NCBI RefSeq assembly: GCF_001280565.1
Contig: NZ_LGRO01000001.1
Location: 1,736,001-1,800,000 of the forward strand
DNA length: 64,000 bases
DNA from: Sulfobacillus thermosulfidooxidans
GTDB lineage: Bacteria > Bacillota > Sulfobacillia > Sulfobacillales > Sulfobacillaceae
Direction: 5' to 3'
The translations under genes were made by a program, and so were the position numbers. Shown here piece after piece: positions 1-64,000 of this stretch; the first letter of the stretch is position 1, and each line of letters begins with the position of its first letter. The notes under the pieces were generated by a model that did not search any database, had not been told where the DNA came from, and worked only from the letters and a program-made list of their open reading frames with translations.

Positions 1-2
1 AT

Positions 3-542
3 CATATTTTTTCGACCGCCGATAGCGAATCATCATTACATCACTACATCCGTCTATCATGGATGCCCAAAGTAACGAGCGGATTCTTTTTGCGCGCGGA
101 AAGTTTTTTCAATTTTTCATCATATATTGATACCCTAGCAAAAGACGATATGAGTGACAATGTGTACGCAGCCTATGGCGGCAAATCTCTCCATCAACAA
201 TCCCACGGTGAATCATTTTTATCCCTCTTCACCCACCATTTTCAAGGCCGCAGGCGTGCTCTATACCTACTTGACGAACCGGAAGCCGCTTTGTCGCCAG
301 CTAGACAACTTGCCTTGTTGCGCATTCTTTGGGACCATGAACAAGCTGGACAATCGCAGTTCATTATTGCCACGCACTCTCCCATCTTGTTGGGCTATCC
401 CCATGCCACCATTTTGAGTTTTGATCAAGCGCCTCTCGCTCCGATTCGGTACGAAGACACCGACCATTTCATCATCACCAAGCAATTCTTAACGCACCGC
501 GATCGGATTCTTCGCGAATTATTTAAGGAAAATCAGGACTAA
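3..542 (+). CDS. AAA-family ATPase (ABC-like), C-terminal part; 5' end outside window
   Basis: The reading frame is open to the left edge, so this is the C-terminal portion of a longer protein; the ATG at position 63 is internal. Visible features are the family-typical GFFLRAESFFN stretch, a signature-like segment (GKSLHQQSHGES), a Walker B motif (LYLLDEPEAALSP) with catalytic Glu, and a switch/H-loop His (FIIATHSPILL). This order matches the stand-alone predicted-ATPase family related to ABC and SMC head domains (COG3910-like). The Walker A part must lie upstream of the window. The physiological role of these soluble ATPases is unclear. Identity as an ABC-type ATPase is firm, the substrate is unknown. 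Confidence 0.88.
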   Translation, partial: HIFSTADSESSLHHYIRLSWMPKVTSGFFLRAESFFNFSSYIDTLAKDDMSDNVYAAYGGKSLHQQSHGESFLSLFTHHFQGRRRALYLLDEPEAALSPARQLALLRILWDHEQAGQSQFIIATHSPILLGYPHATILSFDQAPLAPIRYEDTDHFIITKQFLTHRDRILRELFKENQD

Positions 543-821
543 CCATGACAGGATATCGACCGGATTCTAAACCGATTGCAAAAATCATCTTCTTGTTGAG
601 CATGTAACGGGCCAAAGATTTGAAACCGCGTTTAGCTTCCAGAACAGGTATCGAGATCCGTGATTCAAGAAACTGTGCACAAGACCTTTAACTTCCCTAA
701 ATCCCCTTAATAATTCCTATCGTTCTCAGACATCTGTGCACATATTGCAAACTTGCCCAACAATATGTGAGTAGAGCCGCATCGCCCGTCACCCTATCGT
801 ACGGGATATGGAGATGCGCAT

Positions 822-2085
822 ATGTATAAAACCGTTCTGCAGAATCGTTATTTTGTTCTCTATTGGCTAGTCGCGTTGTGTCTAAAGCTGGTAGCAGCAT
901 ATCTCGGATCGCCTTCCTACTCCTGGTATACAATTTTACGCACTCCGGCATAGACACAACGGGCATAGCGTTGGCCGAAACCGTCCCCTATGTCTTATTT
1001 GGTCTTATTGGCGGCATCACAGCAGATAAACGGGTGAAGAAAACGATCTTAATCTTTCTCGACGGGGTTCAAGGAACAATTCTTGTCGCTACTACGATGG
1101 TCTATGCAGTACACGGACTCACCTACTTCTCCATTCTTATCATTACGTTTCTCATTGAGACCGCCGGTTGCTTTTACAACCCCGCATCTCGCGCGATGTT
1201 AACGATGCTCATTTCGTCTCCTGACAGAGTTCCCGCCAACAGTCTCGTAGATCTCAGTGCGAGAGGAACACAACTTGTCGGTCCAGCAGCGGTGTACTTT
1301 CTGTTACACTGGATAGGTTTTAGAGCATTCTTTGCGGCAGATAGTGTCACCTTTTTTCTCACTGCCGGCCTTATTTTGTTTCTCCATATTCCGCCGATGG
1401 ACAGACCTCCGCAATCAACATCTCGTTCTCGCAATGTCGTGATGACGGTATATGAACCGATTGCCCAGTTTGCGAAGTTTGCTTGGAAAACACGAGATTT
1501 GCGCAATCTCTTTATTGCGACTTCATTCGTCGTTTTTTCAATACATGGGTGTGGGAAATCGGCTTACTGCTGAGAGCCGAATCGATCTTTCACCATGGTT
1601 CCAAATTATACAGCTTGTGGCTCATTTGTTTCACCACAACCGCCATAATCATCAGCTTATTGCTCCCGTTGCGATTCAATACCTTTGGTATCATGCATTA
1701 CATGATCGGAGCAACATTATGGGGTATGGGTCTTAGTGGCATTGGTATGACACCGTATGACGTCCTCATCACCGGATTCACGATGGTCGTAGGGGCGGGG
1801 ATGCCTATCGCCAGCCTTAGCCGGGTTTTCATGCTTCAAGATAATGTCCCCGATACCATGAAAGGCCGGGGATTTAGTTTCTCAGCTATGCTGCTGTATT
1901 TTTCCAATACGGTATCCCTACTCGTTTTCGGATTCTTATCCCGATTCTTTTCGGTTTCATTCCTGTTTGAGATCTCAGGTCTCAGCATTATGATCATTGT
2001 TGGAATATACGTTCTTTTGGTGAAGTTGCCGCCACTCAGCCGGCGACAACCCATAAGTTCTGCGAAATATCCGATTGAACGATGA
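822..2085 (+). pseudogene. MFS transporter, disrupted by two frameshifts
   Basis: Three frames must be joined to make one 12-TM major facilitator protein. The first piece starts with ATG at 822 (YKTVLQNRYFVLYW) and must jump about position 866 into the frame reading ASRVVSKAGSSISR. The second jump is in a run of six T at 1533-1538, after which the protein continues as FFNTWVWEIG to the stop at 2085. Joined length is about 415 residues, normal for an MFS drug-efflux type (MFS_3-like) permease. Either the gene is dead or the homopolymer is miscalled. It overlaps tail to tail with the AraC-type gene on the other strand by about 110 bases. Confidence 0.8.
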
Positions 2086-2813
2086 TATGCTCCTAAAGCC
2101 GTGGTCCAACGCGATATCTAATACCGTCCGTCGTGTATTCAGCAATTCATCGCAAGCACGGGCAAGTCGATATTGTTGAAGCCATTCATAAGGTGTAAGT
2201 CCTGTAATTTCTTTAAAATGATGAATCATCGAGAACTTGCTCATGTCAGTTGATTGGGCAATATTATCGAGCTTCAAATGATCACGATAGCCATCTCTCA
2301 TCATGGAAAGGGCCTTCTCAATGCCCGGCTTATTAACCTTTAACTCACTATCAAGCCCATGCCACTGAGTTTCTCGCACTGTCACTATGAAAAATTGCCA
2401 TGCCAAATGTTCTAGCATAACGCGTTGTCCCGGACGGGGTTCACTCAATTCCGCCATTAACATATCGGTCATTGTGATGAGTTGTCTATTAAATGACGGT
2501 ATATGGCGAAATCGCACATTAACATAAGAGTGACCCATAATCTGCGATGTTATCACGTCGAGCAGTCTCGGCGAAAACTCCACAAGGACTTTGTCTACAC
2601 TACAGAAAATCTGTCGATGCGGATCGTCTGGGTTAAAAAAATAAATTGTCCTGGTCGTAGAGAGATTTTTGATTACGGAGTTTCGTAAGCAATCGGTCCG
2701 TGAGGACCGACGATCAGTTTATATACATCATCCCGTCGCCACCTAGGCGGGTAAGTATCATGCATGCGATGCAGAATTCCGACTTCGTTTAATTCTAGGT
2801 AAACCTGCGGCAT
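1975..2813 (-). pseudogene. AraC-family transcriptional regulator, nonsense codon plus frameshift
   Basis: The C-terminal 200 residues (read from a GTG at 2583) contain two helix-turn-helix motifs typical of AraC/XylS proteins (KFSMIHHFKEITGLTPYEW and the following IALDHGFRSISSFNRIFRR). The N-terminal cupin-like sensor domain lies upstream in broken form. An ATG at 2813 opens 46 codons (MPQVYLELNEVGIL...), then TAA at 2675-2673. The same frame resumes with SKISLRPGQFIFL. A run of seven A at 2635-2641 must be crossed by a frameshift to reach NPDDPHRQIFCSVDKVLVEF and the intact part. The full protein would be about 280 residues. It probably regulated the convergent MFS gene, also broken. The shorter C-terminal protein could still bind DNA. 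Confidence 0.78.
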
Positions 2814-3065
2814 GGAACCATTCTCCCCTGTTTGACAACCCTTTTACGTATGCCCATCACCAAACTGGCTAGAGAACGAGAAAATGAATTCCCCCAATCT
2901 GTTTGCGCGTTCATCGCATGCTTCCTATAAACCACTTTTGTTCAATCTTGCTGTCTTTAAAGCCATGCCAATTTGTTCGCCGCAGTAAGACATTTTACAC
3001 GGTCCATGCTCCAATGTTACTAGACATTATCCTAACTCATTCTTAGTTAGAATATCAGCGTCTGA

Positions 3066-3263
3066 TTATGACGATAAACGTATCTGCCTTTCACAGTCAT
3101 AAGACGATTTCAGATACCATTCTTCTATCACACGGTCTAAGGCTTGTGAGCACGCAATCACTTGCGGATCTGTCAACATGTCAGAATCTGATGCGACATC
3201 CAATAACTGTTGTCGAAGAGCTGCAATTCGCCGCAAAATTTGCTGGCACTCAGTTGCTGTCAC
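3066..3263 (-). CDS. Spo0E-like aspartyl-phosphate phosphatase
   Basis: A 65-residue protein with the small helical-hairpin layout of Spo0E/YnzD-type phosphatases: first helix with IAALRQQLLDVAS, a turn with LTDPQVIACS, and a second helix carrying the signature SQALD (family SQELD), followed by RVIEEWY. Known members dephosphorylate Spo0A~P and delay sporulation. The start is GTG at 3263, chosen because AGGAGG lies about 10 bases upstream. It is a single-gene unit. A weak hairpin (stems 3032-3037 and 3045-3050) follows the stop and may end the transcript. The family call is strong for such a short protein; the target response regulator is inferred. Confidence 0.82.
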   Translation of the reverse strand: MTATECQQILRRIAALRQQLLDVASDSDMLTDPQVIACSQALDRVIEEWYLKSSYDCERQIRLSS

Positions 3264-3409
3264 AGATATTCTTCCTCCTTATCTTTGCATTGTACCGCAG
3301 CTGCATGGAGAAATTTGTCAATTGATGCTTGGTCACGACAAGATGTAGGGATTTCACTCCAATATTTTATCAGATGCGCCGTAAAACTCCGTCGTTAAGG
3401 GCCGAGATA

Positions 3410-3853
3410 TCAGGGGCTGATTCTGTAGGGGTCAATCCGGGGTCCCCGGTTGTTCGATGGATTGCCGAATGATGAAGAGGGGGACTCCACCAGCCGATCG
3501 CGCAAAATAACTCGGCAACCCGCGGCATCGCCCCACAGGGCTCGACCCCTGCGCGGATAGCGATTCTGACGGATCCGGAGCTCTAGAGGCTGTTCACTAG
3601 TCGAGAAATCACGACCGTAGGCGGGGTAGCAATGAGCCAATGCACCTCGTCCCGCTCGCCGTCGAATGTGTTCCGCCTTGGCGTTCCCCTCCGGGGAACG
3701 CCAAGGCGTAGGAGCGGCTGAACCCCGCTGATGTCTCTGGTGGGATAAACGGTGGCGAATCCGGAGGCATACTCCCGGGGTCTCACGACCCGTCGACGCA
3801 GCCATAGTGGTTCCCTTAGAATCTCCGTCCTTTAGACGGAAGAGGTTCAAGAG
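3410..3853 (+). mobile_element. GC-rich relic with an IS200/IS605-like right end
   Basis: This stretch is much more GC-rich than its surroundings and holds no convincing gene. Its right border carries the hairpin TCCGTC-CTTTA-GACGGA (3824-3840) inside a GAATC...GAGGTTCAA context that resembles the terminal hairpin of IS200/IS605 (TnpB-type) elements. A perfect 16-bp inverted repeat with a 3-base loop lies at 3674-3708, and a 13-base palindrome at 3437-3449. I read it as the 3' end (tnpB tail or guide-RNA region) of a decayed element, but I cannot see the TnpB zinc ribbon, so the family assignment is tentative. Confidence 0.4.
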
Positions 3854-4614
3854 GAAGGCGTTGTTGGGCTTGGACTCATGGCGGCACTGGGAATAGTTGA
3901 GGTGCCCGTACTACTCAAGCTTGCGGTTAAGGACTGAACTTGCGTAGTCGCTTGCGTCAAGGCCGTCAATTCAGCTTGAAACATTGCAATAACTTGAGAC
4001 AGTGCCTGGGAGCTAGAGTGATTACCGACTGACGCCGATGCATTTTGGGCAGTTTTCTCGCGTTTGACCGTTTGGGCAAGAGTTGTGTTAATAGTTTGGA
4101 GTTGGCTCAAAGCTGTTTGAATGGATGTCTGTCCTCCGGATAAATTCCCTGACAAAACCTTAATATAGGCTTTAATTGCTGTCACGTAATTTTGGCGAGC
4201 ATTTCGGATTTTATCTTGTAGTATTCGCATTTCTTTAACATCGGCTAACACAATTGCAGACTGTCCTCCCTGCTTGGATGACATTGTTGCATGTTGTCGA
4301 GCCTGACTAGGCAGCGATGTGGCTTGCGTTGGAAGAGAGGAAGCTTGACTTGGTCGACTTGATGAAGACGACGTGTTTTGCCCATGCGAGGAGGGCGACG
4401 AAGACTGTGAAGCATCACGAGACGGGGATGATGCATATCTAGACGGGCTCGAAGACGGCACGCTCCTATTACTAGGCATTGTCGGCGCTGCCGAGGAAGA
4501 CGCACCATACGATGTGTGATTCGGCTTATTTCCGGAACTGTGACCCGCTGCCATGACCGGTACGGTAGCGATCACGGACAACATCAATGCCGCGACTAAA
4601 GGGGTTATTTTCAT
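3847..4614 (-). CDS. Secreted Ser-rich protein of unknown function
   Basis: About 255 residues from ATG at 4614, preceded by AGGAGAGG; a GTG three codons earlier sits too close to that site. Residues 1-23 form a signal peptide (KITPLVAALMLSVIATVPVMAAG). Then comes a long low-complexity region rich in Ser, Pro, Gln and Thr, followed by a helical, probably coiled segment (ADVKEMRILQDKIRNAR onward) and a Ser/Thr/Pro tail. No enzyme motif is visible. The gene lies 15 bases downstream of a small lipoprotein gene, so both are probably co-transcribed and exported. It could be a spore or cell-surface protein; no function is assigned. Confidence 0.65.
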   Translation of the reverse strand: MKITPLVAALMLSVIATVPVMAAGHSSGNKPNHTSYGASSSAAPTMPSNRSVPSSSPSRYASSPSRDASQSSSPSSHGQNTSSSSSRPSQASSLPTQATSLPSQARQHATMSSKQGGQSAIVLADVKEMRILQDKIRNARQNYVTAIKAYIKVLSGNLSGGQTSIQTALSQLQTINTTLAQTVKREKTAQNASASVGNHSSSQALSQVIAMFQAELTALTQATTQVQSLTASLSSTGTSTIPSAAMSPSPTTPSS

Positions 4615-4629
4615 AAAATTCACCTCTCC

Positions 4630-4917
4630 TTAAGGATTTTGTAACTGCTCCAACAACTGGTTTAGTTGATTCACGGCACTCTGTAATTTTGCCGATTCTT
4701 TTGCAGGCACAGCATGCGAGGTCAAAAGCCTCACGGTTAAATGACCTTGTGACTTTTGGACCACAATATGTACGGCGCTATGTCCTCCAGAGACTTGTGA
4801 AGAAGGCGCTACGGGGGCTTGCGAAGCAGAGTGCGCCTGTGTGGAGACGGAGCCACAGCCGCTCAAGATTAGGGACAACGCCATTATTCCGCCCCCAAAC
4901 CAATTAAATCGCACCAT
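4630..4917 (-). CDS. Small lipoprotein, unknown function
   Basis: A 95-residue protein starting at ATG 4917 with GAGGAG upstream. The N-terminus is a type II signal peptide with lipobox LSGC at about residues 18-21, so the mature protein should be lipid-anchored at the outer face of the membrane. The rest is a Ser/Gln/Ala spacer, a short beta-rich part (VHIVVQKSQGHLTVRLL) and a C-terminal helix (LQSAVNQLNQLLEQLQ). It is first in a two-gene unit with the Ser-rich exported protein. The family is not recognised. Confidence 0.68.
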   Translation of the reverse strand: MVRFNWFGGGIMALSLILSGCGSVSTQAHSASQAPVAPSSQVSGGHSAVHIVVQKSQGHLTVRLLTSHAVPAKESAKLQSAVNQLNQLLEQLQNP

Positions 4918-5149
4918 ATGTCGATCTCCTCATCATCTATTTGAAGCATCGTTCTCATAAATGACTAAATTCGACAGCATCATCGACTCTCCTTTTTTTG
5001 TTTCCAGCTTTTTAATGCCACGCAGGACCCATGCCGATCCAAACCACTAGAAAACGCGAAACGGCTCAAATTGCCGTCCTGATTCGTGATGACCAACATC
5101 CATTGTTGATTGATCTTTTGTCATGCCAAGGCTTTGTTCTTTCTAGATG

Positions 5150-5501
5150 AGTATAGTGGACCCCATTGTCAAGGCAGACTTTTATATCCCCAAGTGTGAC
5201 GACTGTCCCTCCTTTGCTTAGTCTATTTTTACCCACTCACTCATGAGCAGCGTCGGCATCCGAAGGAGCCGGAAGCTGCTCATGAGTCCCGAAACATGGT
5301 ACGAGGGATTTGGTGCTAGGGGGGACCGCTATCGGCGGTTCCGTGAAGCGGGTACCGCTCGGCAGGCATTCGGTAGCCTAATGCCTGATGGGGGCGATCG
5401 TGGTTGTCAAACGGGAAGTAGCGATCCAACCCTTGGCGCGCTTCCCGCAGCGAGAAATAGTCGTGCAGGTAGTTAAATGCTGGCCAGGGACGAGGCCCCA
5501 T
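5150..5501 (-). mobile_element. IS3-family relic: transposase C-terminus and right end
   Basis: The frame 5316-5501 encodes the last about 60 residues of an IS3-type OrfB integrase core: YLHDYFSLREARQGLDRYF followed by NDH-DRPHQALGYRMPAERY, the hallmark of the rve_3 tail. The rest of the transposase is absent. Beyond the stop, the sequence AGTGGACCCCATTGTCAAG (near 5157-5175) resembles the terminal inverted repeat of IS3/IS150-type elements. So this is a truncated right half of an IS. A large inverted repeat lies between stop and end (5239-5287). Confidence 0.72.
5239..5287. repeat. 13-bp perfect inverted repeat in the IS3 relic
   Basis: ACTCATGAGCAGC (5239-5251) and its exact reverse complement (5275-5287) flank a 23-base loop that itself contains CGGC/GCCG (5254-5257 with 5268-5271). 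It would form a long hairpin just after the transposase stop and may be the element's terminator or a translation-blocking structure. Confidence 0.7.
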
Positions 5502-6059
5502 TCCGCTCCTGATATTATCATCTCGGGTTGTGGATAATTAAATAAGGTTTTTGAGGCTTTCATGACGGGTGGGATTCGCACTCGGGGCCCAGGGCGTTTC
5601 GCGGTCAAGCCATTCCCGACGTAACCAGAAGACCATGCCCGCCACCCACCTCCGGTGTCACTAGTGACAGCGAGAACAGCCCCAGAGATGTGGAATGCCC
5701 ACACCCGAGAAGAATCGTCAAACCAGCTACCGACTTTGGCATGGTGGTCGGAGTACTGTCTCGTCCCAGAAGCCTGCCACCGCACAGACGACACCCCGGG
5801 TAGTGTTGTTACAGGGGGCGCGCCAAATCGTCGATCCCGCATGGATGAGTCAGAAAGAGGATGGCTACCCCTTGGCACGAATACACACAGAGCCCAATTC
5901 CCCTCGAAATGAAAGGAGGCATTTCCTTGTCCAAATTTAGCACAATTCATCGTCGCCAATCGGCGTCGTCGAGTCCGATCACGCCGACCACGGGCATCCT
6001 GACGATTGGAGGTTGTCCCATACGTCGTGGAAATTCGCTAGCGCATCCTTTCGTGAGAT
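5502..6059. other. Gene-free stretch between two transposase relics
   Basis: No frame shows recognisable protein motifs. A short segment near 5560-5620 has a tRNA-like T-loop string, but the stems do not pair. I see no gene here. Confidence 0.5.
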
Positions 6060-6421
6060 TTAACCCATTTCCTCGGTTCGGTCGGGTTTTTGAGAAACGT
6101 GGGCTTTTAAGGCCTGTTGCAACACGGACATCTCACGATATCCCGGGATTCGCGTCAAGGTGTCCCCGATGAACAAGCTGGCCGATGCCAACCAACGTAA
6201 AACTTGTTGCCCGTTGGTCCAGTGCTTGACATTCTGCGCATGGGTGCAGCATGGACTGTTAATCGATTCCATGGCATTTCGTGCCTTGCGCCATAACCCT
6301 TTGGCCTGGTCTGCCATAAACCATGGCTCGCAAGCCTCCGGGACCAGCGATCGATAACTTGTCTAGACTTGCGGGGTCGAACCGCCTTCAACGATACTAG
6401 GGTGCTGTCCTTGTTCACCAC
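6060..6421 (-). pseudogene. Transposase C-terminal relic, family uncertain
   Basis: The frame 6060-6317 reads GLWRKARNAMESIN, HAQNVKHWTNGQQVLRWLAS and LTRIPGYREMSVLQQALKAH. The pattern 'HA.NVK.W..G..VLRW' followed by a 'R(I/V).GYR.L..L..AL' tail is what I associate with C-termini of Mutator/IS256-like or related transposases, in which the last helix packs behind the catalytic Glu. The upstream part is in other frames and broken. The following 6422-6696 holds nothing recognisable. It is one of several dead elements flanking the reverse transcriptase gene. Confidence 0.45.
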
Positions 6422-6696
6422 CGGCTGGCTAAAAGGATCGGAGGCGTATTCAGAATGACTTCATCGGGCGCTGCCGGACAGTTGTGGGCACCATGCGCCA
6501 CATCAGGCACCCAACCCAAAGCGCTGACCGCCCAGTCCTGTGATACGAGGTAGTTTTTCACACATGGGCTTGTTTCATAGTAACCGAACGAAAAGTGCAC
6601 TAGGCTCCTCCTTAACCCACTAAAGAGGGCGCATGGTTCATAATTGGCACTGTAACTTAAATCCCTTTAATCCCCACAGCATTACTAGCAGACATC

Positions 6697-8226
6697 TTAG
6701 GACTGTTTAATCCATTTTATTATGATGTTATCTAAGGTGTCAGGATGCACCGAACGATAAAAAAATCCTCTCTCCTCGGCAGGAAGAGTTTGGGCCGCCA
6801 CTAAAAAAGCTCGTTTCGTCCACGGATCCATACTTGGGAAGTTTTCTTTTTGTTCTCTGATCCAATCCGCGTAGTTGTTCTTCCATGCGGACAATATTAG
6901 CTCTCGTTTGGCAATGGACGAGTCAGCTTTGCGAATCAATTTATCGAAGTGATTTACTTCAACCCTTCTGTTGAAAAGCGAAAGAACAGACAGTTGAAGA
7001 TAGTCATTTTTCTTGATTAATGGGTGATCCAATAACGCTAAAAGTTCCTCTCCAATGGACAGCCAATCTCCTTGATAACCACCTACTGATACAAAATAGT
7101 TGGCTATTTCATTCATGGCTGGAGCCATGGAGTCCATGTGTTTGATGCAATAATCGACGGCTGCCGGGTGGCCAACTTGAGCCAGACGTCTGATGAACCA
7201 CCTGAGTCGAATATAATCTGGCTCACGCGGTTCAAGATATTCACTCAAGATTTTTTCAATACTTGCCTTATCGAACGCTTTTAAGTCATTAGAGGACAAA
7301 TCGCTGACCCGTAATCTCCGATACGGATTGTTGCGAGTATACTTTTTGAAGATCTCGAGCAGATTCTTCTCTAAGTCGTTAATCGGTCTGTCTTCAAGCA
7401 TTTTGGCACAACGTTGCTGAAACTCTGATTGGCTTTCTATCTTAGTTTTTTGCCTTTGTAACAGCAATTTCTGCTGCTTATCAAGAATATTAGCCATTTC
7501 CAGCACCACTTCTTTTGCCTCCATCTCGCTGTTACAAAAGACGATAATATCATCAACGTATCTACAAAAAATGTAGCCCCGCGCAGCAAGGCTGTTGTCA
7601 ACAGGAATCATGGACGCTTCGGCCAGCATATGAGCGGAATGAGGTCCAACGGGAATCCCCCTTGATACTTGGGCAGTGGTACTTTTTATGAGATGCAACA
7701 GCCATCTCACTGCTTGGTTAGGGAACTCACTGTTGATTAATTGGTTCTCGATAACATGGTGGTAGATTTGATTGTAGAAATCGGCAATATCCATTACAAC
7801 GGCATAGGAATGTGACCTGGAATAGCTCAAACATTGTGCCCAAAACGCGTTCCAAGACTGCGAGTCATCATAAAAATTTCCCTTATCATCTGGCTTAAAT
7901 CGGTGGCTAAATACGAATCTTTCAGATATCGACCTTCTCCTGTCTTCAATATTTTGTCCAAACTGATAAATGAGGGCAGCCAAAATCACACTATCCAAAG
8001 GGTCTAACTGCGTTGCTATTCTATAGGACAGGTCATCCTTCGGTACGATAAATCTTCGATGTGGATTAGGATCCAAATTTTCCAGGTCTAATCCCGAAAT
8101 AATGCTGGTAGATTCGGCATATTGCGCCACGATATCCAGTTCCACAGGCTTGGGAAACAAATCAGAATCATTAAAATTTACGAGATGACTGAAAGCCCAA
8201 GTTACAGAATCTGCGTTAAGTTTCAT
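6697..8226 (-). CDS. Reverse transcriptase of the Abi/UG (defence-associated) class
   Basis: A 509-residue protein from ATG 8226 (GGGGGA upstream). The RT palm is visible: fingers segment with PKDDLSYRIATQLDPLDS (62-79), motif A MDIADFY with catalytic Asp146, motif B GIPVGP (190-195) followed by SAHMLAEA, and motif C YVDD (223-226). There is no group II intron maturase or retron-type VTG motif, and no GGDEF or integrase part. Residues about 280-509 form an all-helical, HEAT-like C-terminal region (LRWFIRRLAQVGHPAAVDYC and following), as in abortive-infection and unknown-group RTs. Known relatives protect against phage by making protein-primed or RNA-templated DNA. The gene stands alone among IS relics, is AT-richer by eye than its flanks and was probably acquired. 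Exact DRT subtype is not determinable here. Confidence 0.9.
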   Translation of the reverse strand: MKLNADSVTWAFSHLVNFNDSDLFPKPVELDIVAQYAESTSIISGLDLENLDPNPHRRFIVPKDDLSYRIATQLDPLDSVILAALIYQFGQNIEDRRRSISERFVFSHRFKPDDKGNFYDDSQSWNAFWAQCLSYSRSHSYAVVMDIADFYNQIYHHVIENQLINSEFPNQAVRWLLHLIKSTTAQVSRGIPVGPHSAHMLAEASMIPVDNSLAARGYIFCRYVDDIIVFCNSEMEAKEVVLEMANILDKQQKLLLQRQKTKIESQSEFQQRCAKMLEDRPINDLEKNLLEIFKKYTRNNPYRRLRVSDLSSNDLKAFDKASIEKILSEYLEPREPDYIRLRWFIRRLAQVGHPAAVDYCIKHMDSMAPAMNEIANYFVSVGGYQGDWLSIGEELLALLDHPLIKKNDYLQLSVLSLFNRRVEVNHFDKLIRKADSSIAKRELILSAWKNNYADWIREQKENFPSMDPWTKRAFLVAAQTLPAEERGFFYRSVHPDTLDNIIIKWIKQS

Positions 8227-8512
8227 GTATTCCCCCGTTGATTTCTAGTCCATGTGCATCTTTCACGGGCTAAAATTGTGTTGGGAATGAACTATACTTA
8301 AACGTTTATCACATTTTATCAAATCAATCCAGTGTCCACTGACTGGACGCGGACCCGCCTGTGTGTTATTCCGAGTATTGTGCCGTCTGGCTTTAAACAA
8401 CAGTGGAAAGACAGCAACTAAGATGATCCCCAATCCCAGGAGAACAACCCCCACCAATTTTGTTCATCCTACACCACGGAGCTCCACGATATTTCACTTA
8501 GCGGCAGCTAAG
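8227..8512 (-). other. RT leader region; possible non-coding RNA
   Basis: This stretch lies upstream of the reverse transcriptase on the same strand. It contains a small hairpin (GTCCA-CTGAC-TGGAC, about 8334-8348) and a TAAACGTTTA palindrome (8299-8308). A 64-codon frame with one membrane helix (TTG at 8457 to 8263) is also present, but its start is weak and I do not treat it as a gene. Several defence RTs use an upstream structured RNA as template or cofactor, so this is where one would be. Confidence 0.3.
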
Positions 8513-8665
8513 CTAGCCGATAACGAGCTGATAGTCCTGCATAAAGGGCACAATTCCCGCAAATGTGGTGCGAGCACTGCCTAAGCCGTGCAATAGCACC
8601 AAGACTTCGTCGCTGTGGCCATAAACATCGACCATGACGATTCCCTGTGAGGTGTCAACATGCAT
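8513..8665 (-). pseudogene. Alpha/beta-hydrolase N-terminal fragment
   Basis: Fifty codons from ATG 8665 to TAG 8513, with a GGGGGAAGGG-type ribosome site. It reads VDVYGHSDEVLVLLHGLGSA and then RTTFAGIVPFMQDYQLV, the start of an alpha/beta hydrolase: first strands, then the HG-x-G oxyanion-hole motif (LLHGLGSA), then the nucleophile-elbow helix approach. The Ser-His-Asp triad is missing because the gene stops at residue 50. It is a truncated remnant of an esterase or lipase-like gene. Confidence 0.7.
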
Positions 8666-9059
8666 TTGGCCCTTCCCCCGTTATCTCTCTATCACCTTAA
8701 GAGAAGATCCGTGCCAACATGGCTTGTGTCGATCCGGTCATGCAGATCACGTTCCCCATAACAAATCATGACGCATACCGGATCCCAAGATAGCCATCCC
8801 CTAAATCAGGCTTAAGTGGCTCTGCCTTCTCGAAAGATTTAGCCCAACAAGAGGCTTTGACAAAATTTCCTCATACTTATTATTACCCTACCATAGAAGT
8901 TACCTGTGCGCAGGAAGAGCGAAGAAACGCACAAACATCCCTAGTCTTCTATCCTCTGTCTCGTATCTCGGTCAATGCGGTAAACAACCTCGAACAAGGG
9001 TTGATTGTCTCAATACGATGACCGTGCCTTGGAAAAGATGCATTGTCTGTATTTTTCAC
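8666..9059. other. Gene-free stretch
   Basis: No coding frame with recognisable motifs is seen. It separates the germination operon's 3' end from the hydrolase fragment. Confidence 0.5.
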
Positions 9060-10181
9060 CTAGACATCTGACTGGGAATGCGGGACATGGTGGAGATGCC
9101 GGCGTTTCCGCAGCGTAAGAATCACGACGATACTAACCCAAAGAGTACTAAACCAAAAATTAATGGGTGCCAGAGTATCGAGTAAAAAAGCCTCTAAAGT
9201 CTCGGGATTCAAACTAAGACGCAATACCGCTATGGCGGCGGCCGCAATGATCAACGCGACAACAAATGGGTTGAAACCCCCAGGTCTTCTTCTCCACAGA
9301 TGCTCAATCAAAAGCGACTGGTGCCAGACATGCCAAGCAATAAAACCAATAAAGCTTACGGTCCAAATAATGGCCACACCTAATCCAATTTCGGTTATAA
9401 AGAAGTTCGATAGGTCAATATTCTCAAACACAAACACTATGGGCCAGGTGGCATGGGCTACCCCTTCAGGTCCAAGGGTCACCACCGCGAGTCCATATAA
9501 GAGGAGTAAGAGAAAAATTTGTATCACCACAGTCCATAACGTAGTCGGCATCACTTTCGACGAGACCCGTCCTCGCACCAAACCGACAGCCGTCGCCAGG
9601 GGCAGGATCGGTACCCAAAAATAAGTGCCGGAAATGGTGGCCTCGTACACATTGGCCCATTGAACCGGGACATGCGGGCGTAAGGCGTTGGGAAATTGCA
9701 TATTTTCAAAACCTAATCCCACCGTAATCAACGTTAACAGCGTCAAACCGGGAATCGTTAAGGTAAACAATCGAATCACCGAGATCGGAGGCCGCGTTCC
9801 TAACCAAAAAATATATCCCATCAAAATAACGCCTAATGCCCATGCCCGGTGTCCCGGAATCACGACCGTCGTTAAGACGGTAATATATAAGGCCCCGATG
9901 GCCGCAATATAGGTCATCGTTAATATTCCGGCCATCCCGGCAATCAGGACACTCCAAAATCTCCCCCCCGTCATTTCGAGTTTTTGATAGGCGGTCTTTC
10001 CCGGTGTTAAAGAAGCCCAATAGGCCACACCTCCCAAAATGAAGAGTCCCCACAATCCTGCTAGAATTAACGCTAATATGCCGTTGGACCCAGCGATGAG
10101 ACAAAGACTCCTGGGCCAGACGTACACTCCTCCCGCCACATAGCTTGCAATCAACACGGTCGCATATTCAAAAATACCCAT
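9060..10181 (-). CDS. Spore germination permease, GerB (GerAB/GerKB) family
   Basis: About 373 residues from ATG 10181; the frame is open further upstream but overlaps the preceding gene, so this start (23 bases after its stop) or a nearby GTG/TTG is preferred. Ten hydrophobic segments are spread along the protein (IFEYATVLIASYVAGGVYVW first), as in the APC-superfamily endospore germination permeases that form the germinant-binding membrane subunit. It is third in the gerA-gerC-gerB order. The subunit acts in the spore inner membrane, where binding of amino acids or sugars triggers ion release. The germinant cannot be read from sequence. C-terminal tail is His-rich and basic. Confidence 0.87.
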   Translation of the reverse strand: MGIFEYATVLIASYVAGGVYVWPRSLCLIAGSNGILALILAGLWGLFILGGVAYWASLTPGKTAYQKLEMTGGRFWSVLIAGMAGILTMTYIAAIGALYITVLTTVVIPGHRAWALGVILMGYIFWLGTRPPISVIRLFTLTIPGLTLLTLITVGLGFENMQFPNALRPHVPVQWANVYEATISGTYFWVPILPLATAVGLVRGRVSSKVMPTTLWTVVIQIFLLLLLYGLAVVTLGPEGVAHATWPIVFVFENIDLSNFFITEIGLGVAIIWTVSFIGFIAWHVWHQSLLIEHLWRRRPGGFNPFVVALIIAAAAIAVLRLSLNPETLEAFLLDTLAPINFWFSTLWVSIVVILTLRKRRHLHHVPHSQSDV

Positions 10182-10204
10182 GGGTTCGAGACCCACCGAC
10201 AACT

Positions 10205-11272
10205 TTATCCGGTGCGTGCGGTAGGCGTGATGCGGCAATGAACTGTCACCTCCAAAGGTGGCATCTGAGACGACGGGGCAAAAGACGTCCATACCTCTTG
10301 ATTTCTCACTCCAAACGGATCAGCATGATGCTTCCTAGCCCATTGGTAAAGCACCAAAATATGATGCAGCACGAGGTGTTCAGCTTCTTGATTTAAACGC
10401 TGTTCGCGATCACCTTCTCCGACGGCCTCCCAATGTCCATTCAAGGTGAGATTCCACTTAGCCATCACCCCGTAGTGCACGCGGGTAATCTGGCGACTCG
10501 AGGACAGGCGAAGACTTTCGGCAAACCCGTTTTCTTTGCCACCGGGCAGCATCAAGGCCCCTTTGTCATATTTCCCCATGGCCATGGCCCAGTCGATGGT
10601 TTGACTGTGACTACATCTGATTACTTGCTGTGGGGTTAGCCATACCGAGCGGTTGACCATGAGTGTCCTGTCGTGAGCCATGCTCCACGGAATCACCGCC
10701 GTATGACTCGGCACTAATAAATCGTCCCAGACCTGCCACACGCGGGTTTCGAGCTGCACAGGGTGGCAAACATGGCAGCTGAAATAATTGGAGAGAAACA
10801 CCGTGGGGACAACTTCTTCCGGTGGCGATGTTTTAAGTACCGCCTTAGCCGAGGGCGATGCCATCGTAACCCAGGCCCGTGGCGGAAATTCTCCGGTATT
10901 AATGAGAAGATGAATTAAATGCACCACATCTGGAGCCGGAAATTGAACATTTAGCGCAACAAATTGAACATCCCCCAAATAAACATAACGATCAGTTAGA
11001 GTGCTCACATCCTCCACCGCTTGCGTTAAACTCGGTGCTTGAGCCTGCAAAACATAAAATTCCTCAGAGGGTTTAATACTGGACTCACTACTCGGCGTGA
11101 TAGTCGGATTCGGAAACATAAAGCTCCACGTATATTGCCCGGCTGGACCAGGATCCACGGCAAGGGCTAACACAATGCCGGTTTGACTAATGCCTGCCAC
11201 CGTACCACAGCCAGGCAATAGCATCATCGCCGTAGCCATCACCAGTATTTTCCACCACAACCGCATTCTCAT
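10205..11272 (-). CDS. Spore germination lipoprotein, Ger(x)C family
   Basis: About 355 residues. The start ATG at 11272 overlaps the stop of gerA as ATGA, giving a lipoprotein signal with lipobox LLPGC at about residues 17-21. Features of the GerAC family follow: the early AVDPGPAGQYTWSFMFPNP beta segment, then SLTQAVEDVSTLTDRYVYLGDVQFVALN, which corresponds to the conserved region of domain 1. GerC subunits are lipid-anchored on the outer face of the spore inner membrane and are needed for receptor function. Three Cys in the middle (SCHVCHPV region) are unusual for an exported domain. Confidence 0.85.
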   Translation of the reverse strand: MRMRLWWKILVMATAMMLLPGCGTVAGISQTGIVLALAVDPGPAGQYTWSFMFPNPTITPSSESSIKPSEEFYVLQAQAPSLTQAVEDVSTLTDRYVYLGDVQFVALNVQFPAPDVVHLIHLLINTGEFPPRAWVTMASPSAKAVLKTSPPEEVVPTVFLSNYFSCHVCHPVQLETRVWQVWDDLLVPSHTAVIPWSMAHDRTLMVNRSVWLTPQQVIRCSHSQTIDWAMAMGKYDKGALMLPGGKENGFAESLRLSSSRQITRVHYGVMAKWNLTLNGHWEAVGEGDREQRLNQEAEHLVLHHILVLYQWARKHHADPFGVRNQEVWTSFAPSSQMPPLEVTVHCRITPTARTG

Positions 11273-12855
11273 CGCGCCTTCACTTGATGGCGTTTGAGCC
11301 GCGGTTGCATATTTTTTCCTCGGAGGGGATAGCGCCAGACAAAACGTAAGGGTCGCACCGCACTCAAACGTCGTTTCCAAAGGGCCAAGGGTAAGCGTAC
11401 AATACTGTCTTTAAGATCTCGCCAATTGATAGGAATTCCCGGCGACAAATAAGGCACGCCAAATGATACCATGCTGTCTAACTCTACAATTAAAGCCAAT
11501 GACACCCATAATACCCCAAATAATCCCCAAAGCTGGGAAGCCGCTAACAAAAGAAAATTCACGAGGCGCCACGTCCCGACTAATTCGTAGCTCGGAACCG
11601 AGTAAAAACTGAGCGCGGTGACGGTCATAATAACGATAATTTGATTGCTCACAAAGCCGGCCTTCACGATTGCCGTCCCCACCACAATGGCTCCCATGGT
11701 GCCAAGAACGGTGGATAATGCCTTGGGTAAACGAAGCGCCGCCTCCCGAATGATCTCAATCACAAAAATCATGACCACCGCTTCTAAAACAGGAGGGAAG
11801 GGCAAGCCAATGTGACTGCCCATGATGGTCGTCAAAAGCTGGTAGGGTACTAAATTTTGATTGGTGGTCGTAAACACAATGTAAAGGCTCGGAAAATACA
11901 ACGTAACAAAAAACCCTGCCATCCGAATAAAACGTACAAACGAGGCATCATACCACGACGAATTATAATCCATTGGGGTTTTATAAAAATCCCACATCGT
12001 TGCCGGCAGAATTATCACAAAAGGATCCCCATCCACCAGAACCGCCACTTTGCCTTGTTCTAGCGCCCATACGACAAAATCGACATGTTCACTATAGCGC
12101 AAGGTCGGAAAGATGCTGTAAGGATGGTCACGGATGAGGCTACCAATTTGGGTCGCATTAGGTACTGCATCAATTCGGATGCGCCTTAGGCGGTACAACA
12201 CCGTTTCCAACAAACCAGGGTTGACCACGCCGCGTAATGCTGCCACAATGACCTGATGATGATCAAGATGTCCCAATTGCAGCGCTTGGAAGCTGAGTCG
12301 GCTATCACGCAGGCGGCGGCGAATCTGATTCATTTGCGTGAGGACCACCTCATTGAACGCTTCTTGCGGCCCACGAATGGACGCCTCCGTTTCGGGACGT
12401 CCAATAGAGCGCTGCATATATTTCACCGTATCCACTATCCAGGCATATGCAGATCCTTCAGGAACTAAGATGGTGTTTCCAGACAACAACTTGGGCCAAA
12501 TTTTCTCCCACCGCGATTCCCGGCTCACATGTCCGGTATGCAAAGACTCGTGATTCCACGATGATGAGGAAACCGTGGTCTTTAATAAAGGACTAATAAT
12601 ATCTTGATCGACCATGGTGGTATCAACGAGTCCGTCAATGTACGCTATCAAAACCCGTTCGCCTCGTGCGGTTTTGATAATGCGCGATATGAAGTCTGGA
12701 CTTTTTAGTAATTGCTCTTTTAAATATTTTTCCACCGCCGTGATATCTTTGGCAATGCCATCAGGAACCTGGGGATTCCAGGCATTAATCTCTGCGAGCA
12801 GGCGGGACGCGGCTTGTTGAATATGTTTTACCGCTTTAACATGAGATGGGTCCAG
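11269..12855 (-). CDS. Spore germination protein GerA (GerAA/GerKA) family
   Basis: The protein has the GerA layout: soluble N-terminal domain (SPDFISRIIKTARGERVLIA-YIDGLVD, later LRRIRIDAVPNATQIGSLI and VALVDGDPF) then five or so membrane helices starting near YNSSWYDASFVRFIRMAG. The first standard start is GTG 12735, but family-typical sequence continues 40 codons upstream without a stop, to a CTG at 12855 that lies 10 bases after AGGAGG. I therefore propose CTG 12855 (528 residues). It is first of the gerA-gerC-gerB operon, overlapping gerC by 4 bases. The subunit forms the receptor channel-like core. Confidence 0.87.
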   Translation of the reverse strand: MDPSHVKAVKHIQQAASRLLAEINAWNPQVPDGIAKDITAVEKYLKEQLLKSPDFISRIIKTARGERVLIAYIDGLVDTTMVDQDIISPLLKTTVSSSSWNHESLHTGHVSRESRWEKIWPKLLSGNTILVPEGSAYAWIVDTVKYMQRSIGRPETEASIRGPQEAFNEVVLTQMNQIRRRLRDSRLSFQALQLGHLDHHQVIVAALRGVVNPGLLETVLYRLRRIRIDAVPNATQIGSLIRDHPYSIFPTLRYSEHVDFVVWALEQGKVAVLVDGDPFVIILPATMWDFYKTPMDYNSSWYDASFVRFIRMAGFFVTLYFPSLYIVFTTTNQNLVPYQLLTTIMGSHIGLPFPPVLEAVVMIFVIEIIREAALRLPKALSTVLGTMGAIVVGTAIVKAGFVSNQIIVIMTVTALSFYSVPSYELVGTWRLVNFLLLAASQLWGLFGVLWVSLALIVELDSMVSFGVPYLSPGIPINWRDLKDSIVRLPLALWKRRLSAVRPLRFVWRYPLRGKNMQPRLKRHQVKAR

Positions 12856-13139
12856 AGCACCTCAACCTCCTACCCGTAAAATGAACTGTGCATAAAAGAA
12901 TCCTTTCCAAAGTGTGGCCGATTTATGCTGTTACTGGTTAAGTTCTATCCAGAAGTAAAGAACAGCATCTTAGCCATGCCGGCGATGTCTCAAACTCTTT
13001 CGAAGGATTACCGCGGATCACGAGCCAACGTTGCGAGACGTATTGTCTATGAAACGGTGTGTTCTTTCATCAAACCGTTATACTAAAAGCAATAAGAAGG
13101 TCTCTTTGAGGGTCTAGTCAGAAAAAGGAGTGCAGGAGC

Positions 13140-13583
13140 ATGGATAAGGAACCGTTACGGTATCAATTAACCCCCTTGCAATTTGAGGTCACTCAACATG
13201 CCGCGACTGAGCCCCCATTTCACAATGCTTATTGGGACAATCATGACGAGGGGATTTATGTCGACATCATTTCAGGAGTTCCGCTATTCTCATCTCGTGA
13301 CAAATATGATAGTGGATGTGGCTGGCCCAGTTTTACTCGCCCTCTTAATCCGCAAGAAATTGAAGAAAAGCCAGACTTCAGCCATGGCATGATTCGTACC
13401 GAGGTGCGCAGTCATACGGCTGATTCGCATTTAGGACACGTTTTTAACGATGGGCCACCTGATAAGGGCGGATTACGCTACTGCATCAATTCAGCCGCTC
13501 TGCGGTTTATTCCCAAGGATGATATGGAAAAAGAAGGATACGGAGATTACCTTTATCTATTTGACGACTCGAATCCTGACTAA
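13140..13583 (+). CDS. msrB: Peptide-methionine (R)-S-oxide reductase
   Basis: A 147-residue single-domain MsrB that reduces methionine-R-sulfoxide in proteins. The start at ATG 13140 follows AAAGGAG. Key residues: catalytic Cys115 in [13 protein letters not shown], Cys60 in [10 protein letters not shown] as probable resolving residue, His in SHLGHVF. The two CxxC zinc pairs of the E. coli type enzyme are missing (positions 42/45 are Asp/Ser and 91/94 are Ser/Ala), so this is the zinc-free form. It is a single gene followed by a strong bidirectional terminator. It fits an organism facing oxidative stress in acid, metal-rich settings. Confidence 0.94.
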
Positions 13584-13663
13584 TGGCATAAAAGACAACA
13601 CCAACAATATGGCACCATACTTCGGACCATCTGATTTCGAAATTTTGACCGTACCAAATAATA

Positions 13664-13703
13664 GGGCAATGAGGTGAGCTAATGCCTCAAATCCTCATTG
13701 CCC
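13664..13703. terminator. Bidirectional rho-independent terminator
   Basis: An 11-bp perfect stem (GGGCAATGAGG at 13664-13674 with its complement at 13693-13703) is followed by a T-rich stretch on the plus strand and by TATTATTT on the minus strand. It lies between convergent msrB and MFS genes and can serve both. Confidence 0.75.
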
Positions 13704-13736
13704 TTTCCGTTATCGAGATTATGAATGTTTACCGGT

Positions 13737-15215
13737 TTACGCATTCTTGACGGAATGCAGTGATTTGGCCACCCTTTCCGTGAGCGGACGGGCCACCTTT
13801 TCTAACGGTTGCCGCTCGGCCTGAACCCCTAGCCACAACGCGACAACGCCCCCAAGGGCCATTAATGATGTTCCCACAAGATATCCGGTAAACACATTGC
13901 CGACGGATTTGGTTTGAATGAGAGCTCCAAAAATTGGCGGGGCAACGACACCGCCCACCAGGGTTCCGATTGCATAAACGAAAGCAATGGCCATGGCCCG
14001 GCTTTCAATAGGAAAGACTTCACTAGCGGTTAAATAGGCTGAGCTCGCTCCTGCCGAAGCAAAGAAGAAAATAACCGACCAGGCGATGGTGATGGTCGTC
14101 GCCGTTAACACGTGGTGCAAAAACAATTCGGCCGATATAAATAGTAAGAATCCCGAGAGTAAATAGGTTCCGGCAATCATTGGCTTGCGGCCTATTCGGT
14201 CGAACAACGGGCCAAGGAGCCACGGTCCCAAAAGATTACCAATGGCAAAAGGAAAAATGTAGTAACCGACATCTGCCGCGTGGACCCCAAAAAACGTAGT
14301 TAAAACTAACGATTCCGTAAAGAATATCGCGTTGTACAAAAATGCTTGCGTAATCATTAACGACAAGCTAAGAACTGTACGGCGCGGATACTGCCGAAAG
14401 AGGGTGCGCGCTACCATTCGGAGCGACGTGGTCTCTTTCGGATCAATATCGATAGTCCATTGCGGTTTTTCCAGAGTTTTACCGGTCGACGACACCACGA
14501 CCCGCTCAATTTGATTCATGACGCGTTCCGCTTCTTGTCCGCGTCCATGAGTTAAAAGCCACCGGGGACTTTCGGGAACCATCTTTCGTACTAACAACAC
14601 GGCCACCGCTAAAATTGCGCCAAGCAAAAAGGTTAGTCGCCATCCCCAATACGGATTGACAACGTGGGGATTGAGCAAAATAATACTTTCCACGCTTCCT
14701 ATCATTGTGCCAATCCACCAACTCGAGTTAATGGCTAAATCCGTCCATCCACGTCTGTAAGCTGGAATCAGTTCATCAATGGCCGAATTAATCGCTGCAT
14801 ATTCTCCACCAATTCCTACGCCGGTTAAAAACCGGAAAATACCAAAACTTAGGAAATTCCATGAGAATCCGCTTAATACCGTAAAAAGTGCGTACCAGAT
14901 TAAAGTCCACAGGAATAACCGTTTTCGTCCCCACTTATCCGTTAAGTATCCCAGAACCAAGGCACCACTGACACCGCCTGCTAAGTATAATCCAGCTTCC
15001 AAACCCACCTGGCCGGCTGTCAGGTCTAGTCCCACCCTTTCTTGCAAGACCGAGCCAATCGAACCGACAATCGTTACCTCCAGGCCATCAAGAATCCACG
15101 TAATGCCTAACGAAATAATAATCAGCCAATGCCACCGACTCCATGGCAAACGATCTAATCGGGCCGGAATATCCGTACGATAAACAGCGTTTTCATCATT
15201 TGTCATCGTCGTCAT
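13737..15215 (-). CDS. MFS transporter, sugar/aromatic-acid symporter type
   Basis: About 492 residues from ATG 15215, placed 6 bases after AGGTGG. Twelve membrane segments are apparent. MFS loop motif between TM2 and TM3 reads GYLTDKWGRKRLF; its repeat in the second half is GPLFDRIGRKPMI. The central loop contains PESPRWLLTHGRGQEAERVM, the PESPRWL signature of the metabolite:H+ symporter/sugar porter branch. TM1 has an acidic residue (LDGLEVTIVG), common in proton symporters of this group. Substrate unknown. A 16-bp palindrome about 250 bases upstream may be the operator. It is transcribed alone and converges on msrB. Confidence 0.87.
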   Translation of the reverse strand: MTTMTNDENAVYRTDIPARLDRLPWSRWHWLIIISLGITWILDGLEVTIVGSIGSVLQERVGLDLTAGQVGLEAGLYLAGGVSGALVLGYLTDKWGRKRLFLWTLIWYALFTVLSGFSWNFLSFGIFRFLTGVGIGGEYAAINSAIDELIPAYRRGWTDLAINSSWWIGTMIGSVESIILLNPHVVNPYWGWRLTFLLGAILAVAVLLVRKMVPESPRWLLTHGRGQEAERVMNQIERVVVSSTGKTLEKPQWTIDIDPKETTSLRMVARTLFRQYPRRTVLSLSLMITQAFLYNAIFFTESLVLTTFFGVHAADVGYYIFPFAIGNLLGPWLLGPLFDRIGRKPMIAGTYLLSGFLLFISAELFLHHVLTATTITIAWSVIFFFASAGASSAYLTASEVFPIESRAMAIAFVYAIGTLVGGVVAPPIFGALIQTKSVGNVFTGYLVGTSLMALGGVVALWLGVQAERQPLEKVARPLTERVAKSLHSVKNA

Positions 15216-15627
15216 CCACCTTTCTGCGCAGACTGTATTGCACCCAGTGTAATTCGGGGCGCAATCCATGCCTGATGATGTGCATACACGGTGTCTGTCG
15301 AGAAGCACCTAATCTTCGGACGGAAGCATCATAGGCGTTTTCATCCATCATAGGAATACGATTAAGAGCCATACCACCACGCATCCGTGTCGTTGTGTCC
15401 AAAGCATGTCAATATGGTCTTCTCGTAAAACGTGATGATATAGAGGATAATCCTTAAATTAATACTATATATAGTATAGCAAAAGTGACGGCTTCCAGCC
15501 ACCATGCCGTTCCACGCCAAAGCAAATGGTTCCATTAATCCACTGTGGAAATAGAGATCAGCAAAATATGACACAAAGAACGATTCGCGAGGTTCATCGT
15601 GCACAAGGAGCCTGACCCAAAGCGATG
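15216..15627. other. Upstream region of the MFS gene; no gene
   Basis: No convincing frame is present. The stretch holds the AT-rich promoter-like region and palindrome described separately. Confidence 0.5.
15462..15477 (-). promoter_or_regulatory. 16-bp palindrome over an extended -10-like box
   Basis: ATACTATATATAGTAT is a perfect palindrome. On the minus strand it follows TGC so that TGC-TATACT reads as an extended -10 element, about 250 bases before the MFS start. A repressor bound here would cover the promoter. The regulator is not identified in the window. Confidence 0.5.
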
Positions 15628-16155
15628 TTATTCCTTTTCTATAGCGGTCATGAGGCTTTCAAGGAAATGCGAAATCTCGGATGAATGGCGGAGATGGATA
15701 ATCTTGCTCCCCCGTAAGTGAGCTTGCTGCAATTGGCTGAGAATTCGGGGACGCTGATCACGGGGAAATCGCCAGATATAGCGCAAAAATTCGCCGTCAA
15801 GTCGCTCTTCACAGCCCTCAGCCATGTCACCTCGGGTATCACCGTAGTGCTGTTGTATGCGTTTCATCGCACGCCATAAGCAAATGTAGCGAGAAACATC
15901 GAGAAAGATCACGGTGTCAGCTTGCCGAAGTCGGATATCAAGTGTTTTCCCATACGTTCCATCGATGATCCATTCCGCCTGCTTGACTAAGTCTTCTTGG
16001 ATGCGGATCCATTCAGAAAGAGGCGTCTCAATCCATCCCGGCTTAAAATATAAGCGGTCTAAATGGATAACGGGAAGTCCAGTGATAACGCCTAAACGCC
16101 GGGCCAAGGTGGATTTGCCCGCACCAGGCGATCCAATCACGAGAACCTTTTTCAT
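15628..16155 (-). CDS. P-loop nucleotide kinase-like protein (FlaR/topology-modulation type)
   Basis: A 175-residue protein from ATG 16155 with AAGGAG 12 bases upstream. Walker A is GSPGAGKST at residues 8-16, followed by HLDRLYFKPGW, where the HLD-x-h-x-W/F pattern is characteristic of the 'DNA topology modulation protein'/adenylate-kinase-related family. A lid-like segment with RRDQRPRI-type arginines is seen toward the C-terminus (WRFPRDQRPRILS). The historical name is misleading; biochemical role is probably small-molecule or nucleoside phosphorylation, not established. Stands between two unrelated minus-strand units. Confidence 0.8.
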   Translation of the reverse strand: MKKVLVIGSPGAGKSTLARRLGVITGLPVIHLDRLYFKPGWIETPLSEWIRIQEDLVKQAEWIIDGTYGKTLDIRLRQADTVIFLDVSRYICLWRAMKRIQQHYGDTRGDMAEGCEERLDGEFLRYIWRFPRDQRPRILSQLQQAHLRGSKIIHLRHSSEISHFLESLMTAIEKE

Positions 16156-16256
16156 AATGCGGGAGACTCCTTATGATATTTTGCGATGAGCCGGGGACTA
16201 GGTCTCACCTACTTGTTCTTGTCCAACCCAGGTAAAACCCACTCCTTTTTGGTCAA

Positions 16257-17405
16257 TTAAATCACAAATGTCTCCGTTGTGGGCTGATTGTCCGTAAATC
16301 GCTTGAGGAGAAAAGGTTTCAGATCCACGAAAGGCTCTTCCCCCGTAATCAACTCGGCAATAACCCGGCCTGCCGCGGGAGAATGCATAAAACCATGGCC
16401 GCTAAAGCCATTAGCACAATAAAAGCCTGAGATGCCCTCTACCTCACCGATAATTGCCGTGTCATCCGGGGACACTTCATATAATCCGGCCCAACCGCGC
16501 AAAATGGAGGCATCCGCCAAAATGGGAACCCAGTGCAACAGGGTTTCAATCAGTTTTTCCAAGGCCTGATGATCGGTTTCGGTATGATAACTACTCGGTT
16601 CATCGGGGTCGGACATGCCCAATAAGATGCTGTCGCCATCGCGACGAAGATAAGAGGTAGTCTCCAAGTCCAAGGTCATGGGCATATTTTGGGGAAGTTT
16701 CATAAAGGGCGTAGTGACATAAATATTGCGGCGGTAAGGATGCACAGGGATCTCCACGCCAACCATGTGACCTACCGATCTGGCGTAAGGTCCTGCGGCA
16801 TTAACCACCACCCGTCCACTAATCATCCCCTTGCTAGTTTTTACCCCGGCGATTTGATCATGGTGCACGAGAATCCCGGTCACTTGTTCGCCGAGCCGAA
16901 TCGTGACGCCGAGGTCCATAGCCCGTTTGGCAAACCCGTAAAGGACCGCTCCCGGATCAGCAACACCATCATCTGGACAAAACGTTGCCCCTACGAGGTC
17001 TGGTATTTGCACATACGGAAACCGGTAAGACACCTCTTGAGGCGACAAGCACGTTACAGGGACACCCAAAGACTGCTGCATGAAGGATAAATTTTGCATC
17101 ACGTTCCACTTGCCGGGGTCTCGGGTCAAAAACAGATAACCGCATGGATTGAACGAGGCAGAAATGCCGAACAGTTCTTCAAAATGGCGAAACATTTCGA
17201 GGCCATACTGAGAAAATTTGACGGCGCTCGGGTGAGAAAATTCAAGACGTATCCCACCGGCACTGCGCCCTGACGAGCCGTGGCCCCATAGAGACTCTTT
17301 CTCAATTACTACCACATTGGAAATTCCTTTGCTGGCCAAATGATACGCAATGGATAAGCCAATAAGTCCAGCCCCGATAATAATCACTTCCGCGTTATCC
17401 GCCAT
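16257..17405 (-). CDS. FAD-dependent amine/amino-acid oxidoreductase (DAO family)
   Basis: About 382 residues. The N-terminal dinucleotide fold is IIIGAGLIGLSIAYHLA followed by a Glu at the end of strand 2 (VVIEKE), then the SSGRSAGGIRLEFSHP segment typical of sarcosine oxidase beta subunit, glycine oxidase and proline/hydroxyproline dehydrogenase beta subunits. The C-terminal FAD contact is GFSGHGFMHSPAAGR. Start ATG 17405 follows GAAGGAGAG. It lies 31 bases downstream of an ornithine-cyclodeaminase family gene, a pairing that suggests oxidation of an amino acid or cyclic imino acid. No Cys for covalent flavin attachment is obvious. Substrate unknown. Confidence 0.87.
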   Translation of the reverse strand: MADNAEVIIIGAGLIGLSIAYHLASKGISNVVVIEKESLWGHGSSGRSAGGIRLEFSHPSAVKFSQYGLEMFRHFEELFGISASFNPCGYLFLTRDPGKWNVMQNLSFMQQSLGVPVTCLSPQEVSYRFPYVQIPDLVGATFCPDDGVADPGAVLYGFAKRAMDLGVTIRLGEQVTGILVHHDQIAGVKTSKGMISGRVVVNAAGPYARSVGHMVGVEIPVHPYRRNIYVTTPFMKLPQNMPMTLDLETTSYLRRDGDSILLGMSDPDEPSSYHTETDHQALEKLIETLLHWVPILADASILRGWAGLYEVSPDDTAIIGEVEGISGFYCANGFSGHGFMHSPAAGRVIAELITGEEPFVDLKPFLLKRFTDNQPTTETFVI

Positions 17406-17436
17406 CTACTCTCTCCTTCTCTTTGGCATTAGGCGT

Positions 17437-18357
17437 TTATTCTATCAACTCGACTAAGCATTCCGCACAGGCCAAATCAAAAACAGCTGAGCCGACACTT
17501 TTCATGACCGTAATACCCTGTTCGGGCCCATAATGGGGTGCACTGGCCAAAGGACGTATTTTGGTCAAATCCACAAGGCCCTCCCCAGCAGGAATCAGAA
17601 AGTCACCGGCTTCTCTGAGACAAGCCGGAAGAAAGTCAGCATACAAGGTAGCCTGAGCCACAATATCACTGGAAAGTTCTCGGGTGTTAGGCAAGTAAGC
17701 TCCCATGGCGTTAATGAGCACTGGCTGTTTAATCATGCGTACGTCCAATAAGGGAGTTGGCGAGGATGTTACCGTCGTGATAACATCTGCATCGGCTAAC
17801 GCCTCTTCGATTGCCCTGTGGACGGTAACGGACAAGTGCGAAAACCGGGGAAGGGAACACAACCTTTCTTGAAGAGCATATGCCGCTTCAGGTGTCCGGT
17901 TCCACAAGCGAATTGTCTGAACACCAGGCAAACAAGAAAGCGCTTTGGCGTGATAATAGGCCTCAAATCCTGCGCCAATGATACATTGACAGGAATGAGA
18001 TACACTTAGCCACTGTGTCGCTAGTGCTGCGATCGCGGCGGTGCGTAGTCCCGTAAAGGCCGCTCCATCAGCCACGGCAATGACTTCCCCATCATCACGG
18101 TAAATACTGACGGTTCCGTTCAAAACTGGCTTACCCTTTCCTCTGGACTTATTGTCTGGCCGCTCATACAGAACCTTAACCACAGAAAGACTCAAATCCT
18201 GCCAGCTCGCTGCCATTAAAATGAGATGGCCCTTGTCATCCGATTGGACAACGCGCACGGGTTCTCCGGCTAATGGCGCAGTAAGTCGCATTGCCACATG
18301 CCGCCGCAAGATCTCGTCATCAAGCAGGGCTTCCAGATCCTTAGCTCCAAGCCACAT
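17437..18357 (-). CDS. Ornithine cyclodeaminase / mu-crystallin family protein
   Basis: A 306-residue protein, ATG 18357 after GGAGGAAAA. Family marks: VADGAAFTGLRTAAIAALA (substrate-binding segment with Arg), the Rossmann motif IIGAGFEAYYHAKAL, WNRTPEAA, the ADVITTVTSS segment and INAMGAYLPNTREL. Members include ornithine cyclodeaminase, alanine dehydrogenase of archaeal type, and ketimine or pyrroline-2-carboxylate reductases. The probable operon with a DAO-family flavoprotein points to a cyclic imine/amino-acid interconversion pathway, where the flavoenzyme and the reductase act on the same carbon skeleton. Exact reaction is not assigned. Confidence 0.88.
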   Translation of the reverse strand: MWLGAKDLEALLDDEILRRHVAMRLTAPLAGEPVRVVQSDDKGHLILMAASWQDLSLSVVKVLYERPDNKSRGKGKPVLNGTVSIYRDDGEVIAVADGAAFTGLRTAAIAALATQWLSVSHSCQCIIGAGFEAYYHAKALSCLPGVQTIRLWNRTPEAAYALQERLCSLPRFSHLSVTVHRAIEEALADADVITTVTSSPTPLLDVRMIKQPVLINAMGAYLPNTRELSSDIVAQATLYADFLPACLREAGDFLIPAGEGLVDLTKIRPLASAPHYGPEQGITVMKSVGSAVFDLACAECLVELIE

Positions 18358-18571
18358 GAGTTTTCCTCCATCTTTTCCCGTTTTACCGGGTCAAACCCCT
18401 AGCCAGGGTGTTTTCTCTCCGATCTCACACTAACGAATTCTGTCCTTTGTCGATAGGGCCACTATAACAAAGGACATGGCAAGAATCACAATGTCCATAT
18501 TCCACTCTTTATCGGTTATGGCCCCATTTACTAAGCAGCGGGAAAATCTGTAGTTATGCCCATTAGGTGAT

Positions 18572-19081
18572 TTAATCAAGCAATTTGGCCATCATATACT
18601 CATCCACAAATTGTCCATCAGCATAACGAATGGCATGACGGCGTAATCCTTCAACCACAAAGCCCATTTTGTGATATAACCCTAGAGCCCGGCGGTTTGA
18701 CACCATGACTTCTAATTCTAATCGGTGAATCCCGCGCTCTTTGGCCCATGCTTCAACTTTTTGAAATAGTTGAGTCCCTATGCCCTGTCCCCAATAGGCC
18801 TGACGAATGCCAATGACAATCAAGGCAGAATGCGCCAGGCGACGTGGAGTATGACCCCTAGCACGTAAAAATCCGACCAATGCGCCATCGGTATTCTCGA
18901 CAACCCAAAAGACATTTTGCGGTTGATCAATGAAGGGTAAAATACGTTTTTCCCATTCGACCACGCTATCTGAAAGTTCACCAGGCTCCATTAACATATA
19001 CCGTGTCTCTTGGTCCAACGCGTTTTGCAAATCCATGAATTTTCCGGCATCCTTCTTGTCAATCAGCCGAATTGTCCACAC
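18572..19081 (-). CDS. GNAT-family N-acetyltransferase
   Basis: A 169-residue protein with start GTG 19081 after GGAGGACAGG. Central acetyl-CoA loop is IRQAYWGQGIGTQLFQ (Q-x-x-G-x-G/A motif), followed by RLELEVMVSNRRALGLYHKMGF, which gives motif B with the Asn and Tyr typical of GNATs. The profile matches the 'YhhY/ribosomal-protein-alanine-like' single-domain class. Substrate unknown. Monocistronic, between the OCD gene and the HxlR regulator. Confidence 0.85.
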   Translation of the reverse strand: MWTIRLIDKKDAGKFMDLQNALDQETRYMLMEPGELSDSVVEWEKRILPFIDQPQNVFWVVENTDGALVGFLRARGHTPRRLAHSALIVIGIRQAYWGQGIGTQLFQKVEAWAKERGIHRLELEVMVSNRRALGLYHKMGFVVEGLRRHAIRYADGQFVDEYMMAKLLD

Positions 19082-19335
19082 AGCCTGTCCTCCCTACGGT
19101 GCATATCTGTTCATCATACATGTAAAAATCCTTATCTCTAAATAATGATGTAGATGCATGTGAGAAAGTGGCGGTTTTACGTAGCCAGATATCTTCTTGT
19201 TTTTATCCGTCACGTCACGACATCTTAACGAGGGATCTTGTGACATCTTGTTTTATTGATATTTATGAGGACTCCCTAGTCGAAAGACTTCCTAGATACC
19301 TACGGGATGCACGAGAAAGATTCCCATCCGCACTC

Positions 19336-19704
19336 CTAGGAATCACCTAAGGAATTTGAATCCGGGTGAGACAAGGACAATTCAGGGCTCAAATAGTTAT
19401 ACCATTTGTCGGCCCATCTCTGAACTTGATCCATCACGGGTTCTAGTTCTCGTCCTTTATCGGTTAGTTCATATTCCACTCGCACCGGAGTTTCTGGATA
19501 GACGATACGCTTTACGATACCTTCCGCCTCGAGGGCTTTGAGCCGCTCGGCTAACATCCGGTCGCTTAAATGAGGAATCATTTGGGTAATGTCTGAAAAG
19601 CGGTGTTGTCCTGAAAGAAGAGCACGGATAATCAAGCCTGTCCATCTTTGCCCCAACAAGGCGAAAGCCGCTTCAAATTTGGGGCATATTTTCAAATCAT
19701 CCAT
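19336..19704 (-). CDS. HxlR-family transcriptional regulator
   Basis: A 122-residue winged-helix protein. The HxlR hallmark is visible: Cys near the N-terminus (KICPKFEAAFALLGQRWTG), then FSDITQMIPHLSDRMLAERL recognition helix, and the wing VRVEYELTDKGRELEPV. Members sense electrophiles or redox state through the conserved Cys and repress divergent genes. ATG 19704 is preceded by AAGAAGGGA. Transcribed divergently from doxX with a 124-base shared promoter region carrying a palindrome, so control of doxX and itself is the natural inference. Confidence 0.9.
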   Translation of the reverse strand: MDDLKICPKFEAAFALLGQRWTGLIIRALLSGQHRFSDITQMIPHLSDRMLAERLKALEAEGIVKRIVYPETPVRVEYELTDKGRELEPVMDQVQRWADKWYNYLSPELSLSHPDSNSLGDS

Positions 19705-19743
19705 CTTAATCCCTTCTTTCTGTTACTTATTTTACCATAGCTG

Positions 19744-19783
19744 TTGACAATGAATAAGCGGCTTACTATTATTACGTATGTAA
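19744..19783 (+). promoter_or_regulatory. Sigma-A promoter of doxX with palindromic operator
   Basis: TTGACA (19744-19749) and TATTAT (19767-19772) are separated by exactly 17 bases. TTACGTATGTAA (19772-19783), a near-perfect palindrome, overlaps the -10/start region and is a good place for HxlR to bind. Confidence 0.7.
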
Positions 19784-19828
19784 AGATAATTATTTTAAGT
19801 TAGTTAATTACATTAAGGATGTGATGAG

Positions 19829-20221
19829 ATGAATTCCGCGTTAGCTTTCGTGCGGATTGTTATTGGTTTGACCTACGCGGGTCATGGCAGTCAAAAACTA
19901 TTTGGCTGGTTCGGCGGTTACGGCTTAACCGGAACTGGCCAGTGGATGGAATCGATCGGACTCAAACCGGGAAAGCTGATGGCCCTTTTAGCTGGACTCT
20001 CTGAACTCATTGGGGGACTCTTATTTGCAGCGGGAACTCTATGGCCTATTGCCGCGATTTTGTTAATTGTCACCATGGTCGTTGCGATCATCACGGTACA
20101 TAGGAAAAACGGATACTGGGTTACCCAAAATGGTTTTGAATATCCATTCATTCTCATTGTCGTCATCCTCGCTATGACCATCATTGGTCCGGGTTCTTAC
20201 GCAATTCACCTCTTCTCATAA
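19829..20221 (+). CDS. DoxX-family membrane protein
   Basis: A 130-residue protein with four hydrophobic helices. The start carries the family motif RIVIGLTYAGHGSQKLFGWF-GG, and the second helix region has AGLSELIGGLLFAAG. ATG 19829 follows AAGGATGTG. DoxX proteins were named for a subunit of thiosulfate:quinone oxidoreductase in Acidianus, but most bacterial members are small quinone-linked or redox-stress membrane proteins. Here the divergent HxlR regulator argues for an electrophile/oxidant response role. A hairpin follows the stop. Confidence 0.86.
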   Translation: MNSALAFVRIVIGLTYAGHGSQKLFGWFGGYGLTGTGQWMESIGLKPGKLMALLAGLSELIGGLLFAAGTLWPIAAILLIVTMVVAIITVHRKNGYWVTQNGFEYPFILIVVILAMTIIGPGSYAIHLFS

Positions 20222-20237
20222 GATTTTGACTGCATAG

Positions 20238-20276
20238 GACGCCGGGCGGTATGCCACCACAAATCGGCCCGGTGTC
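20238..20276 (+). terminator. Terminator-like hairpin after doxX
   Basis: GACGCCGGGC (20238-20247) pairs with GCCCGGTGTC (20267-20276), ten pairs including one G-U, followed by TATTTGTGG. The loop is long and the T-tract weak. Confidence 0.5.
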
Positions 20277-20336
20277 TATTTGTGGTAAAATATTTCTTAA
20301 AGACATATTTTTCTATATGTCGGAGCGGAGGGGATC

Positions 20337-20684
20337 GTGGTGAATCCTGAAAGTCGTGGTCTCCGAAAGGTTATTGTGTGGTTATTCGGTGCCGTGATTA
20401 TTGCTATTTTAGCGCTGCAAAATCAACATCCTGTCTCATTACATGTCTTTTTTTGGCAGCTTCCACACATTTCATTAGCCTTGGTTGTATTGTTGAGTTT
20501 ATTACTTGGCGCCAGCATTGGGGCCGGCGGCATGTTATGGGACCGTTACAAATCTCAAAATCGAATGAAACATGTTGCTCCTACTCCTCCCGAGGACGAC
20601 CCGTCCTCTATGTTGTCTTCTTCTCCAATAGACGGTATGCCTGATGATTCTCCAGTTTCCCCACCAGATACCACTTCACAATAA
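20337..20684 (+). CDS. LapA/DUF1049-domain membrane protein
   Basis: About 115 residues with two TM helices. The family core is visible: VIIAILALQNQHPVSLHVFFWQ, then LALVVLLSLLLGASIGAGGM, as in YciS/LapA domains, followed by a Pro/Ser-rich cytoplasmic tail. Start is one of two adjacent GTG codons (20337 or 20340) after GGAGGGGATC. E. coli LapA works in lipopolysaccharide assembly, but Gram-positive homologues have no known role. Single gene. Confidence 0.8.
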   Translation: MVNPESRGLRKVIVWLFGAVIIAILALQNQHPVSLHVFFWQLPHISLALVVLLSLLLGASIGAGGMLWDRYKSQNRMKHVAPTPPEDDPSSMLSSSPIDGMPDDSPVSPPDTTSQ

Positions 20685-21357
20685 GATAAGGAACTATTAC
20701 CAAATTGCCTTGAACATAGGCAGGCTTATCAAACCCGCGGATTAAGAAACTCCAGCAATGACGTTTTGGCGCTTGGAACAGACTTAGAACAGTCATGGCA
20801 TCTTTCTCGTGAAAATTCGTGAAGCCTAAATGTCCAAAACGCATCCGCACTGCAGCTATCTCAACCAGATGGCAACGCCTATCTATCGGGAGCGCTTGGG
20901 GTATTTGGCACACGGTGACGGTGCGGGACAGTGAAGATCCTCAACCAGATGCATGGAGTCCTTCGCTCCCGGACACTGTTCGTCGTCTCACGAAACACCT
21001 ATCCCCTTAACAGTCCCTTGAGCGGATTGTTAAGGCGTATTGGCGGCCAAATGCGGCCGATGTTGCTGATGGGTTAAGGGTGGCACTCTGGAGAACAGCT
21101 CCCATGATTCATGATTCAACGACAAAGCCATGGTGATTTCCCCAAAATCTCTGGTGTCCTCAGTTAGGAGAGATTCCAATTCCTGTGATCGCTACTTGCT
21201 TTGCCACGTTCTTTCGCCCGTAATCAGGCACGACTAGTTTAACGAGTTAGTCCAAACTCACCACAAAGTGCATGATACAATGTGGGGTGCTGTGGCACAC
21301 TGGCATTAATCACGGATGCCAGCAATGGTCCACTATCATCCAGGTAAGGAGAGCGAC
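20685..21357. other. Gene-free stretch, possibly decayed element
   Basis: A frame at 20819-21010 contains a short motif-like text but matches nothing I recognise, and the same frame is interrupted further on. No gene is called. Confidence 0.45.
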
Positions 21358-22356
21358 ATGGAGATGAAAATCAGGTGGATTGCCAGCATAATGGCGGCAA
21401 ATCTTTTGGGTGTCATTGCAGGATGCGGAGTGCAGCCAAGTAACGTTTCCGCACCGTCCGTATTGTTCGCCAAACACCCCATTAACAATAATAAATTTCC
21501 AGGCGGAATTCCCCAAACCACCGTGCTAGCGCCTACACGACCGGCCACCGAAGTCTTGCCACAATCCATACATAGCTCTTTACCCGCTTTTATTGCAGAC
21601 GGATTCTCTATTAATCTTCCAGACTTTTCTCCTAGTTATCCCGGACGATCTCAGCTCCCTCTGAAACAGTTAATTCCGGAGATTTTTGGGCCGTCTCTTC
21701 ACCATGTGCCGTGGTATTATCAAGGAACAACTACCCGGAATAACCCGATGTTGCTGATGGTGGATACCGTGGACAATCTTGCTTATCCCAAGCGGTTTAA
21801 TCTGGTATCCCGCGATGTCCTTAAGGGAGCCGGTACTATTTTTCAATCGTCGAACTTAAATACCATTGACCAGGAACTTCATGGCAGCATCGCCGACCAA
21901 AATCCGGGATTTCAAAATCTTTATATTCCCACCTTGTTTACCGAAACCATGGGTGTCAAAGGATTTCAGCAACGTGATCCGCATGCCATTCAGATTGTGA
22001 GTGTCGGCACCAATTTTTTGGCGCCCACGTATTCGGCTTCTGCCCACGGGCCGGTGAATTATACGGTATTTCACGCTTATGTCCCCGGACAAGGCGGTGC
22101 GCCCCAAGTTCAGCTTCCTAGAGGGTACACTCTCGAACAAGGGCCGGGAACGATTTTAGTGGGTCAACCCGTGTCAACCATTGTATTCCGTGATGGTTCT
22201 CATTGGGCCGAAGGGTATATTCAATGGACGTTTATCGAAGCCTATACGAACAGAGGTTGGTATGTTGTTTATCTCGGATTGAATCCGGTACCGAATAATA
22301 TGGGGCAAAGTCCGGTGCCCTCGTCAAATCCCAAACCTGCGCGTCTGTTATCCTAA
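21358..22356 (+). CDS. Exported lipoprotein, unknown function
   Basis: About 332 residues from ATG 21358, which follows AAGGAGAGCGAC. Signal peptide ends with lipobox VIAGC at about residues 18-22. The mature part is Pro/Asn rich, without TM segments, and has strongly beta-type sequence (HGPVNYTVFHAYVPG, YTLEQGPGTILVGQPVSTI, then IQWTFIEAYTNRGWYVVYLG). No catalytic motif is visible. It may be a surface-exposed binding protein. No close neighbours in the same unit. Family not recognised. Confidence 0.68.
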   Translation: MEMKIRWIASIMAANLLGVIAGCGVQPSNVSAPSVLFAKHPINNNKFPGGIPQTTVLAPTRPATEVLPQSIHSSLPAFIADGFSINLPDFSPSYPGRSQLPLKQLIPEIFGPSLHHVPWYYQGTTTRNNPMLLMVDTVDNLAYPKRFNLVSRDVLKGAGTIFQSSNLNTIDQELHGSIADQNPGFQNLYIPTLFTETMGVKGFQQRDPHAIQIVSVGTNFLAPTYSASAHGPVNYTVFHAYVPGQGGAPQVQLPRGYTLEQGPGTILVGQPVSTIVFRDGSHWAEGYIQWTFIEAYTNRGWYVVYLGLNPVPNNMGQSPVPSSNPKPARLLS

Positions 22357-22540
22357 ATATTCCCAAACCCAAGGCCTTCTTAATTTCAGGTACCAGGCGC
22401 CTATCTGAGCCATCATTTATAGGCTTTTACCACCATCATCAGACTCAATAAGCATGTCGCATTGACAAATGTCGATACACCGATTTTGGTATTTATGCGG
22501 ATTGAAAATCAAAGATAATTGCTTAACTGTGAGGTGGGTC

Positions 22541-23119
22541 ATGCATATTTCTCAAGGCGACTTAACCGTTCGCCCTTTACACCCTGAGGATATTGACGCG
22601 CTTCAGCGCTGGCTCACGGACGAGCGTGTCTTAGCGTTTTATGAGGGACGGGATCATCCCTTTTCGCGAGACATGATTCGCGCCAAGTATTTCACCCAAA
22701 GCGCCCGTCATATTAACCGAGAGCTTATCCTTTGGCAAGAGCAGCCCATAGGATATATGCAAATTTATCCCTTATCTCGCGAAGAATTTGACGCCTATGG
22801 GTATTGTTATTCCCAAAAAATCTTGGGCATGGATCAATTTATTGGCGAAGTGGCGTATTGGAACCATGGCATCGGTACGTTTCTAATGCAGACGGTATGT
22901 AGCTGGCTGGAGACACATCACCAGCCTGATTGTCTTGTTGTCGATCCCCGGATCGACAATTTGCGCGCCATTCATGTTTATGAAAAATGCGGATTTCGTA
23001 AAGTCAAGCGACTCATAGGTCATGAACGGCACGAAGGGATTGACCACGACTGCTGGCTTATGGAACGAAAGCGTTACCATTCTCGTCTCCCGAGGAGCCA
23101 CGTGATCCACGTCCGATAG
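22541..23119 (+). CDS. GNAT acetyltransferase, AAC(6')-like
   Basis: About 192 residues from ATG 22541, preceded by GAGGTGG; an upstream GTG-rich extension lacks a ribosome site. Sequence starts LTVRPLHPEDIDALQRWLTD, then WQEQPIGYMQIYPLS, GMDQFIGEVAYWNHGIGTFL (acetyl-CoA loop G-x-G-I-G), then VVDPRIDNLRAIHVYEKCGF. The D-P-x-x-x-N-x-x-A-I-x-x-Y-E-K-x-G-F arrangement is characteristic of the aminoglycoside 6'-acetyltransferase/siderophore-type branch. Function as antibiotic resistance is possible but unproven. Single gene. Confidence 0.84.
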   Translation: MHISQGDLTVRPLHPEDIDALQRWLTDERVLAFYEGRDHPFSRDMIRAKYFTQSARHINRELILWQEQPIGYMQIYPLSREEFDAYGYCYSQKILGMDQFIGEVAYWNHGIGTFLMQTVCSWLETHHQPDCLVVDPRIDNLRAIHVYEKCGFRKVKRLIGHERHEGIDHDCWLMERKRYHSRLPRSHVIHVR

Positions 23120-23886
23120 CTATAACATGGTCCGTCGCCGACCGTTATCAACGCCCTGAGCCATTCCAGGACTTGCCTTCGGCCCTTTGGGTTCCGCCCG
23201 ACATCCACACAGAGCCCTGGCGGGGTCGACCTCCTCCCCGTTTCGACGTCCATGACGCCGAGCGTTGCCATCGCATCCGCCAAACCTAAGGCGTTGCCCG
23301 GGCCACTCCGGCGAACTGACACGCGCGGGTGGGCGGGTATCCTCGCGGAATCCACTGGGAGGCTACTTCACATCGGTCAGAGAGGCCCGGGGGCTTTTTA
23401 GAAGATCCTGGTAAATGGCCATCGCCAAGTCTATCGCCTTAATCTGAATTCTTTTTCAGTGCTCCACGGCGGAAACGCCGTGACAGGAATAGGGCCAATG
23501 CGCCATAACTTCGAGGAACTCCCCATATGCCGATAGAACCAACTTACTTGAATAAACCACTGTGGGATCGTGGATTTGTCCAGTGCCAGACGGATTCCGG
23601 GTATGCGTCCGTGTCAGACGCCGCTCTGGGTCGTCCGATGCCGCACGGATTGAGAATGGAACACCGCATACGTGAATTATGCGCAATAATTCTTTGTTTG
23701 ATACATCAAACAAAACAGCCCCGCCGTCCATCGGGCGAAGGAGCTGACTAATGATTCCCGCCGTCCATCGGGCGAAGGGAAAAACACTAATTCTAAGTAA
23801 AGTATACGTTGTTGATCAAGACCAGTCAACATAGCGCCTTGTGGACACGATATACTGATTTTAACTCAAAAAATTTGGAGGTTTTT
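23120..23886. other. GC-rich then repeat-bearing stretch, no gene called
   Basis: The first part (to about 23390) is clearly GC-rich compared with its flanks and looks foreign, perhaps an IS remnant, but no transposase motif is evident. The later part contains the 22-bp direct repeat pair listed separately. Confidence 0.4.
23720..23778. repeat. Pair of 22-bp perfect direct repeats
   Basis: The same 22 bases (CCCGCCGTCCATCGGGCGAA plus GG) occur at 23720-23741 and 23757-23778, 37 bases apart, with a 15-base spacer. Each copy contains CGCC...GGCG and may form a small hairpin. Only two copies exist, so a CRISPR is not supported. Confidence 0.75.
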
Positions 23887-24637
23887 ATGGATTTAAGAAT
23901 ATTTTTTGATGAAAGTGGAAAAAACGATTCGAACGGACTCAATTTGATGGGAGCTTTGGCGATTCCTGGCGTCATATATTCGCATTCCCCGTTTGCGGAT
24001 TTGTCCCAACGTCTTCAAAACCGCCAGATGTCCTTGCATTGGGCGGACTATTCGGGACATGAGCCGACCAAGAATCATTTTATTGAATTAATACGCGTGG
24101 TAGCTCCTTATGCAGACTTCATAACCGGAAATGTCATTGCCTATCAATCGCCGGGACGTCAAACAGCCCATTTCGCGAAATTCGTCGACCAGCTCATTTA
24201 TGAAAAGACCTTATGACGCATACGCTCATGTGATGATTGAGGACGCAACAGAATATCGCACCTTACAGTTGCCGGAAATTTTATATAAACAATTAAATCT
24301 TCAGGCCTTATATCGAGGTGAGCACTTTACCGTACCTCAACAGCCAGAATTTCTTCCTAAGGGTAAAGAGATTGGTTTGGAACTCATCGACGCTTTGCTA
24401 GGAATAATCCGGTTTTTAATAAAAAATGCGGCAGCGTCATTAACCCCCTCGAAAACTCAAACAGCAAAAGGTAATCTGATCTTGCAACTATTACGGTGTA
24501 ATAATCTGAGAAACATATTGCAACGCATCCGGTTTTTTCGTTGGGATAATATGCGCGAATTGAGGGAAGTCGATTTAACAGAATATATCGTCCGATTCCT
24601 CGCTCTAAACCAATCGGCTAATGTCGAACCATGTTAA
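23887..24637 (+). pseudogene. DUF3800-domain protein, frameshifted
   Basis: ATG 23887 follows TTTGGAGG. The first 110 codons read MDLRIFFDESGKNDSNG, the DUF3800 start with the D-E-S-G motif of this RNase H-like fold family, then FADLSQRLQN and LIELIRVVAPYADF. The frame ends at 24216, but the neighbouring frame carries on with PYDAYAHVMIEDATEYR to 24637. A one-base indel near 24202-24210 (AAAAGACC) joins them into about 250 residues, the normal length. DUF3800 proteins often sit in defence or mobile islands and are presumed nucleases. Could be a sequencing indel. Confidence 0.75.
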
Positions 24638-26119
24638 ACCCTCGGTTGCCTCGCAAAGAAAGTGGCATGGCGTGCAAAGCGAAACCACACTAAACACCAT
24701 CCCGCTTTGCGCGCGACAAGGCGGGACAGCACAAAAGAGTCGGGATGTGGGAACCGTGACGACGGAGAAGATTTGGCATAGCCGATCCGGCAATGAAACT
24801 GCACAGACCAGAAGTCTTGCGGAACTTTTATCCGCCGTATATTCGGCAGCGGCCAATCGTCGGACAATGCCTGGTGTTGTGCTTCAGTCTAACGTTTATG
24901 ACATCATCCTGACGCTTATAAGCCGGATACAACAGGATTGACAAGAATAGATGTCCTTTTTTATACGATTACTAATGATAGTACTCGTCCCGCCTACGCA
25001 AGCGATGGGCACCCGGTAGGCCATTTGCTGTGATCAAGGGCACTCTATATGGCATAAAGTGTAAAGCCCGCCGCCACCATTGATCAACAGGTAGCTCTCC
25101 TTAAAAGCCGGGGCCAAGATCTGTAATGATGATCACTCAGATGTTCCAGTGATTTAGTCCTAGTTCATAGTCCTCATGGCTGCGCGAGCCTCTATGAACC
25201 GTGAATTAACTGGGGACATTTTGTGACAGTGCTGGAAACGCTAGTCGACGCGTATCGAAATGTCGTTAACGTTCGGGAGCTGGGGTTTCCCTCGCATTGA
25301 GACCACCTTTTGCGGCAGCCTTGTCGGCGCCATTCCTAACCGGCGACGGGTTGGGCTTCGGCTTGCACGATTCTATAACTAACATTTACTTCACATTGCG
25401 AATCCTGCTCTACCGAACCGTATGGCTACTCTTCCGCACGTGATGGGTGAAAGAAGTGGAATTTATCCCGATGGTGGCGTGGCATCTGCGTGGTAATCGT
25501 GTCGTTGAAGCCCAACGCGGTTAAAATGGTCGCCACCGGCTAGGTGTGATCCGCCGGGACAAAAAGTTGACGGTCTGCGCTTCGAGGGAATTAAAGGTTC
25601 AAAATCACCACACTAATGGCACAGAAAATCTGCCCGCATTAACGAAGCAACTAACGTAACCATCCAAGGACAAGTCATGCAAAAAAAGCAAGTTGGCTCC
25701 CCTTAAACGAATATAGAGCAGGTACATAGACGAGCCACATGAAGAAAATTGTGCGACCCGCTGTACCATCACCCGTTCACTGTCGGTAACGGCCATCATC
25801 CCGTTCCCGACCTGTGAGACCAGCATAAAAAAACCCCTCACAGCCTGACAATCAGGGGAACCGGACCGTGAAGCCTCATCGGGTTCGCCCACAGGAGGAA
25901 TTTTTATGAAGACAAGAATATATGCGAGCTCTCCTACTCCAACCTCACCGGCCTCTACCTGTCGGCTGGTCTTTTCGTTCCACTCATTCGATCTTCGCAC
26001 TCTTCGCTCGACGGATTTCTCTGTTCTCCATCTCTCCCACTTCTTTCCCCACCTGAAAAAAAGACATGCGCCCTTTACCCTCTCATCTTTATTTTAAGCC
26101 CTTTTCGGCTTTTACCCTG
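24638..26119. other. About 1.5 kb without a recognisable gene
   Basis: Frames of up to about 130 codons exist on both strands, but none shows domain motifs, and overlapping frames have similar quality. A hairpin around TCCCGC/GCGGGA lies near 24700-24725. The one structured element I can support is listed at 25827-25886. Confidence 0.5.
25827..25886 (-). terminator. Structured element ending in a T7 tract
   Basis: On the minus strand a GAACC/GGTTC stem (25882-25886 with 25858-25862) is followed by CCCCT...AGGGG (25854-25858 with 25834-25838) and seven T (25833-25827). An alternative inner stem CCTGA/TCAGG (25844-25848 with 25852-25856) competes with the outer one. This is the layout of an attenuator or the 3' end of a small RNA. 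Confidence 0.45.
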
Positions 26120-26575
26120 TTATCGCGCTCTGTAGCGCTGCTCAAATCGATGAATTCGCCCGTTGGGCTTCGACCGCCACTCAATCATGATGCGGGACAG
26201 GTTTGTAATCGACGGTCCTATCACCTCGTGCTCTACCTCAGCAGCATTCATGATTTCTCCAGGAATGGCTATTTGGAGAGTGTGTTCGTTCCCAGCAACA
26301 ACTAAATAGACATGGTAAGCTGTTTCGCCAGTCTGATTTCGCAGAGCAATGCTGAAATGGTTACTTGATGCTAACGTATGCCAGGCCCAAGGGATCTTAG
26401 CACCAGTCTGTTTCGTCGGCCATAATAGGCTAACAACCGCTATTAAAGGCAAAACGGCCCAAGCGCCCCAAATTGGCCACGAAGCATAACGCTGGCGAAC
26501 GAAAAAAATCCATAGAGCGAAAGCGATGGTCACACCAATTATCGCCACGAACAGCGTGGTTCTGATAGTCACCAA
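26120..26575 (-). CDS. Two-TM membrane protein, unknown function
   Basis: A 151-residue protein, start GTG 26575 after AAGGGAGTGAG. Two hydrophobic helices at residues about 6-25 (LFVAIIGVTIAFALWIFFV) and 33-52 are followed by a soluble beta-rich domain with the text HFSIALRNQTGETAYHVYLV, resembling an extracytoplasmic immunoglobulin-like fold. It lies downstream of the broken RRE/M50-like gene on the same strand. No family is recognised; a linked function with the upstream peptidase-like genes is possible. Confidence 0.55.
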   Translation of the reverse strand: MVTIRTTLFVAIIGVTIAFALWIFFVRQRYASWPIWGAWAVLPLIAVVSLLWPTKQTGAKIPWAWHTLASSNHFSIALRNQTGETAYHVYLVVAGNEHTLQIAIPGEIMNAAEVEHEVIGPSITNLSRIMIEWRSKPNGRIHRFEQRYRAR

Positions 26576-26652
26576 GTCTCACTCCCTTCAATATATCTCC
26601 TACGTTTGGAGCATGATTTGTTGCCATTCTCACGGCATATGGGGCGAGTGTT

Positions 26653-27337
26653 TCACTTGCTAACGAAACGCCTCCGTCCGCAAGCTTCCATAATGCAAAC
26701 TAGCCGGTTACCCTCTTCAGCGAAGGAAATGGATCCCAGTGTCTTGAGAACGGTAAACATTTGGTCCGGATCAGACTCCTTCACAACCAAAAATTGGAAA
26801 CACGTCCCGACAGAGATGGAAACGGAAATGTTTAACGAACACGCGGCAGCTATGTGACTCATTTTGTGAAGAAATACTGATGTCCAAGTGACAATAAGAA
26901 AAATAACCATGGAAATCAATGCTGAGTGGATACACAGAAGAGTACCTAGCAAAATAGTATGGAAGTGTCACAAAGGTAATAAGTGACGAGACCACAAGAA
27001 AAGCCACTCCACTAAAGGATGGCCAACTAAATAGCCAGATCACATGATTTGGGCGCAACTTCTCACACTGACTATGTTGCACTGGCGGTCGGTCTAGGAT
27101 GGGTGCATTTCTTAGGGTTTGAACGAAGAAATCTAGCGCATCGACCTCCATTCCCAGCCTTTTGCCGAGTAGATAATCAGCCTCAGCAATCGTGCGAAAT
27201 CGGTCTAGCAATTTTATTAATGTGCCCCCAACTTCTGGAATATAGACAAACAATAACCCGTTACCAATGACGAAATCATCTTCACCGTCTTGAACCACCG
27301 TGACCCACGAAAAGTTAGGTTGCCATTGGTCTGTCAT
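26653..27337 (-). pseudogene. PqqD/RRE-like domain plus M50-like membrane protease, broken
   Basis: ATG 27337 opens a frame whose first 90 residues match a PqqD-type peptide-recognition domain: DDFVIGNGLLFVYIPEVGG, then LLDRFRTIAEADYLLG and GMEVDALDFFVQTL. Membrane segments follow (VIWLFSWPSFSGVAFLVVSS). At about 26955-26965 a frameshift in a TTTT run is needed to reach SVFLHKMSHIAAACSLN, which has the HExxH position of M50 zinc proteases but with Lys for the catalytic Glu. The protein ends soon afterwards, far short of a complete M50 domain. Such fusions are known in ribosomal-peptide maturation loci. It directly follows the M14 gene (16 bases). Confidence 0.55.
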
Positions 27338-27353
27338 TGCGCCCTGCTCCATG

Positions 27354-28601
27354 TTATCGCACCCTATCAAGAACGTGACGGATAATGGTACGTCCTACAT
27401 TGGTAATTACACGCGGATCCAGTTCGCTGAGATGGTCTTTAGATAATGTTTCGAGCTCGTGGAGAACGCTCTTGGCAGTGTTCGTATACCGTCCACAACC
27501 ACGAAATAGTTGCGAGTACTGTGTGGAGACCGTAAACAACGCAGACATATAATTTGTAAGATCGGATTCTTGCGCAAGGTCATCATTTTTTAGTGCATAA
27601 GCCAACTCTTGCTTGATTGTTGCCAAGTCAGATTCGCGTCGCTGATAAAAGTAACGCGGAGAAGACAGAAGGGGATGTTCACTGTACAGTAGTTCTGGAT
27701 CGGCGAAGGCGTCAGCCAAATCTTGTTCCAACGATTCCCACCATGTTATCTGTCGCTCCGCCAGATCCCGCCGACGAACTGGGGAATTTACCAAAGATCC
27801 ACCAATCCATTTAAACAACGGTAGCTCCATGACAAGAGACAGGCACGAGGCATTAACGTAGTCGAAGCTGGCACCACCATTATCATAGAAGCTAATTGAT
27901 CCTTCTAACTTAAGATTTCGGAGATAATCAATTTCCAAGCGTGCGTGCGGTAGCCCGAACACCCCTTCTGCAAAGGTTTCGACATAGGGTATGGGACTTC
28001 GCGTTTTGAGATCCAAACCGTAAGTGTGGAACACATCGCGGATTTTTGGAGCGAGTTGCGAACCGTGGGAAGAAATCAATGTATACGCACCTGGGAATAT
28101 ACCGTTGTGCAAAGACACCAGCAACTCAGGATTCACCATGTCAATCAATCGCCGGACCGCTTCTGTTTCGGGAAGCGGTTGATCGAAATGCACGCCCCCA
28201 TAATTCAAGGGAAAGGTCCACTCGACCTGTTCTGAGGGAGCCGGACGATACCAATGGGCGATCATGCTTCCGATAGAAAGCGTTTCGGACCACCATGCTT
28301 GATTTCTCAAGGCTCCATCAACATCCCATACAGGAACAAGATACCAACAGGCGTGGTTGTTTGGCGATTGCCGAAGAGCAGCCTCTTCAACGATGGCCTC
28401 CATAATAAGTTCGGCGAGTGGCTCATTAGGGTGAGGGAAGCCCAAAAACAATGCATGGCGGGGCATGTGAACAATTTTGATTGCCTCAATAACATGCCCG
28501 GATCTGGATGTGCCAATAGGAAGAATATCCGCGTCAACATCTAAATCTTGTATCGCGTCATGAAGTCGGGTGATGAAATCATTAATCGAGAGAAGTTTCA
28601 A
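27354..28601 (-). CDS. M14-family zinc carboxypeptidase-like protein
   Basis: A 415-residue protein read from TTG 28601, 8 bases after GGAGGGGG. Zinc ligands of the M14 fold are visible: HPNE with His57 and Glu60 in LFLGFPHPNE, then His165 in LLVSLHNGIF. The catalytic Glu is probably Glu259 in SLVMELPLFKW. No signal peptide, so it acts inside the cell. The long C-terminal helical region (from about residue 285) is extra to the catalytic core. It precedes the broken RRE/M50-like gene by 16 bases, suggesting a peptide-processing unit. Substrate unknown; a deacylase of the AstE type is the alternative. Confidence 0.8.
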   Translation of the reverse strand: MKLLSINDFITRLHDAIQDLDVDADILPIGTSRSGHVIEAIKIVHMPRHALFLGFPHPNEPLAELIMEAIVEEAALRQSPNNHACWYLVPVWDVDGALRNQAWWSETLSIGSMIAHWYRPAPSEQVEWTFPLNYGGVHFDQPLPETEAVRRLIDMVNPELLVSLHNGIFPGAYTLISSHGSQLAPKIRDVFHTYGLDLKTRSPIPYVETFAEGVFGLPHARLEIDYLRNLKLEGSISFYDNGGASFDYVNASCLSLVMELPLFKWIGGSLVNSPVRRRDLAERQITWWESLEQDLADAFADPELLYSEHPLLSSPRYFYQRRESDLATIKQELAYALKNDDLAQESDLTNYMSALFTVSTQYSQLFRGCGRYTNTAKSVLHELETLSKDHLSELDPRVITNVGRTIIRHVLDRVR

Positions 28602-29017
28602 CAGATATTCCCCCTCCGTTACATAGCGGGCAGTTTTGGCGACGTTCTCATTGCTCTATTCAAATGCTGTAATCAACAAGTCAAACATTAATCTGCGGCT
28701 TAAGCTTCTTACAGAAGTGAAAGCAGGCCGCGATTTTATCACTTCTGTACTTGAAAAGTCGCCCACTACTCGTTGATGTCTGCGAAACCTCGTTGCAGTT
28801 CTATATCTAATTCCACACATTTTCAGCAGATTGTGACATACGGCACGATCAAAGATCCCTTCAACGTGAGATACCGAGAGTAAACGGCGTAAAGACAGAG
28901 TATTGTGTCTGACAAAGATGCTGTTCATCTCAGAAACCCGCCAAAAATTCTGTCATCCTCCCCATCCTTACCGGGGGCATGAAATAATAGGACATAGTTG
29001 TGCGCAGACATCTTCTC
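28602..29017. other. Gene-free stretch with an IS605-like terminal hairpin
   Basis: No reliable gene. Near 28943-28975 the minus strand reads GCCCCCGGTAAGGATGGGG followed by AGGATGACAG, similar to the right-end hairpin plus tail of IS200/IS605-type elements. It may be a solitary end. Confidence 0.35.
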
Positions 29018-29581
29018 TTAGGTCTGTGCTGCCTGTTTTTCCGCCAGCCATTCGTCTTTTAGAAGTGCATACACCACGTGATCGAGATAATGATCATATA
29101 GCCATTCCACTTGCCGCAAACAGCCTTCTTGACGAAATCCCAAACGCTCAGCAATGGCGCGGCTTTTTCGGTTGTCGACGGCGATGTGAATTTCCACACG
29201 GTTTAACTCATACTCCCCGAACAGGATATCAATAAGAGCGCTACAGGCTTGGGTCATAATTCCGCGGCCTTGGAATTTTTCACCGAGCCAATATCCTAAG
29301 CTTGTTGTCCGATCCGTCCAATTTATGAAATGGATGCCGAGGATACCCGCGAAGTGTCCTTGAAACCAAATGCCAATTTCCGCTCCGTTATTATGCGCAT
29401 AACGGCTGAGTCCCGACTCAATAAAATGGATAATATCTTGAACCGAGTGGACATTGTCCAAAAACGGTAACCACTGTCTTAAATAACTTTCGGATTCTCG
29501 TACAAGGCTGTAGACACGCTCCGCATCGCGCACCTCCAACAACCGTAAGGACACATTCTCATTAATAGAATAAGAAAACAT
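29018..29581 (-). CDS. RimJ/RimL-type GNAT acetyltransferase
   Basis: A 187-residue protein. RimL-like pattern: LRLLEVRDAERVYSLVRESES, YLRQWLPFLDNVHSVQD, then GYWLGEKFQGRGIMTQACSA (acetyl-CoA loop) and RVEIHIAVDNRKSRAIAERLGF. The family acetylates N-termini of ribosomal proteins or related substrates (YdaF, RimL). ATG 29581 follows CGGAGGTGTGCC. Lies between two peptidase genes on the same strand but with gaps, so operon membership is uncertain. Confidence 0.88.
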   Translation of the reverse strand: MFSYSINENVSLRLLEVRDAERVYSLVRESESYLRQWLPFLDNVHSVQDIIHFIESGLSRYAHNNGAEIGIWFQGHFAGILGIHFINWTDRTTSLGYWLGEKFQGRGIMTQACSALIDILFGEYELNRVEIHIAVDNRKSRAIAERLGFRQEGCLRQVEWLYDHYLDHVVYALLKDEWLAEKQAAQT

Positions 29582-29643
29582 GGCACACCTCCGAGTTATT
29601 TAATCAAATCCATCAGCTATCACCAGGTTTTTTTCAGGACGTT

Positions 29644-31224
29644 TTACACTGATTCCCTGCGTCTTTGAATGTATTCGAGTGCCATCCGAATCGATGCATT
29701 CGGATCAAAATCATACCGGCTTAACATTTCATAAGTTAGAGGAAATTGCGGGGTCAAAATTGTGCCGATTTCAGGATTTTCCGGAAATCGCCAACTTTCT
29801 TTATAGGAAATCGTCCCATAACAACACGAATGAGGAAGCGCAAAATGCAGTACGTCAATAAAACAGTTGCCAGCTTGTGCAGGAGCCGTACCAAAATGTT
29901 TCGCACCATGGCTCCATAACATCGCCGCCACATCAAAGCCGGCGCTATAAGTATTCGCGCCGGTTACCATAAGAACCTTGGGGCTCCAACGCGTCTTCTT
30001 TGTTGTTTGACGATGAACCCACTTGGCTAAAGTCGGGATACTTTCGATCCATTGCTCCCATTGCTTCTCCGCCTCTGCCTGTTTCCGACTGGCGGAGCAA
30101 AGAGGCGTACGCCGCCTTTTTTGCCATTCCCTTTGATCACGAAAATCATACCCGCCCAATTTTAGTGAGGCACCATCCGGCAAAACTCGATAATTTTTAA
30201 GGTATAATGGCGAATACCGGGGAATTTGATAACCGCCATCATTCTCCAAAACGGCATCGAGTCCATATAATCCATAGAGCAAGATGGTTTCAAATAGAGA
30301 ATTTCCCCCGATCGCCCCGCGTAAATCCACGATTAACCAGGTTGTGTGATTTGTCAGAGCGGCTTGCCACAAGTTTTCCAGCGTCTCACAAGCCGAAGGA
30401 ATGCGGGATAAAAGCTTTGGCAGTGCCTGGACCTGAAAAGGCTCATCAGGAAAATGCTTCGACCATGCGGCTTCAATGGGGCGCTGGAATCCCATGTGAT
30501 TCCACTCCTCAAAAGCTTCCCGGTAATTCATTAATTCGCCGACACGAAGGCAGGCAATATCGTGATTCTCGTCTAAAAATCCCCAAGTAATGCTGCCCGT
30601 ATCTAACGGCGGACAGTGAACCGTACTAGCGGGCACTATCACATCGTGGTCATACGCATCCCACGACCATTCGTAGATCTCGCTTTGCTGGTGATGAGGC
30701 CGCTTCAGTGCAAAGCGCATTGTGTTCATTTTCTGGTCATAATCCAAAAGCGCTGCCAATAATGAACGCGAAGCCATGTTCTGGGTCAACCTGCGAAGAT
30801 TATCGATTACATTATCTGATCCCTGCAACTGTTGCTGGCGGTCACATAATTCTGACCACGACACGCCATCAATTCCCATGAGTTGTGCCCCTAACAACGG
30901 CAACAAGTCTCTTTGCCGAACCGACTGCACATACAACTGTTCCCCTACTATCCCAAACTCGGCTGGCCAACGCCCCGCGTCAGGCGGCTGTTCACACAAA
31001 ATTCGCGTATGCCCATCGCGCAGTCGCGCCACAAAAGGGCTAAGCAGCCGCCAAAACTGCGTCGGCGAAGACGTCTCAGGCAATGAATCAAGAAGCCGGG
31101 TGGCCGCATCGTAAAAAGACACGGGACCGCCAAAGTGGCGAAAAGGATCGGGATGGCTCTCTACCAACAACTGCACTAACTCTTCCACATCTTCTGTCAT
31201 CATGGACCGTGTTAATTGTTTCAT
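29644..31224 (-). CDS. S41-family (C-terminal-processing type) peptidase
   Basis: About 526 residues from ATG 31224, after GGGGAGGACAC. The N-terminal half has the RLRDGHTRI segment found in tricorn/CTP-like S41 proteins (LSPFVARLRDGHTR). The core shows LIVDLRGAIGGNSLFE and the nucleophile region MVTGANTYSAGFDVAAML, with Ser of Y-S-A-G as catalytic residue, then TAPAQAGNC. No signal peptide and no obvious PDZ domain, so it is a cytoplasmic form. It may degrade oligopeptides. Neighbours are GNAT downstream and M1 aminopeptidase upstream, all minus strand. Confidence 0.82.
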   Translation of the reverse strand: MKQLTRSMMTEDVEELVQLLVESHPDPFRHFGGPVSFYDAATRLLDSLPETSSPTQFWRLLSPFVARLRDGHTRILCEQPPDAGRWPAEFGIVGEQLYVQSVRQRDLLPLLGAQLMGIDGVSWSELCDRQQQLQGSDNVIDNLRRLTQNMASRSLLAALLDYDQKMNTMRFALKRPHHQQSEIYEWSWDAYDHDVIVPASTVHCPPLDTGSITWGFLDENHDIACLRVGELMNYREAFEEWNHMGFQRPIEAAWSKHFPDEPFQVQALPKLLSRIPSACETLENLWQAALTNHTTWLIVDLRGAIGGNSLFETILLYGLYGLDAVLENDGGYQIPRYSPLYLKNYRVLPDGASLKLGGYDFRDQREWQKRRRTPLCSASRKQAEAEKQWEQWIESIPTLAKWVHRQTTKKTRWSPKVLMVTGANTYSAGFDVAAMLWSHGAKHFGTAPAQAGNCFIDVLHFALPHSCCYGTISYKESWRFPENPEIGTILTPQFPLTYEMLSRYDFDPNASIRMALEYIQRRRESV

Positions 31225-31633
31225 AGTGTCCTCCCCTGTCGCCTTGACCTTCACATTTTCTTTTCGCTACCACACGTCTAAAGTCCTCTTAATGGGATAA
31301 CTCACAGACAAAATCGTCTTAAAATCTTGAAAAGACAAAGATGTGGAAACAACTATACGCTTCTTAACCGAAAGTCAAGGAAAGAAGAAAGAAGAAGAAA
31401 GAACCAACAAAAGAGCGGAAGTTTTTGAATAATAAAACCCCACGACAAAATGCCAGCATTTGTGTCGCGGGGTTATCTTGCGAGGTCGTGTTCCGGCACT
31501 GTTCTCTTAAGTCGTAACCTGAAAAAGGGCAGTGCAGTTTATAACGACGCTCATTTTTTTAACCGAGAGAAATCATCCTGGCCCAAGGCCATTTCTCGAC
31601 TTGGGTTCCTCATTATTTGTCAGGTGTACTCAT
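31225..31633. other. Intergenic region with terminator of the M1 gene
   Basis: Holds the strong minus-strand terminator at 31430-31474 and the promoter region of the S41 gene; purine-rich GAAGAAAGAAGAAG repeats lie at 31381-31400. No gene. Confidence 0.55.
31430..31474 (-). terminator. Rho-independent terminator downstream of the M1 aminopeptidase
   Basis: On the minus strand AACCCCGCGACACAAA, loop TGCTGGCA, TTTTGTCGTGGGGTT, then TTATTATT. The stem is about 15 bp with two mismatches. It sits 160 bases after the M1 gene stop and before the S41 gene. Confidence 0.75.
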
Positions 31634-34183
31634 TTACTGCACAATACTCGCCAGGTGTCCTTTCACACGGTGCGCAAAATTGCGGTGCACCCTCTGTAAC
31701 TCCATGGTTTGCTCTAACTGCCGGGCCATTTCCGGTAAGGGATGGGCTTTAAACCACTGCACCGTCCGTTCAGCCAATGAATCATCAATGATACTCGGTA
31801 GCGCATACACCACGGGATGCATCATATAGGACGGGAACTTGGCGGTCACCTTATCCCAATGATCTTCTAGTAAAGTCCATGTGGTTTCTTGTACCTGACG
31901 AGTATGTAATCCTTGACCAATAGCATACAGTCCATCTTGAATACGCACTTCCGGTGACAAACAGAGCGAAAATGTGCGCACCATTAATGCCGGATCGGGA
32001 AACTTGCCTAACGCCATCAGATAGCGTTCCGCATCTTGTGGAGTGGTGGCCTGTTTAAAGTGCTCGTACATGCTTTCCCATTCTTTTTCGCCGCCATTGC
32101 TAGCCACGACATCCACTACGGCCGAAATGAGATCCGGGGACAAAGATTCATGACCTTGAAAGTGGGCATCGAGCCGGGCTTTTGCTTCGGATCGCACCAT
32201 CTCATTGGCTCCCAACGTCCCCAGAATACGCACCAGTTGAGCCCGCAATCGTCCCATCTTAATATCCTCTTCCTCTTGGGCAGTCCAACCCAATTGCTGG
32301 AAGAGAGGTCCGGCAACATGGTTCACCAATGCCTGCAATGCCTTTTGGCCGGAATCATCGGCTATGTGATCCACCAGCATCATATGCCCCGACACTAAAC
32401 TCCACACATCGGGTTCATCTTCATCAACAAGCGTGTGCCATAACTGAACCGCTTGAGAGAGCGGCACCTCATTAGCTAATACCTCAGCCCAGATGTCATC
32501 GGCTAAGGTTAAGCGTTCCAAAGGAGTCATTTGTCGCAATGCTCCCATCAATCGTTTCCATAAGGACTCATCATAGGCGACACGGTAAAATCCATAGCCC
32601 CCGCGATTGACCATAATCCATTCCACATCATTGGGCACCGTCATGCTTATGCTCTTTGATCCTAACAAAACAGGTTTAGCCACATCATCGGTACGGGTAT
32701 GGATCCCTAACACAACGGGAACCTGCCATGTTCCCGTTCCTTCTCCCTCATACCGGAAGGGTTTTTGGGACAGAACAATTTCCTGATTTTTTTCATTCCA
32801 TTGAGCCCGGACCAAGGGATATCCACCTTGGAATACCCAGGACTCCATAACTTGCCTGACGGGTTGACCTGATACCGCTTCAAGACTATTCCATAAGTCT
32901 TGGGTTTCCGTATTGGCAAATCGGTAGCGGGTAAGATAGGCTTTGACACCTTGGCGAAACACGTCCGGGCTCAAATATTGTTCCATCATACGCAGAACCG
33001 AAGCGCCTTTTTCATATGTAAGAACATCAAACATGCCTTGAGCATCCGCGGGGGAAATTACGGGATATTCAATCGGCCGTGTCGATGCTAATCCATCAAT
33101 TTTAAACGCATAGGATCGGTGCACCCCAAAATTGGTCCAAACATCCCATTCCGGATGCAAGCTATCCGTGGCTAACAATTGCATAAAGGTGGCAAAGGCT
33201 TCATTGAGCCATAGGCCATTCCACCAACGCATGGTGACCATATCCCCAAACCACATGTGTGCCGTCTCATGAGCAATGGTGCCCACCACTTGCAATTTCT
33301 CCATGGGTGAGGAATGCGCCGGATCGATTAATAAGGCTTCCTCCCGGTATGTAATACAGCCCAAGTTTTCCATCGCGCCTGCAGCAAAATCTGGAATAGC
33401 CACATGATCCAGTTTATCTCCAGGATAGGGAATATCAAAATATTGCTCGAAAAAATTGAGCGCGTTAACCGCCTGCGCCTGGGCATAGCTTGTTAGGGAC
33501 GAAAATCCTGGGCGCGCCGCCACGCGTAAAGGAATGCGTTGTCCGGGCTCAGGATCGGTTAATTCCAATGGCCCGACTATTAAAGCGACCAAGTAGGTAG
33601 ACATAGGAATCGTATCGGCAAACTGTACATGTCTTTTCCCCGCTTCATCCACCACACTACTCACTTCCTGAGCGTTAGACAACGCCGTAAGATCGGCATC
33701 CACGACCAAGGTGATGGCGAATACGGCCTTGAAGTCTGGCTCGTCCCAACAGGGAAAAATGCGGCGTGCGTCGGTAGCCTCACACTGTGTGGAAGCGATA
33801 ACGACACTCTCCCCATTCTCTTGTTTGACCGTTGTCACATAAAATCCGCGCAGATCGTGGCCTAAGTGACCTTCAAAGGCTAAAGACAATGTCCATGATC
33901 CGGGAGTCAATAAAGAGGCAAACTCCAGTTTGACCCGCTCATACTCCGGTTCATAGCTAACGGTACCCGGGTAATTTTCTCCGGTTTTGGCCATGATCAC
34001 GACGTCTGATAAAGACAAATCCACCGCATTCATGATAATGCTGTGCGTTTCACTGGATATTTCAACCTCAACCCGTAATAGTCCCTGGAAAGTTTCCGTC
34101 GTTAAATTCGGTGTGATCTCGATTTGATACCGGTGCGGAATGACGGTCCGTGGCAACCGGTATTGCTGTGCATTCTCGGTCAT
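31634..34183 (-). CDS. M1-family zinc aminopeptidase
   Basis: About 849 residues from ATG 34183, preceded by AGGAGGGATTTC. Domain order is that of M1 enzymes: N-terminal beta domain to about 200, catalytic domain with exopeptidase motif GAMEN (269-273), zinc motif HETAH (305-309) and third ligand Glu328 in NEAF, then a beta linker and a helical ERAP1_C-like domain from about 520. The layout is that of tricorn-interacting factor F2/F3 and puromycin-sensitive aminopeptidase rather than of the E. coli PepN subfamily. It removes N-terminal residues from peptides in the cytoplasm. Ends with its own terminator. Confidence 0.95.
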   Translation of the reverse strand: MTENAQQYRLPRTVIPHRYQIEITPNLTTETFQGLLRVEVEISSETHSIIMNAVDLSLSDVVIMAKTGENYPGTVSYEPEYERVKLEFASLLTPGSWTLSLAFEGHLGHDLRGFYVTTVKQENGESVVIASTQCEATDARRIFPCWDEPDFKAVFAITLVVDADLTALSNAQEVSSVVDEAGKRHVQFADTIPMSTYLVALIVGPLELTDPEPGQRIPLRVAARPGFSSLTSYAQAQAVNALNFFEQYFDIPYPGDKLDHVAIPDFAAGAMENLGCITYREEALLIDPAHSSPMEKLQVVGTIAHETAHMWFGDMVTMRWWNGLWLNEAFATFMQLLATDSLHPEWDVWTNFGVHRSYAFKIDGLASTRPIEYPVISPADAQGMFDVLTYEKGASVLRMMEQYLSPDVFRQGVKAYLTRYRFANTETQDLWNSLEAVSGQPVRQVMESWVFQGGYPLVRAQWNEKNQEIVLSQKPFRYEGEGTGTWQVPVVLGIHTRTDDVAKPVLLGSKSISMTVPNDVEWIMVNRGGYGFYRVAYDESLWKRLMGALRQMTPLERLTLADDIWAEVLANEVPLSQAVQLWHTLVDEDEPDVWSLVSGHMMLVDHIADDSGQKALQALVNHVAGPLFQQLGWTAQEEEDIKMGRLRAQLVRILGTLGANEMVRSEAKARLDAHFQGHESLSPDLISAVVDVVASNGGEKEWESMYEHFKQATTPQDAERYLMALGKFPDPALMVRTFSLCLSPEVRIQDGLYAIGQGLHTRQVQETTWTLLEDHWDKVTAKFPSYMMHPVVYALPSIIDDSLAERTVQWFKAHPLPEMARQLEQTMELQRVHRNFAHRVKGHLASIVQ

Positions 34184-34369
34184 GAAATCCCTCCTGGTCA
34201 AATCCTGCCCATTTTGACATATCCTAAAAGCATTACACCGTTCCTCTGAAAATCCGGACAGTAAAGAACTGTGTTAAACCCCATAGATGCTGGGCGTGCT
34301 CCCTTAGTTTAAGGCTCATCATCATGTTGGGGATTTTCTCGGTATAGTCCGGCACTCAAGATTACCTCA

Positions 34370-34996
34370 TTATTGGGGAGCACCTTCTTTAGACTCTCCT
34401 TCTCGCGCTACACGGCGAGGAACTGTAATATCATCAATGAGGCCATAGTGCTTCGCCTCGTCGGCGGTCATCCAATAATCTCTTTGCAGGTCATGAAGCA
34501 AGGTCGCAATAGATTGTCCGGTATGTTGCGATAGTACCTTTGCCAATTGTTCTCGCGTAGCAATGAGTTCCCGCACTGAAATGTCCACGTCGGTCACTTT
34601 TCCGCCTAATTGCTGAATTGAGGGCTCATGAATCATAATCCGCGCATTGGGTAATGCATAGCGTTTTCCCGGTGCTCCTCCCGCTAACAATACCGAGGCC
34701 ATACTCGCGGCAAGACCCACACACAAGGTAGCAACGTCGGGCTTAATGTACTGCATGGTATCGTATATGGCCATGCCCGCTGTTACTGATCCTCCCGGAG
34801 AATTTATGTATAAATAGATGTCTTTATCGGGATCGTCACTTTCGAGAAAGAGTAACTGAGCCACAACCAAATTAGCCATGTCATCTTGTACCATACCGGA
34901 TAAGAACACAATCCGCTCTTTTAACAAGCGGGAATAAATATCATACGATCGTTCCCCACGGTTAGTCTGTTCTACTACAATGGGCACTAATGGCAA
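34370..34996 (-). CDS. clpP: ATP-dependent Clp protease proteolytic subunit
   Basis: The start is TTG 34996, chosen because AGGAGGGATAGCC lies directly upstream and the protein then begins with [20 protein letters not shown], the canonical ClpP N-terminus. Length 208. Catalytic triad: Ser98 in GLAASMAS, His123 in IMIHEPS, Asp173 in QRDYWM. Handle region [19 protein letters not shown] is complete. ClpP forms a tetradecameric barrel fed by ClpX or ClpC ATPases; neither ATPase gene is adjacent, so this may be a second clpP copy. The C-terminus carries a Glu/Gly-rich tail. Confidence 0.95.
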
Positions 34997-35196
34997 GGCT
35001 ATCCCTCCTGTTTGTCCTTTAGTTCCTCTTGCACTTGCTGTACAAACAGCGGTCAACACCCGAAGGATAATCTCCCGCGCTGTCTGTGTCTTCTCTTTTT
35101 TATCCTAAAAAACCTAATAAGATGAAAATTTTTCCCACTCAGCCCAGTTTTTCAAGATCTTGGGTGCTAGTCATCATGTCCAAATATCTTGTGACA

Positions 35197-36162
35197 TCAG
35201 CCTTCACCTAAGTTCTTTCTTAACCGTATCATATCTCGGCAGACAATGTGGTTCTCTATAATCGGAGGATCATCATCGTTCACAAAAAAATCTGGGATGA
35301 TACCGCTTATACGAAAACCTGCACGTTGATAAAAAGCTAAAGGACCTAGGCTGGAATTACCTGTTCCTACTTCCATCCACTGGTATCCCTGTTCACGAGC
35401 CCAATTTACAGCATGATCCAAAAGAGCTTTGCCGATTCCGAGCCTTTGCCAATCTTCATGCACAGCAATATTCATGAGCTCAATGTGTTTTTCTGGGGTT
35501 TCTGCCACCACGTAGACGCCCATGACGGCACCGGACCCCTTCGCTATCACGCATTGTCCTTTGTGGACATAGCTCTTAATGCGTTTTATTGATGGGTCTG
35601 CCAATAATAATAAGGACCATGGAATGTCTTCTGCATTTGTTACCGGGTGAAAATCATATGAGGGGGAACGTTTTGTCTCGCCCTTCATAGGAACAGAAGG
35701 TCCCATGGCTTGGACATAATCTGTGAGGGCACGGCGGTAGCGATCCAAATCCGGACTCTGAATGTGGTTCAAGATCCAATCGAGAACCCACTGAAGCGCT
35801 TCTCGTGGCTTTCTTTGCTTGTCTTGCGCCAACCCCATAAATACCGCAAATGCGGGAAAATGAGGAAAGACAGCCAATGCCTCTTGCAATAGCCCAACCG
35901 CTTCCTCGGCGCGCCCCACATTGCATAAGGAACTGGCCCACTGCACCTTGGCATACGCCTCATATTCGGGATTTAATCCCTGGGCAATCGCTTCATGTTC
36001 CCGGGAGAGAAAATCGAGCACATTCGCCCATTCGAATTTTGCGCGTCCAGAGTCCGGATAGGCCTCGGCAAGATTTTTAAAGTAGGTGCTCAGAGCTTCG
36101 GCATCATCTCCGAATACGGTCCATCCCTGCCGTGCCTTTTCCTCGATATCGTTATCCTTCAT
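35197..36162 (-). CDS. TPR-like plus GNAT acetyltransferase fusion
   Basis: About 321 residues from ATG 36162, with AAGGAG 8 bases before. Residues 1-about 155 are helical, tetratricopeptide-like pairs (YFKNLAEAYPDSGRAKFEWA, AQWASSLCNVGRAEEAVGLL, then LAVFPHFPAFAVFMGLA). Residues from about 170 make a GNAT domain: IAVHEDWQRLGIGKALLDHA with the acetyl-CoA loop, then VGTGNSSLGPLAFYQRAGF. The VGTGNSS-x-x-x-L-x-F-Y-Q-x-x-G-F form matches the YhhY/YvbK-like subfamily. The TPR part probably recruits a protein substrate. An alternative start 50 bases upstream has a weaker ribosome site. Confidence 0.8.
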   Translation of the reverse strand: MKDNDIEEKARQGWTVFGDDAEALSTYFKNLAEAYPDSGRAKFEWANVLDFLSREHEAIAQGLNPEYEAYAKVQWASSLCNVGRAEEAVGLLQEALAVFPHFPAFAVFMGLAQDKQRKPREALQWVLDWILNHIQSPDLDRYRRALTDYVQAMGPSVPMKGETKRSPSYDFHPVTNAEDIPWSLLLLADPSIKRIKSYVHKGQCVIAKGSGAVMGVYVVAETPEKHIELMNIAVHEDWQRLGIGKALLDHAVNWAREQGYQWMEVGTGNSSLGPLAFYQRAGFRISGIIPDFFVNDDDPPIIENHIVCRDMIRLRKNLGEG

Positions 36163-36386
36163 GAGCACACTCCTTGCCTCTTGTTCCCAAGTCCAAGATG
36201 TGATAGCCATATGCTCTATGCTCTCATCTTTAATCGTTTCTGGCCAGATCACCACAAATATAGAATCCTAAGGGCAGCTTTTGGAATGCATTGCGGTTTT
36301 TAGACGCTAATCTTATTCCTACTCTGTTTTGAGCTTCCAGATCACATTATGATTTTCTTATTATTTCATTCAACTAATTTTATTTG

Positions 36387-36400
36387 TATCTAATTAGATA
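36387..36400. promoter_or_regulatory. 14-bp perfect palindrome upstream of the ArsR-type gene
   Basis: TATCTAATTAGATA is a perfect inverted repeat 55 bases before the regulator start, in an AT-rich divergent promoter region. ArsR-family proteins commonly bind such sites to repress their own gene. Confidence 0.55.
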
Positions 36401-36454
36401 TCTATGATAAGATTATTGGGCTAGACAATATGGCATGTTAAAAGGAGCAAACGG

Positions 36455-37033
36455 ATGAATGATGATCAGGACGCCTTAATCACGTTTCTCAAAGTGTTAT
36501 CGGATATGAGCCGTTTACGTATTTTAGGCTTATTAGCCTTACGTGATGCCAGTGTTGAAGAATTGGCAGCAGCACTCAATTTAAAGCCCCCCACCGTATC
36601 CCACCATCTAAACCGTTTACGCGAAGTGAACTTAGTTTATATGCGTGCCGAAGGTAATACGCATATTTACAAGTTGCGTACCGAGAATTTGCAGCAGCTT
36701 AGTCGTTTACTCACACCCGAACATTTATCGACGTTAACCGGCGCGATACCCGAAGATGCGTGGGAACGCAAAGTCTTACGGGATTTCTTAAATGGGGAAG
36801 AACTCAAAGAAATTCCCGCAAGCCGGAAAAAACGTCTGGTTATTTTGCAATGGCTAGCCAACGAGTTTGCCTGGGATGTGCGTTATAAAGAATCCGAGGT
36901 GAATGCCATTATCCAACGGCATCACCCCGATTACGCGACTCTAAGACGGGAATTAATCGGTCACCAACTCTTAGCACGTACTCAGGGAATCTATTGGCGC
37001 ACAAAGCCCGAAACTGTCACCTCATATGATTAA
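36455..37033 (+). CDS. ArsR-type regulator with DUF2087 domain
   Basis: A 192-residue protein. Residues about 5-85 are an ArsR winged helix (LKVLSDMSRLRILGLLAL, recognition helix LKPPTVSHHLNRLREVNLV, wing YMRAEGNTHIYKL). The second part has ERKVLRDFLNGEELKEIP, RKKRLVILQWLANEF, YKESEVNAIIQRHHPDYATLRREL, the diagnostic DUF2087 pattern. DUF2087 is thought to bind a small ligand or metal. ATG 36455 follows AAAAGGAG. It is transcribed divergently from the TPR-GNAT gene, so either could be the target. No classical metal-binding Cys motif is present. Confidence 0.92.
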   Translation: MNDDQDALITFLKVLSDMSRLRILGLLALRDASVEELAAALNLKPPTVSHHLNRLREVNLVYMRAEGNTHIYKLRTENLQQLSRLLTPEHLSTLTGAIPEDAWERKVLRDFLNGEELKEIPASRKKRLVILQWLANEFAWDVRYKESEVNAIIQRHHPDYATLRRELIGHQLLARTQGIYWRTKPETVTSYD

Positions 37034-37100
37034 CGTCAACTCATGCTGTCAAGAAAGCTCTGCTGCCCTGGTGAATGCGACCAAATAGCTTAAGAACAAT

Positions 37101-37137
37101 ACCCCGGATTCGCCAAAAAGCACGGGAAATCCGGGGT
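37101..37137 (+). terminator. Terminator-like hairpin after the ArsR-type gene
   Basis: ACCCCGGATT (37101-37110) pairs perfectly with AATCCGGGGT (37128-37137). There is no T-tract on either side, so strength is uncertain, but it lies between convergent genes. Confidence 0.5.
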
Positions 37138-37199
37138 AAGTCGGGAAGCCATGAGGGTTAGCACAATTGAAGAATCCCGACGAATATACAGCATGAGAA

Positions 37200-37619
37200 T
37201 TATTGAAAGAAAAAGCCATTACGTTCTTTACCAATCATGGCAAACAATGATTCCGAGTTGTCGTAATCCCGGCTCATGAAGGAAAAACCTAATTCCGGTA
37301 CAGAAGCCTCAAACACAATCGACGCTGTAGCCCGGTGAAAAGCTATTTGATATTGTTCTTGGGGATTAGACCAACCAATTTCCGGTCCAAGACCTTTCCA
37401 GCGAATGCGAACACTCACTGTGGCCTGATAAGTAGGGCCAGGGGCAGGAAATTTGGGTTGATCAATCACCGGATAATCACAAACCACGACCTCGGCCACC
37501 TGTCCATCTTTGCTGATCCTCAGTGCATCATCTGGGATAGGCGTGGTCCAAAAAAGTCCGTTAGATGCAATCGGCTGATGAAAACTGTGCAACTGGTCAT
37601 TGACACTGGGAAAGCTCAC
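37200..37619 (-). CDS. Conserved-looking hypothetical protein
   Basis: A 139-residue soluble protein from GTG 37619, 21 bases after the stop of the preceding gene. Predicted mainly beta, with aromatic-rich repeats (TYQATVSVRIRWKGLGPEIG, then YQIAFHRATASIVFEASVPE). No signal peptide, catalytic motif or known domain is visible. Probably co-transcribed with the Pro-rich gene upstream. The start lacks a clear ribosome site, so translational coupling is likely. Family not recognised. Confidence 0.55.
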   Translation of the reverse strand: MSFPSVNDQLHSFHQPIASNGLFWTTPIPDDALRISKDGQVAEVVVCDYPVIDQPKFPAPGPTYQATVSVRIRWKGLGPEIGWSNPQEQYQIAFHRATASIVFEASVPELGFSFMSRDYDNSESLFAMIGKERNGFFFQ

Positions 37620-37640
37620 TGAGCTTGGATAAAGATCGAG

Positions 37641-37976
37641 TCAAAGATGAATAAAGGTGCCGTAATGCTTTTCTCCATCCTCCGTCACATACTCGCCCTG
37701 CATAAAGCGCACGTCAGTGCCTGGACCTCCAAAGCGTACTATATGCCCTTCATGGTCACGGCCCCATCCTGCCAAAATAGCGGTGGCCACCCGCCCGCGA
37801 AAATTGAAAATTTCCGAGGGTTCGGTATAAGGAGCAGGCGGCACATTATGATCTCCCTTTGCATCGATTTCGGGAATCGGTGTCGGCAGAGGAAGAGAGG
37901 GTATGGGAGTTGGTTTTTGCCCATAACGGCAAGGACCACAAGCTTGATCCAATCGTTTTGGAACCCGCATTGTCAT
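37641..37976 (-). CDS. Hypothetical Pro-rich protein
   Basis: About 111 residues from ATG 37976 with AAGGAG 3-8 bases upstream. The N-terminal part has a Cys pair (DQACGPCRYG) followed by PTPIPSLPLPTPIPEID, a proline-rich linker. The C-terminal half reads FRGRVATAILAGWGRDHEGH and GTDVRFMQGEYVTEDGEKHY, suggesting a small beta domain. First gene of a two-gene unit. The CxxC could bind metal, but this is a guess. Function unknown. Confidence 0.6.
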   Translation of the reverse strand: MTMRVPKRLDQACGPCRYGQKPTPIPSLPLPTPIPEIDAKGDHNVPPAPYTEPSEIFNFRGRVATAILAGWGRDHEGHIVRFGGPGTDVRFMQGEYVTEDGEKHYGTFIHL

Positions 37977-38367
37977 TCTCCTTCCAATTTGCTGGTTACC
38001 ATTCCATAATATGGATAGGATTGCAAAGTGTTCACGTAACGATGTGAGTTCCCATGATTCGTCCTTGATAATGTTTTGGATATCCAAAGAAGCACCTTGT
38101 TTTCACAACGCAGCATCTGCACAACGGAAGACTCAATGGAGTTCTCAACTAAGAGCCATAAGAAATCGTCTTGACACGGTCAGTTGCTGCGCCATTCAGT
38201 CAAACCCCTCTTTCACTCAAACTTGCAGTATTAGCTCTTCTCATTCCGCGTCAATGACTATGGCTCGGTGAAGAGCAGCCTTCAGCAATCCTATCCCCCC
38301 ATTCGATACATAGGGCAACAAACGATAATTCTCAGCCGATTCATCAGATTATCGGGTACAGTTGTTA
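37977..38367. other. Intergenic stretch, no gene seen
   Basis: Upstream region of the Pro-rich gene and downstream region of an MFS gene. No motif-bearing frame. Confidence 0.5.
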
Positions 38368-39600
38368 CTAGCAAGAGCTGTTTTCACGCGGTAAATGAGC
38401 CCATGACGCACGAAGTGAGACCACACTCAGTCCAAGAACCACCGTGGCGGCTCCCCCCATCGCAATCGTCGTCTGGGCACCGACCACGCTGACCACCATT
38501 CCGCCAAGGAGTTGACCTATGGGAAGTCCCGCGCTCGTCACCGACTGGATCGTGCCTAAGACCGTTCCGCGCATCGAATTGGGAATTAGTCGTTGTTGCC
38601 ACGTTGTCGCCACAATGTTATAGGGTGCGTACGTGAATCCCCCGCAAAACAGCAGTGCCATCGCCTGCCACGGATGTTGAGTCAAACCGACCAAGGCACT
38701 GAACAGACCCCAGCTCATGATGATTCCGGCGACGACAAAGCGCAGAGACCATCGCGGCCGGACCCGCTCCCACATTAGGGTTCCCCCCAACGCGCCGACT
38801 GCAAAACTACTCCAGATGAGCCCCAACGTAGAGGCTCCAGCGTGAAAGACGCGCGAAACCAAAATCGGCAGGGCGGGCTCCAAAGGTCCGTAGGTAATGT
38901 TAAAGAATAGCGTGACCACGCCCAAGATCAAGAGCACCGGATTATGCCGAAGAAAATGCCATGGCTTAAGCCGGGAATGCGTCTGAGCTGCAAGCGGGTC
39001 ACCGGATCCCGTATCATATGTCCTCACCGGAATCGTTAATAAAGATGCGATATACACCGCATAGCAGCCTGCTGTGACGAGCAACGTCCCCGGTGCCCCA
39101 AGGAACGCCACTAACATCCCTCCTAATGCAGGGCCCATCAAGTACACCATGCTACTACGTAATTGAATGAGCCCGTTGGCAGGTTCTAAATCATGCTCGG
39201 AAACAATGTTCGGTAAGAGAACACCTCGTCCTATCATGGATAGCGGCGACAACGCCGCCGCTGCCCCTACCACCGCCAGTAACAGGGGAAATGTGAGGAC
39301 ATGCCGCCATTCCAGCATGGGTATGGACGCATAAAGAATCATTTGGCTTGTGTTATCAAGGATCATCAAAGCACGGCGAGGAAGGCGATCGATGAGGTAG
39401 CCAATAAACGGGCTCGTGAACATTCGCGCGATGGGAATAACCGCCAAGACGTACGCGACACGCATGGGGGATCCGGTAGTTTGGAGAACAAACCATGCGA
39501 GCGCAATGGTGACGAACTGCAAGGCCAACTGTACGAAGGTCGATCCGCCCCAATATAGGATAAAAATCCGATTGCTGATAAGTCTCCGGTAACCATTCAC
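38368..39600 (-). CDS. MFS efflux transporter (MFS_3-like)
   Basis: About 410 residues from GTG 39600, 8 bases after AAGGAG; an earlier GTG lacks a site. Begins NGYRRLISNRIFILYWGGST, typical of macrolide-type efflux permeases. Loop 2-3 motif is GYLIDRLPRRALMILD. Twelve TM segments follow, with PNSMRGTVLGTIQSVTSAGLPIGQLLGG in the second half. GC content is higher by eye than nearby genes. Substrate unknown. Monocistronic. Confidence 0.86.
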   Translation of the reverse strand: MNGYRRLISNRIFILYWGGSTFVQLALQFVTIALAWFVLQTTGSPMRVAYVLAVIPIARMFTSPFIGYLIDRLPRRALMILDNTSQMILYASIPMLEWRHVLTFPLLLAVVGAAAALSPLSMIGRGVLLPNIVSEHDLEPANGLIQLRSSMVYLMGPALGGMLVAFLGAPGTLLVTAGCYAVYIASLLTIPVRTYDTGSGDPLAAQTHSRLKPWHFLRHNPVLLILGVVTLFFNITYGPLEPALPILVSRVFHAGASTLGLIWSSFAVGALGGTLMWERVRPRWSLRFVVAGIIMSWGLFSALVGLTQHPWQAMALLFCGGFTYAPYNIVATTWQQRLIPNSMRGTVLGTIQSVTSAGLPIGQLLGGMVVSVVGAQTTIAMGGAATVVLGLSVVSLRASWAHLPRENSSC

Positions 39601-40099
39601 ATTGTCTACTCCTTGGTCCAGATGTGCCACGACTCAGCGAAATTCGAGTCTATTGAGCGGTGCAACACAAAATCGCTGTCTAGTTCCGTATAAATACTAC
39701 TGTAAGCATTGAGATGATGATATATTAGACATCATCATGATAAAGAAACTGTATATGTTCGAGAAATTTAATCGCTCAACCAGAACGTCTAAACTCCATT
39801 TCTGGAAAATCGCGAAGAGGCGTATAAAGCTACTTGTTGGACTCAAGATTTCACAAAATAACAAGCGTTTTGTGCCCGAATTTGTTATGTCAGGCTCAAC
39901 GTAGGCATTAGGCACCACGCAGTTCAATATCCCATCGGCATCAATCGTGCGTGTCCGCTCTAACCCTTTCCAGGGAAGCACTAGAGTCGTCGAAACCGTT
40001 GTGCTCTTCGACCAGATTATCAAAGATTCCACCAGTCGTGCCCATCCGTTGGAGATTATGGAGTCAATTATCCTCCATCAAGAACGAGTGTAGACACAT
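39601..40099. other. Intergenic stretch, no gene seen
   Basis: No frame with recognisable motifs. It lies between divergent MFS and cupin genes and should contain both promoters. Confidence 0.5.
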
Positions 40100-40630
40100 G
40101 TGCCCATTGGCGCAATATCAGCTCATGGACGCAACGAGGCGGCGCACTATGTCATGCCGCTATTAGGCGTAGGTCGCGCATTCATGCGGGTAGAGATAGT
40201 TCCGCCCGGTAGTGCCACCGCCCGCCTCCACAGCCATTCCGCCGTGGACGAATACTACTTAGTATTATCTGGACGCGCTTTGTTGAGAATGGGATCTCAT
40301 GAGTTGGAGGTAGGTCCTGGGACTCTCATTGGGAAACCCACAGGACCTGATTTAACGAGTCATTTGGTTACCTCTCTTGGAGAAAGCATCACGGTGCTAG
40401 ATATGGAAATTTGGCCAGACCGTGAACTGAGGAGCAAGGACATCGTTTATTACCCTGATCAGCATGAACTGCTATGGCGAGGCGAGGGTTGGCGTGGCGC
40501 CCAGGTTTTTTCATCCTTAAGCTCTGCCGAGGATCTTTTTCAACATTACGATGATGGCTATGTTCGACAGGATGATGGCAGTTGGCGTTCGGCCAATATT
40601 CCGGGAACAGCCCCCAGAGAACCCGATTAA
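40100..40630 (+). CDS. Cupin-domain protein
   Basis: About 176 residues starting at GTG 40100; no good ribosome site is seen and the frame is open for some codons upstream, so the start is uncertain. The cupin core is clear: MRVEIVPPGSATARLHSHSAVDEYYLVLSGRALLR gives the first motif with two His and Glu, then ELEVGPGTLIGKPTGPDLTSHLV gives the second with His. Metal-binding is therefore likely. The tail (YVRQDDGSWRSANIPG) is outside the fold. Might be an isomerase or dioxygenase-like protein; reaction unknown. Confidence 0.78.
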   Translation: MPIGAISAHGRNEAAHYVMPLLGVGRAFMRVEIVPPGSATARLHSHSAVDEYYLVLSGRALLRMGSHELEVGPGTLIGKPTGPDLTSHLVTSLGESITVLDMEIWPDRELRSKDIVYYPDQHELLWRGEGWRGAQVFSSLSSAEDLFQHYDDGYVRQDDGSWRSANIPGTAPREPD

Positions 40631-40780
40631 TCCCCCGGGGTTTATTTTAATTGGTGTTTAAGGCCGGAGGATTCTTTCCATGCGACAACCAATTTGCTAA
40701 GCCATATTGGACATTTTGGCACCTCATAGGAAATAAAAGGCAAAGACGGCCGCAAGAACTTCTCACCCATATAGGTATAT

Positions 40781-41422
40781 TTAGACCAAGGGTTCTAGAC
40801 CGTGAGTCATGCATTGAGTCATATGCAGCCCGGCTTTCCATTTGACCATGCCCGATTCATCGATATTCAATACCCATGTATCGCCATTGTCGATTTCAAA
40901 ATTACGGTAACTCGTTAAAGGAAGACCTAGAGAGTGTGCTATAAAAAGCCGCAGAACCGTATTGTGTGTGATCACTAGGAGAGTCTCAAAGGGAGTGGCG
41001 ACCTGGTCATCGACAAAACTCCTTAGGCGTCGGACCACCTCATTTCCTGATTCCCCATGTCCGCCGGCTTTAACTGAAGATGGGTCATTTAGCCATGATT
41101 GCCATTGCTCGGGATAATCGGATTCGATTTCTTGTTGTGTCAATCCCTCCCAGTCTCCAAAATCGATTTCTTTTAATCGGTTATCGAGATTCAATGGCAG
41201 TCCCAAACGGTCTATAATGGGTAAAGCCGTGGTGCGAGCGCGAAGAAGCGGTGATGCAAAGACCTTATCAAAAGGGACAGCCGCTAACATTTTGGCTAAC
41301 ATCTGCGATTGAAATATCCCAGTTTCGGCTAACGCAATATCTGAGCGCCCACAATAGCGGTTTTGATTATGATTCCACTCGGTCTCTCCGTGGCGAATAA
41401 AGTAAAACGTGGTCATCGACAA
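40781..41422 (-). CDS. Histidine phosphatase (phosphoglycerate mutase-like)
   Basis: A 213-residue protein. The phosphohistidine motif is FYFIRHGETEWN near the N-terminus, with the R-H-G core; the second half of the pocket is LVITHNTVLRLFI with the other catalytic His, and KVFASPLLRARTTA and FGDWEGLTQQEIE complete the family pattern. It resembles CobC/PhoE type phosphatases rather than glycolytic mutase. Start TTG 41422 has GGGGGAACGACA upstream; ATG 41416 two codons on is the alternative. Substrate may be a small phosphoester such as alpha-ribazole phosphate. Single gene. Confidence 0.87.
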   Translation of the reverse strand: MSMTTFYFIRHGETEWNHNQNRYCGRSDIALAETGIFQSQMLAKMLAAVPFDKVFASPLLRARTTALPIIDRLGLPLNLDNRLKEIDFGDWEGLTQQEIESDYPEQWQSWLNDPSSVKAGGHGESGNEVVRRLRSFVDDQVATPFETLLVITHNTVLRLFIAHSLGLPLTSYRNFEIDNGDTWVLNIDESGMVKWKAGLHMTQCMTHGLEPLV

Positions 41423-42420
41423 TGTCGTTCCCCCTATGTTGATGAATCTTGTGGTGTTCGCTCTGTGACCGAGTTTGTTTCGGTAACAGGCTCTCGGAAT
41501 AAGCTGTTTTTTTGTGTTTGAGGTCTACAGACATGGAGCGGAACCTTGAGTTCAATATGACCCAGGCTATCCATGAATCATACATTCCATTCGCCTATTA
41601 TGGTTTTCTTTTAACAAATACATTAAGGGGACCAGATAGCATGTTTGTCTCTCCCAATATAATTTTGTCTCGATAGATTCCCACGAAAGAATCGGCGGAC
41701 TGCGAGCGTGGGCAGATGACAAATTATCAGCGATTACCGCAAATATGTCCGTATCCTGGCCCAAGGGAGTCCCTCCATCATCCGGTTTTCCCAGTGCTCA
41801 GATTGTCTCAACCTTCAGATTCCGCTAGCTTTGCTACATCAGTCACACACGGCTTAACCGCATTTCTTCACGCCGTTAAATGATACATGGCACACATTTC
41901 ACTTTTTACCATGAGTGGACCATTAATCATGAAAACCGATCTTTATTAAAATTCCTACAGTCACCGATACACGAATTATGCTTTACCCGTTCCGTCTTTA
42001 TGGGCATTTCTTTTTGTTCGTGACCTCACGGGTGCACAGGAGTTTTAGGAATATCAAAAGCCAAACCGTGCCGAAATTCTGCCATAGTCCCGTGAATATA
42101 AGGACCTGAACAACTTCCCTTTTCTCCCTCATCTCCCCATCCATTTCACCGGCTGTCTTAATGAGATTGAGGTTTCCGCATTGTTAGCGTACCAGCATTG
42201 CCATGTGCTGACTAATACCGAAACACAAAACAACCTATAAGTTTTGGATGATGGGTCCCACACACATGGCAATCTGGCCATCTGCGTGCTCCTAGGTATG
42301 TTCTAAAGTTCAGCCAGCATTACTTAATATTTGTGATTCTTTAGCAAACGATCCTCAAATCAGATGCTGGTGGGCATCTAATAAAAAATTGTCATGATAT
42401 TCTTGGCGGGGCCGCCTTGC
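41423..42420. other. About 1 kb without a recognisable gene
   Basis: Only short frames without motifs on either strand. Could contain decayed coding sequence. No hairpin with a T-tract was noticed. Confidence 0.5.
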
Positions 42421-43344
42421 CTAGGATGGTCTTAATGGATAATTGGAATAGGTGAGAAGAAGATTCTTAAAATGCGTAGCGGGCGGTGCCAAAAATCGAT
42501 CCCGGAGCTGAACAACATGCCAGTACCGTACCCGCGGAAAGCCTTGGACGTCTAAAATAACTAGCTGATTAGTGCGTAGTTCCAGCTCAATGGCCCGGCG
42601 CGGTACTACCGCTAATCCTAAACCATGCGCTACGGCTTGTTTGATTGCACTGTTACTGGCCAGTTCCATTCCCATACGTGGTCGGATTCCCGATTCCGCA
42701 AAAAACTGTTCGGTGGTAGCCCGTGTTCCCGACCCTTCTTCCCGCATCAGAAAGGATTCCTGAGCCAACGCACTCAAAGGAATTTGTTGACGATTCGCCA
42801 ATTTGTGTCCGTGCCATGCTATGACAACCAGTTCGTTGATCAGAAAAGGTGTGGCCTCTAATTCCTCTTCACGGGGAAATTGTCCAATCACCGCCAAATC
42901 CGTATCCCGCGACAACAGTCGTTCGATAACGGTCCGGCGATTGGTGACATCAAGACTAATTTCCACACGGGGAAACTTTTGCCGAAATATTCCTAAGTAC
43001 TCCGGCACAACGTAGGCTCCCGCGGTGGTATCGGCAGCCACCCTAAGACGTCCCGCATCGCCATCTTGTAATGCTGCGATCGCTTCACGAGTTTCTTGTA
43101 GGGCCGTGAACACGCGCTGACTATGTTCCAGCAGCTGTGTACCTGCGTCAGTCAAATAGATCTGTCGTCCCACTTTTTCAAAGAGCGGCATCCCTAGAGT
43201 TTCTTCCAGATGTTTGATGTGCATGGACACAGCGGGTTGACTTAAAATCATGTCTTCCGCCGCACGCGAAAAACTCATATGGCGGGCTACCGTGCGGAAT
43301 ACCCGTAATTGATGCAGGTTGATGAACACCTCATCTTCTCTCAA
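42421..43344 (-). CDS. LysR-family transcriptional regulator
   Basis: About 307 residues. N-terminal winged helix: INLHQLRVFRTVARHMSFSR, AAEDMILSQPAVSMHIKHLE, then LGMPLFEKVGRQIYLTDAG. The effector domain (from about residue 90) has RLRVAADTTAGAYVVPEYLG and RMGMELASNSAIKQAVAHGLGLAVVP, the pattern of CysL/CbbR-like regulators of sulfur or carbon metabolism. I choose TTG 43344 as start because AGGAGGAAGG lies 6-7 bases upstream; a GTG 15 bases further in is the alternative. It is 79 bases downstream of the DUF6671 gene on the same strand. Target not shown. Confidence 0.9.
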   Translation of the reverse strand: MREDEVFINLHQLRVFRTVARHMSFSRAAEDMILSQPAVSMHIKHLEETLGMPLFEKVGRQIYLTDAGTQLLEHSQRVFTALQETREAIAALQDGDAGRLRVAADTTAGAYVVPEYLGIFRQKFPRVEISLDVTNRRTVIERLLSRDTDLAVIGQFPREEELEATPFLINELVVIAWHGHKLANRQQIPLSALAQESFLMREEGSGTRATTEQFFAESGIRPRMGMELASNSAIKQAVAHGLGLAVVPRRAIELELRTNQLVILDVQGFPRVRYWHVVQLRDRFLAPPATHFKNLLLTYSNYPLRPS

Positions 43345-43423
43345 ACGCCTTCCTCCTGACATAGTCATTCTTTCTAAACAGGCCATTCCCCACCGGTTCC
43401 TCCCCGCGCGTTAGGCCGCATAA

Positions 43424-44295
43424 TTAGGGATTGCACCATGGACAGTTAGCGGGCGCCGCCACTTCTAATCCGTCCGACCGCGGATGCGTTTCGCGGTAGT
43501 CACATAAGGCACATCCGTAAACTTCAGCTTTCACCAACGAGGTCTCTTCCCCGCACCAGGCACAAGGTAATCCGCGAATTACATCGACCATTCCCCAGCC
43601 GGGTGTTCCACATTGAGGGCATTGAGCAGCAAGCCGGTGACCCAGTTTCATGGCGAGTTCATAGAGTACGCGCTGCCTGCTAGGATTCATATGGGCGCGC
43701 ATATCGGTTTCGACGTGGGCTAAGTGATCTTCGGACACCGCCGCACATTGTTCGATAGCTTTTTTCAGATCATCAGAATTGATAATGCCCTTGAACAATA
43801 AGCCCGAGGAAAATCCCGAGTTAGGCCGGACAATTAAGCCGTGTGAGGGAAATTGTGCCCGCTTAAGAAAATCACCGACATCATCGAGACTACGGGCTTC
43901 GATATGTGCATAATTCGTCTCTGTACTGATTATCTGTTCCGTTATTTCAATGCCGAGTTGATCATCGACGAATGCCAGAAGTTCATGATGCCCCGGCACA
44001 AATAACAATTGGGGATGGGGACCAAAACTTCCTTCACTGGCCAGTCCCAACGGAAGATCTAACGCAGCCATTCCCATTCTGGCTTTGCGAATCACCACCT
44101 CCTGTGGCGTCCCATTACGAGGAATTTCACCACTAAAAGTGCCCAAGACATCAGTATCCAGGTATGGAGGAACACAAACTTCAAGCCCTACCGTCTCCCG
44201 TAAAGGAGGTCCCACCACTTGTTCTTTTTCATGTTTCGTGGCCAAAGCCACCTTCTGACCACGATAGGGGTGGTCCCATTTTGGTCCGAGCGTCA
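43424..44295 (-). CDS. DUF6671-family protein with zinc-ribbon-like tail
   Basis: About 290 residues from ATG 44295 with GGGAGAAGG upstream. Begins HPYRGQKVALATKHEKEQVV, followed by VCVPPYLDTDVLGTFSGEI, and contains ASEGSFGPHPQLLFVPGHHE, FLKRAQFPSHGLIVRPNSG and DMRAHMNPSRQRVLYELA, a pattern I associate with the DUF6671 family. The C-terminus carries four Cys pairs (CPQCG, CAWCG, CALCDYRE, CPWC), which make two zinc ribbons. No enzymatic activity is established. It precedes the LysR gene and may be its operon partner. Confidence 0.78.
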
Positions 44296-44351
44296 TTGAC
44301 CTTCTCCCTTGTTCAGCGTACTGGCATACAAACGCACAGCGAAACAACAAA

Positions 44352-44741
44352 TTACGCTAATATTATCATGAATTTTATGTCATATATCAAGAGGCAGCCC
44401 TTACAGAGAGTGCATGCCCCAAACTTGACTGTGTGCCATGCAGGCAATAAGACTCGAATAATACTACCGGCGAAAAAATTGAAACTGGCTGCGGCCGCCA
44501 CGAGAGCCCAGAGCATTCTGTTTGCGACGATAAACCGGAGATGATGCCCTTTGCTCTTCGGGGCGCGCAGTAGAGAACCGCCGGCCAAAGCCACAACCCA
44601 CTGACTCATGCCAGACAAGATAGTGCCAATAACCAAGGGTAACGCAAACGCCGTGACTTCAGACCCTAAAAATGAAATACTCTGACCCATTCACAGCATG
44701 CTAAACGTGCTTAGCGGACGGTGTATCAGTTGTTGTGCCAT
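44352..44741 (-). pseudogene. MFS transporter remnant, nonsense codon and internal deletion
   Basis: ATG 44741 opens MAQQLIHRPLSTFSML, then TGA sits where a Trp codon (TGG) would give the usual LWMGQSISFLG start of MFS permeases. The frame continues SISFLGSEVTAFALPLVIG, then jumps to a late-domain sequence (VALAGGSLLRAPKSKGH and ALVAAAASFNFFAGSIIRVL), so most of the transporter is deleted. It is a dead gene fragment of about 130 codons. Confidence 0.72.
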
Positions 44742-45062
44742 AGCGACCGACCATTCTCCTCAAAACCAGTTACGAAAACATGTGTTCTCACGAAAACACG
44801 ACGCGTTCAAAATCTCCACCTGAGGATGAGTGCCGTAGGTCACCAACACACGACAAATTCATTAGGACAATTGTTACGGGGTTTAGCCCAGGAAAGAATC
44901 TTTGGGCATGTAAATCACCAAAAATCAGAGGTGATCTTTGTCCTCACAGTACAGCATCCTCATTGGATCGCGATCAATGTCTGTGACGTAAATGCTCTAT
45001 CTTTCCGACGTTATGACCATACAAGCCCTAAAGAAATTTATGATAACAATAGGATATTAATT
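44742..45062. other. Intergenic stretch, no gene seen
   Basis: Frames here lack motifs. Nothing structured noticed. Confidence 0.5.
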
Positions 45063-45734
45063 TTATTGCCCGGGCTTAATGTTGCCCATTACAATAGGAT
45101 AAATTTCATCAAACCGTTTTATCCAATAAGTCGGATGGGCCTCATGAAGAGCCGTACGTAACCCATAACCGTATTCTACCGCCGCGCAATCTATCTCCCA
45201 TCTTGAGGCAGCAAGGATGTCCTGTTCATGATCGCCTACCATAAGAAAATGCTCGCGGCCGAGCCCAGAATTTTTCTCGACAATCTTTTGCAACACATCA
45301 ACTTTATGCGCGCCTGTCCCATCAAAATCACTTCCAACGACGCCAGTAAACAACGATCGCAACCCAAAAAACTCTAAAATTTGTTCACTAAATCCTGTTG
45401 GCTTAGAGGTAGCGAGCCATAGGGCAATCTGGTTATGGGCAAGCCTTTCCAAGGTCTCCCTCACCCGCGGGTATAAATAGTTTTCATAAAGTCCGTGCAC
45501 GGAAAAATATTCCCGGTAATATGTCACCGCGCGCCATGCCTCTGATTCCGTCAATCCCCAGCACATAAAGGATTCGTGAAGAGGCGGGCCAATAAATGCG
45601 GTGAGTTCATCAGATTGGGGAACGGATGCCACCGCCATTTTTCGCAAGGCATACTGAACGGAATGGGTAATTCCTTCTTTGGGATCACTAAGAGTCCCGT
45701 CCAAATCACACAACACAACCGAATATCCGGGCAT
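45063..45734 (-). CDS. HAD-superfamily phosphatase (phosphoglycolate phosphatase-like)
   Basis: A 223-residue protein. Motif I is VVLCDLDGTLSDP with nucleophile Asp10 and acid Asp12. Motif II Thr/Ser is in LWLATSKPTGF, motif III Lys in GAHKVDVLQKI, motif IV is FLMVGDHEQDILAA. The helical cap after motif I (ITHSVQYALRKMAV, FIGPPLHESF) fits the Gph/PpaX subfamily, which dephosphorylates phosphoglycolate or pyrophosphate. ATG 45734 follows GAGAGGAGACG. A Nudix gene lies 65 bases upstream, so the two may form a house-cleaning pair. Confidence 0.88.
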   Translation of the reverse strand: MPGYSVVLCDLDGTLSDPKEGITHSVQYALRKMAVASVPQSDELTAFIGPPLHESFMCWGLTESEAWRAVTYYREYFSVHGLYENYLYPRVRETLERLAHNQIALWLATSKPTGFSEQILEFFGLRSLFTGVVGSDFDGTGAHKVDVLQKIVEKNSGLGREHFLMVGDHEQDILAASRWEIDCAAVEYGYGLRTALHEAHPTYWIKRFDEIYPIVMGNIKPGQ

Positions 45735-45799
45735 GAACGTCTCCTCTCATTACAAAACAGGAGCCAGCGCCAGGTGGAACTGAACCCTTTTGACGGAAA

Positions 45800-46279
45800 T
45801 CATAAACTGCGGTGGTCAAAATACGAGCTACCTTCGTAGTTCCTATCAAAAATCTCTAAAGGATAGGGCAAGGAAAGCGTATTGAGGCTTTCAGTTTCCC
45901 GGTATTCGAAGGCGGTAACTTCGCCGTCCACTGCGCGTAATATCCCCTCTTTAACTTGGCACCGAAATACCATGATGACGTATTCGACAGCATTGCCATC
46001 TTGATATGTCCAACGAAATTTTTCTCCGCCTAAAACCGCTAATAATGTAATCGGCTCTACCAAAAGCCCGGTCTCTTCAGCAACTTCACGAATCACAGCT
46101 TGTGCAGGGGTCTCACCCATTTCAATCGCCCCCGCTGGCAGTCCCCACGCGCCATGTTTCACTTTGACACACAAGACCCGGCCTTCCTTGTCGTGAATCA
46201 CAGCAGCTACGGCAGGATTAAATATCAGATCGTTGCCTATTTTCTTTCGTAGCTGCTGGTAATACGGAGACATTGGCAT
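45800..46279 (-). CDS. Nudix hydrolase
   Basis: About 159 residues from ATG 46279 after GGAGAGATGG. The Nudix box lies at about residues 50-72: GAIEMGETPAQAVIREVAEE followed by TGL, with the full G-x5-E-x7-REV-x-EE-x-G pattern. Preceding strands AAVIHDKEGRVLCVKVKHGA and GLPAG are typical. Substrates of such enzymes include nucleoside diphosphate sugars, ADP-ribose and oxidised nucleotides; this one cannot be assigned. Same strand as the HAD gene downstream. Confidence 0.92.
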   Translation of the reverse strand: MPMSPYYQQLRKKIGNDLIFNPAVAAVIHDKEGRVLCVKVKHGAWGLPAGAIEMGETPAQAVIREVAEETGLLVEPITLLAVLGGEKFRWTYQDGNAVEYVIMVFRCQVKEGILRAVDGEVTAFEYRETESLNTLSLPYPLEIFDRNYEGSSYFDHRSL

Positions 46280-46863
46280 GGACCATCTCTCCTTCTCTCG
46301 CGTTTCATGCGAGTCTTTTGTGCTCGTAGGATTTGTGTGCACCCTAAAATATTTTGTAAAAATGTTTGGATTTACGGCACAAGCCTGAGATTCCGCTCGT
46401 TCCTCATGATGTTAAACGATTGTCTTGGAAAATACCCTGCCCGTGACTGAGTGACGAATCGCTTGTTTTTAAGGGTTTCATAGTTATAACTATCGCCAGC
46501 TGTCCCATGTCTTACATAATCCTTACAAACGTTACTCTACAAGACGCCTTGCCCATATGGTACAGAAGAATCAGCCGATTGGCTTTAGCAATTCTAACCC
46601 TTGATGCAAAATGCTAATGACAGCATAAACAACTGTGTCCGCCGAATGATCGCGGCGGACTTTATTCCATGCTCAACTCGCTGTCTAGGGCTTGATAGGT
46701 CCGGTGTACTTCTCTTTTAAAAATTGACACCGCGAATAAATAAGGTAGACTGAAAACGATGTGTTAGCAGGTATTAGACTTCGTTCTCTTGCCGTAAAAT
46801 GGGATGAGTCAGGAGATACCCAATCATAGAGAACCATGTCATAGGTGCAGGTAGAGGATTCGT
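46280..46863. other. Intergenic region with one strong hairpin
   Basis: Between divergent Nudix and MMPL genes. GTCCGCCG (46637-46644) pairs with CGGCGGAC (46653-46660) around an 8-base loop and is followed by TTTATT. As no gene precedes it on the plus strand, it may end a small unannotated transcript or act as a leader structure for the MMPL gene. No coding frame is convincing. Confidence 0.5.
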
Positions 46864-49002
46864 GTGAACAGAAAAACGATCACTTCATGGATTGTCAAAC
46901 ATCCTTGGCATACGATAGTTTTATGGACCGTGATTTTTATCGGATCCCTGCCATTTATGCTAAATTTAACCCACCAGTTCAAAACCGACGGGCTCGGTGT
47001 GCCAGGAAGTCCTTCCCAGCATGTCCAAGATATTGTTCAAAAGAATTTTGGCACCTTGGCCAATTCCACGGCAACCGTTGTGTTCTATTCACCCTCCCGT
47101 GTCAATCAGCCTCAGTATCTTGAAGCGATGCAGCGTATATTGCGTGCCATGCAAAAGATTCCCGCAGTGGCCTCGGTTCCTTCCGTCCATCAACTCGCCA
47201 TCTCACCTGATGGCCATGTGATGTATGGCACCATCTTTTTTAATCATGTGACCACCAATTCACTTGCCGATACCAAGGCGGTCGTTCCGTTGCGCCACCT
47301 TTTAAAAAAAACGCCTTCAGGACTTCAAGGAGGGTTAACGGGTCTCGTTCCTCTTGAACGCTCGTTTACCGATCAGGTCGACAAAGATCTCAAAACCGCG
47401 GAAATCTGGAGTTTCCCATTAACGCTCATTGCCCTGGTCTGGATTTTTCGGAGTGTCATTGCACCGATTGGTCCCCTCGCCATTGGATTTGGGGGCATTA
47501 CCGTGGGCCTGGCAGGAATCGATCTCATTGCCCGCGTCATTGCGATTGCCCCCGAAGTGGAAGATGCTGCCGCTATGATTGGACTCGGCGTAGGAATTGA
47601 TTATGCGTTATTGATGGTTCATCGGTACCGTCTAGCGAGAAAGATGCATCCAGCTGCTGATGCCGCCAATATCGCTGCCGCAACGGCAGGACGCGCCGTG
47701 TTATTCTCAGGCAGTATCGTGGCCGCGGCTTTTGCTGTTGTGCTCTTGGTTCACCAGCCCTTAATGCGGTCGATGGCGCTCGGGTCATTGGCTGCGGTGT
47801 TAGCCACGGTCATTGCTGCCCTGACGCTATTACCAGCCATTTTAGTAGTCTTGGATCGCTGGTTAGACTGGCCCTACCGGCAATCGATGGAAAAACCCAG
47901 CCCCTGGTGGCAGTCCTGGGCAAAACGAGTCATGAAACGGCCGTTATGGGGTCTTTTTACCTCAGGTACATTATTGTTATTGCTTGCATGGCCCGTGACT
48001 TCCATGCATTTTTGGAATCCTGGTGTCGATACTTTGCCGGCTTCGTCGCAAACCCGACAAACCTATGATTTGTGGTTAAAGCACACGTTTTCCGGCGTAG
48101 GCAGTCCCTTATGGGTAGTCTTGGAAAAATCCTCGAGTCTTTATACGCCTTCGAGCTATAAGCAAATTCAAGCGGTCAGAGCAAAAATTCTCCGCCAATC
48201 CGATGTCCATGAAGTGCTTCCTCCCCTGCCTAACTTGCCCATTTCCGCCTTTAATGCGCCGCCTCCAACTATTTTCGATGACGCCTTGTCGCCGTCTCAT
48301 CGCATCTTTTTATTCACGGTATTCCCCAATTCTCACGGCGAATCTCAGGCCACCCAAGCCTTAGTCCGTCACTTGCGATCGTTGTCCTATCCATTTTCCG
48401 GAACCGTCCTAATCGGTGGGGGAGTCGCCTATACCGTGGATGTCATCGCGCTCATCTTACACTGGCTCCCCATTGTAGCTGTCCTCATCGCAGTTACCAC
48501 CATGATCTTGCTGTTTCGACTCTTTCATTCGGTGGCTTTAGCCATAAAAGCGGTCATCATGAACTTGTTATCGGTTTCAGCAGCTTCGGGTCTTCTGGTA
48601 CTGGTTTTCCAAGATGGTTTAACCCGGCCGCTGACAGGCATCGCGGGCGCCAGAGCCATTGACTGGACCACGCCCTTAATCTTGTTCTCCGTTCTGTTCG
48701 GATTATCGACGGATTACGAAGTGTTTTTGTTAACCCGGATTATGGATTATCATCATGAACATTATCCAGACGCTGAAGCCATTGCCCAGGGACTGGCCGA
48801 TACCGGCCGCATTATCACAGGGGCTGCGCTCATTATGGTGACGGTTTTTATTGCCTTTGGTGTCATTGGTCTTGAATTTATGCAAGAACTGGGAATCGGA
48901 CTGGGTATTGCCATTTTACTTGATGCTACCCTTGTGCGGTTAATTCTCGTCCCTTCCATTATGCGCTTATTAGGATCATGGAATTGGTGGCCCGGCGCAT
49001 AA
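46864..49002 (+). CDS. MMPL-family RND-type transporter
   Basis: A 712-residue membrane protein, start GTG 46864 after TAGAGG. Two repeats of a TM helix, a large exported loop and five TM helices. TM4 region of the first repeat has EDAAAMIGLGVGIDYALLMVHRYR, that is the GVGIDYALLM signature of MMPL/HpnN proteins with the proton-relay Asp-Tyr pair; the second repeat has FGLSTDYEVFLLTRIMDYHHEH. Such proteins export lipids, siderophores or hydrophobic drugs using the proton gradient. No adjacent regulator or partner. C-terminus is a short Trp-rich tail. Confidence 0.92.
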   Translation: MNRKTITSWIVKHPWHTIVLWTVIFIGSLPFMLNLTHQFKTDGLGVPGSPSQHVQDIVQKNFGTLANSTATVVFYSPSRVNQPQYLEAMQRILRAMQKIPAVASVPSVHQLAISPDGHVMYGTIFFNHVTTNSLADTKAVVPLRHLLKKTPSGLQGGLTGLVPLERSFTDQVDKDLKTAEIWSFPLTLIALVWIFRSVIAPIGPLAIGFGGITVGLAGIDLIARVIAIAPEVEDAAAMIGLGVGIDYALLMVHRYRLARKMHPAADAANIAAATAGRAVLFSGSIVAAAFAVVLLVHQPLMRSMALGSLAAVLATVIAALTLLPAILVVLDRWLDWPYRQSMEKPSPWWQSWAKRVMKRPLWGLFTSGTLLLLLAWPVTSMHFWNPGVDTLPASSQTRQTYDLWLKHTFSGVGSPLWVVLEKSSSLYTPSSYKQIQAVRAKILRQSDVHEVLPPLPNLPISAFNAPPPTIFDDALSPSHRIFLFTVFPNSHGESQATQALVRHLRSLSYPFSGTVLIGGGVAYTVDVIALILHWLPIVAVLIAVTTMILLFRLFHSVALAIKAVIMNLLSVSAASGLLVLVFQDGLTRPLTGIAGARAIDWTTPLILFSVLFGLSTDYEVFLLTRIMDYHHEHYPDAEAIAQGLADTGRIITGAALIMVTVFIAFGVIGLEFMQELGIGLGIAILLDATLVRLILVPSIMRLLGSWNWWPGA

Positions 49003-49251
49003 ATCCTTCAGCACTTTTAGTGCGCCGCCGCCTAAATGGCATTCATTCTTGAGAGTGTGCGGGATAACTCTTGTCATCGAGAGATCATGAGTCATCAAGA
49101 CTCTTTTTATCCGTACCCTAATCTTGTTACCGGAATTTTCGCTGTCCACTTAACATCAGGATCTTAATCCAAACGCAGGGATGATATGATCCCCGAAGTC
49201 CATCTCTTATCAGCCTTTCGCCTCTGTTGAGGGCCAGTTTGGACCAATCCT

Positions 49252-49785
49252 TTACCATACATCTTGACTAAAGACAATGCCCGGGCGACCTCTTGAGGCA
49301 TTCCACTGTTTCATTAACATAATTTGTCTGGCGGCTAAATCCGGATAAGGCTCAGGGGTCATATCAATCCGCGCGATTTTTCCCGATAAATGATGCGCGG
49401 AAGCCGGCCATGGCATGGCCTGCAAAACGTTGAGGGCACCATTGGCCGGATCGGTCAATGCCCACACCACAGCCTTAATATGTGACATAATTAGGGCCCC
49501 TGTACAAAGGAGACAGGGCTCCATCGTGGTATAAAGAATATGACCCCATGGACGATATTGCTTCGTCTTCGAATCGATCAAATGAAAAGCCGCATCCTGG
49601 AGTGCCATAATCTCGGCATGAAGGGTGGTATCACCCGCCGTAAAGACCCGATTTCTTCCCCGGCCTATCACCTCCCCCTGATCTGTTACAAGAACAGCTC
49701 CAATGGGAATACTCCCTTCCGTTAATGCTTGTTCTGCCTGTGCAAAAGCTTATAGTAAAAACTGACGGTGTCGCACATTTTCCAT
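49252..49785 (-). pseudogene. Cytidine/guanine-type deaminase, interrupted by an early stop
   Basis: ATG 49785 has GGAGG upstream and codes ENVRHRQFLL, then TAA at 49752-49750 where a Gln or similar codon would continue AFAQAEQALTEGSIPIGAVLV. Downstream the CMP/dCMP-deaminase fold is complete: zinc motif HAEIMALQ, then MEPCLLCTGALIMS with the P-C-x-x-C ligands, and a long C-terminal part. Without the first 12-50 residues the central beta strand is missing, and the only downstream start (GTG 49671) would remove it. Either a real nonsense mutation or a base error. Its family contains TadA-like tRNA and free-base deaminases. Confidence 0.78.
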
Positions 49786-50041
49786 ACTGTCCTCCATCCA
49801 AAAAGCATTTTTTATTGAGCTTAATTTCGCCATTCTCCATGATTATCCTGTTTCTTTCGATACTGACGGAAACCCGAATGCATTTCATAGTCTTGTTATA
49901 TATTTCAAAACTCGTTATTATATATGTTATATTATTTTTATACTTATGTTAATTATTAGGCTCAATATAAATATATTATGTTATCTATTTGGATAGTGTC
50001 ATTGCCGATTGTGGTCACGGTTGTTAGGAAAGGTGATGTGC
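49786..50041 (+). promoter_or_regulatory. AT-rich divergent promoter region of the sulfite reductase operon
   Basis: A markedly AT-rich block (about 49900-49990) full of TATA-type steps (GTTATATATG, TTATATTATTTTTATAC, AATATAAATATATTATG) precedes the sulfite reductase gene. It is the sort of UP-element-like promoter used for highly expressed genes, but precise -35/-10 boxes cannot be chosen. Confidence 0.4.
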
Positions 50042-51586
50042 ATGGCCAAGGTCACTCCTGCCGATATTGAACGCATAAAACACGAAAAAGACGGGTTAGC
50101 TGTTTTAAATGAGATTCCTACCTGGATCGAACAGGGGATCTCATCGATCAGCCCCGAGGATCTCGTGCGGCTTAAATGGCTCGGATTATTTTACCGCGAA
50201 TCAACCCCGGGGTTGTTTATGTTGCGTCTTCGTATTCCCGGGGGTCATCTTTTGCCACACCACTGGCGCACTATCGCGGATTTGTCCCGGCGTTACGGGA
50301 AAGGACATATGGATTTAACCACCAGGCAATCCATACAACTCCGCTATATTGCGCTCGAAACGGTCCCTGCAATTTTTTCAGCCCTGAGAGAGGTCGGACT
50401 TTCAAGCTGGCAAACGGGAATGGACAGCGGGCGCAACATTTTAACTTGTGCCTTAGCTGGTCACCTGGCCGAAGAAATCATCGATACCCGCCCGGTGGTT
50501 CGCGAATTATCGCGTCTCTTTGAATATAATCCCCGTTATTCTAATCTTCCCCGGAAGGTTAACATCGCCATAACCGGATGTCCCTCGAACTGTGTTCATG
50601 CCGAAGCCAATGATATTGGGTTCATTCCCGCAGATTTTGACGGCACCAAGGGATTTAACGTGTTTGTCGGCGGTGCTTTGGCACATCAATACCGGGGCAT
50701 AGGGATTCCTTTGGACGTTTTCGTCACACCTCAAGACGTCACCGCATTGACCATGGCGCTTTTAGATATTTACCGTGATGAAGGTTTACGGACGAACCGC
50801 TCCAAGTCCCGCTTACGGACACTGGTTTTAGAACGCGGCGCCGATCAACTGCGAATGGACCTCGAGCATAAATTAGGACATTCGTTAAATCGGGCAGGCA
50901 CTGATCTCAGGCGCTTAGATCATCACGATCATTTGGGTCTCAGTCCTTCCACTGAACCTCAAGCGGTGCATGTGGGAGTGCACATTCCCTACGGCAGCAT
51001 TTCAGCCGATGATTTTGAGGGCCTAGGAGAACTTGCCATGCGAGCGGGTTCCGGCGAATTAAACCTCTTACCGAGTCAAGATGTGGTACTGCTCAACATC
51101 ACCAATGTGTCGGCCATTTCCCATCATCCCTTACTGGCTCGCTATTCTATCAATCCGCCATTGCTCGAGCGAAATGCTGTAGCGTGTACAGGGAAACCGC
51201 ATTGTCCATTAGCCATTACCCACACTAAAGAACCGTTATCCCAAATCTTATCGACGCTGTCGGAGAACATTCATTTGCGGCAAAGCGTCACCATCTCCTT
51301 TTCCGGATGCACCAATGCCTGCACCCAACAAGGACTAGCGGATATTGCGCTTACGGGAGTCAAAGTCAAAGTGGGGGATCAATGGGAAGAAGGGGCTGAT
51401 ATTTTAATTGGGGGACAGCCCGGTCCTCAAGCCCGCATTGCCGAACGCGTCTACCGGCAAATCCCTTTTAGTCAACTCACTGGTACTCTGCAAGATATTT
51501 TAACGTCCTATTTTGCTGATCGGATTTTACCGGCGATATCTCCCCTGGGTCATGTTGAACCGGTGCCTAAAGAGGCCTCATCATGA
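50042..51586 (+). CDS. Ferredoxin-type nitrite/sulfite reductase (siroheme, 4Fe-4S)
   Basis: About 514 residues; ATG 50042 is 7 bases after AAGGTG, better than ATG 50036. Two half-domains of the NirA/CysI fold are seen: LRIPGGHLLPHHWRTIADLS with MDLTTRQSIQLRY in the first; VHIPYGSISADDFEGLGELA in the second. The siroheme/4Fe-4S cysteines are Cys382 and Cys388 (ACTGKPHCP) and Cys423 and Cys427 (SGCTNACTQQG). TGCPSNC (179-184) lies in the first half. It reduces sulfite to sulfide or nitrite to ammonia in the cytoplasm. The overlapping siroheme synthase gene and nearby sulfur genes favour sulfite. Confidence 0.93.
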   Translation: MAKVTPADIERIKHEKDGLAVLNEIPTWIEQGISSISPEDLVRLKWLGLFYRESTPGLFMLRLRIPGGHLLPHHWRTIADLSRRYGKGHMDLTTRQSIQLRYIALETVPAIFSALREVGLSSWQTGMDSGRNILTCALAGHLAEEIIDTRPVVRELSRLFEYNPRYSNLPRKVNIAITGCPSNCVHAEANDIGFIPADFDGTKGFNVFVGGALAHQYRGIGIPLDVFVTPQDVTALTMALLDIYRDEGLRTNRSKSRLRTLVLERGADQLRMDLEHKLGHSLNRAGTDLRRLDHHDHLGLSPSTEPQAVHVGVHIPYGSISADDFEGLGELAMRAGSGELNLLPSQDVVLLNITNVSAISHHPLLARYSINPPLLERNAVACTGKPHCPLAITHTKEPLSQILSTLSENIHLRQSVTISFSGCTNACTQQGLADIALTGVKVKVGDQWEEGADILIGGQPGPQARIAERVYRQIPFSQLTGTLQDILTSYFADRILPAISPLGHVEPVPKEASS

Positions 51587-52221
51587 GTGCATTCCCTGTA
51601 GCCATTGAATTAGAGAAGCAAAAAGTCATCATTCTTGGGTCTGGTACACTTGCCGCCCAACGCATTAACAGTCTCATCAATACGGGGGCCATCATTCATG
51701 TTTATGGTCCCTATCCTGTTCAGGAAATTTTAGACTTCATGCACACAGGCCAAGTGACATATTACGATAGAGAGATTACTGAATCAGACTTCTGCGATGT
51801 CAAACTGGTCTTTGTTACCGATGTGCATCCGTTCAATTTGAATATGATTCAGCAGTGGTGCCATCAACACCATGCGTGGATTCATGTCGCAGATGTACCT
51901 TCATCTTGTGACTTTTATGCTGTCAGTCAATTACGGCGAGGTGATTTGGTCATCGGGGTTTCGACAAGTGGACTCGCGCCAAGTTTGGCTCGACGCGTCC
52001 GCATGGCTTTAGAACCGCTTTTTGATTCATCATGGGGCGATATTGTTAGAGCGTTAAGTCATCACCGCCGTCACCACTCGAGTCCATGGGATACGGTATC
52101 ATTAAATCAATTAGCCCAACACTATATCAAAACCCACCTAATGCCCCACATCTCGTCGACACCCACAGAAGCACACGCAACGCATCAAGAACACATGGCA
52201 TGGCAAGAGAAACGGTTATGA
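51583..52221 (+). CDS. Precorrin-2 dehydrogenase / siroheme synthase N-terminal type
   Basis: A 212-residue protein overlapping the reductase gene by 4 bases (ATGA), hence translationally coupled. N-terminal Rossmann fold: FPVAIELEKQKVIILGSGTL then AAQRINSLINTGA; later VHVADVPSSCDFYAVSQLRRG and VIGVSTSGLAPSLARRVR, the MET8/CysG-N signatures. It oxidises precorrin-2 with NAD and may insert iron, making siroheme for the upstream gene product. The CysG methyltransferase half is absent, so uroporphyrinogen methyltransferase is elsewhere. His-rich at the end of the protein. Confidence 0.93.
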   Translation: MSAFPVAIELEKQKVIILGSGTLAAQRINSLINTGAIIHVYGPYPVQEILDFMHTGQVTYYDREITESDFCDVKLVFVTDVHPFNLNMIQQWCHQHHAWIHVADVPSSCDFYAVSQLRRGDLVIGVSTSGLAPSLARRVRMALEPLFDSSWGDIVRALSHHRRHHSSPWDTVSLNQLAQHYIKTHLMPHISSTPTEAHATHQEHMAWQEKRL

Positions 52222-52503
52222 ACAACAAAAGCATACGAATACTGAAGTGATGACGCACGTTTCGCCAACATGGACTTAGTATTCTCCTAGAACCTTAGAT
52301 TTCGTAAACCATTGTCTGCAATGGGCCATTGGCTGGCCGGGGGTATTTCTTGATACGCAAAGGGCATGTGATCTTCTGATGCATAAGCCAAGGGACAGCA
52401 TTAAGTTGCTGTTCCCATTCAACCTATTCAAATCACTATAGAGATTGCCGGTTTTCTGTGCAGAATCCTAACAATCTGCTGGCATCAGCATCTATATCTT
52501 CAT

Positions 52504-52956
52504 TTAATACCGAGTTGGATAGAAATCACGAGGTTTTGTGAAAAAGCTCGTCTCACCCCGTAAAAAGCCATCTTGCAATTTCTGACCTGAACTTCCTTCG
52601 CTAATTCCCCCGATACTCCGTCGGTAACCGCGAAGATGCCCCTTTAACCTTGCAGTGTTTGGTGTGTCTTTTATCCCTTGATGCTGTGTAAAAAGGAATT
52701 TTTGGGCTACATCTTCGAGGATGTCTTTGAGGACCACAACGACTTGCCCAGCCATCTCTTTGCGATATCCCATGTCTTGATTATTGGGACTTATTAGCGT
52801 CAGCTCATTCTTGTTGTTGAAGGGCGCATTCACATTCCGGCAAGATGGTCCCTTGTAACCAGATGACTTGACCCTATTGGACGTCTTTGGGCTGGACCAA
52901 ATTGGGTAAGGAAAGATGATCTTAATGCCGTACCAGATCTTGGTATCACCGGCCAT
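52504..52956 (-). CDS. Doubtful hypothetical protein in an 800-base intergenic region
   Basis: The region 52222-53030 otherwise lacks genes. This 150-codon frame from ATG 52956 has a moderately convincing residue composition (KEMAGQVVVVLKDILEDVAQ is helix-like), but no domain is recognised and its start lacks a good ribosome site. Rare features are a Ser/Asn-rich middle and a charged C-terminus. It could equally be a decayed gene. The remaining sequence shows nothing. Confidence 0.3.
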   Translation of the reverse strand: MAGDTKIWYGIKIIFPYPIWSSPKTSNRVKSSGYKGPSCRNVNAPFNNKNELTLISPNNQDMGYRKEMAGQVVVVLKDILEDVAQKFLFTQHQGIKDTPNTARLKGHLRGYRRSIGGISEGSSGQKLQDGFLRGETSFFTKPRDFYPTRY

Positions 52957-53030
52957 AATGAATAGGTTTTGAGAGCGTGAATAAACGCTTCAAACATTGA
53001 AATCATGAGAGCCAAATGAGGTGAGTAACG

Positions 53031-54287
53031 ATGATTAAAGCCGATGCTCCATTATGGATAGGGATCATTATTGGTGCTATCATAGGCGGATTCGCGGAAT
53101 TATGGGGTATTGCCAACCCAGAAACCTTAATTCGGTTGGCTCGTTGGAAAGATCGTTTATTTATTGGCTGTATCGCCATTGGTTCCGCCGTCGGGGCGAT
53201 TGTTTTATATGGACTCTATGCCAGTGGGGTGGATATGCATTTCGGCCCGAAACCAGTGTATATTGTGGGAATCATCATTGGTGGATTGTTGTTTGGTACA
53301 GGCATGGCCATCTCAGGATATGTGCCGGGTTCTGAATGGATGGCTTTAGGCGAAGGACGGCGTGATGTGTTATACGCGATTCCCGGAGGAATTTTAGGAG
53401 CGGCGACCTGGACCTTGTTGTATCAAACCTCGTGGGGTCAATGGTTGGTTCACACATTAAATTTTGGCGATTTGATTTTAACGGGATCGATTAAGCATAT
53501 TCATCCCACAGAAACATTTATTGTCTCGCTTCTCTATGCGGCGGTGTTATTACTGATTGCATATTTTCTTCCCCGTTATCAAGGAGGCCGCAAAAGTTGT
53601 CTCCGGCAATCAATGAGCAAAACAGTTGATGATGTCGACAGAGAATATAAAGCCGACACCCTCGCCTATCTGTCTGAAGGCGGCATGGAAGTGAATACCG
53701 GAAGTTGGAATAAGGAAATTGTCGAACAAGATGTTCCCAATTCGAACTTCTACTCCCCGGTTATGTTATTTGTCGGTGCTGTCATTGGGATTACCGTGGT
53801 GTTGGGCATTTTTCTCCACCAAATTTTTGGTGAGTCGACCACCTTTTCCTGGCTGGCAGGACAATTACTGTTGCCGCATTATGCGTATAGTCACATTGTC
53901 TTTACCAAGATTGGTTGGGAGCCTTTATCTGACATTGGCACATTTTTTGGGGCCTTTATATCCGCCGTCTTTGTCAGTCGACGGTTTAATGCTTTTCGCC
54001 CTGTCATTCCGCCATCTTGGCGCAACCGTTTTGGTCACAACCCATTGACCCGCGCCGTGGGGGCGTTTGGCGGATCGTTTTTGGTCTTATTTGGCGCCCG
54101 TATGGCTGATGGCTGTGCCAGCGGTCACATCTTAAGCGGTGGTGTGCAAATGGCCATCAGTGCGTGGATTTTTACCATTGCGGTGTTAATTTCCATGTTA
54201 ATTACCGCGAAATGGGTGTATGGCAACAGTAGTGAAAAAGTTCATGCCGAAGAAGTCGTTTCTGATCAAAGGAGTGCGGTACAATGA
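53031..54287 (+). CDS. YeeE/YedE-family (TsuA-like) sulfur-compound transporter
   Basis: A 418-residue membrane protein, ATG 53031 after GAGGTGAG. Two homologous halves: first with IIGGLLFGTGMAISGYVPGS, second with FGGSFLVLFGARMADGCASG-H. In TsuA, which imports thiosulfate, conserved Cys line the path; here the Cys of the second half is kept (DGCASG) but the first-half position is Val98 (GYVPG instead of GYCPG). A soluble insertion (about 195-235) links the halves. It is followed by a small membrane protein with a 4-base overlap. Placed next to sulfite reductase genes, it probably moves thiosulfate or sulfide equivalents. Confidence 0.9.
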   Translation: MIKADAPLWIGIIIGAIIGGFAELWGIANPETLIRLARWKDRLFIGCIAIGSAVGAIVLYGLYASGVDMHFGPKPVYIVGIIIGGLLFGTGMAISGYVPGSEWMALGEGRRDVLYAIPGGILGAATWTLLYQTSWGQWLVHTLNFGDLILTGSIKHIHPTETFIVSLLYAAVLLLIAYFLPRYQGGRKSCLRQSMSKTVDDVDREYKADTLAYLSEGGMEVNTGSWNKEIVEQDVPNSNFYSPVMLFVGAVIGITVVLGIFLHQIFGESTTFSWLAGQLLLPHYAYSHIVFTKIGWEPLSDIGTFFGAFISAVFVSRRFNAFRPVIPPSWRNRFGHNPLTRAVGAFGGSFLVLFGARMADGCASGHILSGGVQMAISAWIFTIAVLISMLITAKWVYGNSSEKVHAEEVVSDQRSAVQ

Positions 54288-54535
54288 ACACATCATCTCG
54301 TTTCATGGGCTGGATGTTCGGTTTAGGTTTTGTCTTAACGCTCATCATTGCCGCCATAATCACCCATAATTCCGCCAGTAAACCCTTAACATTTGCACAA
54401 GTGATCACCGTTTCATTGATTCCCTTAGGGTTACTGGGCTTGGCGACTCTTTATTATGGACAAGATCACAAAGATGCATCGTCATCGCATTCTTCAGACC
54501 GTGTCCACCGTTCTTCTCATGTTACACCCCACTGA
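54284..54535 (+). CDS. Small two-TM membrane protein in the sulfur unit
   Basis: An 83-residue protein whose ATG overlaps the stop of the YeeE/YedE gene (ATGA). Two TM helices, FMGWMFGLGFVLTLIIAAII and VITVSLIPLGLLGLATLYYG, then a Ser/His-rich tail (HKDASSSHSSDRVHRSSHV). Translational coupling suggests it is an accessory subunit of the transporter. The His-rich end could bind metal. Not a recognised family. Followed by a strong hairpin. Confidence 0.68.
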   Translation: MNTSSRFMGWMFGLGFVLTLIIAAIITHNSASKPLTFAQVITVSLIPLGLLGLATLYYGQDHKDASSSHSSDRVHRSSHVTPH

Positions 54536-54561
54536 ACTCGTGTTTCTCACTCATCGTTGAG

Positions 54562-54592
54562 GGGACCTCCCTTCCTGATGAAGGGAGGTCCC
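54562..54592 (+). terminator. Terminator hairpin after the YeeE/YedE unit
   Basis: A 13-bp perfect stem (GGGACCTCCCTTC at 54562-54574 with 54580-54592) with a 5-base loop. No T-tract follows, so it may be an RNA-stabilising hairpin as well. Confidence 0.65.
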
Positions 54593-54723
54593 TATGCTAA
54601 TTAACGGATTTGACGATACACCGGGCTCAGTGGATAAGTCGATACCGCTTACCAACGTTAAGGTTTTGTCGCGTTCTGATCACGATTATCAAAATGATTC
54701 GCTAAAAGAAGGGAAGAACAAAA

Positions 54724-56133
54724 ATGGTCACAAATGACACATACGATCTGATTGTTATTGGGGGTGGTGGCGGAGGATATCCCGCCGCGTTTCGCCTTGC
54801 TCAAGCGCAGAAAAAGGTTTTATTAGTCGATACACTGGGAAATTTAGGTGGCAATTGTCTGTATGAAGGCTGTGTCCCTTCGAAGTCCGTGCGTCTGGCC
54901 ACATTACGGATCCATGAGGCCCGTCAGGCTCCGTTTTTTGGCGTGGATATTCCCTCCGTCACGGCCGCGTGGTCGGCAATCCGGAATTACAAAGACGGGG
55001 TCCAAGCTCGCCGCTACCTGCAACATCAACAAGAGATTGCGGAGGCCGCCCCGGCTTTAACATTTGTCCATGGAACCGGAAGACTCCTTAGTGCTCAATC
55101 CGTGGAAATCACAGATGTCGAGCACAGCGATATCCGAACAGTGTTTGGCAAACACATTCTAATTGCCACCGGGTCGGAACCGCAATCGCTGCCCATTACC
55201 GGATTTGAATATACGTGGAATTCTCATGACCTTTTTGCCTGGCAGAAAACGCAAGAAGCGCTGCCAGATGATATGCTCATTTTGGGGGGAGGATATATCG
55301 GGGTCGAAACCGCGTCTATGCTCTCTGATTTAGGCATTCGTATCACCTTATTAGAAATGGCTCCGACCATTCTCTCCGGCATGGATCCCGACCTCATTCG
55401 TGCCATCACCGCCAATTTATCGAAGCGCGTCACGCTCGTCACGGGGGTTCAGGTCACCGCGATACAAAAACAAGACAAAAATCAATTCATTGTCCAAGCT
55501 CACCAAGAGGATGGGCAATTACGGGAATGGCAAACATCGCGCGTGTTAGCCGCCGTCGGACGCATTCCCCATCTGCCGCAAACCTTAGGGCTGGATCACG
55601 TTGGCGTGGCTTATGACAAACATGGCATTGTCACGGATCCTTATATGCGCACCAATATTCCTCATATCTATGCCGCCGGAGACGTGAATGGCCAATCCAT
55701 GCTGTTCCATTCTGCCGTCCGTATGAGCGAAATGGTAGCGGAACATATTTTGAATCCGCATGATTTGTTGATCGGATTCCATCCCGAAGAAATGCCCACC
55801 ACCGTTTTTTCCCGGCCCGAAGGCATGTCTGTAGGCCTGACAGCAGAGCAAGCTCTGTCACGTGGGCTCAAAGTTGATGAATATACCAAGGCGATGGGAA
55901 AGGAGGCGTGGGCACAGATTGCCGGTGAGCTAGAAGGATTTTTCAAATTGGTTGTCAGCCGTTCCACGGGTCAAATCATCGGCGCCCACAGTGTCGGCAC
56001 ATGCAGCGCGGCTTTGTCGGCTGCGCTGCATATGGCCGTTCATATGGGCTTGACACCACGGCAACTGGCCCAAATGACATTTCCTCATCCCACGCAATTT
56101 GAAATTATTGACCGTTTGGCGCGCTCAATTTAA
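54724..56133 (+). CDS. Pyridine-nucleotide disulfide oxidoreductase (lipoamide dehydrogenase-like)
   Basis: A 469-residue flavoprotein. FAD fold: DLIVIGGGGGGYPAAFRLA; redox-active disulfide CLYEGC (Cys45, Cys50) in LGGNCLYEGCVPSK; NAD(P) fold ILGGGYIGVETASML; second FAD motif IPHIYAAGDVNG; dimerisation domain with HPTQFE, which replaces the usual HPTLSE of lipoamide dehydrogenase. ATG 54724 follows AAGAAGGGAAGAAC. Close relatives accompany sulfur oxidation loci (LbpA/sHdr) or detoxify metals. Being downstream of the sulfite reductase and YeeE genes, it may act on a sulfur carrier. Not a mercuric reductase, lacking its Cys-Cys tail. Confidence 0.88.
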   Translation: MVTNDTYDLIVIGGGGGGYPAAFRLAQAQKKVLLVDTLGNLGGNCLYEGCVPSKSVRLATLRIHEARQAPFFGVDIPSVTAAWSAIRNYKDGVQARRYLQHQQEIAEAAPALTFVHGTGRLLSAQSVEITDVEHSDIRTVFGKHILIATGSEPQSLPITGFEYTWNSHDLFAWQKTQEALPDDMLILGGGYIGVETASMLSDLGIRITLLEMAPTILSGMDPDLIRAITANLSKRVTLVTGVQVTAIQKQDKNQFIVQAHQEDGQLREWQTSRVLAAVGRIPHLPQTLGLDHVGVAYDKHGIVTDPYMRTNIPHIYAAGDVNGQSMLFHSAVRMSEMVAEHILNPHDLLIGFHPEEMPTTVFSRPEGMSVGLTAEQALSRGLKVDEYTKAMGKEAWAQIAGELEGFFKLVVSRSTGQIIGAHSVGTCSAALSAALHMAVHMGLTPRQLAQMTFPHPTQFEIIDRLARSI

Positions 56134-56509
56134 GCGAAGTTACGGGAAGTTTTTTAGGCTCAGACCGAAGAAGACCTCATAACCGCCGTATCTCCAAGAA
56201 ATCGGTAGTTGCCCCTAGGTTTCCGGGTTGGCAAGATTCTTTAAGTCCTAAAAGGTCCACGGAGATTTCTTGTCAACCCGCTATCATCACCGCATATCTG
56301 GATCGAACAGACAACTCGCAATGACGCTACCCTATTGTTGTAACAAACCCTACAGGGTGCCTAGGTCGTCGGATCACATATTTTTCATCCTAAACCAAAA
56401 AGTGGACCCTTCGCTACTGTTTATTTTTAGTTGACAGCTCTTGCTCTAACTTCTTGCGAGTGGCTTTTTGTCCCACTAAAACCCATGGGGCCTAATTCAT
56501 TGGGACGCA
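56134..56509. other. Intergenic stretch, no gene seen
   Basis: No coding frame or hairpin with T-tract is recognised between the two convergent units. Confidence 0.5.
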
Positions 56510-56953
56510 TCAACTTCCGTCACGAGAGGACGGTAAACCGTGGACATCATGCGCTGCGTCCCAACCTCTTTCGGCGAAATCGGAAACAGCGTCTGCATGA
56601 ATGTGTAACAACTTAACAACGTAAGGATTAGAGGATTGAGCTCGAACTTCCACCCCGTTACTGTGTGTGATGATGGTTTGATCAATTTCATCAGCATAAC
56701 GAAACAATTCGGGGAAAAAGGGATCCCATCTCCTCATCACCAACCCTTTCTTCATCCGGGATTCCATCGCCAACACATGATCTTGTAATAATTGGACTGT
56801 CACCGCATCGTGAGATGTTGTTACGGTACGAATTCCTTCAGCCGTTTTTTCTACGTGACGCTGTGTTGTGGTGGCATGTCGATCAAATAATTGATGGCCA
56901 ATTTCTTGATCATGAGCTTTGGCAGGATCCCAGCCAACATAAATGGGTTGCAT
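56510..56953 (-). CDS. Conserved protein of unknown function, two-repeat type
   Basis: A 147-residue soluble protein from ATG 56953, after GAGGTGAAAGG. Two similar halves: HVEKTAEGIRTVTTSHDAVT with VQLLQDHVLAMESRMKKG, and THSNGVEVRAQSSNPYVVKL with LHIHADAVSDFAERG plus AAHDVH. The ending, 'SxPYVVKL-x-x-x-HA-x-x-V-x-x-F', recurs in a widespread uncharacterised bacterial family. No signal peptide. A dead copy of the first half lies at 60378-60572, with similar upstream sequence. A large inverted repeat 35-95 bases upstream is probably its operator. Confidence 0.75.
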   Translation of the reverse strand: MQPIYVGWDPAKAHDQEIGHQLFDRHATTTQRHVEKTAEGIRTVTTSHDAVTVQLLQDHVLAMESRMKKGLVMRRWDPFFPELFRYADEIDQTIITHSNGVEVRAQSSNPYVVKLLHIHADAVSDFAERGWDAAHDVHGLPSSRDGS

Positions 56954-56987
56954 TGCCTTTCACCTCTGTGTGATATTTCTAAGCGTT

Positions 56988-57048
56988 TAGAGGATATTCT
57001 AGAACAAACTATAGTACAATCCTTTTATTGTACTAGGAATATCCTCTA
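56988..57048 (-). promoter_or_regulatory. Large imperfect palindrome upstream of the 147-residue gene
   Basis: TAGAGGATATTC...AGTACAAT (56988-57020) is complementary to ATTGTACT-AGGAATATCCTCTA (57027-57048), with a CCTTTT loop and one asymmetric bulge. The inner part AGTACAAT/ATTGTACT is a perfect 8-bp stem. It may be a double operator or an RNA hairpin. Confidence 0.65.
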
Positions 57049-57452
57049 GTTATTTTGGTGAAAGGCTATCGACTTCTGATCCCGATTGGTTTGGCCATGT
57101 AATGTCATGTGACTCTCAAAATCCTGAAGAATCCTTAAGCGTTTTCACGGCCTAATGAATGCCCTCCCTGGACCGTGGGTCGATGGCACCATGATTGTTC
57201 TGATTGTTGAGCTCGTCGTATAATTTTAGAAATCAGTTCTTTAGCAATGTTCACAGATTCTCCCTCAAGAAAACGGCAGAAACCGTGGTGCACTGCCTAT
57301 AGAGAATGTCAATGCAGATTCACACTTGTTCGACATCACATTACCGAGATGGGAAATCGTTGCGGAGTTGTTCAATCGGTAAAGTCAAAATATTAGATGT
57401 CGGCAGATTCAACGGATCGTTAGCCCGAAGACCCGAAGGAAAGGAGCAACTC
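57049..57452. other. Promoter region shared by divergent genes, part of a duplication
   Basis: Contains a segment (about 57205-57320) that resembles 60605-60720, for example CTCGTATAATTTTTAGAAATC in the second copy versus CGTCGTATAATTTTAGAAATC in the first. No gene of its own. Confidence 0.5.
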
Positions 57453-57998
57453 GTGAATTCTTTATGGTTTCGTGTACGCCCTAGCACAGCCGATGACACC
57501 GAAGCTATTGCCCGAGTGCAGATCGCCAGTTGGCGCAGTACCTATACTGGAATTGTTTCGGATACGTTTCTTGATCATTTAGAACAGCATCTTGATGAAC
57601 GCGTTGAGTCGCGACAACAACGCTTTAACAATCCCAATATGGCGATCTTTGTCCTTGTTTCTCCAGGTAATCATGTCGTAGGATTTATTGACGTCGGTCC
57701 CAATCGCGATGACGATGTCCACTATGATGCGGAACTTTATGCCATATATCTGCTCAAGGGTTGGCAGAGGTTAGGCGGCGGACGACAGCTTGTAGAAGCC
57801 GCGACGCACTGGCTCATCACGCATCACTATCAGGCACTCAAAGTCTGGGCTTTAAAAGAAAATCCCTTCCGAAGGTTTTACGAAAAGTTAGGCGGCTCAC
57901 AACTTAGTGAACGCTCCATCACGTTGGGAACACAAACATTTGACGAAGTTTCTTATGGATGGGAAAATCTTCACCATTTGATTTCTTTCCTCGCATGA
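57453..57998 (+). CDS. GNAT-family N-acetyltransferase
   Basis: About 181 residues; GTG 57453 is 7 bases after AAGGAG, much better than the ATG far upstream. Features: RVRPSTADDTEAIARVQIAS, WRSTYTGIVSDTFLDHL, then ELYAIYLLKGWQRLGGGRQL with the acetyl-CoA loop, then LKVWALKENPFRRFYEKLGG. This W-R-x-T-Y-x-G-I type belongs to the common YobR/PaiA-like branch. PaiA acts on polyamines in Bacillus, but this one's substrate is unknown. Single gene. Confidence 0.87.
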   Translation: MNSLWFRVRPSTADDTEAIARVQIASWRSTYTGIVSDTFLDHLEQHLDERVESRQQRFNNPNMAIFVLVSPGNHVVGFIDVGPNRDDDVHYDAELYAIYLLKGWQRLGGGRQLVEAATHWLITHHYQALKVWALKENPFRRFYEKLGGSQLSERSITLGTQTFDEVSYGWENLHHLISFLA

Positions 57999-58211
57999 TT
58001 CGGCGCCGAGCCACAAATCCCAAACTTTTCACATCACCAACTTATTCCAACCACGATTCATTGTTTTTATAGAGAGACAACTTCTCATTCAGACGAAGTG
58101 ATGGCTTCCAACCCGAGTGAAAAAAGGCGTAAAAATTATTCAGAAAATCACTCCGAATCCCTTTGGTGACACATTTTCCATCGAAGATATCAATTGTTAT
58201 GTCTTAACTTT

Positions 58212-58440
58212 TCACGACAAAGCATAAAGATGCGTGTCGTACTGGCTGTGGCTGGCAGATCTCCTCGGCAAGACGCAAGCCCATTTTGAGTTATTAATTA
58301 TCGTCCAAGCGACACGTCGGTCCACTTTGCGACCGATGCGTTCTAAGGGGTTGGGTGGACGCGATTTGCTCCCAAAGTTCATGTGGCAACTGCATATAGG
58401 CGAAAACATCGTCTTGGGCATCGGTCAAACATTGGCCGCA
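58212..58440 (-). mobile_element. IS256-family transposase tail, frameshifted relic
   Basis: One frame reads FAYMQLPHELWEQIASTQPL, and after a slip in a CCCC run (plus-strand GGGG near 58347-58350) the next continues NPLERIGRKVDRRV. Together these give the W-x-x-I-x-S-T-N-P-L-E-R-x-x-R signature near the end of Mutator/IS256 transposases. The rest is lost. Confidence 0.68.
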
Positions 58441-58551
58441 TGGTGGTCTCTTATATCCGTCGCAGAAGTTTTTTGTTGCTTTCAGACAACGACCCAATGG
58501 GTCATCCTTCTGTGTCCGTTACTGTCCGAAACTCAAAGGATCTGTCTTGCA

Positions 58552-59771
58552 CTAGTCAGCACGGTTCTCGCGATGCCGAGTGCGTTCGATGAAGCCTAGG
58601 AGGATCGCGTTTCCGAAGGCCAGAATCGCCATAACCACCCAATACTCCCCATACCCGCCATGCGTGATAACCCAGCCTCCCATAGTGGGGGTAACGATCG
58701 CTGCCAATCCGCCAACGGTTCCTATCGCTGACAGTCCGCTGGCTCTAAGAGACGGAGGAATCCAATCGTGTATCCACACCATGGCGGACCCGGATTCAAT
58801 GCCGAGTCCCACCTCCAGGATAATCTGTCCCAGAAAAAACGCAGTTTCGGTGCCGCAGGCGATGGTGATGGCTCCCAGGCCGATGAGAAGGGCTCCAATC
58901 CCTGAAGAAAGTACCCCTGGGACTTTCGTGCCGATGAAGCGCGAGACCCACAGGCCGAAACTCAATTCCAGAATCAGTAATCCGAGCAGGGGGCCAACCC
59001 ACCGAGCCGACGCATGCAACTGTCTCAGCCAATAAACCTGCCAAAATGACAGAAAGAGCGACAGAGTTCCATTGGACACCATCGCCCGCGCCACACAACA
59101 AGTCGCATTGGGGTTGTCTCGGTGAGCAGCTTAACAAGGCTGCCCACAGCAACCCGCGTCCGGGTTTTAGTGCCATAGTTCTCCGCCATACCGAACAGGG
59201 CAATACAACACGCTAGAGCCGCGAACAACGCCTGTGCCCCGAATAGCCAAGCCATGCTGATTCCCATTAAAGTCACCGACGCACCGGCTGCGACCGCCCC
59301 GGATAGTTGGGACACACTGGAGACTTGTGGGAGAACAATCTTCTTGTCTTCTGCTCTTCCGTGTGCAGCCAATGTGTCGACGACCCACGTTTGGGGCAAT
59401 CTCCTCACGGTGCCCATGCCGGCTGCCCACACCGCCATAGATAGCGCGAAATCTAGAACGGTACCCGATAATCCAAAGAACAACAATCCTAACGACCACA
59501 CGGCCAATCCGATTGCCAAGACCTTGGTTCGACCATGCACATCCGCGGCAATTCCCGAAGGGAAATCGACCAACGTCGTAATAGCTAACGCCAGTGAGGC
59601 GATAATCCCTATGGATTCGACTGACAGTCCGTTTCTCGTCATATCGATGATATAGAGAGATCCGAAAATCCTGTCGATGACCGACAGCAATATCATTAAA
59701 ACTGCATAGACGAACACACTATGTGGTGACATTTTTATTGTACGGAAGAATGCCTTGGACATGAGTGACAC
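58552..59771 (-). pseudogene. MFS transporter, single frameshift
   Basis: GTG 59771 follows GGAGGGGGGATCC. The first frame encodes six TM helices with LVDFPSGIAADVHGRTKVLA, the MFS loop 2-3 motif, and MGTVRRLPQTWVVDTLA. It runs until about 59085-59095, where the reading must shift by one to continue ARAMVSNGTLSLFLSFWQVY and five more helices up to the stop at 58552. Joined length is about 405 residues, normal for MFS. Could be a sequencing indel in GGCGCGGGCG context. GC-rich compared with neighbours, suggesting import. Confidence 0.75.
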
Positions 59772-60377
59772 GGATCCCCCCTCCGGACGAAGCGATCCAT
59801 TAGCCTTTTTCAGACACATGAGGATGATGCTCACGGAAAACTCGTGTACCCATGGAAAACCATGGTTCAGAAATCCCTCTTAAATATGTCAATACCAATG
59901 CATGACCTTTTGTACAGGCTTGATGCAAGGACAAAAACGAGGACCGCCATCACGCATCTCTTGAGACATTGCATATACCCTATCTCTCGTCGAATGAGAG
60001 GATTCCATGCGTGCTGGCGTTGACTCACGAAAGTCTTCTTCCGTGTCAACCTTTGTCTACAAGGCATTTGCAATGTGAGAGTCTCATGTAAAGATTGGGT
60101 ATTCCAAAAACCGATAAACCAGGATAACTCAACCCCATTATATGTCATCGTTGCCATCGCCCTGTGAGTTATTGCTTGCTTGGTACACATTTCAAAAATA
60201 TGTACACGTATTCGACGTCGAATCAAAAGATCCTGCGCTCAGGATGAGGAAGGTGTTCATCATGACCTTATCTGCGGCCAAAACGTTAAGGCACGTTATG
60301 AACCCGTAGCGAAACCCCTTGCATCCAACCAATCCGAGACTCATATGGATGATCTCTCCTCATCTTCAACCCTTTGT
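59772..60377. other. Gene-free stretch
   Basis: No convincing gene. A short plus-strand frame near 60180-60410 has no motif and overlaps the dead gene copy. Confidence 0.5.
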
Positions 60378-60572
60378 TCATCTGCGATCCCTAGCAAGCT
60401 TATGATGTAATAATTTAACCATCGCGGGATTCGCCGATGTCGTGATGGTACGGATAACTTCAAATATCTGTTCTACGTAATGCCGGGTCATGACATGTCG
60501 ACCAAGTAATTGATACCAAATCTGTTAACCATGGGCTTCCGCGGAATCCTCGTCAAAATAAATGGGTTAAAT
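60378..60572 (-). pseudogene. Dead paralogue of the 147-residue two-repeat gene
   Basis: The minus-strand text PIYFDEDSAEAHG, stop, QIWYQLLGRHVMTRHYVEQI and IRTITTSANPAMVKLLHHK lines up with the N-terminal half of the protein at 56510-56953. The original ATG is ATT, the second codon is a stop and another TAA follows residue 15. Only the first repeat survives. Confidence 0.72.
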
Positions 60573-60750
60573 TCGTTTTTTTAGAAAGACAACATGATGT
60601 GAAAATCATCGAGTTCCTCGTATAATTTTTAGAAATCAGCATTCTTGGGACATGTTCGTGCGATCTCAACCAAGTAAATGGTAGAAACTGCTCGTGTACT
60701 TCCTGACCAAAATGTCAATGTAGCCTCATCAAATTACTGAGGAGAAGCTT

Positions 60751-61107
60751 ATGTGCGTTCGATATCGTGTTGTGCGAGAGCACAGTCGTAGTGATGTTAA
60801 AGGACTTCGATTGTATTCCGGAGAGATGGTGTCGGTCGGAAGACGGGATACCGACTGGTCGTCGTGGCTGTGGTGCACTACCGAGTCGGGCCAGGGTGCA
60901 TGGGTACCCGAACAATTTCTCCATGTATGGGATGACAACCGGGCCGTTGTCACGACGGATTACGATTCTACCGAATTGACCGTAAGTCCCGGGGACTTGG
61001 TCACAGGAACGCAGATTGTAGGGGGATGGGTCTGGAGCAAAAATTCCCAGAGTGAAGAAGGATGGGTACCGTTAGAAAATCTGACACAAATCAGCGAACC
61101 TAAATAA
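60751..61107 (+). CDS. SH3-like domain protein
   Basis: A 118-residue cytoplasmic protein, ATG 60751 after GAGGAGAAGCTT. Two tandem SH3-type units: the first with WLWCTTESGQGAWVPEQFL, the second with AVVTTDYDSTELTVSPGDLV and GWVWSKNSQSEEGWVPLENL. The G-W-V-P-x-x-(F/N)-L pattern is the SH3 binding-strand signature. Members of this group are small adaptor-like proteins of unknown role. It follows the dead gene copy, and the equivalent position in the other copy holds the GNAT gene. Confidence 0.84.
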   Translation: MCVRYRVVREHSRSDVKGLRLYSGEMVSVGRRDTDWSSWLWCTTESGQGAWVPEQFLHVWDDNRAVVTTDYDSTELTVSPGDLVTGTQIVGGWVWSKNSQSEEGWVPLENLTQISEPK

Positions 61108-61329
61108 CACGCTCTGAGCGTAAGACGTTTATGGGAGCGTTCATTATGTCAAGCGTAGCACAGCACAAGGATGAACAAAAAAGCACCCATTCACCTCTCA
61201 TCCATGGATAGCGAGTCAAGCAGATTCACGTAAAAAATTGGGAATGCCGTATAAAAGCCGATTACCCATTATAATTAAAGGTGAATGCCAAAAACTTATG
61301 CGGATTCCCTCACGAAATGGGGAGAGGTC

Positions 61330-61926
61330 ATGCCGTCTCAAATATCTTCCAACCATCCATCCCATTCCTTATCGCGTTTCTTGATTCCTTGGCGGTATCT
61401 CACCTGGTGGATTTTGTCACTTCCATTGTTAATGATTCTGGCTCTGATCGTTCATAATTTTTATCTGCTTTTGTTCAGCCACGTTATGGCAGGAAGTCTA
61501 TGGACTGGCGCAGACATTTTTCTAGGCTTTATCCTCGGCCCTATTTGGAAACATCTGTCGCCTTCCGAACGAAAAGCTGTGCAATCCCGCCTTATTCCCA
61601 AAACCTTACTCTATATGCCCGTCTTAGGTCTCACCACGGGCACTGCCGGTTGGTATGTGGCGCAATATAACGGGTTTGCCACCACCCATAGCGCAATGTT
61701 TCCTTGGATTATCGCAGCAGGTCTTGTGACCATAACATTAACCATCGTGGGTCTAGGCATTATGCTCCCCACCAGTCTTTCCATGCTCAAAGAAATGGAA
61801 AAAACCTCCCCTGATCCCACCCGATTAACCCGTCTTATCTTCCGAAATCGCCGTTTAGCGGCGGTTCAAGGTCTTCTTCAGGTGACCATCATCATTATCA
61901 TGGTTTACTTAACCATTGCCCCTTGA
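61330..61926 (+). CDS. Four-TM membrane protein, CopD/DUF2269-like
   Basis: About 198 residues from ATG 61330 after GGGAGAGG. Four TM helices; the first includes LMILALIVHNFYLLLFSHVM, followed by AGSLWTGADIFLGFILGPIW. The third loop has TGTAGWYVAQYNGF. The conserved-looking H-x-x-A-G-x-x-W-x-G-x-D at the second helix suggests a heme or copper site like those in CopD or DUF2269 proteins. Function not established. Single gene. Confidence 0.65.
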   Translation: MPSQISSNHPSHSLSRFLIPWRYLTWWILSLPLLMILALIVHNFYLLLFSHVMAGSLWTGADIFLGFILGPIWKHLSPSERKAVQSRLIPKTLLYMPVLGLTTGTAGWYVAQYNGFATTHSAMFPWIIAAGLVTITLTIVGLGIMLPTSLSMLKEMEKTSPDPTRLTRLIFRNRRLAAVQGLLQVTIIIIMVYLTIAP

Positions 61927-62165
61927 TAGAGATTTTTAAGCCGGCAGGCGTTGTCTATAATAGAAAACTTCTTTGGAGCAGCGCGAGTTAAAATTCTTGG
62001 GTAAAAACAAAAAAACCCAGTAATTTATTGAAAATCCCTCAAAAGAGTTATGTCATAATAAACCCAAAATTATCATGAATTCAAATGGATAACCGCCGAA
62101 ATGGTTTGTGAATCCTAAACGTTATTGCCTGTTTGCAAAACCCCAGGGGAAAGGATTAAAAGCTG

Positions 62166-63389
62166 ATGTCAAAAGATTTTCAGAAGTTTCGCTCCGCCAT
62201 GACGAGACCCGTTCTCGTTCTCTTTTTCATGTCCTTTGTTGTGCCTTTTTCCGCTTTTATGCTCTATCCTTTCCTGATCATTTATCTCACGCACGTCTTG
62301 CACTATCAGCCGTGGGAAGCTGGACTGCTGTTATCTGTGCGCTTCTTATCCAGTGGCTTATTAGGATTTGTCGGAGGATTGGTATCGGCGAGAATTGGTA
62401 CCATGCGCACCTACGTTATATCTGCAGTCATTAGTGCCGTATCCATTATGGCCCTGGCTTTTACGCCAGGAGCGGTATTTCTCGTTATCGTTTTGGCCAT
62501 CTTAGGACTCGCCGCGTCAACGGTCAATGCCATGGCCCGGGGTTTAGCTAATGAACATATCCTAGATGAATACCGTGGTGTCATTCAGAACTACATTCAT
62601 TGGCTTAATAATATTGGTATGGCCGCTGCTTTACCCTTTTCCGCTCTCTTGTTAGGTGGGGGGTATTCCCGTTGGCCATATTTCGTGGCTGCATCCGGTT
62701 ACGCATTAGCAGCAGGTGCTCTTTTTATCACTTTTCGCCCATCAAAGCCGAAACCTGTCGCTGCCGCGGATAATTCACGGCCATCTTTTTCACCATGGAA
62801 AATCCTTCAATATGACCGAGCATTTTCCTGGCTTCTCCTCGCTTTTGCTTTAGTTGTCGTCGTTGAAATGCAGTTTGAATCCGGCGTTCCTCTCGACTTG
62901 TCTTTTCATTTTGTTCAAGGCGCCAAACTATATGGTGTTCTTGGCGCTATTGATATGACTCTCGTCTTTTTGCTGCAACCACTTGTTGCCCACTGGGTCG
63001 ATAATCATCCCTCGTCGTGGTTCGGATCATTGGCCATGTTATTGCTCAGTGGATTGGTCATTGGTGCGCTCTGGCAAACAGTATGGGGATGGACTCTGGC
63101 CATCATTTGCCTCAGTGTAGGTGACGTCTTTGCTTTCGGTCAAATTTTTTCTTTAGTCGGCGTGCTGCCTAAAGCGGGTCAACACGGGTTATATTTTAGT
63201 CTATTAAGCATGGTTCAAGGTTTAGGAACATTTGCTGCCTACGCATTCGCTGGAATCGGTTACAATATATTGCATCCCCTGGGGATGTTTTTACTGACCA
63301 TTCCCTTAACCTTATTCGCCATCATCTCTTACCGAAACGCTTCCCGTCTTCGGACAGTACAAGAAGAAGCTATCACAACAACGGGATGA
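62166..63389 (+). CDS. MFS transporter
   Basis: A 407-residue protein of twelve TM helices. TM1 region VLVLFFMSFVVPFSAFMLYP, loop 2-3 GGLVSARIGTMRTYV, TM5 segment MAAALPFSALLLGG. The second half includes the MTLVFLLQPLVAHWVDNHPS motif. Resembles DHA1/MdtH-type drug/H+ antiporters. ATG 62166 follows GGGGAAAGG at some distance, so an alternative start nearby is possible. Intact, unlike the other three MFS-like genes of this window that are broken. Confidence 0.84.
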   Translation: MSKDFQKFRSAMTRPVLVLFFMSFVVPFSAFMLYPFLIIYLTHVLHYQPWEAGLLLSVRFLSSGLLGFVGGLVSARIGTMRTYVISAVISAVSIMALAFTPGAVFLVIVLAILGLAASTVNAMARGLANEHILDEYRGVIQNYIHWLNNIGMAAALPFSALLLGGGYSRWPYFVAASGYALAAGALFITFRPSKPKPVAAADNSRPSFSPWKILQYDRAFSWLLLAFALVVVVEMQFESGVPLDLSFHFVQGAKLYGVLGAIDMTLVFLLQPLVAHWVDNHPSSWFGSLAMLLLSGLVIGALWQTVWGWTLAIICLSVGDVFAFGQIFSLVGVLPKAGQHGLYFSLLSMVQGLGTFAAYAFAGIGYNILHPLGMFLLTIPLTLFAIISYRNASRLRTVQEEAITTTG

Positions 63390-63636
63390 CTTAAATCCTT
63401 AAAAACGCAAAGGGATATTTCTTGGATAGGAGGGCCAATCAGAAGTTTCGGCACCTTTGTTTTGCGGGGATCGACTTCTTTGTTAATGTGGTATCATGGA
63501 CAAGGTTCGTGGAATACTGGCGATGTCTAAATTCTTTTAAATGGGTTGCGCTTCGCAGATGCGATGAGCTAGCGGCGTCGATCATGGATGCAGCACAATG
63601 GTTTTCAAGGTTATGTTTGAGAAGATCAACGCCCAC

Positions 63637-63999
63637 TCAGCGCCACATCGTCCCCTGATCGACACAGCACAAAAAATCATCGATCCGTGCGAGTTGTGTT
63701 TGTGCAAAATCTAGGTTGACATAACCGCGCAAGGATAATGCCAAGTTGATGATTGTCGACATGATGACCCGTGCTTGAAGAACATATTGAAACATGACAC
63801 GGTCTTCTAATACCTCCGGAAGTGCTGCGACAGATTGGACAAGAGGGTGTTTCAACCCTTGAAATAATGCCGTGTTCCCAATGAAACTGGCCAGGTCCCA
63901 GAATTTCGGCATTAACGATACATCCTCAAAATCAATCCATTGCCACCCCATTTTGGTAGCGAGCAGGTTTCCCGGGTGCGCATCTCCATGGGCCGGATA
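63637..63999 (-). CDS. APH-family (aminoglycoside/choline kinase-like) phosphotransferase, C-terminal part
   Basis: The frame is open to the right edge. It reads PAHGDAHPGNLLATK, the HxD catalytic loop of APH kinases with catalytic Asp, then WQWIDFEDVSLMPKFWDLAS, where the IDFED is the metal-binding DFG-like segment, followed by a helical lobe. It is the last 120 residues. Family members phosphorylate aminoglycosides, choline or related alcohols; this one's substrate cannot be told. 5' part outside the window. Confidence 0.85.
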   Translation of the reverse strand, partial: YPAHGDAHPGNLLATKMGWQWIDFEDVSLMPKFWDLASFIGNTALFQGLKHPLVQSVAALPEVLEDRVMFQYVLQARVIMSTIINLALSLRGYVNLDFAQTQLARIDDFLCCVDQGTMWR

Positions 64000-64000
64000 A

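Follow-up and report, generated by a model that had tools for sequence, protein, structure and literature searches.

Does the reverse transcriptase (RT) gene at this locus belong to a known kind of antiphage polymerase and, if so, how might its product act? We addressed this in the window, the whole 64,000-nt stretch of Sulfobacillus thermosulfidooxidans DNA analysed here. The minus strand from 8226 to 6697 reads as one intact ORF of 509 aa with no internal stops, and translation of the plus strand across 6697-8226 gave many stops and no open frame (Table 1). An earlier note on this DNA had placed the ORF at exactly this position and had credited it with complete RT catalytic motifs (Asp146 and YVDD at 223-226), a reading that held: the motifs are intact and numbered correctly. 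When 59 homologues were aligned, Asp146, Asp149, Gly190, Gly194, Arg222, Asp225, Asp226 and Lys260 were invariant in all 59, and because of this invariance we regard the motifs as real and their numbering as right. RVT_1 was the sole Pfam domain in the protein (57.8 bits against a cut-off of 29.6), in agreement with the note's statement that maturase features are absent.

Table 1. Features of the RT locus, with positions in the 64,000-nt window
Feature	Position	Strand	Basis or remark
Drt8-family reverse transcriptase gene	6697..8226	-	509 aa, intact; ATG 8226-8224, stop 6699-6697
RT-like domain (fingers and palm), residues 1-279	7390..8226	-	AF2 model; residues 1-299 align with the RT domains of group II, DGR and DRT enzymes
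Motif A catalytic Asp146 (context DIADFY)	7789..7791	-	invariant, 59/59 homologues
Motif B GIPVG, residues 190-194, V/I replacing Gln of PQG	7645..7659	-	V/I in 58/59 homologues
Motif C YVDD, residues 223-226	7549..7560	-	D225 and D226 invariant
C-terminal alpha-solenoid (HEAT/alphaRep-like) domain, residues 280-509	6700..7389	-	AF2 model of domain alone
Tyr302, candidate protein-priming residue (putative role)	7321..7323	-	conservation across homologues
Tyr377, candidate protein-priming residue (putative role)	7096..7098	-	conservation across homologues
Probable Shine-Dalgarno GGGGGA, 4 nt before ATG	8231..8236	-	sequence
Inserted block with IS debris and the RT, in place of about 1.06 kb in the sister genome	5020..8538	.	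comparison with G003/L140
Truncated alpha/beta-hydrolase remnant, first ~50 codons	8513..8665	-	comparison with G003
IS256/mutator-type transposase fragment	6008..6278	.	similarity to Sulfobacillus acidophilus; multicopy in own genome

We then assigned the protein to a family by profile search. The PADLOC Drt8 model (PDLC03783) matched it at 509 bits (E 4e-153) over model positions 1-491 of 493, 340 bits above the runner-up, UG21 (169 bits, full-length), which was followed by Drt4 at 80 bits, with the DRT4/DRT6 range at 70-80 bits. All NCBIfam models for Drt2, Drt3, Drt4, Drt5, group II and retron RTs stayed far under their cut-offs, the group II model TIGR04416 reaching 57 of the 300 bits required and the retron model NF038233 reaching 41 of 235. 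The protein is a member of the DRT8 subtype, which we take to be UG7 in the UG/Abi nomenclature, and belongs to the solitary branch of that family. The earlier note had thought that the subtype might be new, which the full-length Drt8 score (509 versus 169 bits) rules out; the protein is a further example of an already named type. A retron or group II RT is ruled out as well, as there is no maturase domain and no Rfam RNA and the corresponding profiles fall under their cut-offs. The note's broader proposal of a UG/Abi-class RT, probably antiphage, was borne out by the Drt8 margin, by a full-length fold match to DRT4, DRT6 and AbiK, and by relatives that lie beside Gabija, IetAS and HerA genes; its placement is outside the group II and retron RTs, and its catalytic motifs are intact in the alignment. 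Two reviews report the DRT8 subtype as antiphage at the family level and give no mechanism for it (PMC13213688, PMC13314766), and as one of the few named DRT types without a mechanism it lends the present example its interest.

Relatives of the protein are scattered across bacteria. Across the phylum, 398 sampled genomes included seven with a Drt8 match at E <= 1e-30, one of the seven matches being weak. A single-sequence genome scan returned nothing, and an alignment-based scan recovered 139 relatives among 84,980 species genomes, distributed over Cyanobacteria, Planctomycetes, Pseudomonadota, Bacteroidota, Acidobacteriota, Verrucomicrobiota, Bacillota, Ignavibacteria and others; an ANME-1 archaeon also carries a relative, at 56% identity. 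None of 50,697 phage records gave a match and those relatives that occur on viral contigs are remote, most of them belonging to the PDDEXK type described below, so a phage origin was rejected. In a maximum-likelihood tree of 79 RTs, built by a quick method and rooted on a single distant UG RT, the window protein fell within a 49-member clade (SH-aLRT 99) that itself lies among other Drt8-scoring RTs, and its tree neighbours are the ANME-1 protein and three Bacillota proteins. Defence genes found beside relatives include complete Gabija genes (GajAB, L025), IetAS (L068) and HerA (L028); as examples rather than an enrichment test, these neighbourhoods are in keeping with defence. An Aminobacter plasmid (L026:5998-9683) encodes a divergent Drt8-like RT and, after it, another RT (7839-9683), next to DUF87 and AbiE genes. 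In two Paenibacillus loci (L078 and L079), the Drt8 gene sits among short dispersed repeats containing CCATAAGTGACGGCGAAAATT.

Comparison of gene neighbourhoods separated this 49-member clade, in which the RT stands alone, from other branches. No neighbour family recurs among its members, which are surrounded by a mixture of single defence, housekeeping and mobile genes; a conserved partner was rejected on this ground, and no member has an overlapping PDDEXK gene. In a separate clade of five RTs (support 100; L103, L105, L109-L111), the downstream gene that overlaps the RT encodes a PDDEXK protein, with an RTasPDDEXK match of 202-232 bits in the two members scanned. The Drt8 family therefore splits into a widespread solitary branch and effector-bearing branches.

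To place the protein among RT structures, we modelled it with AlphaFold2 using the 59 homologues (pLDDT 93.3, pTM 0.92), and the best Foldseek matches in the PDB were UG15/DRT4, DRT6, AbiK and Abi-P2. VIA-align extended these matches over nearly the full chain, albeit at rmsd near 5 A: DRT6 over residues 6-506 (Z 19.8, rmsd 4.7, 437 aligned), DRT4 over residues 6-506 (Z 18.7, rmsd 4.9, 437 aligned) and AbiK over residues 10-509 (Z 16.3, rmsd 4.8, 445 aligned). Group II and DGR RTs reached marginally better scores (Z about 20-22), with most of the alignment falling in residues 1-299. Predicted on its own, the C-terminal domain (residues 280-509) is an all-helical solenoid (pLDDT 93.4), corresponding to the long helical C-terminal region noted earlier, with artificial alphaRep, HEAT and armadillo proteins as its nearest folds. 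Solenoid matches are common and by themselves say nothing on function. When this domain was searched by itself, the top-ranked matches did not include the Abi/DRT solenoids; kinship with them is still possible, because solenoids diverge. A BFVD search gave generic RT and RdRp matches only. The modelled fold is that of a thumbless RT with an alpha-solenoid filling the place of the thumb, the class 1 UG/Abi type. In the Drt8 of Nostoc KVJ20 (L058:8001-9638), the solenoid is longer than in its close relatives by an in-frame insertion of ~33 aa (~8990-9094).

We next examined motif B and the conserved tyrosines. In 58/59 homologues, V or I takes the place of the Gln that templated RTs have in their PQG motif (P[V/I]G); this Gln is likewise missing from Abi-P2 (IPLG), DRT4/UG15 (VPIG) and DRT6 (LPIG), with PQG kept in DRT2 proteins; the argument from PQG to PVG draws on few structures. 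Tyr377 is present in 59/59 sequences of the homologue alignment, in 49/49 members of the solo clade, in 9/9 divergent rows and in 14/20 members of the sister clade, and is V, I or L in 5/5 PDDEXK-partnered RTs. Tyr302 is present in 48/49 members of the solo clade and is also conserved in the PDDEXK group. On conservation, Tyr377 or Tyr302 could be the residue that primes synthesis, and these are the best candidates. The correlation between loss of Tyr377 and a PDDEXK partner is weak, because the PDDEXK branch has also drifted at other positions of the C-terminus.

Published work on related polymerases bears on the mechanism. Abi polymerases make untemplated DNA primed by their own tyrosine, assemble into trimers or hexamers and combine a thumbless RT with an alpha-helical domain (PMC9508834); class 1 UG systems have the alphaRep domain and untemplated synthesis in common (PMC13174585); and the random ssDNA made by DRT4 is stabilised by a phage DNA-binding protein (summarised in PMC13213688). 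Because of the fold, the state of motif B, and the lack of both a cis ncRNA and a partner, Abi/DRT4-like logic is the best supported, and we consider it probable that the gene encodes a single-gene, class-1-type abortive-infection polymerase making untemplated, protein-primed DNA. Drt8 membership, an intact catalytic centre, the modelled fold, the state of motif B, the lone-gene arrangement and horizontal transfer are shown by the analysis. By analogy with these systems we infer the untemplated synthesis, its priming residue, the oligomer, the trigger and the antiphage effect: the solitary Drt8 RT would form a trimer or hexamer and add dNTPs without a nucleic-acid template, priming synthesis from a residue of its own, most plausibly Tyr377 or Tyr302; a phage protein or phage replication would stabilise or boost the DNA product, and the infected cell would then arrest or die before phage release. 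Going by DRT4, the trigger would be an ORF55-like DNA-binding protein. Neither a cis-encoded ncRNA nor a partner gene would be needed. The product may also be ordered rather than random, as DRT3b illustrates that class-1 RTs can be protein-templated (PMC13174585).

The strongest competing explanation, which we regard as unlikely, is that the DNA serves as a signal or scaffold for a separate effector acting in trans, either a housekeeping protein or one encoded at a distance, with the solo protein forming the sensing and synthesis half. The PDDEXK and nucleosidase effectors of other Drt8 branches suggest that the DNA may act as a signal instead of poisoning the cell directly. In addition to the overlapping PDDEXK gene of the five-member clade, Drt8 RTs of Curvibacter (L094:8001-10784) and Hydrogenophaga (L095:7995-10769) are fused C-terminally to a PNP/MTAN-like nucleosidase, fitting the Cap17(DRT8) entry of a study in which Cap17/PNP effectors are listed with DRT8 (PMC10952713). 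A gene 36 nt after a Drt8-like RT (L085:9600-10595) resembles, below threshold in both cases, nucleoside deoxyribosyltransferase and a family of octameric membrane proteins, and is possibly a further effector type that would point the same way. Against a trans effector stand the 49 solo RTs, which span many phyla without a recurrent neighbour and whose gene moves alone. RTasPDDEXK is also absent beside the window RT and was not found elsewhere in its genome, in a search run without a positive control.

Both organisations occur in Escherichia coli, where PDDEXK-partnered Drt8 DNA is present in 105/5,426 genomes and the solitary type in 4/5,426. In strain H3 the partnered form is flanked by an integrase and a phage polarity suppression gene, an arrangement seen in P4-like satellites; the loci recorded with this placement are L109:7953-10315 and NZ_CP010167.1 (L150). 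In the two records inspected, the solitary form belongs to an integrative element located at tRNA-Sec, and a WYL regulator lies upstream. One of these two (L148:10001-11539) encodes a Drt8 that is 99.4% identical to that of Citrobacter (L050), at a distance of about 8 kb from a retron St85 locus. A solitary E. coli protein is WP_032256885.1 of strain YZ22PE67.

We also weighed whether the polymerase might be templated by an ncRNA, as in DRT2, DRT9 and DRT10, with the RNA evolving fast or encoded elsewhere. Several DRT types do use ncRNAs, but here the evidence makes such an arrangement quite improbable. Among solo-clade pairs with >=70% DNA identity (70-94%), similarity in 14/18 ended <=49 nt upstream of the start and <=1 nt past the stop; in L040 and L044, which belong to different families, a stretch of 93.8% identity begins ~20 nt ahead of the start and breaks off shortly before the stop, with unrelated sequence on both sides. 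The exceptions were three cyanobacterial pairs with shared flanking sequence and the pair L053/L090, in which similarity extends 224 nt upstream and 77 nt downstream; this upstream stretch breaks the otherwise sharp gene boundary and might be read in favour of an RNA. As a positive control we compared two plasmid pairs of DRT2, which carries an ncRNA, at 80-90% identity, and recovered 339 and 441 nt of conserved sequence upstream of the RT, bounded by unrelated DNA. Unlike in DRT2, conservation between the solitary relatives stops at the gene ends and gives no sign of a cis ncRNA. Neither RNA families nor tRNAs were detected across the whole window by Rfam and tRNA scans, and the flanks of the window RT folded no better than shuffled sequence (z -1.0 and +0.9). 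A cis ncRNA was rejected on these three negative results together with the working control, and the lack of PQG in motif B, the C-terminal solenoid and the class 1 identity of the best structural matches argue in the same direction. Collectively, the flank comparisons indicate that the gene moves alone, with no sign of a cis-encoded ncRNA or an obligate partner.

The genomic setting bears on whether the gene is still functional. It is the only copy in its own genome (G000, 3.83 Mb), and 60 related genomes contain no close relative, only weak, unrelated RTs. In the sister genome G003 (locus L140), the same flanking genes enclose an intact 258-aa alpha/beta-hydrolase and the RT is absent. Of this hydrolase the window retains the first ~50 codons, the homologous stretch at 8539-8669 being 80% identical to the intact gene of G003, and the adjoining 3.5-kb block of IS debris and RT stands where the sister has about 1.06 kb. 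Within the genus, the stretch 8230-8538 has no match outside its own genome. The transposase fragment at 6008-6278 is 81% identical to a "transposase mutator type" of Sulfobacillus acidophilus and recurs in many copies in its own genome and in relatives. The G+C content of the RT is 41-44%, against 46-58% for most flanking stretches. These comparisons indicate that the RT gene was acquired horizontally into an IS-scarred site, and the earlier description of an RT alone among dead IS elements fits. A gene that arrived recently and is decaying without present function would suit such debris in place of a broken hydrolase, as well as the promoter scan, in which no consensus sigma-70 promoter stood out (4 found versus 4.1 expected by chance); we nevertheless consider decay very improbable in view of the full-length ORF with no internal stop, the retention of every invariant residue and the good Shine-Dalgarno sequence. 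Elsewhere in the window, at 863-2085, an MFS-type transporter is split over two overlapping frames (863-1573 and 1483-2085) and is probably a frameshifted pseudogene.

A cellular RT outside defence, engaged in repair or mobility as a domesticated group II intron RT might be, is scarcely credible: the RT domain does resemble group II RTs (Z about 22 over residues 1-299), but there is no maturase domain, the full chain matches only Abi/DRT polymerases, and the spread across the phylum is patchy (the 7/398 genomes above) with relatives in defence neighbourhoods.

The preferred reading of an untemplated, protein-primed polymerase can be carried further, although we hold the extension to be doubtful: the solitary Drt8 clade might be a functional type of its own, apart from the PDDEXK-partnered and nucleosidase-fused DRT8s, in the form of a one-gene, RNA-free immune polymerase that primes from Tyr377 of the solenoid, with this tyrosine given up on acquisition of a nuclease partner and the role of the DNA product then passing from toxin to effector trigger. 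With the conserved residues for mutation now named and a solitary copy available in E. coli itself, two questions become directly testable: does DRT8 synthesise protein-primed DNA without a template, and does this DNA act as a poison or as a signal to a nuclease?

Set against known systems, the window protein is closest to DRT8 as defined by PADLOC, matching the profile over its full length with all conserved residues present, and UG21 RTs, second best and also matched full-length, lie far below. It differs from the PDDEXK-partnered branch of DRT8, in which the PDDEXK gene overlaps the RT and Tyr377 is lost, in having no partner and in retaining Tyr377. DRT2, DRT9 and DRT10 share the UG/Abi RT core but carry a cis ncRNA, and the window branch has neither the 339-441 nt of conserved upstream DNA nor the PQG motif B of DRT2. 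DRT4 (UG15) and DRT6 are alike in being single genes that encode a thumbless RT with a C-terminal alpha-solenoid and PIG in motif B, but identity is only about 15% and their profiles reach 70-80 bits compared with 509 for Drt8. AbiK and Abi-P2 share the bilobal RT-helical fold (445 and 397 residues aligned, respectively) and the lone gene, with PLG in motif B of Abi-P2. Their priming tyrosines lie near the N-terminus, at Tyr44 in AbiK and Tyr61 in Abi-P2 (PMC9508834), whereas the most conserved tyrosines of Drt8 outside the RT core, 302 and 377, lie in or at the edge of the solenoid.
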